Shown here piece by piece: positions 1 to 64,000 of a stretch of DNA of 64,000 nucleotides. The notes beneath the pieces were generated by a model. That model did no database searches, was not told the DNA's origin, and saw only the letters and a list, made by a program, of their open reading frames with translations. A program made the translations under genes and the position numbers. Position 1 is the stretch's first letter. Each line of letters starts with the position of its first letter. The DNA comes from Neisseria subflava. GTDB lineage: Bacteria > Pseudomonadota > Gammaproteobacteria > Burkholderiales > Neisseriaceae. Location: positions 1,798,001-1,862,000 of the forward strand of contig NZ_CP073117.1 of the NCBI RefSeq assembly GCF_024205745.1. Reading direction: 5' to 3'.

Positions 1-1273
1 TTTGGCTGACGAATGCCATGCGGCTGCGCAGGCTTTCTAGTGTATATTCATTGATGTTGACGCCGCTAATCAAGACCTTGCCTGCATCCGGATTAAGGAA
101 GCGCGGCAACATATTGGCCAGGGTGGTTTTACCGCAGCCTGATGCGCCGACTAATGCAGTCACTTTGCCTTGTGGTACAAGCAGGTTGATGTGGTTCAAG
201 CTGTTGCGTTCGGCTTCAGGATAGCGGTGTACAACATCGCAAAATTCGATATCGCCAGGGTTTGGGCTGAGGATCTGTTTGCCTTCGTTGCTTTCTTCGG
301 GTTGATCCAAAAAGGTGAAGACACTTTCTGCCGCCGCCAAACCACGTTGTAGGGATTGCATCACGCCGGTCATGCGTTTGATTGGGTCAAACATCATGAT
401 CATGCTGGACAAAAACGACATAAAATCTCCTGCGCTAAAGCCGGAAAGCCCTGCTTGACGAGCCGCTGCGTAAATAATCGCGGCCAAAGCAACCGAAGCC
501 ATCAATTGCGTAATGCCAGTACCGGCAGAGCTGGCGGAAACCTGTTTGATCAGGTTGCGGCGCACATCGTCGGCAATACGGTTGAAGCGGCGGTTTTCAT
601 AATCCTGACCGCCGTAGATTTTTACAACGCGTTCACCATTAATGCTTTCGCCCAAAACCTGCATCAGCTGGCCAAGATAAATTTGGTTGTTGGCAGACAA
701 TTTGCGCAAGCGTTTGCTGACCGTTTGGATACATACGGCGACGACCGGCAAAATAATAAAAGTAATCAGGGTCAAACGCCAGTTTAGATAAGTCAACAAG
801 CCTAACAGACCGACCACGCTCACGCCGTCTTTGGCGATCACGGTAATGACGTTAAATCCTGCATCGGTAATTTGGTTGACGTCGTTTAAAATGCGCGACA
901 TCAGACGGCCGCCGGTATTGCTGCTGAAGTACGAAGTCGGCAGGTGCATCATTTTGTTGAACATTTCACCGCGTAAACGCTGCACCAAGTGGCTGGACAG
1001 ATAAGTCGTGCAATATTCGTTAATGAAGTTGAACAGGCCGCGAACGAAAAATAGCGCCACAATTGCCAGCGGCAACCATGACATGCTTTTCATGTTTTTA
1101 TCGACAAAACCTTCATTAATCAAAGGCTTGAGCAAGTAACCGAAAGCCGGCATCGTACCGGCGACAATCAGCATGGCCACTACGGAGATGATAAACATCT
1201 TCCAATAGCTTTTTAAATATCCAAGCAAACGCTTGTACAGCTCCCAGTTGGATGTGGCTTGTGTTGTCTGCAT
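1..1273 (-). CDS. msbA: Lipid A export ABC transporter MsbA (3' end outside window)
   Basis: Fused permease-ATPase half-transporter that flips lipid A-core across the inner membrane. The ATG is at 1271-1273 and 424 codons are visible before the window edge. The N-terminal half has the hydrophobic segments of a six-helix ABC permease (start MQTTQATSNWELYKRLL). The nucleotide-binding domain starts near residue 345, with Walker A GASGCGKTT near residue 385; signature, Walker B and H-loop lie beyond the edge. A complete MsbA has about 580-620 residues, so roughly a third is missing. The downstream neighbour cannot be seen. SbmA-type and other ABC exporters are less likely because of the overall MsbA-like sequence. 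Confidence 0.9.
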   Translation of the reverse strand, partial: MQTTQATSNWELYKRLLGYLKSYWKMFIISVVAMLIVAGTMPAFGYLLKPLINEGFVDKNMKSMSWLPLAIVALFFVRGLFNFINEYCTTYLSSHLVQRLRGEMFNKMMHLPTSYFSSNTGGRLMSRILNDVNQITDAGFNVITVIAKDGVSVVGLLGLLTYLNWRLTLITFIILPVVAVCIQTVSKRLRKLSANNQIYLGQLMQVLGESINGERVVKIYGGQDYENRRFNRIADDVRRNLIKQVSASSAGTGITQLMASVALAAIIYAAARQAGLSGFSAGDFMSFLSSMIMMFDPIKRMTGVMQSLQRGLAAAESVFTFLDQPEESNEGKQILSPNPGDIEFCDVVHRYPEAERNSLNHINLLVPQGKVTALVGASGCGKTTLANMLPRFLNPDAGKVLISGVNINEYTLESLRSRMAFVSQ

Positions 1274-1450
1274 ATCAATCCAGATTTAGAGCAAACATGC
1301 AATTCTAAACGAAAATATCTGTCATTACAATGTTTGCAATTGAAAGTCGAAAGGAGTTGGTATTGTTTTAACGCCTTGATTTTATAATGGGAACGACTGT
1401 GATGAGGTAGAATTGGCAATAACGCTGCTCACTTCTCAAACACCAGTTGC

Positions 1451-1477
1451 GGCCGTCTGAAAAAGTTTCAGACGGCC
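1451..1477. terminator. DUS inverted-pair terminator after thrC
   Basis: Two uptake sequences in inverted orientation form a 12-bp stem with a 3-nt loop, 25 bp past the thrC stop. The rest of the 1274-1501 gap holds only AT-rich msbA upstream sequence. Confidence 0.75.
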
Positions 1478-1501
1478 TCTTCAGTCGTCAAAGACAGTCG
1501 A

Positions 1502-2911
1502 TTAAGCCAAAGCTTCCTTAATGAAGTCTTTTACTGTCGTTGCATTATTAGGGACAACACGGACACGTTGCGGCAGGTTTTCCAAGCCTTCCAATGCGGC
1601 CGGACGGGGGATGGCAACTTCGCCGACCGCTTCGTGGATGGTGGCTTCAAATTTGGCAGCCAACGCGGTTTCAAGGCAGACAATGGTTTCGCCGGCTTCG
1701 CGTACTTCACGCGCTACTTTGATGCCATCAGCAGTATGCGGATCAATCAATTCACGGTCTTGTTCGTAAACCTGTTTGATGGTGGCAAGGCGGTTGGCAT
1801 GAGTCGATTTGCCGGAAACAAAGCCATATTGTTGATGTACTTTGTTTAACATAAATTCCAAATTGAAACCTTTGCCGGAGCCTACTTCAGCCCATAAGGT
1901 TTTGATTTCGTCTGCATCGCGGTCCATCAGATCGAACACAAAACGCTCGAAGTTGGAGGCTTTGGAAATATCCATAGACGGGCTGGAAGTGACATGGGTA
2001 TGTTCGCTGCTGCGTGGGCGGTATGCACCGGTTTTGAAAAATTCGTCCAATACGTCGTTTTCATTGGTGGCAACAATCAAGCGGTGGATAGGCAGACCCA
2101 TTTGGCGGGCGATATGACCGGCGCAGACATTGCCGAAGTTGCCGCTTGGCACGCAGAAGCTGACTTTTTCGTCATTGCTTGAAGTGGCATTGAAATAACC
2201 GGCAAAGTAATACACGACTTGGGCAACGATGCGTCCCCAGTTGATGGAGTTGACTGTGCCGATATGGTATTTGGCTTTGAATTCGGCATCGTTTTGTACG
2301 GCTTTGACGATGTCTTGGCAGTCGTCAAACATACCTTCAACAGCGATGTTGTGGATGTTGGCATCTTGCAGGCTGAACATTTGCGCACGTTGGAATGCGC
2401 TCATTTTACCTTCCGGTGATAGCATGAAGACATTGACGCCTTTTTTACCGCGCAGGGCATATTCGGCTGCAGAACCAGTGTCGCCGCTGGTGGCGCCCAA
2501 GATATTGAGCTCTTTGCCTTCTTTATTCAATACATATTCAAACGCATTGCCCAAGAATTGCATGGCCATGTCTTTGAATGCCAAAGTCGGGCCATTGGAC
2601 AGGGCTTGGATTTTAATGCCGTCTGAAAGTGTGCGCACCGGAGTAATGGCTTTGGTGCCGAATACTTTTTCGGTGTAGGTGCGGTTGATGATGTCGCGTA
2701 AATCATCAGCAGGGATGTCGGTGGCAAACAGGCTCATGACTTCAAACGCCAGCTCAGGATAGCTGAGTGTGCGCCATTGGTCTAAGGTAGCACGGTCGAT
2801 TTGAGGGTATTGCTCAGGCAGCATCAAACCGCCGTCAGGAGCCAAACCCATCAATAAAACTTCGCTGAATTGCTTGCGTGCGGTTGCACCGCGGGTGCTG
2901 ATGTATTTCAT
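1502..2911 (-). CDS. thrC: Threonine synthase
   Basis: Converts O-phospho-L-homoserine to L-threonine with pyridoxal phosphate, the last step of threonine synthesis. The 469 residues match the long (gamma/beta-proteobacterial and yeast-like) ThrC class. The PLP lysine is K113 in GPTLAFKDMAMQF, and the phosphate-binding GATSGDTGSAAEY and the SGNFGNVCAG stretch are present. It is a single gene with its own DUS terminator on the 3' side and another DUS pair upstream that closes the preceding lipoprotein gene. Nothing appears truncated. Confidence 0.96.
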   Translation of the reverse strand: MKYISTRGATARKQFSEVLLMGLAPDGGLMLPEQYPQIDRATLDQWRTLSYPELAFEVMSLFATDIPADDLRDIINRTYTEKVFGTKAITPVRTLSDGIKIQALSNGPTLAFKDMAMQFLGNAFEYVLNKEGKELNILGATSGDTGSAAEYALRGKKGVNVFMLSPEGKMSAFQRAQMFSLQDANIHNIAVEGMFDDCQDIVKAVQNDAEFKAKYHIGTVNSINWGRIVAQVVYYFAGYFNATSSNDEKVSFCVPSGNFGNVCAGHIARQMGLPIHRLIVATNENDVLDEFFKTGAYRPRSSEHTHVTSSPSMDISKASNFERFVFDLMDRDADEIKTLWAEVGSGKGFNLEFMLNKVHQQYGFVSGKSTHANRLATIKQVYEQDRELIDPHTADGIKVAREVREAGETIVCLETALAAKFEATIHEAVGEVAIPRPAALEGLENLPQRVRVVPNNATTVKDFIKEALA

Positions 2912-2958
2912 GGTTTCTTCTCTATGTATTTAAAATTCAAATAGAAAGTAAAAACGAA

Positions 2959-2994
2959 TTCAGACGGCCTCGATATTAAAAAAGGCCGTCTGAA
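2959..2994. terminator. DUS inverted-pair terminator
   Basis: Perfect inverted uptake sequences (TTCAGACGGCCT ... AGGCCGTCTGAA) directly after the stop of the small lipoprotein gene and before thrC. Confidence 0.75.
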
Positions 2995-2997
2995 TGA

Positions 2998-3372
2998 TTA
3001 TTTGTAGAGTCGTTTGAAGCAGGCGGTAACCGTTTTCGCGGTAACGGAAGCAATGGCCTGCTCGCGGGTTGCCGGGCTCAATACTTGCATCATTTCGGTT
3101 GCAGTCAATTGATTTGGCGCTTCTTCGCTGGCGCAGCCGCAGATTTTATTTTCCCATTCGGCTTGTTTTTCCGCGCTCATAGCTAAAGCAATGACGCGCC
3201 ATTCGTTACGTTTGTTCAATTCGGTACGGCATTGGCTGTCTACCGCCATTTTTACTACGCTGCTGCCGATACCCGTACCACTGCCCAAACCGCCGAAAGA
3301 GTCGCCGCCGGTAGCGCATGCACCCAATAAGAAAGCTGATGTAACAGCTGCCAAAAGAGTTTTTGAAGTCAT
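2998..3372 (-). CDS. Small putative lipoprotein, function unknown
   Basis: 124 residues. The N-terminus MTSKTLLAAVTSAFLLGACATGG is a lipoprotein signal with lipobox LGAC and acylation expected at C19. A Gly/Ser-rich linker follows (residues about 23-35), then a globular part with two closely spaced cysteines (ICGC). The reading frame is open further upstream to 3420, but that stretch reads through an uptake sequence (giving RAFQTALL). The start at 3372 has an AGGAAA ribosome site and the lipobox at the right distance, so it is preferred. I do not recognise a named family. It probably sits in the inner leaflet of the outer membrane or in the periplasm. Confidence 0.8.
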   Translation of the reverse strand: MTSKTLLAAVTSAFLLGACATGGDSFGGLGSGTGIGSSVVKMAVDSQCRTELNKRNEWRVIALAMSAEKQAEWENKICGCASEEAPNQLTATEMMQVLSPATREQAIASVTAKTVTACFKRLYK

Positions 3373-3523
3373 GATGTTTCCTGTAAGCAAGGCCGTCTGA
3401 AACGCCCGAAGAGTTCTCAAAATAGCATGTATTATACCGTAATGCGGCCCGATATGTGAGTTTGCGAAACTGCCGTATAATGCTAGCGAGTTTTCTTTTC
3501 AATCAGCCAGCACGAAAGCCGCT

Positions 3524-4831
3524 ATGTCCGATCTTTTCGCCCGCCAACCCGAAGCCCCTTTAGCCGAACGCCTGCGCCCGCATTCCCTAGACGATGTCAT
3601 CGGGCAGCTGCACTTAATCGGTGAAGGTAAACCTTTGCGCGTGGCTGTAGAGGGAGGAAAGCCGCATTCTATGTTGCTGTGGGGGCCGCCGGGCGTGGGC
3701 AAGACGACGTTGGCGCGGATTTTGGCGCAGAGTTTTAATGCCCAGTTTCTGCCTGTTTCCGCCGTATTTTCCGGCGTGAAGGACATACGCGAGGCAATCG
3801 ACAAGGCAGAAATTGCTTTGCAGCAGGGACGCGCGACGATTTTGTTTGTTGACGAGGTACACCGCTTCAACAAAGCGCAGCAGGACGCATTCTTGCCTTA
3901 TGTCGAAAGCGGTTTGCTGACCTTTATCGGCGCGACGACGGAAAACCCGTCATTTGAAGTCAATCCGGCATTGCTCAGCAGGGCGCAGGTGTATGTTTTG
4001 CAATCTTTGTCTTCAGACGACCTGAAAAAGCTGATTGCCAAAGTATTGGCGTTGCCTGAATACCAAGAGTTTACGATTGAAGCGGATGCGCAGGAGCTAC
4101 TTGTCAATACCGCTGACGGCGATGCGCGCAGATTGCTGAATCTGTTGGAACAACTTTTACGCGCCGCCGACACACGTCGTCTGAAAACCTTAACCGCCGA
4201 ATTTCTTGCCGATAGTTTGGGTGCGCAAATCCGCCGTTTTGATAAGGGTGGCGAGAGTTTCTACAACCAAATCTCCGCGTTGCACAAATCCGTGCGCGGT
4301 TCGCATCCCAATGCGGCATTGTATTGGTTCTGCCGTATGCTCGACGGTGGCACCGATCCGCGCTATCTCTCCCGCCGCATTGTCCGCATGGCATGGGAAG
4401 ACATCGGACTTGCTGATCCGCGTGCCTTAACGATTGCCAATGACGCCGCCGCTACCTATGAGCGCTTAGGCTCGCCCGAAGGTGAACTTGCGCTGGCACA
4501 AGCCGTGCTGTACCTTGCCGCCGCTGCCAAATCCAATGCAGGCTATAAGGCATACAACCAAATGCGCCGTTTCGTCAAAGAAAATGCCAGCGACGAAGTG
4601 CCCGTCCACCTACGCAATGCGCCGACTAAGTTGATGAAAGAGTTGGGCTACGGACGTGAATACCGCTATGCACACGACGAGCTGAATGCCTACGCCGCTG
4701 GCGAAAGCTATATGCCCGACGGCTTGGACGAACCCGATTTCTACCAACCCGTTCCGCGCGGGCTGGAAATCAAAATTGGCGAAAAGCTGAAATGGTTGAA
4801 ATCCTTGGATGAAGAAGCGTTGGATGATTAA
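3524..4831 (+). CDS. rarA: Replication-associated recombination protein A (AAA+ ATPase)
   Basis: RarA/MgsA acts at stalled replication forks with SSB and is a relative of clamp-loader subunits. The 435 residues carry Walker A GPPGVGKTT (54-62), Walker B ILFVDEVHRF (D110 E111), the sensor 1 region TFIGATTENPSFEVN, and the C-terminal MgsA domain (SALHKSVRGSHPNAALYW, then DIGLADPRA). Length is normal for the family (about 440). It stands alone, divergent from the lipoprotein gene on the left. Confidence 0.95.
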   Translation: MSDLFARQPEAPLAERLRPHSLDDVIGQLHLIGEGKPLRVAVEGGKPHSMLLWGPPGVGKTTLARILAQSFNAQFLPVSAVFSGVKDIREAIDKAEIALQQGRATILFVDEVHRFNKAQQDAFLPYVESGLLTFIGATTENPSFEVNPALLSRAQVYVLQSLSSDDLKKLIAKVLALPEYQEFTIEADAQELLVNTADGDARRLLNLLEQLLRAADTRRLKTLTAEFLADSLGAQIRRFDKGGESFYNQISALHKSVRGSHPNAALYWFCRMLDGGTDPRYLSRRIVRMAWEDIGLADPRALTIANDAAATYERLGSPEGELALAQAVLYLAAAAKSNAGYKAYNQMRRFVKENASDEVPVHLRNAPTKLMKELGYGREYRYAHDELNAYAAGESYMPDGLDEPDFYQPVPRGLEIKIGEKLKWLKSLDEEALDD

Positions 4832-4932
4832 AACAATAAATGTACATAATACAAATCTAAGATCAAATTGAATTTTTCAGACGGCCTTTGCTGTTTGAAT
4901 ATTGTTAACCGATACCATACACACACATTTTT

Positions 4933-6234
4933 ATGAATATTTTTGAAGCCTTACTATTATTGTGCCTGCTGATTGTCATTAGCGCGTTTGTGTCCTGTTC
5001 CGAACTCGCGCTTGCTTCGGCACGCAAAATCAAATTGCAGGTCATGGCGAAAGACGGCGGCGATACGCGCGCGCTTGATGTAATCAATATGCAGCAGCAG
5101 CCGGGCAGTTTTATTACCGTTGTCCAAATTGGTTTGAACGCCGTCGCCATTCTTGCCGGTATCGTCGGCGAGGCGGCAATACGTCCGTATTTTGGCAAAC
5201 TTTTGGAGAACGCAGGCAGTTGGGGCAGCACAGTTGCCTCTTTGCTGACTTTCTCGCTGGTTACAGGCAGCTTTATTTTAATTGCCGACCTGATGCCTAA
5301 GCGCATGGCAATGACCCATCCCGAAGCGGTGGCGGTACGTATTGTCCGTCCGATGATGTTTTTGATTTTTATCTTAAAACCCCTTGTCTGGGTTTTTGAC
5401 GGATTGGCAAATGCAATATTCAAACTCTTCAAAATCTCAACCGTCCGTCAGGAGCAGCTGACCTCGGAAGATATTTATGCCGTTGTTGATGCCGGTGCGC
5501 AGGCTGGTGTATTGAAAGAACAAGAACACTATCTGATTGAAAACATTTTCGATATGCAGGAGCGTACGGTTACTTCCACCATGAGCACGCGCGAATATAT
5601 CGCCTATTTCGATAAACACGACGACAGCGATACCGTGTTGGAAATGATGTCCGACAAACCGCATAATAAATTCCTCGTATGCGACGGCGACTTGGAACGC
5701 GTTATCGGCTATATCGAATCACATACGCTGCTGACCTTGTTTTTAAAAGAAAAAGACGTCCGCCTGACCGACAAGCGCGTGTTGCGTAAAGCCTTGTTCA
5801 TCCCAGACACACTGTCGCTTTATGATGTATTGGAGAGCTTCAAGACTTCTGGCGAAGACTTTGCCGTAGTGGTAAACGAATACGCACTCGTGGTCGGCGT
5901 AGTAACGCTGAAAGACGTGATGAGCATTGTGATGGGCGAGCTGGTTAATACCGAAGAAGAGCCGCAAATCATCCGCCGTACCGAAGACACATGGTTGGTA
6001 GATGGCGCCACGCCGCTTACCGATGTTATGCGCGCACTGGATATTGAAGAGTTTCCTAATTCGGAAAACTACGAAACCATCGCCGGCTTTATGATGTATT
6101 CCCTGCGCAAAATCCCGAAGCGTACGGATTTTCTGGTGTATGCCGGTTATAAATTTGAAATCATCGATACCGAAAATTTGAAAATCGACCAACTTTTGGT
6201 TTCCAAACAAGGAAATATGGTGGGGAAAATGTAA
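4933..6234 (+). CDS. CNNM/CBS-domain membrane transporter, PaeA (YtfL)-like
   Basis: 433 residues with the architecture DUF21/CNNM membrane domain (about 1-185, four hydrophobic segments), a CBS pair (about 205-330) and a CorC_HlyC C-terminal domain (about 345-425). Segments such as FTVVQIGLNAVAIL-type (here ITVVQIGLNAVAILAG) and NYETIAGFMMYSLRKIPKRTD closely resemble E. coli PaeA (YtfL), the putrescine/cadaverine exporter. By family the job is polyamine or cation export across the inner membrane; the substrate here is inference. It is often annotated as a hemolysin family protein, which is a historical label. No clear Shine-Dalgarno site precedes the ATG. A single DUS lies in the gap after rarA. 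Confidence 0.85.
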   Translation: MNIFEALLLLCLLIVISAFVSCSELALASARKIKLQVMAKDGGDTRALDVINMQQQPGSFITVVQIGLNAVAILAGIVGEAAIRPYFGKLLENAGSWGSTVASLLTFSLVTGSFILIADLMPKRMAMTHPEAVAVRIVRPMMFLIFILKPLVWVFDGLANAIFKLFKISTVRQEQLTSEDIYAVVDAGAQAGVLKEQEHYLIENIFDMQERTVTSTMSTREYIAYFDKHDDSDTVLEMMSDKPHNKFLVCDGDLERVIGYIESHTLLTLFLKEKDVRLTDKRVLRKALFIPDTLSLYDVLESFKTSGEDFAVVVNEYALVVGVVTLKDVMSIVMGELVNTEEEPQIIRRTEDTWLVDGATPLTDVMRALDIEEFPNSENYETIAGFMMYSLRKIPKRTDFLVYAGYKFEIIDTENLKIDQLLVSKQGNMVGKM

Positions 6235-6293
6235 CAAGTAGCTGGGAACACTTGAAAAGAAAATTAAAAAATAAATAAAAAGGAAAAAATATT

Positions 6294-6320
6294 ATGACGA
6301 CAACCGAACCTCAAAATACG
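6294..6320 (+). other. Probable true start and frame break of the RNA ligase gene
   Basis: ATG at 6294 has an AGGA site nine bases upstream and begins MTTEPQ, but its frame is not the ligase frame. The ligase frame, read upstream of 6374, gives KYARSLHAPISLGTTSDDRF, which looks like the conserved N-terminus of this ligase family. The two frames would join if the run of four A at 6313-6316 had five. Either one A has been lost in this genome or the assembly has an indel. Confidence 0.65.
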
Positions 6321-6373
6321 CCCGCAGCCTGCACGCGCCCATCAGCCTCGGTACCACCTCTGACGACCGCTTT

Positions 6374-7096
6374 ATGCCGCGCGGCTTTCTTTCATATTTT
6401 GCCTCGTTGCCGAAATTGGTTTTAACCGAAAAATTAGATGGGCAAAACAACTGCTTTGCCGCGCACGGCCTCTATGCCCGTAGTCATGCTGCGCCTACAC
6501 AGCATCCGTGGGATAAACCTTTGCTGCAACGATGGCAGCAAATCAAAGATGATTTAGGCGACCTTGAACTTTTTGGCGAGAATATGTATGGCATTCATTC
6601 GATTGCCTATTCGCAACTGGAAAGCTATTTTTACCTGTTTGCAGTCCGCCGTAGCGGACATTGGCTTTCATGGGAAGAGGTTAAATTTTATGCGCAGCTG
6701 TTTGATTTTCCGACTGTGCCAGAAATCCCCGTTGTCCAGCCGCTTGCAGATTTCACTCAAAAATACGCCAATGAAGATATTGCTTTAGCGCAATGGCTTG
6801 CCGCCAATTTGGGAGAGCCGTGGACGGACAGCGTACAAACTGCCGGTAAGCTTGGCGGCTACGATCCGAATACAGGAGCAGCGTGCAGTGAAGGTTTCGT
6901 TATCCGTAACGCCACTGATTTTGCCACCAACAACGGCAACCTGCCTGTTCAATCCAATGAATTCGACAATCTTTTCAAATTGGTACGAGCCAAACACGTT
7001 AAAACCGACGTCCATTGGACGAAAACTTGGAAGCCTGCCCGTCTTATCGATTACGACAAATACCATTGGCAAAGCTGGCAGTTTCAGACGGCCTGA
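6374..7096 (+). CDS. RNA ligase (nucleotidyltransferase superfamily), 5' end frameshifted
   Basis: ATP-dependent ligase that seals RNA ends through a ligase-AMP intermediate. From the ATG at 6374 the 240 residues show motif I EKLDG with nucleophile K20, motif III-like ELFGENMYG (65-73), motif IV EGFVIRN (173-179) and motif V-like LFKLVRAKHVK (200-210). This ATG has no ribosome site and omits about 20 conserved upstream residues, so the natural start is probably 6294 with a one-base break between. The stop lies inside an uptake sequence, giving the C-terminus WQFQTA. The next gene is the end-healing kinase, 32 bp downstream, so the two form an RNA-repair operon. Whether the product is made in this strain is doubtful. 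Confidence 0.8.
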   Translation: MPRGFLSYFASLPKLVLTEKLDGQNNCFAAHGLYARSHAAPTQHPWDKPLLQRWQQIKDDLGDLELFGENMYGIHSIAYSQLESYFYLFAVRRSGHWLSWEEVKFYAQLFDFPTVPEIPVVQPLADFTQKYANEDIALAQWLAANLGEPWTDSVQTAGKLGGYDPNTGAACSEGFVIRNATDFATNNGNLPVQSNEFDNLFKLVRAKHVKTDVHWTKTWKPARLIDYDKYHWQSWQFQTA

Positions 7097-7128
7097 AGTC
7101 CAATTATCCAATAATAAGAAAGACAATT

Positions 7129-8262
7129 ATGTGGACATTCCCATATTACATACCCGGCCAACTTCCTGATTGGCAAGCCTTAGAACGTCGTTTCAGTTGG
7201 TTTGCCGATATGAAGGACGTTCCGCAAGACCCTGAGTGGCATGCCGAAGGCGATGTATTTACGCATACCAAAATGGTGTGCGAAGCCCTTTTACAACTGC
7301 CCGAGTTTCAAGCGCTTGATGAACAGGAGCAGCATATTCTGTTTGCTGCCGCCATGCTGCATGATGTGGAAAAACGCAGTACGACCAAGCGTGAAATTGA
7401 AAATGGCAAAGAGCGGATTGTCTCGCCGCATCACGCAAAAAAAGGCGAACATACCGTCCGTACTTTGCTGTATACCGAACTTGCCGCTCCGTTTGCCGTA
7501 AGAGAAGCAATCGCCAAACTCGTGCGCTTGCACGGATTGCCCTTATGGGCGATTAACAAGCCTAATCCTGAGCGAGCCGTCATAGCGGCCAGTTTGCAGG
7601 TCAACACTGCGCATCTTGCCATGCTTGCTAAAGCCGATGTTTTAGGCCGTATATGTTGCGACCAACAGGATATTTTGCTGCGCATTGATTTGTTTCGTGA
7701 ACTCTGTGAAGAAAATGCTTGTTGGGGTAAGGCACGTACTTTCACCAGCGACTACGGACGCTATCTCTATCTTAACGGCCGTAGCGAAATGCCGGATTAT
7801 CAGCCATTTGATGATCGGACCTTTGATGTGTACGCCATGTGCGCCATAGCAGGTAGCGGCAAAGACAGTTACATCAGGCAACATCTTGCCCATCTGCCCA
7901 TGCTGTCGTTGGATGAGATTCGCCGTGAGCGCAAACTTGATCCCGCAGATTCCAAACATACCGCCGAAGCAGTGCGTTTGGGTAAAGAGCAGGCAAAAGA
8001 ATACCTGCGTGCCCGTACGTCGTTTGTCTTTAATGCGACCAATCTTAACCGCGACCTGCGCAGCAAATGGCTGCCGATGTTTGCCGATTACGGCGCCCGC
8101 GTGCATCTCATTTATTTGGAAGTGCCTTACACGCAATTGCTATCGCAAAACCGTAACCGCGAATATTCTGTGCCGAATGATGTGTTGCACCGTATGATAG
8201 AAAAGTTAGAAATTCCTGATTACAGTGAAGCGCATACAGTGGATTTCGTGGTTTCTTCTTAA
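7129..8262 (+). CDS. HD-domain polynucleotide kinase (HD-Pnk-like RNA end-healing enzyme)
   Basis: 377 residues from ATG 7129, which follows an AAGAAAG site. The N-terminal half is an HD phosphohydrolase: H38, H46, H78-D79 (MLHDVEKRS) and H101-H102 are candidate metal ligands. The C-terminal half is a P-loop kinase of the polynucleotide-kinase type: AGSGKDS at 241-247, candidate base D262 (SLDEIRRERK), and an NATNLNRDLR lid-like segment. Characterised proteins of this architecture (Runella HD-Pnk) remove 2',3'-cyclic or 2'-phosphates and phosphorylate 5'-OH ends, preparing breaks for ligation. Adjacency to the RNA ligase supports that role; substrates in Neisseria are unknown. Automatic annotation will usually say AAA family ATPase. 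Confidence 0.85.
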   Translation: MWTFPYYIPGQLPDWQALERRFSWFADMKDVPQDPEWHAEGDVFTHTKMVCEALLQLPEFQALDEQEQHILFAAAMLHDVEKRSTTKREIENGKERIVSPHHAKKGEHTVRTLLYTELAAPFAVREAIAKLVRLHGLPLWAINKPNPERAVIAASLQVNTAHLAMLAKADVLGRICCDQQDILLRIDLFRELCEENACWGKARTFTSDYGRYLYLNGRSEMPDYQPFDDRTFDVYAMCAIAGSGKDSYIRQHLAHLPMLSLDEIRRERKLDPADSKHTAEAVRLGKEQAKEYLRARTSFVFNATNLNRDLRSKWLPMFADYGARVHLIYLEVPYTQLLSQNRNREYSVPNDVLHRMIEKLEIPDYSEAHTVDFVVSS

Positions 8263-8282
8263 TAGGTAAGAACCTTGTAATC

Positions 8283-8323
8283 AGGCCGTCTGAAACAATC
8301 CAATGTTTCAGACGGCCTTTTTA
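8283..8323 (+). terminator. DUS inverted-pair terminator of the RNA-repair operon
   Basis: AGGCCGTCTGAAAC ... GTTTCAGACGGCCT stem followed by a T run; also faces the converging gene at 8360. Confidence 0.8.
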
Positions 8324-8359
8324 TGAAATTAAAAATTGCTAGAGCTAAGACAGAGGTCT

Positions 8360-8665
8360 TTATTCGCAATTTAAGCCTTTTGTTTTTTCGGCGAATGTAT
8401 CCATGGCAATTTGGCACATGCGTTCACGTTGGCCTACGTCGGCGGCGGGCAGGATTTGGCGCAGGTATTTTGTGTTGTCGCGTTGGAACGATGCTTTATC
8501 GCCTGCTTTTTGGTAACACGCATCCGCACGGGTAAAGTATTGCTGGCAGATTTTCGGCAATTCTTCAAAGGACAAGGGTTTGCTTTTGTGCATGCCGTGT
8601 GCGGAGACGGAGAGGGAGGAAAGGGCGCACAGTGCGATGATTAAGGTTTGGGAAATGGTTTTCAT
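8360..8665 (-). CDS. Small secreted protein, possibly DUF5339 family
   Basis: 101 residues with a Sec signal peptide (MKTISQTLIIALCALSSLSVSA, cleavage near residue 22). The mature part of about 79 residues has four cysteines (in KICQQYF, DACYQKA, RMCQIAM and the C-terminal LNCE), which suggests two disulfides in the periplasm. The pattern of spaced Cys and charged helices recalls DUF5339 proteins of Neisseria and relatives; this assignment is tentative. It lies 26 bp upstream of nadK's stop side and may be transcribed after nadK. Confidence 0.7.
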   Translation of the reverse strand: MKTISQTLIIALCALSSLSVSAHGMHKSKPLSFEELPKICQQYFTRADACYQKAGDKASFQRDNTKYLRQILPAADVGQRERMCQIAMDTFAEKTKGLNCE

Positions 8666-8691
8666 GGTAAGCCTATTTATTGAAGTGGTGT

Positions 8692-9582
8692 TTAAATCAA
8701 TTGTTCGCCCCAGTGCAGCTTTTGGCGCAGGGTTTTGAAGTATTGGTAATCGGTGGGATGGAGGACGCGCAAGGGGTTGTGATAGCGGCGGATGATGATG
8801 CGGTCGAAGTTTTGCACGTCGATATGGGATTGTCCGTCAAAATGTGCGCGTGCGTCGCCGCTTTTGGTAATGAGGATTTCGATCACGCTGGTGTCGGAGA
8901 TGGCAATCGGACGGTTGGTCATGGATTGCGGACAGATAGGCACAAGCGTGAAGGCGTGCAGACCAGCTTGCATGATGGGGCCGCCGGCGGCAAGTGCGTA
9001 AGCGGTCGAACCTGTCGGTGTGGAAATAATCAGGCCGTCCGAACGTTGGGTATAGACAAATTCTTGATTGATAAATACTTCAAATTCAATCATTTGGCCT
9101 GCGCCGCCACGAGACAGTACGGTATCGTTGAGGGCGAGGGCGCGTTCGATGGTTTCGCCGTCACGAATGATGCTGGCTTCGATGAGGATGCGCTCTTCGG
9201 GCAGATATTTGCCTTCCAGTACGGGGCGGATGCCCTCAACCATGGTGTCGCGTGAGATTTGGGTAAGAAAGCCCAAGTGGCCTTGATTGATGCCGATAAT
9301 GGGGACGGCGCGGGGGGCGACTTCGCGGGCGGCGGAGAGGAAGGTACCGTCGCCACCGAGCACAATGACGAGGTCGCAGTATTTGCCCAATTGGGCTTTG
9401 TTGACGGTTTCGCAGTAGGCGGAATCTTGGATATAGACGCAGTGTTCTTCTACGCTCAATTCATCCAGATAGATGGTGAAGCCGTTTTCGCGTAGAAAAG
9501 AAACCAATGTGTGGACGGTATCTTGAATCTCGGGCGTATTGGGACGCGTAACGATACCGATGTTTTTAAATGGGCTTTTCAT
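8692..9582 (-). CDS. nadK: NAD kinase
   Basis: Phosphorylates NAD to NADP. 296 residues, normal for the proteobacterial enzyme. The diagnostic GGDGT is at residues 76-80 and the second conserved region SDGLIISTPTGSTAYALAAGGP is present (reads around residues 178-198). It is cytoplasmic. The gene follows ubiJ in the same direction with a 26-bp gap that contains one DUS, so the two may be read from one transcript. Confidence 0.96.
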   Translation of the reverse strand: MKSPFKNIGIVTRPNTPEIQDTVHTLVSFLRENGFTIYLDELSVEEHCVYIQDSAYCETVNKAQLGKYCDLVIVLGGDGTFLSAAREVAPRAVPIIGINQGHLGFLTQISRDTMVEGIRPVLEGKYLPEERILIEASIIRDGETIERALALNDTVLSRGGAGQMIEFEVFINQEFVYTQRSDGLIISTPTGSTAYALAAGGPIMQAGLHAFTLVPICPQSMTNRPIAISDTSVIEILITKSGDARAHFDGQSHIDVQNFDRIIIRRYHNPLRVLHPTDYQYFKTLRQKLHWGEQLI

Positions 9583-9608
9583 GTAATAGGCCGTCTGAAA
9601 TTAAGTAT

Positions 9609-10181
9609 TTAATCTATCCAGATATCGCGCTCGAGGCGGTCGAGGCGTTCGTTTAGGCGGGCAACGTCGTCACGCAGTTTGTCCACTTCTTCCAGCCATG
9701 CGGCAAGCGTGGCTTGGTCGATAACAGGGGATTCGGGTTCGCGTGAAAAGTCACTGATTTGCTCGGCAATGCTTTTGCCGATTTTTTTCATGGTGCGGCC
9801 GATGTCGCCGGCGCGCGAGCTGATGCTTTCTGCGGCCACATGACCGAATATCCGCGCCAAATCTTCGCTCGGATAATAGCGCAGTCCGCCCAAAATAGGA
9901 AGGACGGACATGCCCAATACCAAGTCGCCTTCAAGGCTGATGTCGCCCACGCCGGGCTGGCCGCCTTGGAGGATTTTTTGGATGGCGCTGTTGTGGAATG
10001 TGATGTTGGTGTCGGCGGTGTCGTTTGCGGTTTCTAGAAAACCTTGTTCGCTGATGCGTCCGGTCAGTCTGAAACCGGTCAGGCTGATGCAGATGATGCT
10101 GCCTGCAAATTCAGACAGCTCGCGCTGTTGCTCCGGATTTTGCTGTATCAGGTGGTTGATGATGGGAAATAGGGCGGACAT
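9609..10181 (-). CDS. ubiJ: Ubiquinone biosynthesis accessory factor UbiJ
   Basis: 190 residues: an SCP2 sterol-carrier-like lipid-binding domain (about 15-120) and a C-terminal helical coiled-coil (LEEVDKLRDDVARLNERLDRLERDI). UbiJ with UbiK scaffolds the cytosolic ubiquinone-modifying complex. It is not next to the other ubi gene in the window (ubiE at 29 kb), which is usual for Neisseria. No truncation is seen. Confidence 0.87.
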   Translation of the reverse strand: MSALFPIINHLIQQNPEQQRELSEFAGSIICISLTGFRLTGRISEQGFLETANDTADTNITFHNSAIQKILQGGQPGVGDISLEGDLVLGMSVLPILGGLRYYPSEDLARIFGHVAAESISSRAGDIGRTMKKIGKSIAEQISDFSREPESPVIDQATLAAWLEEVDKLRDDVARLNERLDRLERDIWID

Positions 10182-10231
10182 GGTTTACTCTAAATGCCGT
10201 CTGAAACGGATTAATGGGTTGAGTCGCAATT

Positions 10232-11005
10232 TTACAGGCTTAGCCCGTCTGCGCAAACGGTATTTACAATTTTGCCGTTGCTTTCATCATCAACGATGAA
10301 ATCAGGAGCCGGCAGGCCGAGTTTGGCTGCTTCGGCAGTATAAAATTCGGTCCGGCTTGGGTGGCGAGGTTCGACAATATTGCGGATACGTTTGCCGTCT
10401 GCTTGGCAGGCCGTCTGCAAAAGGACTTGGACGGCCAAGTCTTTATGAAGAATATTGACGGGTTGGTTGCCGCCTTGAATGCGTGTTTTTTGAACCAGCT
10501 TGGTAACAGGATGACGGTCGGCAGAATAAAGTCCGCCCAGTCGCAATATGTCGATATGGGGGACGGCGCTTTCCAGCAAGGCTTGCTCAACCGCGAGGAT
10601 TTGACGGGCGGATTCGGTTTGCGGATCGGGCGGCGTGGTTTCATCGCATATGCGTGCTTGGTTGCCATATACGCTGGTGCTGCCGGTAAAGATGATGTGT
10701 TGTACCTTGCATCGCTCGGCAAGCTGAATCCATTTTTTCAGAGTCTCGGCGTAATGGTTTAATGACGAAGGCGGAAGCAGGCAAAACCATGTCGGCTTGT
10801 TGATGTGGTTTTGCCACAAGGCCGAACTGTGAAAAAGATCGTTTTGATTCAAATCGATGATGTCGAGCTCAATCGGCAGATTGATGTCGTCGGAGGTCAG
10901 GTTGCGTTTGACGGCGGCTACCTGACTGCCTTGCTCATAAAATTTTTGTGCCAGCGGCAGGCCGAGATAGCCTAGGCCGAGAATGGAAATATCGGGAAGG
11001 TGCAT
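10232..11005 (-). CDS. NAD(P)-binding SDR/epimerase-like protein (YeeZ type)
   Basis: 257 residues with an N-terminal Rossmann fold, ISILGLGYLGLPLAQ (GxGxxG-type). The stretch HIIFTGSTSVYGNQ has the STSVYG signature of extended short-chain dehydrogenases. It resembles E. coli YeeZ and similar putative nucleotide-sugar or NAD-dependent epimerases; the substrate is unknown. The C-terminus (VNTVCADGLSL) shows no truncation. It is bracketed by uptake sequences and forms its own unit. Confidence 0.8.
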   Translation of the reverse strand: MHLPDISILGLGYLGLPLAQKFYEQGSQVAAVKRNLTSDDINLPIELDIIDLNQNDLFHSSALWQNHINKPTWFCLLPPSSLNHYAETLKKWIQLAERCKVQHIIFTGSTSVYGNQARICDETTPPDPQTESARQILAVEQALLESAVPHIDILRLGGLYSADRHPVTKLVQKTRIQGGNQPVNILHKDLAVQVLLQTACQADGKRIRNIVEPRHPSRTEFYTAEAAKLGLPAPDFIVDDESNGKIVNTVCADGLSL

Positions 11006-11028
11006 AAATAAAGCATCCGAAAATTAAC

Positions 11029-11081
11029 AGGCCGTCTGAAAATAGCTTTAACTTAGTTAAAGCCACGTTTTCAGACGGCCT
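11029..11081. terminator. DUS inverted-pair terminator
   Basis: Inverted AG-DUS arms, also with GCTTTAACTTAGTTAAAGC as an inner palindrome, between the tetR stop and the SDR start. Confidence 0.75.
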
Positions 11082-11094
11082 TTGTATGGAAAAA

Positions 11095-11742
11095 TTAATG
11101 GTTGCTGCCGATTTTTTGGTCGAATTCGGCACGGTGTTCCGGCAGGAGGTAAGGGCGCAACAGGCTGAGTGTGCGGCTGATGCCCCGTACTTTGGAATCT
11201 TCGGTCAGCTTGGTGCGTCCGCGCAGGGAGCTGTCGAAGTCGAACCAGTATTTCGTTACCATCCACATATTGACGGCGAGGTCGTTCATGGCGGTTTGGT
11301 CGGCTTGGATGATGTTCAGACCGTTGAGCTGGGTGAGCAGGTTGACCAAGAGCGGGGAGACTTTGGCTTGGGTGAAGGTATTGTGCTCGCCCAATAATTC
11401 GGCACTGCGGGCAAGCAGGGTATTCACATCGCTGAAAAGGAAGCGGTATTCCCACATGACATCATAAATACCGGCCATGTAGTTGATGGAGTCTTCCACA
11501 TTAGACGGCAATACGGCTTCGTTAAGGTAGGCAAGCAGGGCTTCGCTGTAACGTTTGAACAGTTGGACGATGATTTCGTCTTTGTTGCGGAAGTGGTAAT
11601 AGAGATTGCCCGGACTGATGCCCAAATGTGCCGCAATATGGTTGGTACTGATGTTGCGCTCACCTTCCTCGTTGAAAAGCGTCAGGCTGGCGTCGATGAT
11701 GCGGGTGTAAGTATTGGTTTTTGCAATGCGGGTCACGGGCAT
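11095..11742 (-). CDS. TetR/AcrR family transcriptional regulator
   Basis: 215 residues from ATG 11742, chosen because it has an AAGGAG site; the open frame to 11781 overlaps murB's end and has no such site. The N-terminal helix-turn-helix is clear (IIDASLTLFNEEGERNISTNHIAAHLGISPGNLYYHFRNKDEI). The C-terminal ligand domain has no recognised specificity. It is 11 bp downstream of murB in the same direction and is probably co-transcribed with it. Targets are unknown; norM lies nearby on the same strand but with its own start region. Confidence 0.88.
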   Translation of the reverse strand: MPVTRIAKTNTYTRIIDASLTLFNEEGERNISTNHIAAHLGISPGNLYYHFRNKDEIIVQLFKRYSEALLAYLNEAVLPSNVEDSINYMAGIYDVMWEYRFLFSDVNTLLARSAELLGEHNTFTQAKVSPLLVNLLTQLNGLNIIQADQTAMNDLAVNMWMVTKYWFDFDSSLRGRTKLTEDSKVRGISRTLSLLRPYLLPEHRAEFDQKIGSNH

Positions 11743-11753
11743 ACTCCTTAGAT

Positions 11754-12794
11754 TTATAGGCTGAACGAAGCGGGCAGCCAATTGGGTTCGGCGTGTAATT
11801 CTACCTGAAATTGAGTAAATACTGTATTACAAACATATTGAGCCAGCTGGTGGACATCTTGAGCGGACGCATTGTTTTTATTCACCAAAACCAAAGCCTG
11901 TCTGTCATGCACTGCCGCACCGCCGATCTGATGGCCTTTCAGACGGCATTGGTCAATCAGCCAGCCGGCCGCGAGTTTGACAGAACCGTCAGGCTGCGGA
12001 TAGCGTGGCATATTGGGGTATTGCTGCAACAAATCGGCAGCTTTTTCAGCGCTGACAACAGGGTTTTTAAAGAAACTTCCGACATTACCAAGCACGTTAG
12101 GATTAGGCAGTTTACTGTTGCGGATTGCACACACTGCATCGGAAACATCTTTGGCTGTTGCTTCTTGGCCTTGGCTCAGTTCGGCAACCGCTGCCGCCAA
12201 ATCGCCATAGCCCAAGTTCGGCACAAAATGCTCTTTTAACGCAAATACAACCGAAACAATCACATAACGGTCTTTGCCTTCCTGTTTGAACAGGCTTTCA
12301 CGATAGGCAAAGTCACAGTCGGCATTGGAAAGCTCGACAAAGGTTTCCGTATCCAAATCAAAGCAGCGTACGCTATGGATAACATCTTTCGCTTCAACGC
12401 CGTATGCGCCAATATTTTGTACCGGAGACGCGCCGACTGTACCCGGAATCAGGCTCAGGTTTTCCAGCCCGCTTAAACCCAGTCCAACCGTATGCAAAAC
12501 AAAATCATGCCAAATTTCCCCGGCTTGCGCTTCGATATAAACCAGGCCGTCTGAACGCTCAATTTCACGAATTCCCTTGTTTTCCATATGCACAACCAGA
12601 CCGGCGTAGTCCTCCATCAAAAGGATATTGCTGCCGCCGCCGAGCCATAAAACAGTATCTCGGTTGAACTCGGGTAGCCGGATGATGTCGCGCAACTCGT
12701 CGGCATGTTTGAGTGCGACAAATGCTTGGGCTTGGGCGCGAAGGCCGAAAGTGTTGTAAGGGGTAAGGTCGGTTTGGTATTGGATGGGTTGCAT
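11754..12794 (-). CDS. murB: UDP-N-acetylenolpyruvoylglucosamine reductase
   Basis: FAD-dependent reductase of peptidoglycan precursor synthesis, making UDP-MurNAc. 346 residues, type I MurB length. The FAD-binding WLGGGSNILLMEDYAG (near residue 50) and the catalytic segment GNVGSFFKNPVVS are present, with the closing Glu region VELHAEPNW. Read with the TetR gene downstream. Confidence 0.95.
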   Translation of the reverse strand: MQPIQYQTDLTPYNTFGLRAQAQAFVALKHADELRDIIRLPEFNRDTVLWLGGGSNILLMEDYAGLVVHMENKGIREIERSDGLVYIEAQAGEIWHDFVLHTVGLGLSGLENLSLIPGTVGASPVQNIGAYGVEAKDVIHSVRCFDLDTETFVELSNADCDFAYRESLFKQEGKDRYVIVSVVFALKEHFVPNLGYGDLAAAVAELSQGQEATAKDVSDAVCAIRNSKLPNPNVLGNVGSFFKNPVVSAEKAADLLQQYPNMPRYPQPDGSVKLAAGWLIDQCRLKGHQIGGAAVHDRQALVLVNKNNASAQDVHQLAQYVCNTVFTQFQVELHAEPNWLPASFSL

Positions 12795-12864
12795 GGGTTT
12801 AACTTTAAAATAGGAATTCGTTGATTAAATAGCGTAATCATTGGAGAAAGACTGCTTGTATTTT

Positions 12865-14244
12865 TCAGACGGCCTTATGCGATTTGACCATCTCTTTACT
12901 GCAAAGCTCCAAGCACCATACCAATGCGATAGCAGCAATCGTCAGTGAAACGGTCAGCGCGGTCCAGAAGCCGTAAATGCCCATATCGACATGATAGGCA
13001 AGCAGGTAGCCGGGCAACAGGCCACAGCCCCAGAAAGCGGCGGCATGGATGAACATCGGCATTTTGGTCACTTTATAGCCGCGCAGCGCATATGAAGCGA
13101 TACATTGGGTGGCGTCTGCCAGTTGGAATAGGGAGGCGAAAAATAAAACGGTCGCGGCAATGCCTAATACTGCCGCATCGTCGGTGTACATACTGGCTAA
13201 TTGAAAGCGAAAGATGACCAAGAGCAGCGCGGTGCAGGTGGCAAGTACCCAGCCCAACACCAGCGAAACGCCTGAAATATAACGCGCCCGCAAAAACTCG
13301 CGTCTCCCGAGAGAAAAGCCTACGCGTACCGTGCTTGCAGAGCCAACGCTTTGCGGAACCATATACAAAATGCCCGACAGGCTGATGACGACTTGTTGCG
13401 CAGCAACATAATCCTCGCCGAATGGCGCCACTAAAAAGACGATAAACGAAAACGCGCTGGCTTCTAGAAAATAAGACAAGCCGATGGGTGCGCCGATTTT
13501 CCAAATCTGTTTGAAAGCCGCCAAATCAGGTTTGCCGATTTTTGCCGTCAAGCCAAACGGACGGAAGAATTTTTCTTTGGCAATATAAAGCCACAAAGCC
13601 AATGCGCTGAACCAAAATACCGCTGCCGTTGCCACGCCGCAACCTGCGCCGCCCAAAGCAGGCATACCGAATTTGCCGTAAACAAACACATAGTTCAGTG
13701 GCACATTCAACACAAACGCCGCAAAGCTGACCAACATAATCACGCGTGGGCGGTTCAAGCTGGATGCATAAGCATGCAGGGCGCGGTGTATCATGGCGGC
13801 CGGCATTGCCAAGCTGGTAAAGAACATATATTGCGCCATCGTATCTTCGACATAATCGCTCAATGTCAGCCAATGACGGAAAGGCATAATCATCGCCCAC
13901 ATCAACAGCATGCCGAATACGCCCAAACACAAGCCAAACCAAATGCCCTGCATTCCTGTTTTGCCGACTTCTTCGGTTTTACCTGCGCCGTACAGCTGGG
14001 CAATCATCGGGTTTAACGCCGCCATCACGCCCATAAAGGTAATGTAAATCGTAGAAAACGCGCTGCTGCCCAAAGCCACCGCGGCCAAATCTTCCTTACC
14101 TGCGCCGCCGGCCATCACCGTATCGACGAAACCAATACCCACTTGCGCCACTTGCGCCAACAGCATAGGCAGGGCGAGGGCAGTAAGCAGGCAGGTTTCT
14201 TTTAAGAAAACAGGAAAGGCAAAGCGGTTGAGGTTCAGTAGCAT
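12865..14244 (-). CDS. norM: MATE family multidrug efflux pump NorM
   Basis: 459 residues, twelve hydrophobic segments, highly similar in wording to gonococcal/meningococcal NorM (LPMLLAQVAQVGIGFVDTVMAGGAGKEDLAA). It is a sodium/proton-coupled exporter of cationic drugs in the inner membrane. The pseudo-twofold halves start near residues 20 and 240. DUS copies lie on both sides. No regulator-binding site was identified by eye. Confidence 0.95.
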   Translation of the reverse strand: MLLNLNRFAFPVFLKETCLLTALALPMLLAQVAQVGIGFVDTVMAGGAGKEDLAAVALGSSAFSTIYITFMGVMAALNPMIAQLYGAGKTEEVGKTGMQGIWFGLCLGVFGMLLMWAMIMPFRHWLTLSDYVEDTMAQYMFFTSLAMPAAMIHRALHAYASSLNRPRVIMLVSFAAFVLNVPLNYVFVYGKFGMPALGGAGCGVATAAVFWFSALALWLYIAKEKFFRPFGLTAKIGKPDLAAFKQIWKIGAPIGLSYFLEASAFSFIVFLVAPFGEDYVAAQQVVISLSGILYMVPQSVGSASTVRVGFSLGRREFLRARYISGVSLVLGWVLATCTALLLVIFRFQLASMYTDDAAVLGIAATVLFFASLFQLADATQCIASYALRGYKVTKMPMFIHAAAFWGCGLLPGYLLAYHVDMGIYGFWTALTVSLTIAAIALVWCLELCSKEMVKSHKAV

Positions 14245-14347
14245 AATTGTATGTGGATTGAGGATAAAGGCCGTCTGAAACGAAAACTTAAAATTATAAA
14301 GGGTAAAGCTGATAAACAGGCAATATGTTGTTTAATCGCGAAATTTT

Positions 14348-14785
14348 TCAGACGGCCTTAAAAGTCGGATGTCTTTTTACTGCTTCCAACCAGCTGTCCG
14401 GCGTTTGAAACTGCATCAGGCCGTCTGAAAGCGAAACCGCGGCTTGGGTAGTCGAAGCGCGGGTCAGTTTTTCGTTGGTTTCGGCATCGTAAATGGTGTA
14501 ATCGATACGCAGGCAGCTTTCGATTTCAACGATGTCCATATCAATGCGGATTTTTTGGCCGAAACGGGCAGGGCGGATGTATTTGAGGTTCATCTGCACA
14601 ATCGGCCAGCTGTACCCTTGCCGTCCCATTTCGTTGTAGTCATAACTGATGGAAGACAGAAAAGCACAACGTGCGGTTTCAAGGTATTTGACATAGTTGC
14701 CGTGCCACACGATGTGCATGGCATCTACGTCAAAAAAAGGAACTTCGGTTTCAAAGCTGTGTTGGCAGTAGATGTGTTTTTTCAT
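14348..14785 (-). CDS. Hotdog acyl thioesterase (YbgC/4HBT-like), aryl-polyene type
   Basis: 145 residues. The motif FFDVDAMHIVWHGNYVKYLETA has D19 and H28 in the YbgC arrangement, so hydrolysis of acyl thioesters is expected. The genes just upstream are an LpxL-like acyltransferase and a family 2 glycosyltransferase in the same direction. That trio occurs in aryl-polyene clusters (ApeJ/ApeK in E. coli), so the likely job is acyl release or proofreading there, by inference. The C-terminus is normal; a DUS sits inside the gene (SLSDGL region). Confidence 0.82.
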   Translation of the reverse strand: MKKHIYCQHSFETEVPFFDVDAMHIVWHGNYVKYLETARCAFLSSISYDYNEMGRQGYSWPIVQMNLKYIRPARFGQKIRIDMDIVEIESCLRIDYTIYDAETNEKLTRASTTQAAVSLSDGLMQFQTPDSWLEAVKRHPTFKAV

Positions 14786-14811
14786 GGTTTAAAAGAGTAA
14801 GTGTGATGGTT

Positions 14812-15741
14812 TCAGACGGCGTCTTCGCCCCAAAAATCATAAAAATTGAACCATTGTAGCGGATTTTGCGCACATTCTTGCGCCAAAATGTCGGCAAAAC
14901 CCTGCATCGCGTCTTTGACGGCAGCCTCGCGGTTGCCGCGTTTCCAGCTGGAAGTATCGGTAAAGCGGCGCAGTTTCAAATGATAGCGGCCGTTTTGTTT
15001 GACGCAAAACAACGTGTTTACCTGCGTTTTTAAAAGCGAAGCCAATAGCCATGCACCTTGCGGCATAGGGGCGGTATGGCCTAAGAAATTAATATCGGCG
15101 GTTTTCTCGCCGCGTACAGGCACGCGGTCGGCCGCGATGGCAATCCATTCGCCGTCTTCGATACGGCGGTTTAATTCCATCATCAGGGTGGTGTCCAAAT
15201 CTGTTACTTGAATCAGACGGATATGATCTGCGCCGGCTTTTTGCAATGCCTCGTTAAATGCCTGTGCGTGTTTGCTGTGCACCAATACATTGAGCCTGAA
15301 ATTTTTATGGTGCGACACCAGCGCACGGCAAACTTCAGTATTGCCCAAGTGTGAGCAGGCAAAAATCTGGCCGCGTTCGTTGCGCTTGACTTGCGAATAG
15401 ATGTCGTCCGGATCTTCAATCACCAAATCTTCATAACGGATTTTGCGTTGCCACACGGCAAAACGGTCGCAAACCGCTTCGCCAAATGCGACGAATTGTT
15501 TGAATACGCTATGTTTCGGCAGGACGATATGGGGAAAGGCCGTCTGAAGACGGGTTTGATAGCGTAAAACATGACGGCGCGGTTTGGGCGCGGTTGCATA
15601 AAAATACAGCACCACAAACCAAATGAACGGCCTCATGAAAAAAGCCGGCAGATAGCGCACCATCAATGTTGTCAGAGCGAGAAACAAGCGGCTGCCGCGT
15701 TCGGGCTGCGCCGCCCAATGGGTTTGTTTATTATCGGTCAT
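14812..15741 (-). CDS. LpxL-like lysophospholipid acyltransferase, aryl-polyene type
   Basis: 309 residues with one N-terminal hydrophobic anchor (about 34-50) and the HX4E catalytic pair H131/E136 in CSHLGNTEVCR. Segments DRVPVRGEKT and FLGHTAPMPQGAWLLA follow the lipid A acyltransferase pattern. In many aryl-polyene clusters this domain is fused C-terminally to a family 2 glycosyltransferase; here the two are separate genes, 4 bp apart. The expected role is to load an acyl or polyene chain onto a lipid or sugar carrier (inference). Confidence 0.82.
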   Translation of the reverse strand: MTDNKQTHWAAQPERGSRLFLALTTLMVRYLPAFFMRPFIWFVVLYFYATAPKPRRHVLRYQTRLQTAFPHIVLPKHSVFKQFVAFGEAVCDRFAVWQRKIRYEDLVIEDPDDIYSQVKRNERGQIFACSHLGNTEVCRALVSHHKNFRLNVLVHSKHAQAFNEALQKAGADHIRLIQVTDLDTTLMMELNRRIEDGEWIAIAADRVPVRGEKTADINFLGHTAPMPQGAWLLASLLKTQVNTLFCVKQNGRYHLKLRRFTDTSSWKRGNREAAVKDAMQGFADILAQECAQNPLQWFNFYDFWGEDAV

Positions 15742-15745
15742 GGTT

Positions 15746-16471
15746 TCAGACGGCCTTTCCGAAAACTTTACCCAATCGGTGTTTCAACATACCGAAAAAC
15801 AGCCGTGTGTGCATTTTGCTGATGCGGACATTGTCGGCAAAGGCATCGAAGTGAGACACGCCGTCGGCGGCGTATTGGACGGGCGTTTTAATCCAAACCG
15901 GCTTGACGTCGCGCCAGTAGAGGCGGATAAGGATTTCCGTATCGAAGTCCATGCGGTCGCCTACGGTTTCTTCGCGGACGACGGATAGCGCGGGTGCAAG
16001 CGGATAGAGGCGAAAGCCGCACATACCGTCTTTGATGTCGCATGACCAAGTGTGCAGCATATTCCAGAAATCGGTAATTTTGCGTCCGTAAAGCCGTGCT
16101 TTGGGCGCGTCATCGCCGTATTGTGGCCAGCCGCAAACAACGGCTTCGGGGTTTTGCTCTGCTGCAGCGAGGAGTTTGGGCGTGTCGTTCAAGCAGTGTT
16201 GGCCGTCTGCATCAACCTGCAAAACGTGGGTATAACCGTGTTCTTGAGCGTATTCCAAGCCGGTTTTAACCGCTGCGCCTTTGCCGCCGTTGATGGGGCG
16301 GTAAAGGACATCAATGCCGTCTGAAACCAAAGCCTGCAATACAGGTTTACATTCTTCGCGTGAACCGTCGTCTACAATTAAAACGTTTAAACCGAAGCCG
16401 CGCATGGTTTGGGCTACGTGGCTGATGGTGGTCGGGTGGTTGTAATGTGGAATAAGGGCCAGGGTTTTCAT
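15746..16471 (-). CDS. Glycosyltransferase family 2, aryl-polyene type
   Basis: 241 residues of a GT-A fold enzyme: VDDGS at 33-37, NGGKGAAVKTG, and the DXD-like DADG at 87-90. There is no C-terminal membrane helix. It is the first gene of the three-gene unit ending with the thioesterase, with only 4 bp before the acyltransferase. By comparison with ApeJ it probably glycosylates the lipid anchor of an aryl polyene. The substrate cannot be read from sequence. Dolichol-phosphate mannosyltransferase-like annotation is the main alternative. Confidence 0.83.
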   Translation of the reverse strand: MKTLALIPHYNHPTTISHVAQTMRGFGLNVLIVDDGSREECKPVLQALVSDGIDVLYRPINGGKGAAVKTGLEYAQEHGYTHVLQVDADGQHCLNDTPKLLAAAEQNPEAVVCGWPQYGDDAPKARLYGRKITDFWNMLHTWSCDIKDGMCGFRLYPLAPALSVVREETVGDRMDFDTEILIRLYWRDVKPVWIKTPVQYAADGVSHFDAFADNVRISKMHTRLFFGMLKHRLGKVFGKAV

Positions 16472-16538
16472 AAATATTTTTTAGACGACGTTAACACAAT
16501 GCAGAGTATAGCAAATAAACATGCCATGGCGTTTGAAA

Positions 16539-16601
16539 AGGCCGTCTGAAACGGCGAGGACAAAATCGTTTGATTTCGTTTTTCACTGTTTCAGACGGCC
16601 T
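16539..16601. terminator. DUS inverted-pair terminator after the ABC gene
   Basis: AGGCCGTCTGAAAC ... GTTTCAGACGGCCT arms 63 nt end to end, with an inner AT-rich palindrome, ending 16 bp from the ABC stop. Confidence 0.75.
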
Positions 16602-16617
16602 TTTATATGCCATTAAT

Positions 16618-18384
16618 TCAGCATTGTACATGACCGACATCGAGGCATAAATCATGGAACTCATTGAGCGTACTGCGGTGTCCGATACTGATGATGATGC
16701 TGTCGGGCAGTTTTTGCTTTAAGGCGCGGTAGAGCATGGCTTCGGTCGGTTCGTCCAAGGCGGCGGTAGCTTCGTCGAGCAGGATGACTTTGGGCTGCGA
16801 GAGCAGGGCGCGGACGAAGGCGACACGTTGCAGTTCGCCCGGGGAGAGTTTGTGCTGCCAGTCATCGGTTTTATCTAATTTATCAACCAGATAACCTAAT
16901 CGGCAGGTATTCATGGCTTCGATTAGTTCCGGATGTTGTTTGTCGATGTCGGGGTAACAAATCGCATCGCGCAGACTGCCTTGTGCCGTGTACGGGCGTT
17001 GCGGCAGGAAGAGAATCTCTTGATGCGGCGGATGGTTGACTTTACCGCTGCTGCCGAAAGGCCAAAGCCCTGCCAGCACGCGCAGCAACGAAGTTTTGCC
17101 GCAACCGCTCGGGCCGCGTATCAGCAGGGAGTTGCCGCTTTTGAGGTTGATATTGATACCGTCTAATAAAACTTCGCCGTTGTGGCGGTATAGGGCAACG
17201 TTTTCCAAGATCAGGCCGTCTGAAACTTCGGTAAGGTCGGGTTGTCGTGCGGTGTGTTTTTCTTCCGTACTCAGCAAAAAGCCGTACAGACGCTCCAGTC
17301 GGGCGCGGTAGGCGGTGAATTTGTTGTAGAACATTCGGAAGAAAGACAGCGCGTTTTGCAGTCGTGCGAAGGCTTGGACGGTCTGCTGGATATCGCCGAT
17401 TTTGATTTGCCCGGCAAACAGGCGTGGAGCTTGCAAAATAATGGGAAAAAGCTTGATGCCGTTGGTGAACATATCGTTAAAGCCGCTCAGGCAGACGCTT
17501 TGCCGCGCAATGCGCCAACGGTTGCGGATAATGGCTTTGAAGCGGTCGGAAAGCTGGTCGTGTTCGTGTTTTTCGCCGCTGTAAAACGCCACGCTTTCGG
17601 CGTGGTCGCGTACGCGGATGAGGGAATAACGGTAGTCGCCGTTGAGCTTTTCGTTTTCATAGTTGTAACGAATCAACGGGTTGCCTATCCACATGGCGAT
17701 AAAGGTCGCTAAAATCACAAAGATAAAGACGAACCAAACAATGCCGCGCGGAATGTCAAAGCCGAACACGGTCAGGATGCCTGCCAAGCCCCACAAAACA
17801 ACGGCAAATTCCAGCGAGGTAACGACCGAATTGACCATGCCGCGCACAAATTCTATGGTCGAAGCGATGAAATCCTGCGCGTCTTGTTGGATACGCTGGT
17901 CGATGTTGTCCGGCGCATGGCGGCGCATTTGCAGACGGTAGTAGTTTTTGTCGGCAAGCCAGCGCGTTGTCAAAATTTCATTGAGCCGCTCCGACCATTT
18001 AATCGCCAAACCTTGATCGAGAAAATCGTTGACGACGTTGTTAAACGCCCGTATCAACACCACGCCCGCGTTCATCGCTGCAAACATCCAAAACGCGGAG
18101 GCGTTCAAATCCTGCATCGAGTCGTAAAGCCCTTTGGACATAAAGGTGCTCAACACATTCAGCCGGACTTCGGTCAGCAGCAGCGTAATCATCGCCGTAA
18201 TCAGCAGCAAGACTTTGACCGCGCTTTTTGGCGTCAGGCAAAGGCGCAGGATATAGCTAAACTCGCGCCCAAAGCGTGTGTTGCGTGCAAAAAACAGAAT
18301 GACCGCCGAGGCTGCAGCGACCATCAATAAGGTCTGCAATAGCCAAGACGGTGTGGAATAAAGCTCGGTTTGCCATTTTTGCAT
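16618..18384 (-). CDS. ABC transporter ATP-binding/permease protein, YddA/SbmA type
   Basis: 588 residues. The membrane part (about 1-360, six hydrophobic segments) resembles the SbmA/BacA-like domain, with DNIDQRIQQDAQDF typical of that group. The ATPase part has Walker A GPSGCGKTS (near 415), signature LSPGELQRV, Walker B VILLDEATAALDE and switch GHRS. Members of the YddA/ABCD group import or move peptides and fatty-acyl compounds; the substrate here is unknown. It lies just upstream of the glycosyltransferase unit but is separated by a terminator. Confidence 0.87.
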   Translation of the reverse strand: MQKWQTELYSTPSWLLQTLLMVAAASAVILFFARNTRFGREFSYILRLCLTPKSAVKVLLLITAMITLLLTEVRLNVLSTFMSKGLYDSMQDLNASAFWMFAAMNAGVVLIRAFNNVVNDFLDQGLAIKWSERLNEILTTRWLADKNYYRLQMRRHAPDNIDQRIQQDAQDFIASTIEFVRGMVNSVVTSLEFAVVLWGLAGILTVFGFDIPRGIVWFVFIFVILATFIAMWIGNPLIRYNYENEKLNGDYRYSLIRVRDHAESVAFYSGEKHEHDQLSDRFKAIIRNRWRIARQSVCLSGFNDMFTNGIKLFPIILQAPRLFAGQIKIGDIQQTVQAFARLQNALSFFRMFYNKFTAYRARLERLYGFLLSTEEKHTARQPDLTEVSDGLILENVALYRHNGEVLLDGININLKSGNSLLIRGPSGCGKTSLLRVLAGLWPFGSSGKVNHPPHQEILFLPQRPYTAQGSLRDAICYPDIDKQHPELIEAMNTCRLGYLVDKLDKTDDWQHKLSPGELQRVAFVRALLSQPKVILLDEATAALDEPTEAMLYRALKQKLPDSIIISIGHRSTLNEFHDLCLDVGHVQC

Positions 18385-18616
18385 GGGGTGTTCTCTGAAA
18401 GGAAGTAAAGGCCGTCTGAAAGGACGGCAAATTTATTTGACTATGGTAACTGTAATAATAGTTTTCTGAACTGTTGTATTTTTTATATTTACAAACGGTT
18501 CTTATTTGTTTTTATGGAAAGCGGAAATCTTATCAAATATAATCGCAAAACTAAATTACTTTGTAATTTTTTACTCGATATAAGAATTATTAATATTTCA
18601 AACCAGAAGGTATTTT

Positions 18617-20875
18617 ATGAACAGCAAATTAGCCCTGATGCCGCTTTTGATTATGAGCGCATTTTCTTATGCCGCCGATGAAGCGACACCCGAAACCCCT
18701 GTGCAACAGCAGTTGCAGGAAGTCAATGTCCGCGCTGACGCCAAACGCGTCAAAGCCGCCCGTTCTTATTCTATCGCCAGCGACGGCGACTTGCGCGACC
18801 GCGTGAACTTGGGCGTATTGGGCAAAGCCAACGCCTTTACCGCGCCGATTACCGTTGTCAACTACGACGAACAAGCCCTCAACAACACCGAAGCGCGTAC
18901 TTTAGTGGATGCCGTAGCGAAAAAAGATGCTTCCGTATGGCAGTTCGGCGGCGAAAGCAACACGCTGACCGGCCTGTATTTCCGCGGTTATCAGCTTGAT
19001 GCGCGCCAATTCAGCGTCAACGGTTTGGCAGGCATGTATGGTACGCAAGGCACAGCCAGTGTACAAGTCGGTTCCGCGCAACTGATTAAAGGCGCGTCCA
19101 CTGCCGTAAACGGCATGGATCCTGAAGGCGCGGTATCCGGTTCCGTCAATATCGAAACCAAAAAAGCCGCCGATGAAGGCAACCGCAAAATCGGTTTGGG
19201 CTGGTTCAGCAACAACCGTGCCCAAGGTACGTTCGACTTGGGTCAACGCTTCGGCGAAAACAAAGAATTTGGCGTGCGCGCCAACGGCAAACTGCGCCAT
19301 GGCGACACCCCGCGCCACGGTTACAGCGAGGACAACAAAGAATTTGCATTGAATGCTGATTATCGCGGCGAAAAAGTGCGTGTGGCGTTCGATTCCATCT
19401 ACGCGAAACGCAAAACCAACGGCGGTCGCGCGCGTATGCAGGACATTCAAAACGCCAACGGCCGCTTGTTTGATGCGCCTGAAGGCAAAGTGAATTTGCT
19501 ACCAAGTTGGAACTGGCAAAATACCGTCGGCCAAACCAATATGCTGACCTTTGAATGGGATGCGTTTGAAAATGCCCAAATTACCGGCGGTATCGGCTAC
19601 AACAAAGCGCGCTATTACGGCACGCTGATTTCTCCGACCATATGCGGTAAAAATGGTGCAAGCAGTCAAACCGCAACCTGCTCAAGTGCCAACCAATACC
19701 ACACCGGCACGGCGCGCCTGACTGACCAATATTTCCGTACTTTGAGTATGAATTTATCCGCGCGCGGCGAATTTGAAACCGGCCCGGTAACGCATAACTG
19801 GAGTACTGCTTTTGACCGTATCATTCGTCAGCGTGCGACTGTCCGTGGTTCGGCTGCAGGTAAAAGCCGCGTTGAGGTTGATGCAAACGGCAATATTGAA
19901 AATCAACTGGCTTCTTTTGTTCCTAATTACGCGACAGGCTGGGAAAGCTCAGCAAACTTGGATGCCAATATCAAAGTCAACAGCCTGGCCTTGTCCGACA
20001 CACTGGGCTTTGCCGACAACAAATACCGTCTGACTTTGGGCGGACGTTTCCAAGCGGTTGAATACACCAATAAAAAAGAAGGTAAAAGCGGGGATTCCAA
20101 ACGCTTCAGCCCGATGCTGATGGCTGCATGGGTACCGCAACCTGATTTGGTCGTTTACGGCAACTACATGGAAGACTTAGAGCCTGCGGATATCAAAACC
20201 GACGATGACGGCAATACCACCATGTCCAAACCGCGTGTCAGCCGTCAGTTTGAAGTGGGCGTGCGTAAAAACTGGGGCAATTTCGTGACCACGTTAAACG
20301 CGTTCCAAATCAAACGTCCGGGCTACTGGCGCGGTTCTACCACCAGCAAAACAGACTTCGCGGCGTATAAAGCCTTGGGCGGTGCAGCCGGAGATGAACA
20401 AGGCATGGAGCGCAGCCGCGGTATCGAGTTCAACACCTACGCGAACTTGCTCAACAATACATTGCGTCCGACTTTGGGCCTGATGTATCTGCAATCGACC
20501 GTGAAAGACTACCCAAATTCACGCGATATGTTGGTTAGCGGCGTACAAGTTGCCAATCCGCGCGTGATTGCCAAAGCGGGCGTGGAGTGGGATACCCCGT
20601 TTGCCAAAGGCTTGACTTTAAACGGCAACGTTTCGTACTTCGGTAAATCCTACCAAGACACGCAAAAACAATACGCCTTCCCGTCCTATACCTTGGTTGA
20701 CGTAGGCGCGCGCTACAAAACCAAGCTCGGCAAAAATACTTTGACCGTCAGTAGCTCGGTAGAAAACCTGTTCAACAAAAACTACTGGCAGGTACAGCGC
20801 GGCCAATACGACCGCAGCTTCGCCGTTGTCGGTATGCCGCGTACTTACTGGCTGAAAGCGGAATTGGATTTCTGA
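18617..20875 (+). CDS. TonB-dependent outer-membrane siderophore receptor
   Basis: 752 residues. Signal peptide about 20 residues (ends SYA/ADEA). A TonB-box-like LQEVNVRAD segment leads into the plug domain (about 50-170), followed by a 22-strand barrel rich in alternating aromatic residues and ending YWLKAELDF with a C-terminal Phe. The family is the TonB-dependent siderophore receptors (FhuE/FpvA-like layout), taking ferric siderophores across the outer membrane. Ligand not predictable. The 232-bp AT-rich upstream region has a possible -10 TATAAT at 18538; no convincing Fur box was found by eye. A strong terminator follows. Confidence 0.88.
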   Translation: MNSKLALMPLLIMSAFSYAADEATPETPVQQQLQEVNVRADAKRVKAARSYSIASDGDLRDRVNLGVLGKANAFTAPITVVNYDEQALNNTEARTLVDAVAKKDASVWQFGGESNTLTGLYFRGYQLDARQFSVNGLAGMYGTQGTASVQVGSAQLIKGASTAVNGMDPEGAVSGSVNIETKKAADEGNRKIGLGWFSNNRAQGTFDLGQRFGENKEFGVRANGKLRHGDTPRHGYSEDNKEFALNADYRGEKVRVAFDSIYAKRKTNGGRARMQDIQNANGRLFDAPEGKVNLLPSWNWQNTVGQTNMLTFEWDAFENAQITGGIGYNKARYYGTLISPTICGKNGASSQTATCSSANQYHTGTARLTDQYFRTLSMNLSARGEFETGPVTHNWSTAFDRIIRQRATVRGSAAGKSRVEVDANGNIENQLASFVPNYATGWESSANLDANIKVNSLALSDTLGFADNKYRLTLGGRFQAVEYTNKKEGKSGDSKRFSPMLMAAWVPQPDLVVYGNYMEDLEPADIKTDDDGNTTMSKPRVSRQFEVGVRKNWGNFVTTLNAFQIKRPGYWRGSTTSKTDFAAYKALGGAAGDEQGMERSRGIEFNTYANLLNNTLRPTLGLMYLQSTVKDYPNSRDMLVSGVQVANPRVIAKAGVEWDTPFAKGLTLNGNVSYFGKSYQDTQKQYAFPSYTLVDVGARYKTKLGKNTLTVSSSVENLFNKNYWQVQRGQYDRSFAVVGMPRTYWLKAELDF

Positions 20876-20901
20876 TCTGATTTCGGTTTGACCGTAATAG
20901 C

Positions 20902-20964
20902 AGGCCGTCTGAAAGGGAATGATAAAAAGCAAAAATTTGTTTTTTATCCCTTTTCAGACGGCCT
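20902..20964 (+). terminator. Extended DUS hairpin terminator
   Basis: Inverted DUS arms extended by GGGA-AAAAA / TTTTT-CCC pairing make a long stem directly after the receptor gene. Confidence 0.85.
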
Positions 20965-21074
20965 GATTTGATTGCCTTATGTTTTTTGCTTGAAAAATCT
21001 TACATGTTTTTTATGGATTTCACGCGAAACAAGGTTAATATTCCATTTTCACAATACATCATTCGAGAAGACAT

Positions 21075-21638
21075 ATGAAAAAGTCCATCAAACTCACCCT
21101 GTGCGCCCTCGCACTCTCACTTTCCGTGCAAGCGCAAGCGGTTACCCACGCCGTGATTGAAACCAATATGGGCAACATCCAACTGGAATTGGATGAAGTC
21201 AAAGCGCCGAAAACCGTGGCAAACTTTGTCAATTACGCCAAAAAAGGTTTTTACGACAACACGATTTTCCACCGCGTTATCGACAATTTTATGATTCAAG
21301 GCGGCGGATTTACCGAGAATATGGTACAAAAATCCACCGATAAAGCCATCACTAATGAAGCAGACAACGGCTTGAAAAATAACGTCGGCACCATCGCCAT
21401 GGCGCGTACCGGTGATCCGAATTCCGCAACCAGCCAGTTCTTTATCAATACGGCCGACAACGACTTTTTGAATTTCAAAAGCAAAACCCCTCAAGGCTAC
21501 GGCTATGCCGTTTTCGGTAAAGTTACTTCCGGCATGGACGTTGTCCGTAAAATCAGCAAAGTGAAAACGGCGACACGCGGCTTCCACCAAGACGTTCCAA
21601 CCGAAGCCGTGATTATCCGCAAAGTCAGCATCAAATAA
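21075..21638 (+). CDS. Periplasmic peptidyl-prolyl cis-trans isomerase (cyclophilin)
   Basis: 187 residues: signal peptide [20 protein letters not shown], then a complete cyclophilin domain. Catalytic-region motifs are [30 protein letters not shown] and [13 protein letters not shown]. It corresponds to PpiA-type rotamases that help folding in the periplasm. A short upstream open frame from 20972 has no ribosome site and is not the gene. A DUS hairpin follows. Confidence 0.93.
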
Positions 21639-21662
21639 TTTTGCTTGTTTGAACCCAAACAA

Positions 21663-21691
21663 CAGGCCGTCTGAAACATTCAGACGGCCTG
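21663..21691 (+). terminator. DUS inverted-pair terminator
   Basis: Tight perfect hairpin CAGGCCGTCTGAA / TTCAGACGGCCTG with a 3-nt loop, 25 bp past the cyclophilin stop. Confidence 0.85.
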
Positions 21692-21760
21692 AATTTATTT
21701 ATTTGATAATAAGTAGCAATTTGGGCGATAATTCAGTATCCACAATTTAAGGAGTCGATT

Positions 21761-22618
21761 ATGCAAACCCGCCTGCCTTTTTTCGGTGTTGTCCGTGTCA
21801 GCGGTGAAGACAGGGCTTCATTTCTTCATGGTCAATTATCCAATGATATTAATAATTTAGCTTCCGGTCAGGCATGTTACGCCACATACAATACGCCTAA
21901 AGGCCGTGTGTTGGCGAATATGTTGGTCGTCAATCGCGGAGAAGATTTACTGTTGGTCATGGCGCAAGATTTGACCGAAGCCATCGTCAAACGCCTGAGA
22001 ATGTTTGTCTTGCGTGCAAAAGTCGTCTTCGAGCTTATGCCTGATTTAGCAGTCAGCGGCGAGTTGGCTGACAATACAGAACCTCATCCTGCTGCCGAAC
22101 CGCAACTGTCTTTCCCAGCTCAAATTCAAGAAAACACCGTAGAAATTGCCTTGCCGCACACAGGCCGTCTGAAAATTTCAGCAGCCGAAGACGCAGCCGA
22201 ATATCAAGCAGGAGCCGAAAACGCGTGGAACCTGCACGAAATCCGCAGCGGCTATCCGTGGATTTGCGCCGCAACCAAAGAAGCGGCTGTTGCCCAAATG
22301 CTCAACCAACACATCATCGGCGCAGTCCATTTCCGTAAAGGCTGCTACCCCGGCCAAGAAATCATCGCCCGCGCCCAATACCGAGGCCAAGTCAAACGCG
22401 GTCTGGCCGTATTAAGCGGCGATTCTTTAGAAGCTGCCGGTATTGCCGTCAAAGTCGGCGAGGAAGAAGCAGGCGTCATCCTTAACACGGCACTGACTGA
22501 GCAAGGCAGCCTAAGCCTTGCCGTTATCAAGTTTTCCGCAGCAGAAGCTGCATTAACTGATGTAGACGGCAATACTTTGAAACAGGAAGAACTGTTTTTT
22601 ACGGTTGAGAAAGATTGA
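21761..22618 (+). CDS. ygfZ: Folate-binding protein YgfZ (Fe-S cluster/tRNA-modification factor)
   Basis: 285 residues of the GcvT-like fold. The family hallmark KGCYPGQEIIARAQYRG (K-G-C-Y-x-G-Q-E) is present near residue 193; its cysteine is essential in E. coli YgfZ. YgfZ uses tetrahydrofolate to help Fe-S enzymes such as MiaB. The ATG has a strong AAGGAG site. A DUS pair ends the unit. Confidence 0.93.
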   Translation: MQTRLPFFGVVRVSGEDRASFLHGQLSNDINNLASGQACYATYNTPKGRVLANMLVVNRGEDLLLVMAQDLTEAIVKRLRMFVLRAKVVFELMPDLAVSGELADNTEPHPAAEPQLSFPAQIQENTVEIALPHTGRLKISAAEDAAEYQAGAENAWNLHEIRSGYPWICAATKEAAVAQMLNQHIIGAVHFRKGCYPGQEIIARAQYRGQVKRGLAVLSGDSLEAAGIAVKVGEEEAGVILNTALTEQGSLSLAVIKFSAAEAALTDVDGNTLKQEELFFTVEKD

Positions 22619-22670
22619 TTGTTAGATGATTGAATAAAAAGCTTAAATATTAGCTTGAAATGAAAACAGA

Positions 22671-22698
22671 AAGGCCGTCTGAAATTCAGACGGCCTTT
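22671..22698 (+). terminator. DUS inverted-pair terminator
   Basis: AAGGCCGTCTGAA directly against TTCAGACGGCCTT with almost no loop, 52 bp past ygfZ. Confidence 0.8.
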
Positions 22699-22787
22699 GA
22701 TATTGAGTTTTGTTGGTACATGACCCAAGCAGCGTTTGCTGCCGACTGAATTACGGCATGGTTTGGGATCATTTGGTAACAACAAAA

Positions 22788-22880
22788 ACCGCGTGCGTGC
22801 GTACCGCACACACCCTACACCTTAATCTTAAGGTTTGCGTCGCCCGCAGGTAGGGTGTGTGGCGTAGCCACGCACGCGGT
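22788..22880. repeat. MITE-like imperfect inverted repeat
   Basis: Two arms of 31 bp (22788-22818 and 22850-22880) are inverted copies with few mismatches, starting ACCGCGTGCGTG and meeting at CACCCTAC/GTAGGGTG. About 31 bp lies between. No coding capacity. It sits between ygfZ and the DUF262 gene. The rest of the 22619-22925 gap contains only the ygfZ terminator. Confidence 0.7.
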
Positions 22881-22925
22881 TGGTGGGAATGCAGGCTACG
22901 GCTTGCTACAAATATTCACATTATC

Positions 22926-24662
22926 TTATTTTAACGAGCTTAGAAATGCTTTAATCAATTCATCACCACGTTTTTTAATATGTTCTGCATTCCATTCGGT
23001 TTTATCACACAGGTAATCGTTAATTTTGACGTTACCACTTTTCAGGCCGATATCGTTGCCATTTTCATCAATTACTTGCGATTTTCCAGCAAATGAGCGG
23101 TTATGCAGATTGCTGTTATATGCAGATAAAGTTAGGTTGCCCAACGAATGCAGCCATTCTTTGCAATCATCCGGCCATTCCCCCGTTTTGGGTTTTTGCG
23201 GATAAATGTGTTCCACTGACCAAACAGGTTTGCCTTTATCGGTGTTTGCCCAAAAATCTACCGCATTTTCGTCCGTTCGCTGTTTTTGTTCCAAATATAC
23301 CAAGATATAACGTGTTAAATTGACGTTATCTTCATATAAATATTTGTTTTCCAAAGATTGTTTTATATATTTGGTATCAGGCAAAGCTTGTTGTAATTGG
23401 GCAATCAGTGCGGCTTCATCATATTTTTCATGCTGGGTCTTTGTGGCAGTAATAAAAATATCATCTGTACGGGAGGTTGCGGGAATATTGGTTAAATGGC
23501 GCACCATAAACCATTGTTCTATATAGTTTAATAAACCAGAAAAATCTTGTTGCGGATATTGGTCAAACAAAAACAGCAATAATGTATAGGCAGGTGCGAT
23601 GCCAAGTTTTTTCAAATCAACTAACTTGTTTTGATAACGAACACATGCACTGTTTGCTGCAATATCTTCTGGGAATGATAGAGCATGATAAATTTTTGAT
23701 TTTGAGATTAGTTCTCGAAGTACGTTTTCGGGTTGTTGTTTGATGGCTGCTGTATAAGTTTGGATTAGGTCATTTTTGGTAATTTTGTCTTTACCTTTGT
23801 CTTTATCCCAAATCAAACCAACAGGTTTAAACGCTTGATAGAAATGGCGCAAATAGCGGACTTGCACGTCATAGTCGTTCAGATTATTGATGATTTGCTG
23901 CCATTCTTCGTTGGTCTGTTCGGCTGATTGGTTTTTCAGGCTGCTAATCATGCTGTTTTTAATCAAATCCATCGGTGTAAGCGGCACGCCCCGGTTGTTG
24001 ATGCTTTCAAACAGGATAAATGCAGATGCCGCATCTTGCGTATCAATCCGCACCACACAGGCAGCCGTAATTTTATCCAGCAGCTTAAACAAAGTATCCA
24101 CATCATCGCCAGCATAGTGTTTAATGCGCTCTTTAAAATGATTGAATGCTTTTGTAATGCGGCGGTTGCCACAATTTCGCGGTTCGTTGCTATCATTGCC
24201 GTGCACGATTTTACGTACCAAATACGTATAATCAGCCTGATTGTTGTTTTGGATAGATGGGGTGAGGCGTGGTAATTTATTGTCGGAATGGTTGAGAAAA
24301 TATTTTTTAAATGCAAGGCGCGCTTCCTGATAATCATCGTTTTCTATTACTTTGCGATTTTCATTTAATGGTTTTATTTTTTCATACAACGCAAGTAGTA
24401 ATAAATTCAAAGTGGTTAAACGCTGTTGCCCGTCAATAACGGTGGCTTCTATGCTATCTCCTACGTTGCCGTCTAAAATACAAATCAGCGAACCGAGAAA
24501 ATAACCTTTATCGTTATCGGTTAAATCATCAAATAGGTTATCCCATTGGTTTTTTGTCCATGCATATTCGCGTTGATAGGGCGGAATAACATAATGATAT
24601 TTCGCGCCGTTGTTTTCACTTAACAAAGCTTTTACGGTAGTCTGAGCTGCAGTTTGAATCAT
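22926..24662 (-). CDS. DUF262/DUF1524 protein (GmrSD-like candidate defence nuclease)
   Basis: 578 residues from ATG 24662, preferred over 24677 because AAGGA lies eight bases before it. The N-terminal DUF262 (ParB/Srx-like) domain has IPPYQREYAW (26-35) and DGQQRLTTL (77-85). The C-terminal DUF1524 HNH-type nuclease has VEHIYPQ with H485 and LGNLTL...N near 508-516. This is the fused layout of GmrSD-type IV restriction and related single-gene anti-phage systems. The gene is visibly more AT-rich than its neighbours and carries no DUS, suggesting transfer. The actual target (modified DNA or other) is unknown. Confidence 0.85.
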   Translation of the reverse strand: MIQTAAQTTVKALLSENNGAKYHYVIPPYQREYAWTKNQWDNLFDDLTDNDKGYFLGSLICILDGNVGDSIEATVIDGQQRLTTLNLLLLALYEKIKPLNENRKVIENDDYQEARLAFKKYFLNHSDNKLPRLTPSIQNNNQADYTYLVRKIVHGNDSNEPRNCGNRRITKAFNHFKERIKHYAGDDVDTLFKLLDKITAACVVRIDTQDAASAFILFESINNRGVPLTPMDLIKNSMISSLKNQSAEQTNEEWQQIINNLNDYDVQVRYLRHFYQAFKPVGLIWDKDKGKDKITKNDLIQTYTAAIKQQPENVLRELISKSKIYHALSFPEDIAANSACVRYQNKLVDLKKLGIAPAYTLLLFLFDQYPQQDFSGLLNYIEQWFMVRHLTNIPATSRTDDIFITATKTQHEKYDEAALIAQLQQALPDTKYIKQSLENKYLYEDNVNLTRYILVYLEQKQRTDENAVDFWANTDKGKPVWSVEHIYPQKPKTGEWPDDCKEWLHSLGNLTLSAYNSNLHNRSFAGKSQVIDENGNDIGLKSGNVKINDYLCDKTEWNAEHIKKRGDELIKAFLSSLK

Positions 24663-24746
24663 AGTTACATCCTTCATTTCATAAATAGAAAATAGTAGTT
24701 GTTGTGGTTTATCAAATTTAATTTGGTTTTGAACATGGCAAGTTAT

Positions 24747-24787
24747 AGTGCAGGCTGCCTGAAACCCACTTTCAGGCAGCCTGCACT
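24747..24787 (-). terminator. alaS terminator built from a foreign-dialect uptake sequence
   Basis: A perfect 18-bp stem with a 5-nt loop. The arm contains AGGCTGCCTGAA, the uptake dialect described for Simonsiella and some other Neisseriaceae (AG-simDUS), not the AGGCCGTCTGAA used elsewhere in the window. Confidence 0.8.
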
Positions 24788-24795
24788 TTCCTACA

Positions 24796-27687
<2,892 letters not shown>

Positions 27688-27937
27688 AATGTCTCGATAA
27701 ATTTTTTACAAGGATTTCAGACGGCCCGGACGGCGCGTTGCGATTAAAAACGAATGGGCGTTATCTTACCGCAAAACCATATTTCAAGCTATCGGCAGAA
27801 AGGTTTTAAGTTGGCAGTAATCCGTCTTTCAGACGGCCTCAAGCGGGACGATATCTTTTAACAATGAAGCCTATCCGCTCGAGCTTGCCTGCTTTATAAT
27901 GCCTCTCTATTTTCAACCGGATACGCAAGGAATGATA

Positions 27938-29068
27938 ATGACCAAACATCTGCCCCTCATCGTACTGACTGCGCTGGCACTGGCCGGCTGCGGCGGCTCG
28001 GACAAAACTACTGCCGACAAGGCGGCTCAAACCGATAATCAAAAGGTATTGAGTATTTACAACTGGTCGGAATATGTCGATCCCGAGACGGTTGCCGCGT
28101 TTGAGAAAAAACACGGTATCGCAGTAACTTACGATGTATATGACAGCGATGAAACGCTGGAGAGCAAGGTATTGACCGGCAAGTCGGGTTACGACATCGT
28201 GGGTCCTTCCAATGCGTTTGTCGGTAGGCAGATTAAGGCAGGTGCGTATCAGAAAATAGACAAATCCCTGATTCCCAACTATAAAAACTTGAATCCTCAG
28301 TTGATGAAGCTGATGGAAGGCGTCGATCCGGGGCATGAATATGCGGTGCCATTTTATTGGGGTACCAATACTTTCGCCATCAATACCGAGCGTGTGAAAA
28401 AGGCTTTGGGCACGGATCAGCTGCCGGACAATCAATGGGATTTGGTGTTTAACCCCGAATACACGTCCAAACTCAAACAATGCGGCATCAGCTATTTGGA
28501 CAGCGCGGCGGAGATTTATCCTATGGTGTTGAACTATATGGGTAAAAATCCAAACAGCAGCGAAACGGCGGATATTAAGGCGGCTACGGAAGTCTTGAAG
28601 AAAAACCGTCCGTACATCAAGCGTTTTACCTCGTCCGGTTTTATCGATGATTTGGCGCGCGGCGATACTTGCGTAACGATTGGTTTTGGCGGCGATTTGA
28701 ACATTGCCAAACGCCGTGCCGAAGAAGCAGGCGGCAAAGAAAAAATCCGTGTGATGATGCCGAAAGAAGGCGTGGGGATTTGGGTGGATTCGTTTGTGAT
28801 TCCGAAAGATGCCAAACATGTGGCCAATGCCCATGCGTATATCAATGATTTCTTAGATCCTGAAGTTGCGGCGAAAAACGGCAATTTTGTTACTTATGCG
28901 CCGTCCAGCAAACCGGCTCAGGAGCTGATGGATGAAGAGTTTAGAAACGACAATACGATTTTCCCGACCGATGAGGATTTGAAAAACAGCTTTATCATGG
29001 TGCCTATCCAACCTGCGGCGTTGAAATTTATGGTCCGTCAATGGCAAAGCGTGAAAGCAGGGACATAA
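27938..29068 (+). CDS. Spermidine/putrescine-binding lipoprotein (PotD/PotF-like)
   Basis: 376 residues from ATG 27938, which has AAGGA six bases before it and gives a lipoprotein signal (MTKHLPLIVLTALALAGCGG, C18). The mature protein is a periplasmic-binding fold for polyamines: YNWSEYVDPE near residue 40, DVYDSDETLESKVLTGKSGYD, FGGDLNIAKRRAEEAG. No permease or ATPase gene is next to it, so this is a solitary binding protein, as is common in Neisseria where potD paralogues are scattered. The 250 bp upstream contain two DUS copies in the same orientation. Confidence 0.9.
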   Translation: MTKHLPLIVLTALALAGCGGSDKTTADKAAQTDNQKVLSIYNWSEYVDPETVAAFEKKHGIAVTYDVYDSDETLESKVLTGKSGYDIVGPSNAFVGRQIKAGAYQKIDKSLIPNYKNLNPQLMKLMEGVDPGHEYAVPFYWGTNTFAINTERVKKALGTDQLPDNQWDLVFNPEYTSKLKQCGISYLDSAAEIYPMVLNYMGKNPNSSETADIKAATEVLKKNRPYIKRFTSSGFIDDLARGDTCVTIGFGGDLNIAKRRAEEAGGKEKIRVMMPKEGVGIWVDSFVIPKDAKHVANAHAYINDFLDPEVAAKNGNFVTYAPSSKPAQELMDEEFRNDNTIFPTDEDLKNSFIMVPIQPAALKFMVRQWQSVKAGT

Positions 29069-29085
29069 GCTGATTTGAACGTATT

Positions 29086-29148
29086 AAGGCCGTCTGAATG
29101 GTGTAATCGAAATGCTTGATTTCGTTTTACGGCTGTTCAGACGGCCTT
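29086..29148 (+). terminator. DUS inverted-pair terminator
   Basis: Inverted DUS arms around an inner CGAAATGC..TTTCG palindrome, after the PotD-like gene; a further DUS follows ubiE at 29221. Confidence 0.75.
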
Positions 29149-29232
29149 TGGTTTGTCTCAGATTGGCTTGGAAGGTTTAAAAACAAAGGGCGTGTCTATC
29201 AATCACGCCCTTTGTGTTTGTTTCAGACGGCC

Positions 29233-29970
29233 TTAGAATTTCACGCCTTTATGCAGGGCGACGATGCCTGCGCTCATGTTGTGGTAATCCACGCTGTCGA
29301 AGCCTGCATCCAGCATCATTTGTTTCAAGGTCTCTTGGTCGGGGTGCATACGGATGGACTCGGCGAGGTATTGGTAGCTGTCGGCATCTTTGGCAATCAG
29401 TTTACCCATAATCGGCAACAGTTTGAAAGAATAGAGGTCGTACACGCCTTCCAAAGGTTTGTACACTTTGGAGAATTCCAACACCAGCAGGGTGCCGCCC
29501 GGTTTCAATACGCGGTACATTTCTTTCAGCGCGGCATCTTTGTGCGTCATGTTGCGCAGACCGAATGCGACGGAAACTAGATTGAAATAGTTGTCGGGGA
29601 ACGGCAATTTTTCAGCGTCTGCCAACGATACGGGCAGAATCATGCCTTCGTTGAGCAGGCGGTCGCGGCCGACCGTCAGCATGGAGGAGTTGATGTCTGT
29701 CAGCCAAACTTCGCCTTCTTTGCCCACACGTTTCGCCCAACCTCGGGACAAATCGCCAGTACCGCCGGCGATATCCAATACTTTGTCGCCTTTTTTCAGG
29801 CGGGCGGTATTGATGGTGAAATGTTTCCAAACACGGTGCAGACCGCCGGACATTACGTCATTCATAATGTCGTAGTTTTTTGCCACGGAGTGGAAGACTT
29901 CGGCAACTTTGCCTGCTTTTTCGTCTTCGTCAACAGTCGTGAAGCCGAAATGGGTTTTGTGGTCGCTCAT
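29233..29970 (-). CDS. ubiE: Ubiquinone/menaquinone C-methyltransferase UbiE
   Basis: 245 residues from ATG 29970 ([10 protein letters not shown]). SAM motif [12 protein letters not shown] and the UbiE signatures [15 protein letters not shown] and [22 protein letters not shown] are present. It methylates the C2/C5 position of the quinone ring. The open frame runs 142 codons further upstream, but that stretch is a decayed ribonuclease Z sequence; the correct start is the inner ATG. DUF971 genes commonly precede ubiE in beta-proteobacteria. Confidence 0.94.
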
Positions 29971-29999
29971 AGTGTCTGCCTTCTTAAAATAATACGGAT

Positions 30000-30384
30000 T
30001 CAGATATCGAATACGTCGAAATCGCCAACCACTTTCGACGCGGGAAATATAGTTTGTGCCTGTCGCTCCAGCATCAGGCGTTGCTCTTCTTCGGTATAAA
30101 GTGCGCTGATGTGGGTCAGATAAAGTTGTTTCACATTGGCTTGCAAAGCCAGCTTGGCTGCATCGGATACGGTTGAATGGAGCTGTCTCTTCATCGCCTG
30201 CCGAAAAGGTTGCTTCATGCACCAAAACGTCTGCGTTTTGTGCGGCGTGCACTGCCTGCAGACAGGTCTTAGTATCGCCGAAGATGGCCGCTCCCCATCC
30301 TTTTTTGGGCGGGGAAAGGAATGCTTTGCCGTCAATGATTCTGCCGTCGTCCAATATTACGGTCTCGCCTTTTTTCAGACGGCC
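30000..30384 (-). pseudogene. rnz: Ribonuclease Z 3'-end remnant
   Basis: In one frame the sequence reads [27 protein letters not shown] and [18 protein letters not shown]; in another it continues with [25 protein letters not shown] and a normal C-terminus DFDVFDI. These are consecutive parts of the C-terminal half of ribonuclease Z (tRNA 3' processing). The N-terminal half with the HxHxDH metal site is absent and there is a frameshift or small deletion near 30180. The remnant begins exactly at an uptake sequence that also supplies the stop of the upstream gene. Confidence 0.8.
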
Positions 30385-30806
30385 TTTCCGCCGCAACCGC
30401 CGCTACCGCAGGAATGTGTGTGTTTGGGTTTTAAATCTTCGGCACTTGGCGTTCTGGACGCACCGGCTTTCTCAAGGCGGTCAAGATAGTCTTGCCAAAG
30501 CGCATCTTGATTATGCGCCAGTCGGTAGAGATAGTCCCAATCGTAAAGGCCGCTGTCATGGCCGTCTGAAAAAGTAATTTTCAATGCGTATTGGCCGACG
30601 GGGTCCAAATCGGTAATGCTGACTTCGGCTTTGCCTGTTTGCAAAACATCTTGACCTGGACCGTGTCCGCGCACTTCCGCGCTGGGCGAGTACACGCGCA
30701 GGTATTCGGCAGGAAGGCTTTTGGCACCGTCAACATAGACCAAAGTCAGTACGCGCCGCTCTTGCTGGAGACGGATTTCTTGTGGAATTTTATCGGCTTG
30801 GGTCAT
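30375..30806 (-). CDS. DUF971 domain protein (GBBH-like N-terminal domain)
   Basis: 143 residues from ATG 30806 with a GGAGC site. The DUF971 core includes [44 protein letters not shown] and a Cys/Gly-rich tail ([11 protein letters not shown]) that could bind metal. DUF971 proteins are linked to iron-sulfur or quinone pathways by gene neighbourhood; function is not established. The last residues and the TGA are encoded by a DUS, the junction with the rnz remnant. Starts one base after the stop of the small membrane protein. Confidence 0.88.
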
Positions 30807-30807
30807 G

Positions 30808-31041
30808 TCATGCTCCGTTCTTTTTACGCAAATAGGCAACGCGTACAGAAAAAATACCGCCAAGTACGGCAAACAGCACGATTGCGTAGAGTGAAAACCG
30901 TATCAGGATCACTTGCGTGTCCGCCGTCAGCCCCAAAGGCAGCAACATCACGGCCACGAATAGTAAAAACGTGGCCAACATGGCGGCAATGCTGGCAAAG
31001 GCATAGCGGGTATTGGCTGCTGTTTGCGGATGTTTGGTCAT
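30808..31041 (-). CDS. Small two-helix membrane protein
   Basis: 77 residues with hydrophobic segments at about 14-37 and 44-68 and a basic tail (YLRKKNGA). Not recognised. It is coupled to the DUF971 gene with a 1-bp gap, so it is the first gene of the unit leading to ubiE. Confidence 0.75.
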   Translation of the reverse strand: MTKHPQTAANTRYAFASIAAMLATFLLFVAVMLLPLGLTADTQVILIRFSLYAIVLFAVLGGIFSVRVAYLRKKNGA

Positions 31042-31117
31042 ATTGGATAGCTTGCCGTAGGGTGGTGAGGCGGTATTTTATCAGCTTTTTGGTGCTTCAT
31101 GCCGTCTGAAAACGGCT

Positions 31118-32407
31118 TTATTTCCATAAATAAAGTGTAATGGCACGCCTGTCTTCGCCTTCGGGCATTAAGCGGATGCTGCTGCCTTTGCTTCCGTTGA
31201 CACGGATAATGATGCCGCCCGCCTGCCGCTCGATAATGTCGATTTGTGTGTCGCGGTTCGTTCGGTAGTTGTAGCGTTCACATTGCTTCAAGCACCAAAA
31301 ATCCTGCCAATGGATAAAATATTTTTGTCCGGATTCGATAGCCAGTGTTTCGCCGCCTTTGACGATGAAGTAAGGGTAATCGGGTTTTTGCGTGCTGAAT
31401 GTCCATTCGGCCGTTCTGTCTTTTCCGTTTTGACGGTATTCGAACACGGCACGGTAGTCGGTGTCGTATTCCAATGGCTGTAAAGGAAACAGCGCAAATT
31501 GGCGTTCGGTCAAGAGGCGGTTTGGGTCATTATCTTTATCTAAGATTTTGACGTCTCTGATTTCTTTTGTGTCCTGATACAGTTTGAACGAACGCATTTT
31601 GACCGGAGGCGATTGTTCTGAGAAGGCGATGCTGACCGGATTGCCGGTCATTTCATAATGTGGCATAGGGTCGGGACGTTCGCCGTGGAAAACCGGCGAA
31701 GCGAAGTTGCCTTGCGGATAGGTGATGTAAGGCCGGGTTTTGCGGTTGGAAATTTCATCCGCATAAACAATGGCATGGCCATGACAGGCATCTTGATAAA
31801 ACGAACGGCTGAGATCGGATAGGGGGCGGTTTTTTTGGCAGAGGCTGTTGAATCTGCTGTCGCCCTGATTGATGCTTAGCGCGATTTGTTTGCCTTGCGA
31901 TTCAAATGCGGCTCCGGCCTCGTCGATATTTTGATCGAGTAAGGAGAGACGGTGGTAAATCGCCGTCATTAGGTTGTCCAGCTGATGTTGGGCAGGTAGA
32001 TGGTCGTTGATTTTTTCGTTTGGCGGATGCTGGCTAGTGCTGACGTTTTCGTGCACACCTTTATAGGCATAACCGGCTTTGCGCGTGCGGTCGGATGGGC
32101 GTGGACCTGTATAAAAGGGATTGCGCGTATTGTGTTCGTCATGTCCGTCGTCAGGGTTTTGCAGCAGATAGCGGGCATGATTGCGTGCGGCGCGTTCGAG
32201 TGTTGCCGAGTGCGCCAGTGCGGGCAGATTGGCTGAGGCGCGGATGAAGTTTAAATACGCCAAAGCATCAAAATCGGCAACGGCAGAACGATTTTGCGGC
32301 GGTTGGGCATAGATGAGCTGGTCTTCGGAATAGCGATGGGTTTCATAGTATTGGAATATGCCGAGGGCGACGGCAAAACCACCCAGCCAGTAAAGAATGT
32401 GTTTCAT
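31118..32407 (-). CDS. CAP-domain (SCP/PR-1-like) protein
   Basis: 429 residues with an N-terminal membrane anchor or signal (ILYWLGGFAVALGIF). The CAP domain spans roughly 50-190: LNFIRASANLPALAHSATLERAARNHARYL, GHDEHNTRNPFYTG and HENVSTS are typical. The C-terminal half (about 240-429) is an uncharacterised beta-rich region. Bacterial CAP proteins are secreted or envelope-bound with unknown activity. It lies alone between the DUF971 unit and ilvD. Confidence 0.82.
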   Translation of the reverse strand: MKHILYWLGGFAVALGIFQYYETHRYSEDQLIYAQPPQNRSAVADFDALAYLNFIRASANLPALAHSATLERAARNHARYLLQNPDDGHDEHNTRNPFYTGPRPSDRTRKAGYAYKGVHENVSTSQHPPNEKINDHLPAQHQLDNLMTAIYHRLSLLDQNIDEAGAAFESQGKQIALSINQGDSRFNSLCQKNRPLSDLSRSFYQDACHGHAIVYADEISNRKTRPYITYPQGNFASPVFHGERPDPMPHYEMTGNPVSIAFSEQSPPVKMRSFKLYQDTKEIRDVKILDKDNDPNRLLTERQFALFPLQPLEYDTDYRAVFEYRQNGKDRTAEWTFSTQKPDYPYFIVKGGETLAIESGQKYFIHWQDFWCLKQCERYNYRTNRDTQIDIIERQAGGIIIRVNGSKGSSIRLMPEGEDRRAITLYLWK

Positions 32408-32475
32408 TATATGTACTGCGTTCAGACGGCCTTGAGCTACGGCTCTTTTCCCTTGAAACTCATGCCGTTAAATGA

Positions 32476-32607
32476 TCATTTTGATAGCGGCTTGACTTGG
32501 AATGCTTCAGGATGGGATTTGAAATATTCGACAGCGATAAATCCGCCGCCAATAATAATCAACAGGGCAATGGCCATGCCGATCATCGCTAAAATGAATT
32601 TGTCCAT
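32476..32607 (-). CDS. Small single-pass membrane protein (43 residues)
   Basis: ATG at 32605-32607, stop TGA at 32476-32478. The product begins MDKFILAMIGMAIALLIIIG, one transmembrane helix with glycine residues, then a short polar tail (VEYFKSHPEAFQVKPLSK). The ribosome site is weak. Its ordered helix-tail layout and position between ilvD's terminator and the CAP gene make it a plausible real gene. No function known. Confidence 0.55.
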   Translation of the reverse strand: MDKFILAMIGMAIALLIIIGGGFIAVEYFKSHPEAFQVKPLSK

Positions 32608-32624
32608 ATTTGTCCATTTGAATG

Positions 32625-32663
32625 AAGGCCGTCTGAAACACTTGAAAGCGTTCAGACGGCCTT
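32625..32663. terminator. DUS inverted-pair terminator of ilvD
   Basis: AAGGCCGTCTGAA ... TTCAGACGGCCTT, 13 bp past the ilvD stop. Confidence 0.8.
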
Positions 32664-32675
32664 AAGTCAGGTTAA

Positions 32676-34535
32676 TTAACGTTCGATTTGCGATACGTCG
32701 CGGACTGCGCCTTTGTCGGCGGAAGTTGCCATCGCGCCGTAGGCACGCAGGGCCGCGGAGACGTAGCGGTCGCGGTTTTCCGGTTTCCACGCTTTGCTGC
32801 CGCGTGCTTCCATTTCGGCACGGCGTGCGGCAAGCTCTTCATCGGAAATGACAAGGTGGATGCTGCGGTTTGGAATGTCGATTTCGATGGTGTCGCCTTC
32901 GTGTACCAAACCGATAGCGCCGCCTTCTGCCGCTTCAGGCGAAGCGTGGCCGATGGACAGGCCGGAAGTACCGCCGGAGAAACGGCCGTCGGTCAGGAGG
33001 GCGCAGGCTTTGCCCAAACCTTTGGATTTCAGGTAAGAAGTCGGGTACAGCATTTCTTGCATGCCCGGGCCGCCTTTAGGGCCTTCGTAGCGGATGATGA
33101 CGATATCGCCAGCCACGATTTGATTGCCCAAAATGCCTTCTACTGCGTCTTCTTGGCTTTCAAATACGCGGGCGCGGCCGGTAAATTTGAGGATGCTCTC
33201 GTCTACGCCTGCGGTTTTCACTACGCAACCGCGCTCGGCGATGTTGCCGAACAATACTGCCAAGCCGCCGTCTTGCGAGTAGGCATGTTCGACATCACGG
33301 ATACAGCCTTTTTCGCGGTCGAGGTCGAGGGTTTTCCACATACGGTTTTGCGAGAACGCCTGAGTAGTGCGTACGCCGCCGGGAGCCGCTTTGAAACGCT
33401 CGATGGCATGGGTGTTTTCAGGGTTGGTTACGTCCCATTTTTCAATCGCGTCTTTCAGTGTCGGCGCGTGGATGGTGTACACATCAGTGTACAGTTTGCC
33501 CGCTTTGTCCAATTCTTTCAGGATGGCGAAGATACCGCCTGCGCGGTGCACGTCTTCCATGTAGTAGTCGTGGTTGTTTGGCGCGGTTTTACAGATGCAA
33601 GGCACAACGCGGCTTAAGCGGTCGATGTCGGCCATTTTGAAATCGACACCGGCTTCGTTGGCAACGGCCAACAGGTGCAAAATGGTATTGGTAGAGCCGC
33701 CCATGGCGATGTCCATGGTCATGGCGTTTTCAAACGCTTTTTTAGTGGCAATACTGCGTGGCAATACGGTTTCGTCGTCTTGCTCGTAGTAGCGTTTGGT
33801 GATTTCGACAATTATACGGCCGGCTTCGAGAAACAATTCTTTGCGGCCTGCGTGGGTCGCCAAGTATGAACCATTGCCGGGCAGGGAAAGGCCGAGTGCT
33901 TCTGTCAGGCAGTTCATGGAGTTGGCGGTAAACATGCCGGAGCAGGAGCCGCAAGTCGGGCAGGCGTTTTGTTCGACTTCTTCTACTTGTTTGTCGGTGA
34001 TATTGTCGTCAGCCGATTCGATCATGGCATCAATCAAGTCCAAACGGCGTTCAGGCTGAATATTGGCCACGCCGATAACTTTACCGGCTTCCATCGGGCC
34101 GCCGGAAACGAAGATGGTCGGAATGTTCAGGCGCATAGCGGCAATCAGCATGCCCGGGGTGATTTTGTCGCAGTTGGAAATGCACACCAGCGCGTCGGCG
34201 CAGTGGGCGTTGACCATGTATTCGATGGAGTCGGCAATCAGGTCGCGGCTGGGCAGGGAGTAGAGCATACCGCTGTGACCCATGGCGATACCGTCGTCAA
34301 TGGCGATGGTGTTGAATTCTTTGGCAATGCCGCCGGCTTTTTCGATTTCACGGGCAACCAGTTGACCCATATTGTGCAGGTGCACATGGCCTGGGACGAA
34401 TTGGGTGAAAGAGTTGGCAATGGCGATAATCGGTTTGCCGAAGTCGGTTTCCATTACGCCGGTCGCACGCCACAATGCGCGCGCGCCTGCCATATTGCGG
34501 CCGTGGGTAGAGGTTTTGGAGCGGTATTCAGGCAT
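32676..34535 (-). CDS. ilvD: Dihydroxy-acid dehydratase
   Basis: Fe-S enzyme of branched-chain amino acid and pantothenate synthesis. 619 residues, standard length. Cluster-ligand regions [12 protein letters not shown] and [20 protein letters not shown] are present, as are [24 protein letters not shown] and [23 protein letters not shown]. It is monocistronic with its own terminator; no attenuator-like leader peptide was seen upstream. Upstream region 34536-34813 contains two DUS and the yceI promoter. Confidence 0.97.
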
Positions 34536-34768
34536 TTTTGTTCCTTTGTTTTATGCTGAGGCCGTCTGAAATAGGCTGGTTGGTTGGCGGCCCGTTGTAG
34601 AAATAACTCGGTATTTTATACCAATTACGAGCGATGAAGCACGCTATTTTGTAATAAAACTAAACTGTATTTGCTTCACCTGAATTTGCTGCTCAATCCT
34701 TCAGACGGCCTGAAGTTTTCTTAAAATGAAACGCTGTCTTTCTCAGTTGCAAAAGATGTTGGCATCAA

Positions 34769-34783
34769 AAAGTGATATGATAG
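34769..34783 (+). promoter_or_regulatory. Possible extended -10 promoter of yceI
   Basis: TGATATGAT within this stretch matches an extended -10 (TGnTATAAT) about 30 bp before the yceI start; no good -35 is visible. Confidence 0.35.
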
Positions 34784-34813
34784 GGAACTTCTCACATTTT
34801 TAAGGATAAGACG

Positions 34814-35377
34814 ATGAAAAAAATCATGTTTGCATTGTGTTCGGCCATGTTGGCTTCTGCTGCGTCTGCCGCTGTTTATAAAGTGGACGAATTCCACACC
34901 AATGCCCGCTTTGCCATCGACCATTTCAACACCAGCACCAACGTCGGTGGTATTTATGGTTTGACCGGCAATTTGGAATTTGACCGTGCCAAACGCCAAG
35001 GCTCTATCGATATCGTATTGCCTTTGTCCAAACTGCAAACCGGTTCTGACCACTTTACCCAACACTTGAAATCTGCCGATATTTTCAATGCAGACAAATA
35101 CCCTGAAATCCGTTTTGTATCCACCAAATTCAATTTCAACGGCAAAAAACTGCTGTCTGTTGACGGCAATCTGACCATGAACGGCAAAACTGCGCCGGTA
35201 AAACTCAAAGCCGATAAATTCAACTGCTACCAAAGCCCGATGGCAAAAGCAGAAGTGTGTGGCGGCGACTTCAATACCACCATCGACCGCACCAAATGGG
35301 GCTTGGATTATTTGGTAGGTGCCGGTATGAGCAAAAAAGTAAACATCAATATTCAAATCGAAGCCGTGAAACAATAA
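34814..35377 (+). CDS. YceI-family periplasmic lipid-binding protein
   Basis: 187 residues: signal peptide (MKKIMFALCSAMLASAASA) and a single YceI beta-barrel domain (VDEFHTNARFAIDHF, HLKSADIFNADKYPEIRFVST, WGLDYLVGAG). The barrel binds isoprenoid or similar lipids; some members affect stress or quinone supply. Two mature cysteines (FNCYQ, EVCGG) could pair. An AAGGA ribosome site precedes the ATG. Physiological role in Neisseria is not known. Confidence 0.9.
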   Translation: MKKIMFALCSAMLASAASAAVYKVDEFHTNARFAIDHFNTSTNVGGIYGLTGNLEFDRAKRQGSIDIVLPLSKLQTGSDHFTQHLKSADIFNADKYPEIRFVSTKFNFNGKKLLSVDGNLTMNGKTAPVKLKADKFNCYQSPMAKAEVCGGDFNTTIDRTKWGLDYLVGAGMSKKVNINIQIEAVKQ

Positions 35378-35397
35378 TTCTGCTTGATTTCAAAATA

Positions 35398-35432
35398 AAG
35401 GCCGTCTGAACGGAATCTGTTCAGACGGCCTT
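35398..35432. terminator. DUS inverted-pair terminator (bidirectional)
   Basis: AAGGCCGTCTGAAC ... GTTCAGACGGCCTT lies between the converging yceI and BASS genes and can serve both. Confidence 0.85.
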
Positions 35433-35446
35433 ATGATTAAAGACGT

Positions 35447-36442
<996 letters not shown>

Positions 36443-36477
36443 TTAACCTTAATTTGCAAAATGGATTAGAATAAATA

Positions 36478-36515
36478 AGGCCGTCTGAAGATAAGAATTG
36501 ATTTTCAGACGGCCT
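36478..36515. terminator. DUS inverted-pair terminator of nnrD
   Basis: AGGCCGTCTGAAGA ... TTTTCAGACGGCCT, 29 bp past the nnrD stop. Confidence 0.75.
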
Positions 36516-36543
36516 GTGATTTGTATTTGCTATATAGACGGCA

Positions 36544-37425
36544 TTATTCTTTTGATAAAATATTGCGCAGCCATCGGGCGGCGGGTGCAATTTCTCCGGC
36601 AAGCATGCCGGTTTCGATTTGGCCGCTGTGTTTGATGACATCGGCTGCCGCTCCGTGCAGCCATACGCCAGCGCAGGCGGCTTGGAATATTGGAATGCCT
36701 TGTGCCAGCAGGCTGCCGATAATGCCGCTCAAGACATCGCCGCTGCCTGCGGTGGCCAAACCGGCATTGCCGCTGGTGTTGGTATAGACTATGCCGTCTG
36801 CCGTGGCCACTAATGTATGATGGCCTTTCAATACAACGGTCGCGCCATATTTACGGCTGATTTCGGTTACGGCTTTTTGCCTGTCGGCTTGAACTGATTG
36901 GGTATCGGTGCTGAGCAGGCGGGCGGCTTCGGCTGGATGAGGTGTCAGGACGATATGTTTGTACGATTTGAGGCGTTCGGCCAATTCGGAAGAGCGGGCA
37001 AGCAGTGTCAAAGCATCTGCATCGAGCAATAAAGGCTGGTTATGGTGTGTAGACAGGATTTGGGGCAGAAGCTGCTCTGATAATCCGTCCAAGCCAAAGC
37101 CGCAGCCGATTACCCGCGCGCTGACATCGTTGCGCTCCATCAGTTGGGTCGCAGTGGCGAGCATAATTTCAGGGCGTTCCGGAATAATGGCAAAGGGCAG
37201 CGTGGCTTGGTTGAAGCCTGCCCAAACCTTGCCACACCCTAGATATATCGCGGCTGTGGCTGCCAAAACGACCGCGCCGCTCATTCCCATTGCGCCGCCG
37301 ATAATGGCAAGCGTGCCGTATGTGCCTTTGTGCGATTCTTGGGCGCGGGGGCGGAATACGTCGGGAAATGCTAAGGCCGTCTGAAAAGCTTGAAGCGATT
37401 CGGGAAGCGTGTAGATGGGCTGCAT
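36544..37425 (-). CDS. nnrD: ADP-dependent NAD(P)H-hydrate dehydratase
   Basis: Repairs damaged NAD(P)H hydrate. 293 residues of the ribokinase-like YjeF C-terminal domain; the N-terminal epimerase domain is not present, so this is the single-domain form. Motifs include [13 protein letters not shown] (near 40), [12 protein letters not shown] and [22 protein letters not shown]. The start is ATG 37425 with GGAAGG seven bases upstream; an in-frame TTG at 37440 is unlikely. Divergent from the cytochrome gene. Confidence 0.93.
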
Positions 37426-37478
37426 GGCGTAACCTTCCAAGATAAGAAATTTAATTTTAAATCAGAAAGTAAAAGGTA

Positions 37479-38135
37479 ATGAAGCAAAAAATAAAAGTTT
37501 GGGACGCACCTACGCGCCTGTTCCATTGGCTCTTGGTGCTAATGATGGGTTTTATGTGGTACAGCGCAACCCAAGGCGGCGATATGCTGGTATGGCACTT
37601 GCGTGGCGGCTTGTTGATGCTGGCTTTGGTGGTTTTCCGCTTGTGTTGGGGAATTTGGGGTAGCGATACGGCAAAATTCAGCCGATTTGTGCGTCCGTTT
37701 CCCGAAATCCGCCGCTATACGCAAGGCCAAATGTCTGAAGACGAATTGGTCGGCCACAATCCTTTGGGTGCGCTGATGGTCATCGCTTTATTGGCCGCGT
37801 TGTTTTTTCAGACGGCCACAGGCTTATTTGCCGCCGATGAAAATACGTTTACCAATTCCGGCTTTTTGAATCATTTGGTCAGCGAACACGCCGGTACGCT
37901 GGCGCGAAAAATCCATGTCAATTTCTTTAATGTCTTAGCTGTTTTAGCAGGCGTACATATCGCGGCTGTTTTGCTGTATCGCTTTGTGAAAAAACAGGAT
38001 TTGATTACGCCGATGATTAACGGCTTTAAAACCATCGATGCCCAGCAGCCTAAATTGGCCGGAATGGGACAACTGTTTGCCGCTTTGTTGGTGGCGATTG
38101 CTTTGGTGTGCGCAGTATGGATGTTGCGTGGCTGA
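37479..38135 (+). CDS. Cytochrome b561-like membrane protein
   Basis: 218 residues with four to five hydrophobic segments. Candidate haem ligands are in RLFHWLLV, VWHLRGG, RKIHVNFFN and GVHIAAVLL, the pattern of the Ni/Fe-hydrogenase b-subunit/cytochrome b561 group (COG3658). It probably passes electrons between the quinone pool and a soluble partner; no cytochrome c gene is adjacent. A DUS read in reverse supplies FFQTA within helix three. Confidence 0.85.
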   Translation: MKQKIKVWDAPTRLFHWLLVLMMGFMWYSATQGGDMLVWHLRGGLLMLALVVFRLCWGIWGSDTAKFSRFVRPFPEIRRYTQGQMSEDELVGHNPLGALMVIALLAALFFQTATGLFAADENTFTNSGFLNHLVSEHAGTLARKIHVNFFNVLAVLAGVHIAAVLLYRFVKKQDLITPMINGFKTIDAQQPKLAGMGQLFAALLVAIALVCAVWMLRG

Positions 38136-38160
38136 TGCATTAAGGCTGATACCTAAAAAC

Positions 38161-38205
38161 AAACCGACCCCGATAGCTGAAATGGCTGTTGGGGTCGGTT
38201 TCTTT
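38161..38205 (+). terminator. Classical intrinsic terminator
   Basis: AAACCGACCCC stem with GGGGTCGGTTT, about 17 bp with internal mismatches, then TCTTTTT. Not DUS-based. Confidence 0.85.
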
Positions 38206-38226
38206 TTAGGGTTTAAAAGATAATGT

Positions 38227-39315
38227 TCAGACGGCCTTAACGCAGCGCAAGATGCTGTGGCCGCGGCCGATGCCGTCTGAAATTTCCGCTACTTTCAATC
38301 CGGCTTTTTCAACGCAACGGATCAGGTCTTCAGAGTGGAAGATTTTGCTGTTGCCGTTGGCCATGGCAGTGAAATACAGGCTGGTCATGGTCAGGCAGTA
38401 GGCGGCGGTTTCGTAGCGTTGTCTGTCCCAGAAAGGCTCCATGATGTAGAGGCTGGTGTTTTCGCTCATAGACGCAGCGGCGCGTTGAAGAATGCTGGTG
38501 GCTTGTTCCTCGGTGAAACAGTCTAGGAATTGGCTCATCCAGATCGCGTCAAAACCGGTTGGGAACGGAATTTCAGGATCAAGCAGGTTGGCCGGATGGG
38601 CGTGGATACGGTCCGCACCGTTTTTGCCTTTGGTCGCTTCGCGCATCAAGCCGATTTGTTGCGGCAGATCCATGATGGTCACTTCGACTTCGGCATTGTG
38701 GTTGACGCATTGCTCCGCCCAGCGGCCGGTATTGCCGCCGACATCGAGCAGTTTTTTAACCGGTTTGGCGAACACGGTGTTCAGTGCTTCGGCGAAGGAA
38801 TTGTCGGAATAATAATGGTCGAATGCAAACCATTTTTCCTGCGCGATGCTTGGCAATGAAGACAAGCCTTCGTAAATGGTCGGCCAGTCGCCGAATACTT
38901 TCAGGCCTTCGGGCTTGCCGGTTTGCAGGGTTTTTTCCAAATCAAACATGCCTTGGTAGCAGATTTCCTGCGTGAAATCCATATTGACGCGGGCCATTTT
39001 GTCTTTGAGGACAAACCAACCGGCCTTGCTGATGAAATAGCGGTTATTGCGAGTCAAGACAGTGCCGATAGACAGCGAGGCTTCCAGCAGGGCTTGTGCC
39101 GCGTAGTTGCTGATTTTCGCTTTTTCAGCAATTTCGGCTTGAGTGAGGCCGTCTGGATGGTCGTTCAGCAAGTCCAGAATGCCAAATTTCACCATCAGGC
39201 GGGAAACTTGGAATACAATCGGTGCAAAAGCGATTTCTTGAGCCAGACGTTGAGCCTCGCCTGCGGACTGGTGTTCGTGGGAATAGCGTTGTTCTAGGGC
39301 AGGGAAGAGTTGCAT
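38227..39315 (-). CDS. SAM-dependent O-methyltransferase (aryl-polyene cluster)
   Basis: 362 residues: N-terminal winged-helix dimerisation part (about 40-110) and a class I SAM fold with LLDVGGNTGRWAEQ and DLPQQIGLMREATKG. It resembles the methyltransferases in aryl-polyene clusters that methylate the aromatic head group (ApeB-like). Last gene of the leftward operon, 36 bp after the AMP-ligase gene. A methyl group on the aryl head would be consistent with known pigment structures; substrate is inference. Confidence 0.85.
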   Translation of the reverse strand: MQLFPALEQRYSHEHQSAGEAQRLAQEIAFAPIVFQVSRLMVKFGILDLLNDHPDGLTQAEIAEKAKISNYAAQALLEASLSIGTVLTRNNRYFISKAGWFVLKDKMARVNMDFTQEICYQGMFDLEKTLQTGKPEGLKVFGDWPTIYEGLSSLPSIAQEKWFAFDHYYSDNSFAEALNTVFAKPVKKLLDVGGNTGRWAEQCVNHNAEVEVTIMDLPQQIGLMREATKGKNGADRIHAHPANLLDPEIPFPTGFDAIWMSQFLDCFTEEQATSILQRAAASMSENTSLYIMEPFWDRQRYETAAYCLTMTSLYFTAMANGNSKIFHSEDLIRCVEKAGLKVAEISDGIGRGHSILRCVKAV

Positions 39316-39351
39316 ATTGTTGGTTTTCCACTAAAAAGTTAATAAGTATAT

Positions 39352-41055
39352 TCAGACGGCCTCAAACACGATCCGTCCTGATGCACACGGATACTCTCCG
39401 TTGTTGATTTTAAAGCTCAGTTTGTTTTTACTTTCATCAAATTTCAGCTCTACCGACACTTCATCGTGAGGACGGATAAACTGCTGATATTTTAGATTTT
39501 CGATGCGGATGACGCGCTGTTTACTCCATGGCTTGGGCGCGATCAGGTTGCGCACCCATTGTAGCTCGACCACGCCGGGAACCAGCGGGAAGGTGGCAAA
39601 ATGGCCGCCGAAATAAACCAAATCCAAAGGCACGCGCCCGATAAAAATTTCGGTATTGGTTTCATCGTCAGATGAAGTTTTCGACCAAACGGGCGAAGTT
39701 TGGGCAACGGTAAAGGCCGTCTGAAAATCCGCCGCGGCGATTTTGGCTTGGGCGTTGCGCGGCAGGCCATCGGTAAAACGCCAGTAGCGCGGCAAGGCGA
39801 TGGTGTCCTGCGTGGCGGCCAGATGGCGTTTGAGCGTATCGGCAACCGCAGCACGGCCTTTCTCACGCAAGGCGGCGATACCGTCCGCGTTCAATGCCGC
39901 CCATATGGCGATGCGTTGATGTTGCGGATGGCGGCCGCAGTGGGCGTCGGCAATCCAAGGGTGTTGTAAAAGTTCGTGTTCGATTTGGGTCAGCGACACG
40001 CGTTTGTCCTCAAATTTAATAATGCGGTCTTGGCGACCGAGTAACAGAAAACCGTCATCTTGCGGCTCGATCAAATCGGCTGTTTGACGGCGCTCGGGCG
40101 ACCAAGGCGAAGAAGCCCACAGTGCGCCTTCTTCGTTTTGTCCGATTTCCACGCCTTCGAACGGCTGCCATTCTTGGCGTTCGCAACGTGAGGCAATCAC
40201 GCCGGTTTCGGTACTGCCATAGACTTCAAACGGGCGGACGGCAGCCTGTTGCAGCAAATCCGCCGTGGCTGCGGGCAATGCACCACCGGCCGAGACAATG
40301 CCTGCAATTTTATGGCCGATACTTTGCCAGTTGCGGTTTTCACCTAAGCGGTTGAGTACGGCCGGACTGGCAATCCAAACCACTTTATCATGTGCGGCCG
40401 TGCTGGAAAGCAGGTTTTCCGGATAAACAGCCTGCTGTCGTTCCATAGTCCAACCCATTGTCAGCGCGAGTGCGAAGCGGAACGTGAAGCCGTAAAGGTG
40501 TTGCGGAATCACGCTGCCAATCACGGTTTCACCATGTTGTCCAAATGGTAGCGTATTTGCCAAAGTCAGGGTTTCTGCCTGCATTTGCGCGGCGGTTTTC
40601 ACAATAATCTGCGCTTCGCCACTGGAGCCTGATGTTTTTAACCATGCTTCGGCATGATCGGGAATCAGATGGTTTTCAGGATAGGTGTGTAGCCCTTCCA
40701 AATCTGTTTTAGCTAATACATCAGGCAAGTGCCAGATGTTCAGGCCGTCTGAAGACAGCTTTTTATCTGTTGAATCCGTTAAAAATACTTCTGCCGTTTT
40801 GCCCCAATCCAAATTGTCTTGCGCCAAATTGGGCAACAATAAAACCTTTCCGCCAGAATGCCACACTGCCAACACGGAACAGGCAAACAGCGCGGCATCG
40901 TCAAACCACAACGCGGCAGTTTGCACGCCTGCCTGTTTCAGACGGCCTGACAGATGGAAAACCGCACGGTTGAAATCAGCACGCGTCCAATTCGGATGGG
41001 CGGCGATAATGTCGTGTTGGGGTAGGTCGGGGGATAGGATTCGGGTTAGGTACAT
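39352..41055 (-). CDS. AMP-ligase fused to a FabZ-like dehydratase domain
   Basis: 567 residues with two parts. Residues about 1-440 are an acyl/aryl-AMP ligase: AWLKTSGSSGEAQ (P-loop-like), VYGSTETGVIASR and LLGRQDRIIKFEDKRVS. Residues about 460-567 are a hotdog dehydratase domain with YFGGHFATFPLVPGVVELQW. In E. coli ape clusters these activities are ApeH and ApeI; here they are one protein. The ligase would activate the aromatic starter (4-hydroxybenzoate-like) onto an ACP. DUS copies occur within the gene. Confidence 0.87.
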   Translation of the reverse strand: MYLTRILSPDLPQHDIIAAHPNWTRADFNRAVFHLSGRLKQAGVQTAALWFDDAALFACSVLAVWHSGGKVLLLPNLAQDNLDWGKTAEVFLTDSTDKKLSSDGLNIWHLPDVLAKTDLEGLHTYPENHLIPDHAEAWLKTSGSSGEAQIIVKTAAQMQAETLTLANTLPFGQHGETVIGSVIPQHLYGFTFRFALALTMGWTMERQQAVYPENLLSSTAAHDKVVWIASPAVLNRLGENRNWQSIGHKIAGIVSAGGALPAATADLLQQAAVRPFEVYGSTETGVIASRCERQEWQPFEGVEIGQNEEGALWASSPWSPERRQTADLIEPQDDGFLLLGRQDRIIKFEDKRVSLTQIEHELLQHPWIADAHCGRHPQHQRIAIWAALNADGIAALREKGRAAVADTLKRHLAATQDTIALPRYWRFTDGLPRNAQAKIAAADFQTAFTVAQTSPVWSKTSSDDETNTEIFIGRVPLDLVYFGGHFATFPLVPGVVELQWVRNLIAPKPWSKQRVIRIENLKYQQFIRPHDEVSVELKFDESKNKLSFKINNGEYPCASGRIVFEAV

Positions 41056-41058
41056 AAG

Positions 41059-41481
41059 TTATTTTTGTCTTGTAAACATATGTTGGAAGTTTGAACTAAT
41101 ACTAATTCTGTATTCTCTATTTTCTCCTGCTTTTAGATTCACATCTTGCGTCAATTGAGTATTGGGACATAATCCCCCTCCAGTTGATGCACCAAGAAAA
41201 TATTCACCAGGCTCAAGCGCAATAGTTAAATATTGATTTTGTTGAATACTGAAAATTTTTTTATTATTTAGAGTAATATCGTATGAGCATGCTGCACCGG
41301 TAAAGCCGGCATCTCGAAGTATTGTGATATTTCCTTTTGATGGGTCATCATTCTGTTTAACTATATTTTTTTCATAAATTAGATGTTCAGGAACGATGCT
41401 TCCATTACTTACTGTAATTGGAGTTGTTGAGCAAGCCGTAATAATCAGTATTGATGTCGTAGATAATATAGTTTTCAGCAT
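41059..41481 (-). CDS. AT-rich putative lipoprotein inside the aryl-polyene operon
   Basis: 140 residues from ATG 41481, which has GGAGA at good spacing. Lipobox ITAC with C17 (MLKTILSTTSILIITACSTT). The mature part is beta-rich with YLTIALEPGEYFLGAS. Base composition is clearly more AT-rich than the genes on either side, and no DUS occurs in it. The function is not recognised. Its position, 3 bp before the AMP-ligase start, makes it co-transcribed, but it is not a standard member of such clusters as far as I know. Confidence 0.75.
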   Translation of the reverse strand: MLKTILSTTSILIITACSTTPITVSNGSIVPEHLIYEKNIVKQNDDPSKGNITILRDAGFTGAACSYDITLNNKKIFSIQQNQYLTIALEPGEYFLGASTGGGLCPNTQLTQDVNLKAGENREYRISISSNFQHMFTRQK

Positions 41482-41543
41482 TATGTTCTCCAATGTAGAA
41501 ATAAGGTTAAGTATATATTTTAGTTGATAATTTTAGAGATAGA

Positions 41544-42083
41544 TTAAACCTTCAAAACCAATTTCCGATAAATCCACTCTCCGGCAAATAAGATTCCCAT
41601 TAACACATACGACACGATGCCTGTATAAGCCGCCCACCAATCGTAATATTGCAAGCCTGCCAAAATGGCGGCGGTTGCGCCGTTGAAGATAAAGAACGCG
41701 CACCAGATTCGCGTAACGCGTCGAGTGTGGTGCACACCTTCGGGCGGCAGGTCAGGGTGTTGCAGTCGGGCGATGCGTTCGATGACGGTTTGTTTGGCAA
41801 ATAGGCTGCCACCGAAAACGGCAAGCATCAGCGCGTTGACGGCGACGGGATACCAATACATCGAGTCAGGCCGTCTGAAAACCAGTACCGCCGCAAAAAA
41901 AGCGGCAAGGATAATCGCCGTAATGCGTTGGGCTGCAGTTTGCGACATGGCGGCGCGTATCAGCCATAACACACACATGACCGCGGCAAGCCAGAAAAAT
42001 GCGCCGTTTTCCCTGCCGTAATACCATATGAGCGGATAGGCGAGGCTGGCAAGGGTCAGTAGGAGTTTTCCTAGTATTTTCAT
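41544..42083 (-). CDS. Integral membrane protein of the aryl-polyene cluster (COG4648-like)
   Basis: 179 residues with about five hydrophobic helices (LTLASLAYPLIWYYG, FFWLAAVMCVLWLI, ITAIILAAFFAAVLVF and a C-terminal pair). Proteins of this look accompany the ACPs and acyltransferase in aryl-polyene loci. Role unknown; membrane assembly or transport of the polyene lipid is a guess. A perfect 15-bp DUS hairpin separates it from the ACP gene upstream. Confidence 0.78.
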   Translation of the reverse strand: MKILGKLLLTLASLAYPLIWYYGRENGAFFWLAAVMCVLWLIRAAMSQTAAQRITAIILAAFFAAVLVFRRPDSMYWYPVAVNALMLAVFGGSLFAKQTVIERIARLQHPDLPPEGVHHTRRVTRIWCAFFIFNGATAAILAGLQYYDWWAAYTGIVSYVLMGILFAGEWIYRKLVLKV

Positions 42084-42095
42084 GGTCGCGATTGA

Positions 42096-42135
42096 TTTTC
42101 AGACGGCCTTGCCGATTGACAAGGCCGTCTGAAAA
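42096..42135. terminator. DUS hairpin inside the aryl-polyene operon
   Basis: Perfect 15-bp stem TTTTCAGACGGCCTT/AAGGCCGTCTGAAAA with a 10-nt loop, between the second ACP gene and the membrane protein gene; could reduce downstream expression. Confidence 0.75.
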
Positions 42136-42155
42136 TATGCTGATTCAAAGCGGAA

Positions 42156-42404
42156 TCAGGAATCTTGTTGTACTTTCAAAACCGCTTGAACCACGTCTTC
42201 TACGGTACGCACATTGCGGAAGTCTTCGGCTTGCAGTTTGCGGCCGGTTTCGCGTTTGATGTGGTCGATAAGGTCGATGGCGTCGATGCTGTCGATTTCC
42301 AAATCTTCGTAGAGGTTGGTTTCGGGTTTGATGCGTTCCGGTTCGATTTCAAACAGGTTAACCAGTGCATCGGTCAGCAGGGTGCGTACTTCTTGTTCGG
42401 TCAT
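42156..42404 (-). CDS. Acyl carrier protein 2 of the aryl-polyene cluster
   Basis: 82 residues, a complete ACP: EDLEIDSIDAIDLIDHIK with phosphopantetheine site S39. Acidic, four-helix composition. Carries the aromatic starter or growing polyene as a thioester. It lies 12 bp after the first ACP. Confidence 0.92.
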   Translation of the reverse strand: MTEQEVRTLLTDALVNLFEIEPERIKPETNLYEDLEIDSIDAIDLIDHIKRETGRKLQAEDFRNVRTVEDVVQAVLKVQQDS

Positions 42405-42416
42405 CTTCTTTCTCCC

Positions 42417-42677
42417 TTATGCTTGGCGGCTCTTGACGAACTCGGCCAGAGTTTTGACGTTGGCGAAGTTTTCGCGCAGGTTGTCGTTTTCACCATCGAG
42501 CTGGAAGCCGAAGGTTTTTTGTACGGCCAAACCAAGTTCCAATGCATCAACCGAATCCAGACCCAGGCCGTCGTCGCCGAAAAGCGGATCTTCGCTGCCG
42601 ATGTCGGCAACGGTAATGTCTTCCAGACCTAAGCTGTCGATGATTAATTGTTTGATTTGGTTTTCTAAATTGCTCAT
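42417..42677 (-). CDS. Acyl carrier protein 1 of the aryl-polyene cluster
   Basis: 86 residues from ATG 42677, with an AAGGAAAAC site; the start overlaps the acyltransferase stop by 4 bp (ATGA). The phosphopantetheine attachment is S42 in GLGLDSVDALELG. Paired distinct ACPs are a hallmark of these clusters (ApeE/ApeF). Confidence 0.92.
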   Translation of the reverse strand: MSNLENQIKQLIIDSLGLEDITVADIGSEDPLFGDDGLGLDSVDALELGLAVQKTFGFQLDGENDNLRENFANVKTLAEFVKSRQA

Positions 42678-43432
42678 GTGGTTTTCCTTGTAAAATAGTC
42701 TTGCAGGTATTCGTTTAAACGTCGTGCGGCGATGGGCAGGGGTTTTTCTGCCAGCCATTCTTCCGGCAGTATGTCATCGCCGACGGTAATTTCATAATGA
42801 ATTTTTTGTGGCGGGATTTTGTACCACGGTTGCCCCTTTTTAAAATTGGGCGGCGTCATCTTGATGCACACGGGTGTGATGACTGATGCACTGCGCAAAC
42901 CGAGCGATACGGCGCCGCGGTGCATTTTAACCTGTCCGTCCCAACCTGTGCGCGTGCCTTCGGGGAAAATCAGCATACTTTGCCCGCTTTTGAACACGGC
43001 GTCGATTTCTTCCAACATTTCCATGCTTTCGTCGTTGGGAATGTAGCCTGAAGCGATAATTTGGCTTTTCATGCTGGGGTTGTGCAACAGGTCTTTTTTG
43101 ACCAACACGTTCGGGTCGGGGAAGTGGCTGATCAGTAAAACAACATCCAAAAGCGAGGGATGGTTGGCAAGGATGAGCTGACCGGGTCTGCCGAGTTTTT
43201 CCAGGCCGTTGAAGCGGACGCTCAATACGCCTGACCATTGCAGGTAGCCGACAAAGAAACGCCAAACTTTGCCTATCATGCGTCTTGCTTCAAGTTGGCG
43301 CTTGATGTCGCCTTTGGTCGATTTGAGCGTATAGGGCAAAAGTGCGATTTTGAACAATACGCCTGCAACGCCGAAGAGGATGAAGCCGAAGAGTGTGGCA
43401 AAAAAGCGACGGAAATAGTCTAAAGTTTTCAT
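42674..43432 (-). CDS. PlsC-like 1-acylglycerol-phosphate acyltransferase
   Basis: 252 residues with the acyltransferase block NHPSLLD (H91, D96) and FPEGTRTG. N-terminal hydrophobic helix around 12-33. In this setting it probably attaches the polyene chain to a membrane lipid rather than making phosphatidic acid for bulk phospholipid; that is inference from context. Overlaps by 4 bp with the genes on both sides, so translation is coupled. Confidence 0.87.
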   Translation of the reverse strand: MKTLDYFRRFFATLFGFILFGVAGVLFKIALLPYTLKSTKGDIKRQLEARRMIGKVWRFFVGYLQWSGVLSVRFNGLEKLGRPGQLILANHPSLLDVVLLISHFPDPNVLVKKDLLHNPSMKSQIIASGYIPNDESMEMLEEIDAVFKSGQSMLIFPEGTRTGWDGQVKMHRGAVSLGLRSASVITPVCIKMTPPNFKKGQPWYKIPPQKIHYEITVGDDILPEEWLAEKPLPIAARRLNEYLQDYFTRKTT

Positions 43433-44190
43433 GCGTTTTTCTGCCAGTGCCAGTTTCTACCGGCATAATGTTGCGTATGTTGTCGGCCGTCTGAAAGCAG
43501 GAAGCGTACCCACTCCAAGCTGCTCCAATAGGGCTCGACTATTGTATCGTTAGGGTTTTCAGACGGCCTTGCGGATGTGGTTTCCAAGCTTAAGGTATAG
43601 TCTTTGCCCTTTGTAATCACCAGTGCCAATGCATAGGCAAACGGCGCACGTGTAGCTAGGACGGGATAGTCTTCGGACAAAGGATCATCGGCAACAATCA
43701 CTAAAACGGATGGCGCGCCGTCTTGTAAAAGCGCAAATGCCTCGGTCAGCGCGGTTTCAAAGGAATCGGCAGCAACGGCCAACGCGGTATGCTCACTCAT
43801 GTCTTTGCGCAACATCGACCATTGCCCAATCGTCGCGTTGTGAACGGACAGGCCGAATGAGGTCGGCGACACGGTATGCGTGTTCAAAAGCTCTTGCCAC
43901 AATTCAAAGCTGCGGTTGCTTTCGCCGTCGTGCGAAACGTACACCGGGACGCTTTCAGGATATTGGTCGGCCAGATTCCATGCGGCATCGCAAACCAAGC
44001 GTGCCGCTTTTCCCAGGCGGCGGCGTTGCATTGGCGGTAAAAAGGAGAGCGCGGGTTTGCACTCCGGCATTGAGGCGGTATCGAGTTTTCCCTGCGCCCA
44101 GTCCTGCCATTGCTCCGGCGTACTGATTTTGCTGGAGGAGGCCTGCCATGCGGCGATATTGAAGCTGAAACGGCAAACGTTTTGAGGCAT
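43429..44190 (-). CDS. Beta-ketoacyl synthase-like chain-length factor
   Basis: 253 residues from ATG 44190; an in-frame TTG at 44202 is unlikely. It matches the short N-terminal-ketosynthase-like proteins of aryl-polyene loci (ApeC-like). The segment GLSVHNATIGQWSM has no active-site Cys in its usual place, so it probably acts as a non-condensing partner of a true ketosynthase, as chain-length factors do. First gene of the leftward operon; 4-bp overlap with the acyltransferase gene. Confidence 0.85.
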   Translation of the reverse strand: MPQNVCRFSFNIAAWQASSSKISTPEQWQDWAQGKLDTASMPECKPALSFLPPMQRRRLGKAARLVCDAAWNLADQYPESVPVYVSHDGESNRSFELWQELLNTHTVSPTSFGLSVHNATIGQWSMLRKDMSEHTALAVAADSFETALTEAFALLQDGAPSVLVIVADDPLSEDYPVLATRAPFAYALALVITKGKDYTLSLETTSARPSENPNDTIVEPYWSSLEWVRFLLSDGRQHTQHYAGRNWHWQKNA

Positions 44191-44300
44191 GATGTCTTTC
44201 AATGTTTTACATTTTCATACATTGTAATGAAATGGGTTAGTAAAAGCTAGGCTCTGTTATAATGCATATTGTAACGTAATTTATTCCCGGATGACATTTT
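44191..44300. promoter_or_regulatory. Divergent promoter region of the aryl-polyene operons
   Basis: 110-bp AT-rich spacer that must start both operons. On the + strand an extended -10, TGTTATAAT, is at 44255-44263, about 38 bp before the dehydratase ATG. The minus-strand promoter is not clear (TACAAT is a candidate -10). No DUS is present. Confidence 0.6.
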
Positions 44301-44789
44301 ATGCCTTCAATACCGAGTGCCCCGATTTATGATGTGGCTCCACTGCTTCCGCACAGCGGACATATGGTGCTTATCGACTGTGTGAAAGAATTTGGCGATG
44401 ACTATACGGTTTGCCGTGCGCCGGTTGGTGATAAGCATATTTTGCTGCAGGACGGCGTGTTGCCGTCTATGGCTTATATGGAATTGATGGCACAGGGCAT
44501 AGGCGCTTTCGCAGGCATTGAGGCTTTAAAGGCCGGAGAGCCTGTCCGTTTGGGTTTTTTATTGGGAACGCGCAAGCTGGATTTGTTTGCCGATTCCGTG
44601 CCTGTCGGTACTGAGCTGGAGGTCAGGGCGCATGTGTCCATTCAGGATTTGGGCGGTATGGGCGTATTTGATTGCGAGTTGCGCTGGACGGATGCACCGG
44701 AAGATGTGAAGCATCTGTTGCCGCCGGACGGTTTGCTGGCAGAAGCTTCTTTAAATGTGTACAGTCCGAAAGACGGTCAAATCATTTAA
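44301..44789 (+). CDS. 3-hydroxyacyl-ACP dehydratase (hotdog), aryl-polyene type
   Basis: 162 residues of the hotdog fold, with LLPHSGHMVLIDCVKE in place of the FabA/FabZ N-terminal strand and the hotdog helix YMELMAQGIGAFAG. It resembles ApeP-type dehydratases that introduce the conjugated double bonds. First gene of the rightward operon, with a GGATGA ribosome site. Confidence 0.85.
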   Translation: MPSIPSAPIYDVAPLLPHSGHMVLIDCVKEFGDDYTVCRAPVGDKHILLQDGVLPSMAYMELMAQGIGAFAGIEALKAGEPVRLGFLLGTRKLDLFADSVPVGTELEVRAHVSIQDLGGMGVFDCELRWTDAPEDVKHLLPPDGLLAEASLNVYSPKDGQII

Positions 44790-44798
44790 ACCGTTTAC

Positions 44799-44833
44799 AA
44801 GGCCGTCTGAAAAGACAAAGATTCAGACGGCCT
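44799..44833 (+). terminator. DUS hairpin between dehydratase and ketoreductase genes
   Basis: Inverted DUS pair in the 65-bp gap inside the rightward operon; no T run follows, so at most an attenuator. Confidence 0.6.
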
Positions 44834-44854
44834 GTCGATATAGTGAGAAAACGT

Positions 44855-45583
44855 ATGAGTGAAACTATTTTAATTACAGGATCTAATCGCGGTATCGGCA
44901 AAGCCGTCGCGCTTGGTTTGGCGCAGGACGGCTTTGATATTGTCGTCCACTGCCGCAGCCGCCGTGATGAAGCGGAAGCTGTAGCGGAAGAAATCCGTGC
45001 GTTGGGTAGAAATGCGCGCGTGTTGCAGTTTGACGTATCCGACCGCGAAGCATGCCGTGAAATTTTGACTGCCGACATTGAGGCAAACGGCACATATTAC
45101 GGCGTAGTATTGAACGCCGGTCTGACGCGCGACAATGCCTTCCCCGCGTTTTCAGACGACGATTGGGATTTGGTGCTGCGTACCAATTTGGACGGTTTTT
45201 ATAATGTGTTGCACCCTTTGACCATGCCGATGATCCGTCGCCGCAAAGCAGGACGGATTGTGTGTATGGCGTCGGTGTCCGGTTTGACGGGCAACCGCGG
45301 TCAGGTCAATTACAGCGCGTCCAAAGCGGGCCTGATCGGCGCGGCAAAGGCCTTGGCGGTTGAGTTGGCAAAACGCAAAATTACCGTCAACTGCGTGGCG
45401 CCGGGCCTTATCGATACCGATATTATCGATGAGAACGTGCCTGTTGAAGAAATCTTAAAGGCCGTCCCTGCCGCGCGTATGGGATTGCCCGAGGAAGTAG
45501 CGCATGCGGTGCGCTTTTTGATGGATGAAAAAGCGGCGTACATTACGCGCCAAGTGATTGCTGTGAACGGAGGTTTGTGTTGA
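44855..45583 (+). CDS. 3-oxoacyl-ACP reductase (FabG-like), aryl-polyene type
   Basis: 242 residues from ATG 44855; the open frame further upstream reads through the DUS hairpin and is not coding. NADPH site TGSNRGIGKA (8-17), NAG at 87-89, catalytic S140, Y153, K157 (YSASK). Reduces the keto group in each elongation round. Overlaps the next gene by a few bases. Confidence 0.93.
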   Translation: MSETILITGSNRGIGKAVALGLAQDGFDIVVHCRSRRDEAEAVAEEIRALGRNARVLQFDVSDREACREILTADIEANGTYYGVVLNAGLTRDNAFPAFSDDDWDLVLRTNLDGFYNVLHPLTMPMIRRRKAGRIVCMASVSGLTGNRGQVNYSASKAGLIGAAKALAVELAKRKITVNCVAPGLIDTDIIDENVPVEEILKAVPAARMGLPEEVAHAVRFLMDEKAAYITRQVIAVNGGLC

Positions 45584-46812
45584 ATACCAGAAGAGTCGTT
45601 GTAACAGGTATCGGCGGTATTACCGCCTTCGGCCGTGATTGGCCAAGTATTCAGACGGCCTTTAAAGCTGAAAAAAATGCCGTCAAATACATGGATTGGC
45701 GCGGACGCTTTCCTGAATTGGAAGCGCAACTGGGTGCTCCGATTGAAGGCTATTCTCCTCCCGAACACTGGACGCGCAAGCAGCTTAGAAGCATGGGTCG
45801 CGTATCGCATTTGTGTGTCGATGCGGCGGAACAAGCCTTGACGGATGCGGGTTTGCTGGGTGATGAAAGCATTACAGACGGCCGTATGGGCGTGGCGTGC
45901 GGTTCGTCTGTCGGCAGTACCAAAGACATCGGCGATATGGGCGAACTTTTGCTTACCGGCACATCGCGTAATTTCAACGCCAATACTTATGTGCGTATGA
46001 TGCCGCATACGACTGCCGCCAATATCGGTATTTTCTTCGGCTTAAAAGGCCGCATTATCCCGACTTCGAGCGCGTGTTCTTCCGGCAGCCAAGGCATTGG
46101 TTATGCCTACGAAGCGATTAAATACGGCCTGATTGATATGATGCTGGCCGGCGGCGGCGAAGAGTTTTGTCCGTCCGAAGTGTATGTATTTGATTCGCTT
46201 TATGCCGCCAGTCGCCGCAACGGCGAACCTGAGTTGACCCCGCGCCCTTACGACAACGCTCGAGACGGCTTGGTCATCGGCGAAGGTGCAGGCATTTTTG
46301 TATTGGAAGAATTAGAACACGCCCGTGCGCGCGGTGCGAAAATCTATGCCGAGCTTGTCGGCTATGGTGCCAACAGCGACGGCAGCCACGTTACCCAACC
46401 GCAAAAAGAAACCATGCAAAAATGTATGGAGCTTGCGCTGAAAGACGCCGGTATTACGCCTGATAAAGTCGGCTATGTCAGCGGCCACGGTACAGCGACC
46501 GAAAAAGGCGATATTGCCGAAACATTGGCGACTGAGGCAGTGTTTGGTTTTGTGCCGATGAGTTCACAAAAAAGCTATCTCGGACATACACTCGGCGCGT
46601 GCGGCGCATTGGAAGCCTGGTTTACCATCGAAATGATGAACAATGGTTGGTTTGCGCCAACTGTCAATTTGGAAAACATCGATCCGCGTTGCGGCAAGGT
46701 GGATTATATTCAAACAGGCGGACGTGAGATTCAAACCGATTATGTGGTCAGCAATAACTTTGCTTTTGGCGGCGTCAATACTTCGCTGGTGTTCAAACGT
46801 TGGCAAGAATAA
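45580..46812 (+). CDS. Beta-ketoacyl-ACP synthase (FabF-like), aryl-polyene type
   Basis: About 410 residues. No ATG is available: TTG 45580 has GGAGG six bases before it and overlaps the previous stop as TTGA; GTG 45577 is the alternative. Active-site triad visible, counting from GTG: C167 (SSACSSGSQG), H304 (GHGTATEKGD), H337 (YLGHTLGACG). This is the condensing enzyme of polyene elongation, probably partnered with the chain-length factor of the other operon. Last gene of the unit. Confidence 0.92.
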   Translation: MNTRRVVVTGIGGITAFGRDWPSIQTAFKAEKNAVKYMDWRGRFPELEAQLGAPIEGYSPPEHWTRKQLRSMGRVSHLCVDAAEQALTDAGLLGDESITDGRMGVACGSSVGSTKDIGDMGELLLTGTSRNFNANTYVRMMPHTTAANIGIFFGLKGRIIPTSSACSSGSQGIGYAYEAIKYGLIDMMLAGGGEEFCPSEVYVFDSLYAASRRNGEPELTPRPYDNARDGLVIGEGAGIFVLEELEHARARGAKIYAELVGYGANSDGSHVTQPQKETMQKCMELALKDAGITPDKVGYVSGHGTATEKGDIAETLATEAVFGFVPMSSQKSYLGHTLGACGALEAWFTIEMMNNGWFAPTVNLENIDPRCGKVDYIQTGGREIQTDYVVSNNFAFGGVNTSLVFKRWQE

Positions 46813-46833
46813 TCATCGCTTGATTTCATGATT

Positions 46834-46874
46834 AAAGGCCGTCTGAAACTTATCTTGAGTTTCAGACGGCCTTT
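46834..46874. terminator. DUS inverted-pair terminator (bidirectional)
   Basis: AAAGGCCGTCTGAAAC ... GTTTCAGACGGCCTTT between the converging ketosynthase and RDD genes. Confidence 0.85.
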
Positions 46875-46906
46875 ATTTCATTTAGGGCTTGAGATGCTTG
46901 CGAATT

Positions 46907-47431
46907 TTATTCGTTTGTTTTCTTCTGATTTAAATCCACCAGCCTTGTTCCAGCCAAGAAGTCGTAGAGGAACTGGCGGTCAGGATGGAACAGGGCGAAG
47001 CCCCATGGCAGGATGAGCCAAATAAGCGCGGCGCCGAATGCGCCTTTGGGTGGGATATTGAGCAGATGACGCAATCCAGCGTAGGCAAATAGGGGAATGA
47101 AGACAATAAAAATGCTAGCCCAAATAAAGCGCAGGCGCAGTTGTGGTAGGGGCGGCTGGGTATCGTTTTTATCGGCTAAACCGATCTTCCATGTCTGCAT
47201 GGCGAGGGTTTGGCCTTTTTTGTGCCAGTTGGCGCGAAAGTAGAGCCACCATGCGTAGAACAAAATCAGACAGGTTGTCAGCATGGACAGGCGCGTAGAA
47301 ATGGGATTGAGAAAGATGGCGACAATGCCGGCTGCAAGGGCGGCAATGCTGGTAACGGCGCCGGTCAGCAGAAGTTCGTAAACCAATGCGGCGAGGCGGC
47401 GTTTGAGTGGGGCGGTAGGAAGACGGGTCAT
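46907..47431 (-). CDS. RDD-family membrane protein
   Basis: 174 residues with four hydrophobic segments. The RDD signature region starts LKRRLAALVYELLL and the conserved KKGQTLAMQTWKIGL is present. Family members may act in ion or osmolyte handling; no defined role here. Closed by two DUS hairpins on either side. Confidence 0.87.
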   Translation of the reverse strand: MTRLPTAPLKRRLAALVYELLLTGAVTSIAALAAGIVAIFLNPISTRLSMLTTCLILFYAWWLYFRANWHKKGQTLAMQTWKIGLADKNDTQPPLPQLRLRFIWASIFIVFIPLFAYAGLRHLLNIPPKGAFGAALIWLILPWGFALFHPDRQFLYDFLAGTRLVDLNQKKTNE

Positions 47432-47470
47432 AATGCGATGGAAACGGAAATGGGTTTGATGGAAATAAAA

Positions 47471-47511
47471 ACAGGCCGTCTGAAACGGGATAGGATGTTC
47501 AGACGGCCTGT
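47471..47511. terminator. DUS inverted-pair terminator
   Basis: ACAGGCCGTCTGAA ... TTCAGACGGCCTGT just past the 139-residue gene. Confidence 0.75.
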
Positions 47512-47522
47512 TACTGTCGGGA

Positions 47523-47942
47523 TTAGCGATGTGGACGTTTTTGACCGCGTGCCTGTTGGGCAGCCATTTGGTTCATTTCCTGACGGGTTGGACGTTTTTT
47601 GAAGATGGCGTGCGCTTCGTCAACGGAACATTTTTGTGACAGGCAAACCAAGGTAATCGCGTCTTTTTGATGTTGGCCGCCGCTGTGGTACATGCGGCGC
47701 AGGTTGGCTTCATTGATACGGCCTTTTTCCGGATCGATGTCGAATTTTTTCAGGCGCTCGAGGAATTGGCGTTGCTGACGGCGTGAAGTCCAAACGAAAC
47801 CGCCTGCGGCAGCGGCCACGATGATGACGGCCAACAGGATGGCCAGCGGCCATGAATCGACGATCAGAACGATGATGAGGCTTAATACGGCAGTGGTCAG
47901 CAGGGCCAGACCGCCGATGCGAAGTTTGGTTTTATTATCCAT
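47523..47942 (-). CDS. Conserved hypothetical membrane protein
   Basis: 139 residues with two N-terminal transmembrane helices (about 8-27 and 31-51) and a basic cytoplasmic tail (RRQQRQFLERLKKF, ending QARGQKRPHR). Two cysteines at LVCLSQKC. Not assigned to a named family. It sits alone between DUS hairpins. Confidence 0.75.
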   Translation of the reverse strand: MDNKTKLRIGGLALLTTAVLSLIIVLIVDSWPLAILLAVIIVAAAAGGFVWTSRRQQRQFLERLKKFDIDPEKGRINEANLRRMYHSGGQHQKDAITLVCLSQKCSVDEAHAIFKKRPTRQEMNQMAAQQARGQKRPHR

Positions 47943-47974
47943 ATGGTTGGTGTTTCCTTGTTTTTTGCTGGAAG

Positions 47975-48006
47975 AGGCCGTCTGAAATACGAGGTTCAGA
48001 CGGCCT
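47975..48006. terminator. DUS inverted-pair terminator after holA
   Basis: AGGCCGTCTGAA ... TTCAGACGGCCT 82 bp beyond the holA stop. Confidence 0.7.
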
Positions 48007-48088
48007 GAATTTAAGTTTACGCTATTTTACAGTATTTTCTGTTTTTGGGGCGTATTGCGTGCAAGTTTCTTGATACGTGGCAACGGTT

Positions 48089-49090
48089 TCAAGCGGCCAG
48101 CGAGGTAACGAGTTGTTTGAACTCGGTCCATGCATCGCCTTCTTCCACACCTTTGATGATACGGTCGATTTTGGCGCAGGTTTTGAGCGCGTCAAGCAGG
48201 CGGTTGATGGAAATGCGTTTGGCCGCCATCGGTGCAAGGGTCTGCTTGTCGCCCCATAAGCGCAGGCTGTTGCGCAGGCTTTGGATATTTTGGCCTTGTT
48301 TGAGTGCGGCAGTCAGGCGGATTAGGGTGCGGATGTCTTCGGCAACCGCCCACAAAAGCAAAACCGGCTCTTCGCCTTCTTCTTCCAAACCGTCCAGTAA
48401 ACGGGAAACGCGCAGGGCGTCGCCTTTCATCCATGCGCCTGCCAGTTGGAATACGTCGAAGCGGGCGACGGTGGCAACCGCGGCTTCCGCATCATCAATA
48501 TTGATCAAATGGCCTTGGGGATGGAGCAGGGCGAGTTTTTCGATTTCCTGACGGGCGGCCAAAAGATTGCCTTCGACGCGCTCGGCAAAAAGGGCGAGTG
48601 CTTCAGGTTCGATATCCAAACCCTGCTGTTTCAGACGGCCCTGTATCCATTGCGGCAAAGCATGTGGCGCAACGGCTTTGGCTTCTAAGACGATGCCTTT
48701 GCCTGCCAATGCGGAAAACCATTTAGACTGGATTTGCGCTTTTTCAAGCTTGGGCAGGAGGATGAGCGTAACCGTATCTTCGGGCAAGCGTTCGGCGAAG
48801 GCTTGCAGGGCATCGCCTCCGTTTTTGCCGGGCTTGCCGTTGGGAATGTGGATTTCCAGCAGTTTCAAATCGGCAAACAAACCTGCGCTGCCGGCACTTT
48901 GCAACAGCTCGTTCCAGTCAAAATTGTTTTCGGCAGTATAAACTTCGCGGTTGAGATAGCCTTGTTTTTTTGCGGCTGCGCGCAGCGTATCCAAAGCCTC
49001 GATGCGCAACAAATCCTCTTCGCCGTGGATGATATACAACGGTTTGAGCAGCGTATCGGGGCGCAGGCTCTCAATGGGCGCGGCAGCCAT
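48089..49090 (-). CDS. holA: DNA polymerase III subunit delta
   Basis: 333 residues, clamp-loader wrench that opens the beta clamp. Family features: N-terminal RPDTLLKPLYIIHGEEDLLRIEALDTLR, PNGKPGKNGGDALQAF and the middle AAA-like fold VEGNLLAARQEIEKLALL. Start ATG overlaps the lptE stop (TAATG), the usual lptE-holA arrangement. Confidence 0.94.
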   Translation of the reverse strand: MAAAPIESLRPDTLLKPLYIIHGEEDLLRIEALDTLRAAAKKQGYLNREVYTAENNFDWNELLQSAGSAGLFADLKLLEIHIPNGKPGKNGGDALQAFAERLPEDTVTLILLPKLEKAQIQSKWFSALAGKGIVLEAKAVAPHALPQWIQGRLKQQGLDIEPEALALFAERVEGNLLAARQEIEKLALLHPQGHLINIDDAEAAVATVARFDVFQLAGAWMKGDALRVSRLLDGLEEEGEEPVLLLWAVAEDIRTLIRLTAALKQGQNIQSLRNSLRLWGDKQTLAPMAAKRISINRLLDALKTCAKIDRIIKGVEEGDAWTEFKQLVTSLAA

Positions 49091-49569
49091 TATTGCGCTT
49101 TCAGGAAAGTCAGGCGGCGGACGATTTGATCTGCGGCGTCGATGCGCATTTCAGACCAAATGGTTTCTTCCTCTTCCTGTTTGCCCAAAACTTCGCTGTC
49201 GGCGTAGTCCATGGTGCGGTGAACTTTAACTTCCATCGGTTCGCCAACCGGCTCGCCATTGCGGAAGGTTTGGACTTTAACGGTCATGGCCAGCAGGTAT
49301 TCGTTGATTGCGGCGGCGCGGGTGATGGTGTAGATGTCGCGGCGTTTTTGAAAGTCGACAACGCGCAGGGTGATTTGTGATTCAGCTTCGCTAACCGGAT
49401 GGCCGTCGGCACGGCGTAAGGCATTTTCCAGCGCTTTTTGCATGACGGCTCCGCCTTCTACATGCCAGTTTTGATAAGGCAGCGGCTGCGAAGTCACGCC
49501 TGTGCCTTTCAGGTGGAAACCGCAAGAGGCAAGCAATAGGACGAGTGCAGGCAATAGGATTTTTTTCAT
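49090..49569 (-). CDS. lptE: LPS-assembly lipoprotein LptE
   Basis: 159 residues with lipobox LASC (C16) and CGFHLKG, the usual LptE opening. It plugs the LptD barrel for LPS insertion in the outer membrane. Beta/alpha sandwich with TLRVVDFQKRRDIYT and QEEEETIWSEMRIDAADQIVRRL. First gene of the lptE-holA pair. Confidence 0.92.
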   Translation of the reverse strand: MKKILLPALVLLLASCGFHLKGTGVTSQPLPYQNWHVEGGAVMQKALENALRRADGHPVSEAESQITLRVVDFQKRRDIYTITRAAAINEYLLAMTVKVQTFRNGEPVGEPMEVKVHRTMDYADSEVLGKQEEEETIWSEMRIDAADQIVRRLTFLKAQ

Positions 49570-49627
49570 TGGATATTCCTTCGTTGAAACCGGTTACGGT
49601 ATCGTCGGATTATAACGAATAATGTTT

Positions 49628-49669
49628 AGGCCGTCTGAAACCGCAAACGGAAAGTATTTCAGACGGCCT
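49628..49669. terminator. DUS inverted-pair terminator of pgeF
   Basis: AGGCCGTCTGAAA ... TTTCAGACGGCCT just past the pgeF stop. Confidence 0.75.
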
Positions 49670-49690
49670 TGTCTTTAGATGGCGCAAATC

Positions 49691-50461
49691 TTATTTTTCC
49701 AACCAAATCAGGCTGACCATGCGGCCGGTTTGTCCGTCGCGGCGGTAGGAGAAGAAAGTATCGCGTTCCAAGACGGTGCAATGGGTGCCGCCATAAATCA
49801 TGTTCACGCCTTCGCGATGCAGAATCATGCGCGCCAAAGCGTAAATGTCGGCAAGGTATTTGCCGCCGCCGATGTCTTCAAACGCATCGACAGCTTCCGG
49901 CATGGGGGTGCAAAACGCATCAAATACATCTTGCCCCACCTCAAACGCATCAGGGCCAATGGCAGGGGCGAGATAGGCCATGATTTCCAGCGGCTCGACA
50001 TTCATTGCCGCAATGGTATTTTGCAAAACGCCGCCGGCCAAACCGCGCCAGCCTGCATGAGCTGCCGCAACGACTGTACCTGCTTTGTCACAAAACAAGA
50101 CAGGCAGGCAATCGGCAGTCATCGAAGCGCAGGCGACCGTACCCGTCGTATCAACCGAGGCATCGGCGTCAGGCGTATTGCCTAATGCTTCTGCGGCATT
50201 TACAACGATGGTGCTGTGGATTTGATTGAGGTAGGCAACGGGCAGGCTGACTTGTTCCTGTACGATTTCGCGGTTGCGGAGCACGGCTTCCAGATTGTCG
50301 CCGACGTGTGAGCCGACATTCAGGCTGCGGTACACGCCTTCGCTGACACCGCCGTTGCGCGTGGTAATAAGCGTTTTAACATTGGCAGGGGCAGGCCAGT
50401 CGGCAGTCAAAAAATTCTTGCCCTGCGGGGCGAGGTTTAGGGTATCTGTGATGGTTTTCAT
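49691..50461 (-). CDS. pgeF: Peptidoglycan editing factor PgeF / YfiH multicopper-fold protein
   Basis: 256 residues of the YfiH (DUF152) family. Metal-site pieces are LNQIHSTIV, ASMTADCLPVLFCDKAGTVVAAAHAGWRGLAGGVL and the GTHCTV end. In E. coli YfiH prevents wrong amino-acid incorporation in peptidoglycan; family members are also reported as purine nucleoside phosphorylases or polyphenol oxidases. In many bacteria it follows rluD, as here. Confidence 0.92.
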   Translation of the reverse strand: MKTITDTLNLAPQGKNFLTADWPAPANVKTLITTRNGGVSEGVYRSLNVGSHVGDNLEAVLRNREIVQEQVSLPVAYLNQIHSTIVVNAAEALGNTPDADASVDTTGTVACASMTADCLPVLFCDKAGTVVAAAHAGWRGLAGGVLQNTIAAMNVEPLEIMAYLAPAIGPDAFEVGQDVFDAFCTPMPEAVDAFEDIGGGKYLADIYALARMILHREGVNMIYGGTHCTVLERDTFFSYRRDGQTGRMVSLIWLEK

Positions 50462-50495
50462 AATCTTTGAATCGCTGAATATTGGAACGGATTGA

Positions 50496-50534
50496 TTTCA
50501 GACGGCCTCAAATAATATTTTAGGCCGTCTGAAA
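50496..50534. terminator. DUS inverted-pair terminator of rluD
   Basis: TTTCAGACGGCC ... GGCCGTCTGAAA between pgeF and rluD. Confidence 0.75.
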
Positions 50535-50541
50535 AATGGGT

Positions 50542-51666
50542 TTAATCCCTTACATAAACGACTTCGACATCGTAGTCGTCTTCATTCCAATCATCGTCAT
50601 CGTCCATGCCGAATTTTTCTTGCCATTCTTCCTCGTTGCTTAGAGATGAATCCAAACCGGCTTCCAGACGCAGGACGGAAAGCAGGTGGTACATATCGTC
50701 AGGTAAAGGTGCTTCAAAGGAAACGGTTTCGCCGGTTTTCGGATGCACAAAGCTCAAGCGGTAAGCATGCAGGGCTTGGCGCGCGCCGAGGGCTTTGATG
50801 GCTTCTTTAACCGCATCGCTACATGGATGGCGCAGGTTGCCGTAAACAGGATCGGCGGCCAGCGGATGGTTGGCTTCGCGCATATGGACGCGGATTTGGT
50901 GCGTGCGGCCGGTTTCGAGCGAGCATTCGATGTAGCTGTGTGCCAGATAACGTTCCAACACTTTGACGTGGGTAATGGCAGGTTTGCCGCCGAATTTAAC
51001 GACTGCCATTTTCAGGCGGTTGTGCGGATCGCGGCCGATTTGGGTTTCGATTTTGCCGTCGAAAGGAACAATGCCGTTGGCGACTGCACGGTAAATGCGT
51101 TTGACTGTGCGCTCTTGAAGCTGTTGAACCAGTGAGTTTTGCGCCGGCAAGGTTTTGGCGACCACCATTAGACCGCTGGTTTCTTTGTCCAAACGGTGTA
51201 CGATGCCCGCACGCGGCACTTGGCTTAATTCGGGGCAGTGCGCCAACAAGCCGTTGAGCAGGGTGCCGCTCCAGTTGCCTGCGGCAGGATGGACGACCAG
51301 TCCGGCCGGTTTGTTGATGACGATAACGGTATCGTCTTCGTAAATGATGTCCAAATCCATCGGTTCGGGCGTGAACGCGAGGTTTTCTTCGCTCGGACGT
51401 ACTGTAACGGCAATCAATTCACCGCCTATCATTTTATCTTTGGGTTGCGCGGGCTTATCGTTTACAATAACTGCACCCTCTTTAATCCACGAACTCAGGC
51501 GGCTGCGCGAGTAGTCGGGCATGAGTTTGGCCAATACGGAATCCAGCCTTCCGCCTGCCATTTCGAGCGGAACGGTCAAATTAACACAACTTTCTGTTTC
51601 AGGGGATGACGGAAAGTCTAAATCATCGCTATAATCGGCTTCGTTATCAAAGGAAGTATTCTGCAT
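50542..51666 (-). CDS. rluD: 23S rRNA pseudouridine synthase RluD
   Basis: 374 residues from ATG 51666. An S4 domain (LDSVLAKLMPDYSRSRLSSWIKEGAVIVN) is followed by the RluA/RluD catalytic core with the active-site Asp in HRLDKETSGLMVVAKT. It modifies U1911, U1915 and U1917 of 23S rRNA. The C-terminal tail is strikingly acidic (DDDDDWNEDDYD). The start codon overlaps the divergent bamD start (sharing the AT of CATG). Upstream in-frame starts lie inside bamD and have no support. Confidence 0.93.
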   Translation of the reverse strand: MQNTSFDNEADYSDDLDFPSSPETESCVNLTVPLEMAGGRLDSVLAKLMPDYSRSRLSSWIKEGAVIVNDKPAQPKDKMIGGELIAVTVRPSEENLAFTPEPMDLDIIYEDDTVIVINKPAGLVVHPAAGNWSGTLLNGLLAHCPELSQVPRAGIVHRLDKETSGLMVVAKTLPAQNSLVQQLQERTVKRIYRAVANGIVPFDGKIETQIGRDPHNRLKMAVVKFGGKPAITHVKVLERYLAHSYIECSLETGRTHQIRVHMREANHPLAADPVYGNLRHPCSDAVKEAIKALGARQALHAYRLSFVHPKTGETVSFEAPLPDDMYHLLSVLRLEAGLDSSLSNEEEWQEKFGMDDDDDWNEDDYDVEVVYVRD

Positions 51667-52468
51667 GAAAAAAATTCTTTTAGTAGTTTCTTTAGGTTTG
51701 GCACTGAGTGCCTGCGCAAATAAAGGCACAATCGATAAAGACGCCCAAATTACTCAAGATTGGAGTGTGGAAAAGCTTTATGCCGAAGCGCAAGACGAAT
51801 TGAACAGCAACAATTATACGCGAGCTGTCAAGTTATACGAAATTTTAGAATCCCGTTTTCCAAACGGCCGCTATGCCCAGCAGTCCCAGTTGGATACGGC
51901 GTATGCCTATTATAAAGACGATGAGCCGGAAAAAGCCTTGGCTGCCATTGCGCGTTTCCAACGCCATCATCCGCAACATCCGAATATGGACTACGCGCTG
52001 TACTTGAAAGGTTTGGTCCTGTTTAACGAAGACCAGTCTTTCTTGAACAAGCTGGCTTCCCAAGACTGGTCCGACCGCGACCCGAAAGCCAACCGCGATG
52101 CTTATCAGGCGTTTGCCGAGTTGGTTCAACGTTATCCAAACAGCAAATATGCAGCTGATGCAACCGAGCGTATGGCCAAGCTGGTGGACGCTTTGGGCGG
52201 TAACGAGATGTCTGTGGCGCGTTATTACATGAAACGCGGTGCTTATGTCGCAGCGGCCAACCGTGCGCAAAAAATCGTCAGCCGTTACCAAAATACCCGT
52301 TACGTTGAAGAAGCTTTGGCGATGATGGAACTGGCGTACAAAAAACTGGACAAGCCGCAACTGGCTGCCGATACACGCCGTGTTTTGGAAACTAACTTCC
52401 CGCAAAGCCCGTTTTTGCAACACGAATGGCGATCTGACGATATGCCTTGGTGGCGTTACTGGCGCTAA
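51665..52468 (+). CDS. bamD: Outer membrane assembly lipoprotein BamD (ComL)
   Basis: 267 residues, lipobox LSAC (C17). TPR-like repeats fill the mature protein (YAEAQDELNSNNYTRAVKLYEILESRFPNG, YAQQSQLDTAYAYYKDDEPEKALAAIARF). Essential BAM-complex subunit; in Neisseria it was named ComL for its effect on transformation. Ribosome site AAGGAAG lies inside the rluD reading frame. Followed by a DUS terminator. Confidence 0.95.
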   Translation: MKKILLVVSLGLALSACANKGTIDKDAQITQDWSVEKLYAEAQDELNSNNYTRAVKLYEILESRFPNGRYAQQSQLDTAYAYYKDDEPEKALAAIARFQRHHPQHPNMDYALYLKGLVLFNEDQSFLNKLASQDWSDRDPKANRDAYQAFAELVQRYPNSKYAADATERMAKLVDALGGNEMSVARYYMKRGAYVAAANRAQKIVSRYQNTRYVEEALAMMELAYKKLDKPQLAADTRRVLETNFPQSPFLQHEWRSDDMPWWRYWR

Positions 52469-52492
52469 GCGTCGGGTTGTTCAGGCATGAAT

Positions 52493-52543
52493 AAGGCCGT
52501 CTGAAAATGATGCAGCTATGCATTTGGTTTTCAGACGGCCTTT
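52493..52543 (+). terminator. DUS inverted-pair terminator of bamD
   Basis: AAGGCCGTCTGAAAA ... TTTTCAGACGGCCTTT, 25 bp past the bamD stop. Confidence 0.85.
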
Positions 52544-52646
52544 GTTTTTAATGTTTTTTTACGTTCTCTGTAAACAGGGTGCAAAATTCGTTTTAATATG
52601 GTAAAGTCTGATTTTAATAACTCGACGGTTTGAAGCCGTTACTCAG

Positions 52647-52757
52647 GGGCTGTTTAAATTTAAAATCAGTTTTGTTGAAGTCGCATCGAATTTACCGTTG
52701 ATGCATTCAGGAAAATTTCAGTCGTCAGGCTGGTTTGGTTTTAAATTTAAGCAGCCC
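52647..52757 (+). repeat. Long-range inverted repeat in the hisZ leader
   Basis: GGGCTGTTTAAATTTAAAA (from 52647) and its inverted copy ending GCAGCCC at 52757 can pair over about 19 bp, enclosing 70 nt with an inner GCATC/GATGC hairpin. It ends 33 bp before the hisZ start. The rest of the 52469-52790 gap holds only the bamD terminator and an AT-rich stretch. Confidence 0.6.
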
Positions 52758-52790
52758 TTTATGTTTACAAAAAAACAGAGGTAGATTCTC

Positions 52791-53948
52791 ATGAAGTCTT
52801 GGCAGCTTCCTGAACACGTCGCCGACGTGTTACCGACCAATGCCCGACAACTGGAAAGCGCCCGTGAGCGGCTATTGGCTTTGTTCCGCGTGCATGGTTA
52901 TGAATTGGTGCAACCGCCATTGATGGAATACAGCCATTCCTTATTGACACATATCGATGCCGGTTTGTCGTTGAAAACCATTTTGGTCGTCGATCAGCTC
53001 AGCGGCCGTCAACTCGGTATCCGCGCGGATATTACGCCGCAGGTGGCACGTATTGATGCCCACTTGCTTTCTGCCAACCAAGGCATCAACCGTTTATGCT
53101 ATGCCGGTTCGGTGCTTCATGCTCGGCCTGATGGATTGCTCAATATGCGCGAGCCTTTGCAGGCGGGGGCGGAAATGTATGGCTTGGAAGGCATTGAAGC
53201 GGATATTGAATTGATTGATTTGATGCTGAAAAGCATGAAGATTGCCGACATGGGCGAAGTTTTGCTTTCGTTGGGTCATATCGGCGTATTTCGTGCTTTG
53301 GCAAATGCCGCGCATTTGAATGAGCAGCAATCGGCAACCCTGCTTTCATCGATGCAGGACAAAGATGCTGAGGCCGTCAGCCAGTTGGTCAAAGAGTGGA
53401 AACTCGATGGTATGTGGGCAAAAGCGTTTTCACTGTTGCCCCGGCTGTACGGTGGTCGTGAAGTGCTGACTTTGGCTAGAGAGAAATTACCGGAATTGTC
53501 CGCAGTCAGTGCGGCCTTGGATGAATTGCAGGCAGTATGCAACGCGTTCCCAAATCAAAAAGTGCATATCGATTTGTCGGAATTGCGCGTTGACAATTAC
53601 CACACCGGTTTGCTTTACGCGGCTTATGGTTCAAACCGTCATGATGCCGTGGCACGCGGCGGCCGTTATGATGGATTGGGCGGATACTTCGGACGCGCGC
53701 GTCCTGCGGCCGGATTCAGTTTTGATTTGCGCAGCTTTATCGGCCGCCTTCCTGCTATCGGACGGGAATCCGTGGTGGCTGTCGATGTAAAAGACATGCC
53801 TGCGGCTCAAGAAGCGGTAGATGCTTTGCGCGAACAAGGACAATGTGTCGTTATCGATTACGGTATCGGCTATAACGGTTCGGAAGAGGTTACAGGCCGT
53901 CTGAAACAGGTAGACGGCGTTTGGAAAGTAATCGCTTTGAACGATTGA
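52791..53948 (+). CDS. hisZ: ATP phosphoribosyltransferase regulatory subunit HisZ
   Basis: 385 residues, a catalytically dead histidyl-tRNA synthetase paralogue that regulates short-form HisG. Class II fold motifs: QPPLMEYSHSL, IRADITPQVARID, and a late glycine-rich block ARGGRYDGLGGYFGRARPAAGFSF. Next to purA, as is frequent in beta-proteobacteria. Start has AGAGG nearby. Confidence 0.93.
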   Translation: MKSWQLPEHVADVLPTNARQLESARERLLALFRVHGYELVQPPLMEYSHSLLTHIDAGLSLKTILVVDQLSGRQLGIRADITPQVARIDAHLLSANQGINRLCYAGSVLHARPDGLLNMREPLQAGAEMYGLEGIEADIELIDLMLKSMKIADMGEVLLSLGHIGVFRALANAAHLNEQQSATLLSSMQDKDAEAVSQLVKEWKLDGMWAKAFSLLPRLYGGREVLTLAREKLPELSAVSAALDELQAVCNAFPNQKVHIDLSELRVDNYHTGLLYAAYGSNRHDAVARGGRYDGLGGYFGRARPAAGFSFDLRSFIGRLPAIGRESVVAVDVKDMPAAQEAVDALREQGQCVVIDYGIGYNGSEEVTGRLKQVDGVWKVIALND

Positions 53949-53985
53949 GTTTTATTTTGAAATTTTGTATCTGAAATAAGGTTAG

Positions 53986-55290
<1,305 letters not shown>

Positions 55291-55300
55291 TTAAGTGAAT

Positions 55301-55333
55301 AAAAGGCCGTCTGAATGTTTCAGACGGCCTTTT
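55301..55333 (+). terminator. DUS inverted-pair terminator of purA
   Basis: AAAAGGCCGTCTGAA ... TTCAGACGGCCTTTT, tight loop, 11 bp past the purA stop. Confidence 0.85.
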
Positions 55334-55350
55334 ATATGAAATGCAATAAA

Positions 55351-55389
55351 AATTCAGCCCTGAAGGATGTCTGTCTTCAGGGCTGAATT
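55351..55389. terminator. Second perfect hairpin behind purA
   Basis: AATTCAGCCCTGAAG / CTTCAGGGCTGAATT, 15-bp perfect stem and 9-nt loop, followed by TTTGTATTTT. Not DUS-based. Confidence 0.8.
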
Positions 55390-55447
55390 TTGTATTTTAC
55401 GCCGTTTTTAAACGCGAGTGTTTGGAAACCGAGATGTAGTGCCAAGT

Positions 55448-55466
55448 AACAATTATTCTCATTGAT
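55448..55466. promoter_or_regulatory. Possible Fur box upstream of pflB
   Basis: Read on the minus strand the stretch contains AATGAGAATAATTGT, close to the Fur core (12 of 19 positions by hand). It overlaps the FNR-like site. Confidence 0.4.
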
Positions 55467-55475
55467 GTAAGTCAA
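55462..55475 (+). promoter_or_regulatory. FNR-like site of pflB
   Basis: TTGATGTAAGTCAA matches TTGAT-N4-ATCAA with one mismatch, 115 bp before the pflB start. Anaerobic activation of pflB by FNR is the normal arrangement. Confidence 0.65.
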
Positions 55476-55589
55476 GAAAAGGCTAGTCTGTAATTTTATT
55501 TCAAGAAAACTCCTGTAAATGGAAGGGTATTAGTGCTATCCTTTCAGAAAATTTACGGTCTATATTTTCAATAAAATTAGGAGCTTGAT

Positions 55590-57875
55590 ATGTCAAATGA
55601 TGTTCAGCAACGTCCAGCCGCTTGGGAAGGTTTTACTGGCGGTAATTGGGAAACCAACGTAGATGTTCGCGATTTTATTCAGAAAAACTACACGCCTTAT
55701 GAAGGCGATGCCTCTTTCTTGGCACCTGCAACCGAAGCCACAACCAAACTGTGGGCGGACGTATTGGAAGGCATTAAAGTAGAAAACCGTACGCACGAGC
55801 CGTACAAAATCGACGCGCAAATCATATCCGGTATTACCAGCCACGCTCCAGGCTACATCAACAAAGATTTGGAAACCATCGTCGGCCTGCAAACAGACGA
55901 GCCTTTGAAACGTTCCATCATGCCGTTTGGCGGTTTGAAAATGGTGCAAGACGCGTGCAAAGTGTACAACGTTGAGTTGAACCCTGAAGTCAGCGAAATT
56001 TTTACCAAATACCGCAAAACCCATAACCAAGGCGTGTTTGACGTTTACACTCCCGACATCCGTCGTTGCCGTAAATCAGGCGTGATTACCGGTCTGCCGG
56101 ATGCTTATGGCCGTGGCCGTATTATCGGTGACTACCGTCGTGTTGCATTGTACGGTATCGACTTCTTGATGAAAGATAAACTCAACCAGTTCAACTCACT
56201 GCAAGCCGATTTGGAAAACGGTGTGGACTTGGAAGAAGTGATCCGCCGCCGCGAAGAAATCAATGAGCAGTACAAAGCATTGGGCCAAATGAAAGAAATG
56301 GCGGCTTCTTACGGCTACGATATTTCCGGTCCTGCAAAAAATGCACAAGAAGCCATCCAATGGACTTACTTCGCCTACCTTGCCGCCGTTAAATCGCAAA
56401 ACGGCGCCGCCATGTCCTTTGGTCGTGTATCTTCGTTCTTAGACATCTACATCGAGCGCGACCTGAAAAACGGCGTGATTACTGAGACCCAAGCGCAAGA
56501 ATTTATCGACCATTTGGTGATGAAACTGCGTATGGTTCGTTTCCTGCGTACGCCTGAATACGACCAACTCTTCTCCGGCGACCCAATTTGGGCAACCGAA
56601 TCCATCGGCGGTATGGGTTTGGACGGCCGCACGCTGGTAACACGTACCAACTTCCGCGTGCTGCACACCCTGTACAACATGGGTCCATCTCCCGAACCGA
56701 ACATCACCGTGTTGTGGTCAGAACAACTGCCGCAAGGCTTTAAAGAGTTCTGTGCCAAAGTATCCATCGATACTTCATCCATCCAATATGAAAACGACGA
56801 TTTGATGCGCCCGGACTTCAACAGCGATGACTACGCCATTGCCTGCTGCGTCAGCCCGATGGTTGTCGGCAAACAAATGCAGTTCTTCGGCGCACGCGCC
56901 AACTTGGCGAAAACCCTGCTGTACGCAATCAACGGCGGCGTGGACGAGAAATCCAAAGACCAGGTCGGTCCGAAAACCGAACCGATTTTAGACGAAGTCT
57001 TGGACTACGACACTGTTTTTGCGCGCATGGACAAATTCATGGATTGGCTGGCAACCCAATACGTTACCGCGCTGAACATCATCCATTACATGCACGACAA
57101 ATACAGCTACGAAGCTGCGCTGATGGCGCTGCACGACCGCGATGTGAAACGCACTATGGCCTGCGGTATCGCCGGTTTGTCTGTGGCCGCCGACTCGCTG
57201 TCTGCCATCAAATACGCCAAAGTCAAACCGATTCGCGATGAAAACGGTATTGCCGTTGACTTTGAAATCGAAGGCGAATACCCACAATTTGGTAACAACG
57301 ACGACCGCGTGGACGATATTGCCTGCGACTTGGTGGAACGCTTCATGAAAAAAGTGGCAACCCACAAAACTTACCGCAACGCCACCCCGACCCAGTCCGT
57401 GTTGACCATTACCTCCAACGTCGTGTACGGCAAAAAAACCGGCAACACGCCGGACGGCCGCCGCGCAGGCGCACCGTTCGGTCCGGGTGCTAACCCGATG
57501 CACGGCCGTGACGTCAACGGTGCAGTCGCTTCATTGACTTCCGTAGCCAAACTGCCATTTGAGTTTGCCAAAGACGGTATTTCCTATACCTTCTCCATTA
57601 TTCCTGGCGCGTTGGGTAAAGACGAGCATTCTCGCGAACGCAACCTTGCCGGTTTGATGGACGGTTATTTCCACCATGAAGACGGTATTTTGGAAGGCGG
57701 TCAACACTTGAACGTCAACGTATTGAATCGCGAGACTTTGGAAGATGCGATGCACAATCCGGAGAAATATCCGCAGTTGACCATTCGTGTGTCCGGTTAT
57801 GCGGTTCGCTTCAACTCGTTGACCCGCGAGCAACAGCTTGACGTGATTACCCGTACGTTCACAGAAACCATGTAA
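55590..57875 (+). CDS. pflB: Formate C-acetyltransferase (pyruvate formate-lyase)
   Basis: Anaerobic glycyl-radical enzyme converting pyruvate plus CoA to acetyl-CoA and formate. 761 residues. Radical glycine G736 in [13 protein letters not shown]; the catalytic adjacent cysteines are in [22 protein letters not shown] and the N-terminal [29 protein letters not shown] are typical. Activated by PflA, whose gene is 0.9 kb downstream rather than immediately adjacent. Confidence 0.97.
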
Positions 57876-58020
57876 AGCAAAGGGTTTACAGTAAACCAAG
57901 CCGGGGGACGGATTATCTGGAACCCGGCTTGATTTTGCCTGAAGCAATGATTTGATAATATAGTGGATTAACTCCAAATCAAGACGACCGAAGCCAGTAC
58001 AATAGGGAAATAAAATTCAA

Positions 58021-58422
58021 ATGAGAAAATTGAATAATCACGATGTTCATAAACGGTATCAAAATCGTTTAGAAGATGATGTAGAGTTCACTATCAACTA
58101 TGGGCTTCCTTTGAGTTGTTTGTGGTCGACCATCAAAGACTTTTCCAGCGATTTTGAAGAGAAAACCGAAGCGTTCTTTATTCTTTTCAAAGAGCTGCTG
58201 CGCAGAGGTCATCTGAAACTGCAACGCGACGGGCAAATCATCGAGCATACGCCCGAAGAATGGGGGCGGATATTTAGGGAAGTATGGCCTGAATATGAAA
58301 TCGAACCCAAACCACTTCCCGGCTATGCCCCGTTTGATATTGGAATGTGGCTTACGGTCGAGGCTCCTGCCTACGCCGTATGGATAGATCCCGAAGATGG
58401 TAGCGAATACTGGGCGGGATAA
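58021..58422 (+). CDS. DUF596-like small protein (candidate immunity protein)
   Basis: 133 residues, no signal peptide: YGLPLSCLWSTIKDFSSDFEEKTEAFFILFKELLRRGHLKL and a C-terminal aromatic/acidic part with PEEWGRIFREVWPEYE. It resembles DUF596 proteins that occur in Neisseria and other bacteria next to contact-dependent or polymorphic toxins. The toxin-like fragment directly behind it, in the same frame after the stop, supports an immunity role by inference. The gene and flanks lack DUS. Confidence 0.75.
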   Translation: MRKLNNHDVHKRYQNRLEDDVEFTINYGLPLSCLWSTIKDFSSDFEEKTEAFFILFKELLRRGHLKLQRDGQIIEHTPEEWGRIFREVWPEYEIEPKPLPGYAPFDIGMWLTVEAPAYAVWIDPEDGSEYWAG

Positions 58423-58626
58423 AATACCAATGTTTGTAATAAATGCCTGTCTGAAAAACAGCTTCTTCAGACGGGATTTATTCCAATTATCGGTGATATA
58501 CAGAGTTTTGTACAAGCACAGACCGCTGCCGATTACCTGTTTGCTTTGCTGGGTGCGGTTCTAGGTATCGGTGAAGCGATACAGGCCTATAAAGTAGCGA
58601 AAGCGGCAAAAAATTTACAAGGATAG
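58423..58626 (+). pseudogene. Fragment of a polymorphic-toxin pre-toxin region
   Basis: Open frame directly after the DUF596 stop, with no start codon. It reads LLQTGFIPIIGDIQSFVQA, then QTAADYLFALLGAVLGIGEA and a lysine-rich end, closing with TAG at 58624. Such hydrophobic TGFIPIIGD-type segments precede C-terminal toxin domains in secreted polymorphic toxins. Both a leader and a toxin domain are missing, so this is a remnant. 58627-58780 holds nothing recognisable. Confidence 0.6.
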
Positions 58627-58780
58627 AGTTATCATGAAATCCCGTTTACCTATTTAAAAACAGCCCATAAACTTCTCACAACAGGGAACGCAATGCCCGC
58701 ACATTAATCCAATAAGAAGAACCCTCTGCAACACAAAAACAAGTTTTCAGACGACCCCAATATCCGGTACATCAGACACC

Positions 58781-59593
58781 ATGCAGACAACCATCGCCAT
58801 CAATTCCGAAACACCCGCCCCCGCCAAAGACCTCGGACACCGCCACTACAACGGCAAAGGCATCGTCCATTCCGTAGAATCCTGCGGCGCAGTGGACGGT
58901 CCGGGTTTGCGCTACGTGCTCTTTTTGCAAGGTTGCCTGATGCGTTGCCTGTATTGCCATAATCGCGATACTTGGGATTTTCATACCGAGCAGGCGCAGG
59001 AATTGGATGTGGCAACTGTGATGAAGCAGGTCATGACCTATCGTCATTATCTGCGTGCGACAGGTGGAGGTGTAACGGCAACCGGCGGCGAGCCGTTATT
59101 GCAATATGAGTTTGTACGCGATTGGTTTACGGCCTGTCGGGAACACGATATCCATACCTGTCTCGACAGCAATGGCTATGCTTTGCACTATGATTCGATT
59201 TTGGATGATTTGCTCGATCATACCAATTTAGTCATGCTCGACTTAAAACAAATCGATCCTGAAATTCATAAAGTGCTTGTCGGTATCCCAAATACCAAAA
59301 CGCTGAAATTCGCGCGCTATCTTGCCGAACGCAATCAGCCGACGCGGGTACGTTATGTGGTTGTTCCAGGCTATACCGATGATGAGCGTTCAGCGCATTT
59401 ATTGGGCGAGTTTATCGGTGATATGGAGAATGTCGAAATGGTCGAGCTTTTGCCGTATCACGAATTGGGCGCACATAAATGGGCTTTGTGCGGCGACGAA
59501 TACAAATTAAAAGGCGTACATCCGCCGCCTAAAGAAACCATTTTGAAAATCAAAGAAATATTAGAGAGTTACGGAAAGAACATCATTTATTAA
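58781..59593 (+). CDS. pflA: Pyruvate formate-lyase activating enzyme
   Basis: 270 residues, radical [11 protein letters not shown] with C52, C56, C59 as 4Fe-4S ligands, then TGGEPLLQ. It installs the glycyl radical on PflB G736. 190 bp of poor sequence and a toxin remnant separate it from pflB, so it may have its own promoter or read through from pflB. Closed by a DUS terminator. Confidence 0.95.
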
Positions 59594-59600
59594 AATAGGA

Positions 59601-59643
59601 AAAGGCCGTCTGAAACGAGATAATCAGTTTCAGACGGCCTTTT
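59601..59643. terminator. DUS inverted-pair terminator (bidirectional)
   Basis: AAAGGCCGTCTGAAAC ... GTTTCAGACGGCCTTT between the converging pflA and proS genes. Confidence 0.88.
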
Positions 59644-59659
59644 CATGATTGAAAAAGAC

Positions 59660-61372
59660 TTAAGCGTTCAATGCGGCCAAAACCTTGGCAACAACTTCTG
59701 ATACCGCAACGGCTTGAGCTTGATTGTCACGGCGTTCGGCATATTCAACATTGCCTTCTTTTAAGGCGCGATCACCGATTACGATGCGGTGAGGAATACC
59801 CAACAGCTCGGAGTCATTCAGCAATACGCCCGCACGTTCGTCGCGGTCATCCAACAATACATCCGCACCGGCAGCCAAAAGCTCGGCATAGATTTTGTCA
59901 GCGGCTTCGCGTACGGCTTCAGATTTTTTGTAGTTCATCGGCACGATAACGACTTCAAACGGTGCCATTGCTTTGGTCCAAACAATGCCTTTTTCGTCGT
60001 TGTTTTGCTCGATGGCGGCGGCAACAACGCGGGTAATACCGATACCGTAGCAGCCCATTTCCATGATTTGGGATTTGCCGTTATTGTCCAAGAAGCTGAC
60101 ATTCATGGCTTGGGTATATTTGTCGCGTAATTGGAAAACGTGGCCGACTTCAATACCGCGCGCCAGTTTCAGACGGCCTTGTTCGTCGGGGCTGATGTCG
60201 CCTTCGATGACATTGCGCAAATCGACAAATTCAGGCTCGGCAGCATCGCGGCCGAAGTTGAAGCCGGTATAGTGGTAGTCGTCTTCGTTCGCGCCGATAA
60301 CCCAGTCTGCACCTTTTTCGGTGGCAAAATCAGCATAGACTTTACCTTTGAAGTTGACAGGGCCGAGAGAGCCTCCATTTGCACCGAGCTGTTCAACAAT
60401 CGCGGCAGGGCTTGCCATGGTCAGTGGCGATTTCACGCCGGCCAGTTTTTCTGCCTTGATGTCGTTAAATTCATGGTCGCCGCGTAACAGAAGCAGGACG
60501 AGTTCGCCTTCGTTTTCGCCTTCAACCACGATGGATTTGAGGGTTTGTTCAACCGGAATATTGAGGAATTCAACCAAAGACTCAATGGTTTTGACGTTTG
60601 GCGTATGTACTTTGGTCAACTCGGCCTGAGCAGCAGCGCGTTCGCTTTTAAGCGGCAAAGTCGGTGCCAATTCGATATTGGCGGCGTAATCGGAAGTGTC
60701 GCTATATGCAATAACGTCTTCGCCGCTTTCAGCCAATACTTGGAATTCGTGAGAACCGGTACCGCCGATGCTGCCGGTATCTGCAGCAACAGGACGGAAT
60801 TTCAAACCCAAACGGGTGAAGATACGGCAATAAGCGTCGTACATGTCTTGATAGGTCGTCTGAAGCGAGGCATAGTCGGCATGGAAGGAATAAGCGTCTT
60901 TCATGACGAACTCACGCGCACGCATCACACCAAAGCGCGGACGCACTTCATCGCGGAATTTGGTTTGGATGTGGTAAAAGTTTTTCGGCAGTTGTTTGTA
61001 GCTGTTGATTTCTTTGCGCACAATGTCGGCAATCACTTCTTCGCAAGTCGGACCCATGCAGAAATCACGGTCATGACGGTCTTTCAGGCGCAGCAGTTCC
61101 TTACCGTAAAACTCCCAGCGGCCGGATTCTTGCCACAGTTCGGCAGGTTGTACCACCGGCATCAGCAGCTCCACGCTACCCGCGCGGGCCATTTCTTCGC
61201 GCACGATATTTTCAACTTTGCGCAATACGCGCAGGCCCATCGGCATCCAAGTATAAAGACCGGATGCGTTGGCTTTGATCAAGCCGGCACGAATCATCAG
61301 CTTGTGGCTGGCAAGTGCGGCTTCGGCAGGGGCTTCTTTAAGGGTAGAAATGAAGAACTGGGAGGCTTTCAT
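59660..61372 (-). CDS. proS: Prolyl-tRNA synthetase
   Basis: 570 residues from ATG 61372 ([15 protein letters not shown]); the open frame to 61447 adds a non-conserved leader. Class II motifs: [46 protein letters not shown] and the editing (INS) domain with the GDHE loop. C-terminal anticodon domain ends LAALNA. One DUS-like AGGTCGTCTGAA inside the gene. Confidence 0.97.
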
Positions 61373-61516
61373 GGCGTATTTTTCTTTCTTAAAAATAAGT
61401 GCGTATTGTAACGCAAAATGTATGGCCGCGCGTCTTTTGAATGGCATCTGATGAAATCGGCCGTTGTTTCACAGCGCTTTTGATTCGGGGCGATTTTTAG
61501 GGATGTCAACCCTAAT

Positions 61517-61525
61517 TTATGCACA
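61517..61525 (+). other. DnaA box
   Basis: TTATGCACA, exact match to TTATNCACA, at the left edge of the AT-rich spacer between proS and the esterase gene. Confidence 0.55.
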
Positions 61526-61540
61526 AAGCCGCATAACCTT

Positions 61541-61680
61541 GTTTTACCTATAAATTTTCACTGTATGATTATAGTAAAATCTTATAAATATAACTATTTG
61601 ATTTTATTATGTTTTATTTGATTAAATTTTAGTCAATCTAAGACTTGGTTTGTTCCTAAAGAAAATTTTACGATTACCCA
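61541..61680. other. AT-rich stretch, possible DNA unwinding element
   Basis: About 140 bp of very AT-rich sequence (runs such as TATAAATATAAC and GATTTTATTATG) between the two groups of DnaA boxes. It has no ORF or DUS. Confidence 0.5.
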
Positions 61681-61684
61681 AAGC

Positions 61685-61719
61685 TTATCAACAGATTTAT
61701 CCACAGAGATTGTGTATAG
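61685..61719. other. Cluster of three DnaA boxes (candidate replication origin)
   Basis: TTATCAACA (61685, one mismatch), TTATCCACA (61697, perfect) and TGTGTATAG (61711, reverse, one mismatch) in 35 bp. With the box at 61517 and the AT-rich stretch between, this is origin-like. Confidence 0.55.
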
Positions 61720-61871
61720 ATTTTAAATGCTGTCGGCGTAATGATTTCGCATGATTGGCAAGCCTTGTTTAAAGCAGATTTGGTTGTCTTAAAAAGATGG
61801 GCAACAACACGATAGGCAGGTTTTGCGCTAACATTCTGCTTATTGTTGGTTGTTTCCTTACAAGGAATAAA

Positions 61872-62720
61872 ATGAAAAATTCAGAATTGCATTTGCTGGA
61901 ACGCAGAAAGATGTTTAACGGGCATCAGGAACGGTACCGCCATTTTTCTCAAACCTGCCGGACGGACATGGTATTTGATGTCTATCTGCCGCCACAAGTC
62001 TTAAAAGGTTATCCCGCGCCTGTTTTATATTTTCTTTCCGGCTTAAATAGTGATGGTTCTGAATTGGTTCGGCAAAGCGGAATCCAACGTTTTGCGGCGC
62101 AATGGAATATTATTGTGGTTTTTCCGGATACCTCGCCACGCGGTCAGCATGTTGCCGACAGTGAGGAACATTATCTTGGACAGGGTGCCGGATTTTATGT
62201 CAACGCAACTGAAGCACCTTGGGCGCAGCATTACCAAATGGAAAGCTATATCAGCCAAGAATTGCCTGATTTGATCGAGCATAATTTCCCGGTAACGAAA
62301 GAGCGCAGCATTGCAGGTTTCAGTATGGGTGGGCATGGCGCGCTGCATTTGGCTTTGAACTATCCCGGCCGATATGCTGCGGTTTCTGCCTTTGCACCTT
62401 TATGTCATCTTATCGATACAGAAGGTGGCAGACAGGCGTTGTCAGCTTATTTGGGCCAAAACATGGAAACATGGAAACGCTATGACAGTACAGAGCTGCT
62501 TCAGATCGCCTCGCATAAATTGCCTGTTTTGATTGATGTCGGCAGTGAAGATGCTTTGTATCCTGAAGTTCTGCAACCGGAAGGGTTTGTCCGCTCAGCA
62601 CGCGAAAAAGGTTTCAATATCCAATATAAAGTACGTCCGGGCTATGGGCATGACTATTTCTTTATTGCCAGCTTTATCGATTCGCATATTGAGTTTCACG
62701 CTCAGGCATTAGGGCTTTAA
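61872..62720 (+). CDS. fghA: S-formylglutathione hydrolase
   Basis: 282 residues from ATG 61872 with AAGGAA before it; the frame to 61797 is spurious. Alpha/beta hydrolase of the esterase D family: oxyanion/serine GFSMGGHGA with S151, Asp in VGSEDALYPEV, His in GYGHDYFFIASF. Hydrolyses S-formylglutathione in formaldehyde detoxification. The partner alcohol dehydrogenase is not in the window. Confidence 0.92.
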   Translation: MKNSELHLLERRKMFNGHQERYRHFSQTCRTDMVFDVYLPPQVLKGYPAPVLYFLSGLNSDGSELVRQSGIQRFAAQWNIIVVFPDTSPRGQHVADSEEHYLGQGAGFYVNATEAPWAQHYQMESYISQELPDLIEHNFPVTKERSIAGFSMGGHGALHLALNYPGRYAAVSAFAPLCHLIDTEGGRQALSAYLGQNMETWKRYDSTELLQIASHKLPVLIDVGSEDALYPEVLQPEGFVRSAREKGFNIQYKVRPGYGHDYFFIASFIDSHIEFHAQALGL

Positions 62721-62733
62721 GCAGCATTGAATA

Positions 62734-62780
62734 AAAGGCCGTCTGAAATCCGATTAATGGTCGGATTTCAGACGGCCTTT
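62734..62780. terminator. Long DUS hairpin terminator
   Basis: Perfect 20-bp stem AAAGGCCGTCTGAAATCCGA with a 7-nt loop between the converging fghA and recA genes. Confidence 0.92.
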
Positions 62781-62814
62781 ATTTGGTCTTTTTAACCTTT
62801 AATTTCAAACAGAC

Positions 62815-63861
62815 TTATTCCTCAGGACGTTCACCGTCGGTGTCGTCCAATTTGCCTTCGGTGATATCGACATTGATACCGACTGCCGCACGGATTTTGG
62901 CATCAATTTCGTTGGCAACATCAGGATTTTCTTTCAGCCAAACGCGTACATTATCTTTGCCTTGGCCGATTTTTGCGCCGTTGTAGCTGTACCATGCACC
63001 GGATTTTTCAACGATGTCGTGTTTGACGCCCAAGTCGATCAATTCGCCTTCCCAGCTGATACCTTCGCCGTAAAGAATATCGAATTCGGCTTGACGGAAT
63101 GGAGGCGCAACTTTGTTTTTGATGACTTTGACTTTGGTTTCGTTACCAATGACGTCATCGCCTTTTTTAATCTGACCGGTACGGCGGATATCGAGGCGGA
63201 CGGAGGCGTAGAATTTGAGCGCGTTACCACCGGTCGTGGTTTCAGGGCTGCCGAACATCACGCCGATTTTCATACGGATTTGGTTAATGAAAACAACTAA
63301 TGTATTGGTGCGTTTGATGTGGCCGGTCAGTTTGCGCAGGGCTTGGCTCATCAGGCGGGCTTGCAGGCCGACGTGGCTGTCGCCCATTTCGCCTTCGATC
63401 TCGGCTTTAGGCACAAGTGCGGCTACGGAGTCGACAACAACCATATCGATACCGCCTGAGCGCACCAAGGTATCGCAGATTTCCAATGCCTGTTCGCCGG
63501 TATCCGGTTGGGAGAGATAGAGTTCTTCGACTTTTACACCGAGTTTGCGGGCGTAAATCGGGTCAAAAGCATGCTCGGCATCGATGAATGCGCAGATGCC
63601 ACCATTTTTTTGGCATTGGGCAATGGCTTCGAGACAGAGTGTGGTTTTACCGGAGGATTCCGGGCCGAAAATTTCAACCACGCGGCCGCGGGGCAGACCG
63701 CCAACGCCGAGTGCCAAGTCCACGCCGAGGGAGCCGGTGGAAATAACATCAAGGTTTTCTTCCTGTTGGCTGCCGTCCATTTTCATGATGGAGCCTTTGC
63801 CGAAGTTTTTTTCGATTTGGGCAAGGGCGGCGGCTAAGGCTTTGCTTTTTTCGTCTGACAT
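62815..63861 (-). CDS. recA: Recombinase RecA
   Basis: 348 residues. Walker [10 protein letters not shown] (66-74), Walker [12 protein letters not shown], loop 1 and 2 regions ([50 protein letters not shown]) and an acidic C-terminus. Drives homologous recombination, including natural transformation, for which the DUS-rich genome is suited. A GGAGA ribosome site precedes the ATG. Neisseria lacks a classical LexA box and none is seen. Confidence 0.98.
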
Positions 63862-63950
63862 GTTTTCTCTCCGAAAGGAAATATGAATTGCTAAGAATTT
63901 ATTTAGCTATTATCGCATAAATTAAGAAAAAGTATAGTTTTATTTTTATT

Positions 63951-63994
63951 TTTCAGACGGCCTGTGTTTTTTGTATGCAACAGGCCGTCTGAAA
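63951..63994. terminator. DUS inverted pair upstream of recA
   Basis: TTTCAGACGGCCTG ... CAGGCCGTCTGAAA near the window edge; the gene it serves is outside. Confidence 0.7.
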
Positions 63995-64000
63995 CGTTGA

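What the first reader, a model, noticed from the sequence alone, without database searches (positions are those of the whole stretch)
6294..8262. Two-gene RNA-repair module: RNA ligase plus HD-domain polynucleotide kinase
The ligase (motif I EKLDG, EGFVIRN, KLV-type motif V) is followed at 32 bp by a protein joining an HD phosphohydrolase to a polynucleotide-kinase P-loop domain. Together they hold all activities needed to heal and seal RNA breaks (2',3'-end processing, 5' phosphorylation, ligation) without RtcB. Such modules repair damage by RNA-cutting toxins and anti-phage nucleases. I know of no description of it in Neisseria; routine annotation would hide it as RNA ligase family protein and AAA ATPase.
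Basis: partly seen in the sequence, partly recalled or inferred. Interest (0 to 1): 0.7.

Follow-up and report, generated by a model that had tools for sequence, protein, structure and literature searches.

The report
RNA repair gene pair in Neisseria
Two neighbouring bacterial genes look like enzymes that clean up and rejoin broken RNA; the gene pair is of a known type, but in the sampled genomes of this bacterial family it occurs only together with a known ribosome-repair gene pair, which suggests that the two work against the same kind of attack.

Summary
The pair is real. Window 7129-8262 encodes a 377-aa HD-phosphohydrolase/polynucleotide-kinase protein (HD-Pnk); just upstream on the same strand is an RNA-ligase-family protein ending at 7096. 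Key residues are conserved and a confident model matches an HD-bearing tRNA-processing enzyme and polynucleotide kinases.

Corrections: in this assembly the ligase is frame-shifted within its first eight codons (7 of 7 distinct relatives compared are intact). The genome also carries RtcB followed by release factor PrfH, so 'without RtcB' fits the module, not the cell. The type is known: Deinococcus DRB0098/DRB0100 (passages seen), Runella HD-Pnk (recalled).

Less expected: of 83 Neisseriaceae genomes, all 18 with HD-Pnk carry PrfH, against 17 of 65 without; a restriction gene used as control shows no such link. In a phylum sample 5 of 6 HD-Pnk genomes outside the family carry PrfH, against 8 of 391 others; two sampled HD-Pnk genomes (G164, G768) lack it. 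One genome has both pairs in one same-strand cluster. A Neisseria-like copy sits in a record titled Rothia aeria.

New member of a known kind, with a testable link to ribosome repair.

The parts
6280..6284 (+). Shine-Dalgarno-like AAGGA ahead of the ATG at 6294
   Evidence: sequence
6294..6373 (+). start of the RNA ligase gene, frame-shifted in this assembly; encodes in the main frame the conserved stretch KYARSLHAPISLGTTSDDRF
   Evidence: intact in 7 of 7 distinct relatives compared; one each of K, Y, H, S and D of this stretch invariant in 11 of 11 aligned ligases
6374..7096 (+). RNA ligase (nucleotidyltransferase domain), longest ORF of the main frame, 240 aa
   Evidence: PF09414 81.9 bits; residues of EKLDG, GE, EG and K-x-VR conserved
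7083..7092 (+). TTCAGACGGC, inverse of the Neisseria DNA-uptake word (name recalled), inside the ligase 3' end
7129..8262 (+). HD-Pnk: HD phosphohydrolase (about residues 1-200) and 5'-OH polynucleotide kinase (about residues 230-377)
8285..8316 (.). inverted pair of uptake-word repeats, terminator-like, downstream of HD-Pnk

Best explanation
The pair is a two-gene end-healing and sealing module. HD-Pnk's HD domain removes 2',3'-cyclic phosphate (and 2'- or 3'-phosphate) and its kinase domain phosphorylates 5'-OH ends; the adjacent ATP-dependent ligase then joins the 3'-OH and 5'-PO4 ends. The likely targets are RNAs cut by ribonuclease toxins or phage-induced nucleases. In Neisseriaceae it seems to be an added layer on top of the RtcB-PrfH ribosome-repair pair: PrfH-RtcB handles cleaved 16S rRNA on stalled ribosomes, and the ligase/HD-Pnk pair handles other breaks, for example in tRNA. 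Shown here: the genes, domains, residues, pairing and co-occurrence. Inferred: all enzyme activities, RNA as substrate, and the division of labour. In this very strain the ligase may be inactive or N-terminally truncated.
Against: The Deinococcus ligase homologue sealed no tested substrate; HD-motif mutants of its kinase partner showed no reduced 3'-phosphatase activity, in an assay whose authors suspected a contaminating E. coli activity (PMC1997131, passages). G164 and G768 have HD-Pnk but no PrfH, and G377's PrfH frame holds a stop codon. The tree-based independent-pairs test was not significant (median p 0.25; no opposing pair). Nothing beside the pair in the window points to a toxin or defence context: the neighbouring ORFs look like housekeeping genes (judged by eye, not searched), and PADLOC gives only one weak match to HD-Pnk, E 0.01, and none to the ligase. 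The ligase frame is broken here, and the ligase is split or cut in G031, G065 and G024. The first glycine of the kinase P-loop is alanine in the Neisseria proteins.
Confidence: 0.62

Rival explanations
1. DNA strand-break repair: HD-Pnk heals 3'-PO4/5'-OH DNA ends and the ligase or another cellular ligase seals them.
For: The Deinococcus homologue phosphorylated a DNA oligonucleotide and its operon is induced by irradiation (PMC1997131, passages); in the Pseudomonas sp. FeN3W plasmid the pair lies near umuD, a Y-family polymerase and recX.
Against: The best structural match of the HD region is a tRNA-processing enzyme, also found by the profile; the ligase profile matches an RNA ligase first, with DNA-ligase entries lower in the list; co-occurrence is with the RNA-repair pair RtcB-PrfH.
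Confidence: 0.17
2. The 'ligase' is only an adenylyltransferase (for example it adenylylates or caps RNA 5' ends), and HD-Pnk works alone or with RtcB.
For: DRB0100 forms an AMP adduct but sealed nothing (PMC1997131); the intact N. sicca ligase modelled has no confident C-terminal part (most of residues 239-267 under pLDDT 50); broken or split ligase with HD-Pnk retained in G000, G031 and G065.
Against: Ligase and HD-Pnk co-occur in 18 of 18 HD-Pnk genomes of the family and dN/dS is low in both.
Confidence: 0.12
3. In this strain the module is decaying and not in use.
For: Start-proximal frameshift that cuts off a conserved N-terminal stretch.
Against: dN/dS of the remaining ligase frame (0.062-0.068) is like that between two intact relatives (0.071), so any break is very recent or an assembly error; HD-Pnk is intact.
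Confidence: 0.3

Closest known systems
Deinococcus radiodurans DRB0098-DRB0100 operon
   Same: HD-Pnk and an adenylation-domain-only ligase in one same-strand cluster; HD-Pnk 29% identical to the window protein and ligase 32% identical to the G037 ligase
   Different: A third, macro-domain-like gene (PGAP name TIGR02452) lies between; plasmid-borne; studied as DNA repair (PMC1997131, passages)
Runella slithyformis HD-Pnk (Munir and Shuman, recalled; paper not held)
   Same: Same domain order and size; often next to an ATP-dependent ligase (recalled)
   Different: Different phylum; its sequence was not in hand, so no direct comparison was made
RtcB2-PrfH
   Same: RNA/ribosome repair; an RtcB-PrfH pair is present in the same genome
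   Different: Different ligase chemistry (3'-PO4/5'-OH, recalled); separate locus in this genome
Pnkp1-Rnl-Hen1 complex / bacterial Pnkp
   Different: No metallophosphoesterase or Hen1 domain in the two proteins by Pfam; the phosphatase is an HD domain

Membership tests
HD-Pnk | N-terminal HD plus C-terminal P-loop polynucleotide kinase in one chain of about 380-420 aa | tested here: met
   (377 aa; HD below the Pfam cut-off but matched by structure); same order in 12 of 12 aligned
HD-Pnk | HD metal-site residues and kinase residues | tested here: met
   H38, H46, H78, D79, H102, D170, G244, K245, D262, R265, R344 invariant in 12 of 12 and 24 of 24; roles and T4 Pnk counterparts recalled, T4 alignment
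HD-Pnk | Gene next to an ATP-dependent ligase | tested here: met
   22 of 25 genomes tight and same-strand, the window among them
HD-Pnk | Direct sequence relation to the founding Runella protein | not tested
   sequence not in hand
HD-Pnk | 5'-kinase and 2',3'-phosphoesterase activity | not testable with these tools
   needs enzyme assays
PF09414 RNA ligase | Above family cut-off with motif I KxDG and motifs III-V | tested here: met
   81.9 bits vs 27; motifs; motif names recalled
PF09414 RNA ligase | Intact gene in this strain | tested here: not met
   frame broken near the start
PF09414 RNA ligase | Strand sealing | not testable with these tools
   Deinococcus homologue negative in PMC1997131
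RtcB2-PrfH | RtcB followed at once by PrfH (second locus of this genome) | tested here: met
   L033:6515-7648 and 7636-8289 as longest ORFs; the PrfH start may lie a few codons later; PF01139 241.6 bits; TIGR03072 232.7 vs cut-off 166.65 bits
Known anti-phage defence system | Match to a PADLOC model | tested here: not met
   only a weak Cas10 match of HD-Pnk, E 0.01; none for the ligase

The most novel reading that the evidence does not exclude
Ligase/HD-Pnk modules and RtcB2-PrfH form one layered anti-ribotoxin programme: PrfH with RtcB2 frees and reseals ribosomes cut in the decoding centre, while ligase/HD-Pnk repairs the breaks that RtcB2-PrfH cannot (tRNA, or ends already altered). The second layer is kept mostly where the first exists (in Neisseriaceae, always in the sample), crosses phyla (Neisseria to Rothia), and is carried by large phages, in one contig beside a release-factor-like protein.
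Probability: 0.3. Interest if true: 0.68.

Novelty: new member of a known kind. Interest (0 to 1): 0.46.

Why it matters
The physiological substrate of HD-Pnk/ligase operons is, as far as I recall, unknown. A genome-level link to RtcB2-PrfH, whose target (16S rRNA cut by colicin E3) is known, gives a direct hypothesis and a test in competent commensal Neisseria. If the Rothia copy is real, such repair genes cross phyla.

Tried and rejected
'Cell without RtcB': rejected, RtcB is present. 'Chance pair': rejected by conservation. Known defence system: no PADLOC support. Near-identical DNA on plasmids of the collection: no match. Direct comparison with Runella HD-Pnk: paper not held, sequence not in hand. 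Burroughs and Aravind 2016, which may already describe parts of this, is not held, so prior mention cannot be excluded; the list of genes accreted around prfH-rtcB in their 2019 paper (section 2.4, read; its supplement not seen) does not name ligase/HD-Pnk. The class sample (360 genomes) added one HD-Pnk genome (G768), which lacks PrfH. The independent-pairs test was inconclusive. The rows shown by VIA-align match one domain or the other; no absence is claimed from that. Whether G164 and G768 have RtcB was not tested (all 12 genome searches used). Of the 79 viral loci kept (137 relatives found, best 80 kept) I looked for neighbours in L110-L135 and three more only.

Full report
WHAT IS THERE. 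The window lies in a single-contig 2.21 Mb genome. Three genomes of its genus group have the same contig coordinates as records titled Neisseria elongata, Neisseria sicca and Neisseria sp., so 'Neisseria' is sound. At 7129-8262 there is a 377-aa protein with AAA_33 (69.9 bits) and a sub-threshold HD match (19.2 vs 22 bits) in Pfam. One phage family (phrog_6931) covers residues 33-375, i.e. both domains. The preceding ORF, ending at 7096, is a PF09414 RNA ligase (81.9 bits). The gap is 32 bp.

A BROKEN START. The ATG at 6294, with AAGGA nine bases ahead, is not in frame with the ligase body. That frame is lost within eight codons, and the main frame has no ATG, GTG or TTG between its preceding stop and 6374. 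Ten relative loci, seven of them distinct, read in frame from their start. The affected stretch holds residues invariant in 11 of 11 aligned ligases. The body of the gene is still constrained: dN/dS 0.068 and 0.062 to two close relatives, against 0.071 between those two. So the break is recent, or an assembly error; I cannot tell which.

CONSERVATION AS A PAIR. Among 83 Neisseriaceae genomes, 81 gave some match to the HD-Pnk alignment at E 0.001, but I count only 18 as HD-Pnk (203-619 bits; one, G073, is cut by a contig end); the remaining rows are 18-44 bit matches to one domain. The ligase is found in 19: the same 18 plus G024, where only a remnant is left. In 25 HD-Pnk genomes (18 of the family, 7 from the phylum and class samples) the ligase alignment lies upstream on the same strand within 135 bp of HD-Pnk in 22. 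In G082 it is 704 bp away with one small ORF between; in G031 and G065 it lies kilobases away on the other strand and is also split. Two ligase types occur: the short Neisseria/Proteus/Deinococcus type and a longer type, Rnl2-like by eye. Of the 26 viral loci L110-L135 the ligase is within the fetched stretch in 16 (two pairs of loci look like the same phage, and L122's match is short). In a 462-kb phage record the two genes are adjacent (LR756500.1).

THE LINK TO RtcB-PrfH. The genome has RtcB followed at once by PrfH (Pfam). In the genus RtcB (PF01139) is in 14 of 46 (G007 partial), the same 14 that have PrfH. It was this genus pattern that prompted the test, so the independent evidence is what lies outside the genus. 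In the family PrfH is above cut-off in 35 of 83; all 18 HD-Pnk genomes and G024 are among them, against 17 of the 65 without HD-Pnk. In the 37 family members outside the genus, 10 of 10 HD-Pnk genomes are PrfH-positive, against 11 of the other 27. As a control for accessory genes, HsdR (46 of 83) shows no association with HD-Pnk (11 of 18 vs 35 of 65, p 0.79) or PrfH (p 0.27); it is one control gene only. In a sample of 398 genomes from the phylum, 255 had some match, of which I count 7 as HD-Pnk (339 bits or more; the next is 127 bits, HD part only). PrfH is in 14 of 398. Leaving out the window's own genome, 5 of 6 HD-Pnk genomes have PrfH (G377's frame bears a stop codon) against 8 of 391; the exception is G164. 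A class sample of 360 gave one new HD-Pnk genome, G768, without PrfH. A Proteus mirabilis record has both.

PHYLOGENY. On a tree of one release-factor gene (73 of 83 genomes; six not fetched, four lost in ORF calling, none of the ten with HD-Pnk, one, G046, with PrfH) HD-Pnk changes at least 9 times. Independent pairs never go the opposite way but are too few (median p 0.25). Simulating HD-Pnk evolution independent of PrfH on this tree put all HD-Pnk genomes inside the PrfH set in 0 of 3,787 runs with 14-22 positives, and in 7 of 10,914 with 8-28. The tree is one gene, one row (G056) is very long, and the model is simple, so this is support, not proof.

PHYSICAL LINKAGE. In G089 (another family of the class) rtcB, prfH, a proteasome-like gene, a low-molecular-weight phosphatase-like gene, the ligase and HD-Pnk lie in this order on one strand within 5 kb (L107). 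A homologue of the phosphatase-like gene (63% identity over 98 aa) lies about 1.6 kb from the ligase remnant of G024 (L035). In a 179-kb viral contig the pair lies within 3 kb of a protein with an RF-1 (GGQ) domain, counted from HD-Pnk (L120). In the window's genome the two pairs are about 175 kb apart.

HOW IT MOST LIKELY WORKS. Colicins E3, E5 and D leave 2',3'-cyclic phosphate and 5'-OH (as stated in PMC9223846). RtcB seals such ends directly (recalled); HD-Pnk would instead heal both ends for a classic ligase. In E. coli RtcB2-PrfH protects from colicin E3 (16S rRNA) but not from colicins E5 and D (tRNA) (PMC9223846: abstract and section 2.4). A second pathway for other RNAs is therefore a sensible partner, and the nested distribution fits. 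The steps from domain to activity, and the choice of RNA over DNA, are inference. In Deinococcus the kinase worked on DNA, the ligase homologue formed the AMP adduct but sealed nothing, and HD mutants showed no reduced phosphatase activity in an assay that may have been contaminated (PMC1997131, passages).

WHAT IS KNOWN. The gene pair type is known: Deinococcus DRB0098-DRB0100 (PMC1997131) and HD-Pnk of Runella, reported in 11 phyla and often next to a ligase (recalled; not held). RNA repair sets in jumbo phages have been reviewed (PMC7824862, passages). The passages seen on prfH-rtcB (PMC1586002; PMC6514570, passages and section 2.4) do not mention this pair; 'Neisseria' has no occurrence in the main text of PMC1586002 or PMC9223846. 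The two searches with Neisseria and RNA repair terms (2 and 6 papers, not opened) listed none on the subject by title or start of abstract. The 2016 survey of RNA repair systems is not held, so the link could be in print there.

A COPY IN ROTHIA. AP017895.1, titled Rothia aeria complete genome, holds a copy (HD-Pnk 91% aa identity). Its ligase region is 97% identical in DNA to that of Neisseria sp. HMSC077D05, and the segment includes a piece of the gene upstream of the module in the window. It sits in a 0.48 G+C segment, next to a 0.39 G+C stretch, inside 0.59-0.62 G+C flanks. Transfer from Neisseria is the simplest reading; a chimeric assembly is not excluded.

VERDICT. The new and testable part is the link to RtcB-PrfH.

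Noticed in passing
L011:3746-7128 (AP017895.1, Rothia aeria): Neisseria-type ligase/HD-Pnk copy in an actinobacterial genome record, with a leucine-rich-repeat gene between the two and, by eye, a C5-methyltransferase-like and an AAA-type gene downstream; low G+C island in high G+C flanks.
   Followed up: partly
L107:4667-9658: G089: rtcB, prfH, proteasome-like, LMW-phosphatase-like, ligase and HD-Pnk in one same-strand cluster.
   Followed up: partly
L121:2898-3992, L047:5161-6243, L110-L115: An HNH-like Cys/His domain (by eye and by similarity between the loci) precedes the ligase in one chain (huge phage, Pseudomonas plasmid) or is encoded near the pair; Pfam scored only the ligase part of the fusions.
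   Followed up: no
L120:7939-8394: Viral contig with a short RF-1 (GGQ) domain protein within 3 kb of HD-Pnk.
   Followed up: no
L035:5753-7752: In G024 the ligase is cut short and HD-Pnk is gone; beside the remnant is an ORF with a deaminase-toxin-like (PF24241) and a DUF6911 domain.
   Followed up: no
window:7858-7866: The HD-Pnk P-loop reads GKD in 9 of 12 aligned homologues (8 of them followed by S or T) instead of the usual GK[ST]; two Deinococcus rows have GKS and one Pseudomonas row GKN.
   Followed up: no
L050:4081-4938: In D. radiodurans a TIGR02452 (macro-domain-like) gene lies between the ligase and HD-Pnk. The primer printed for DRB0098 in PMC1997131 encodes MNRKNRT, which occurs in this middle gene's frame, so labels in that table may be swapped.
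   Followed up: no
L045 (NZ_OL790811.1): A 4.08-Mb Proteus mirabilis record is labelled plasmid but has chromosome size; it carries both the pair and prfH.
   Followed up: no
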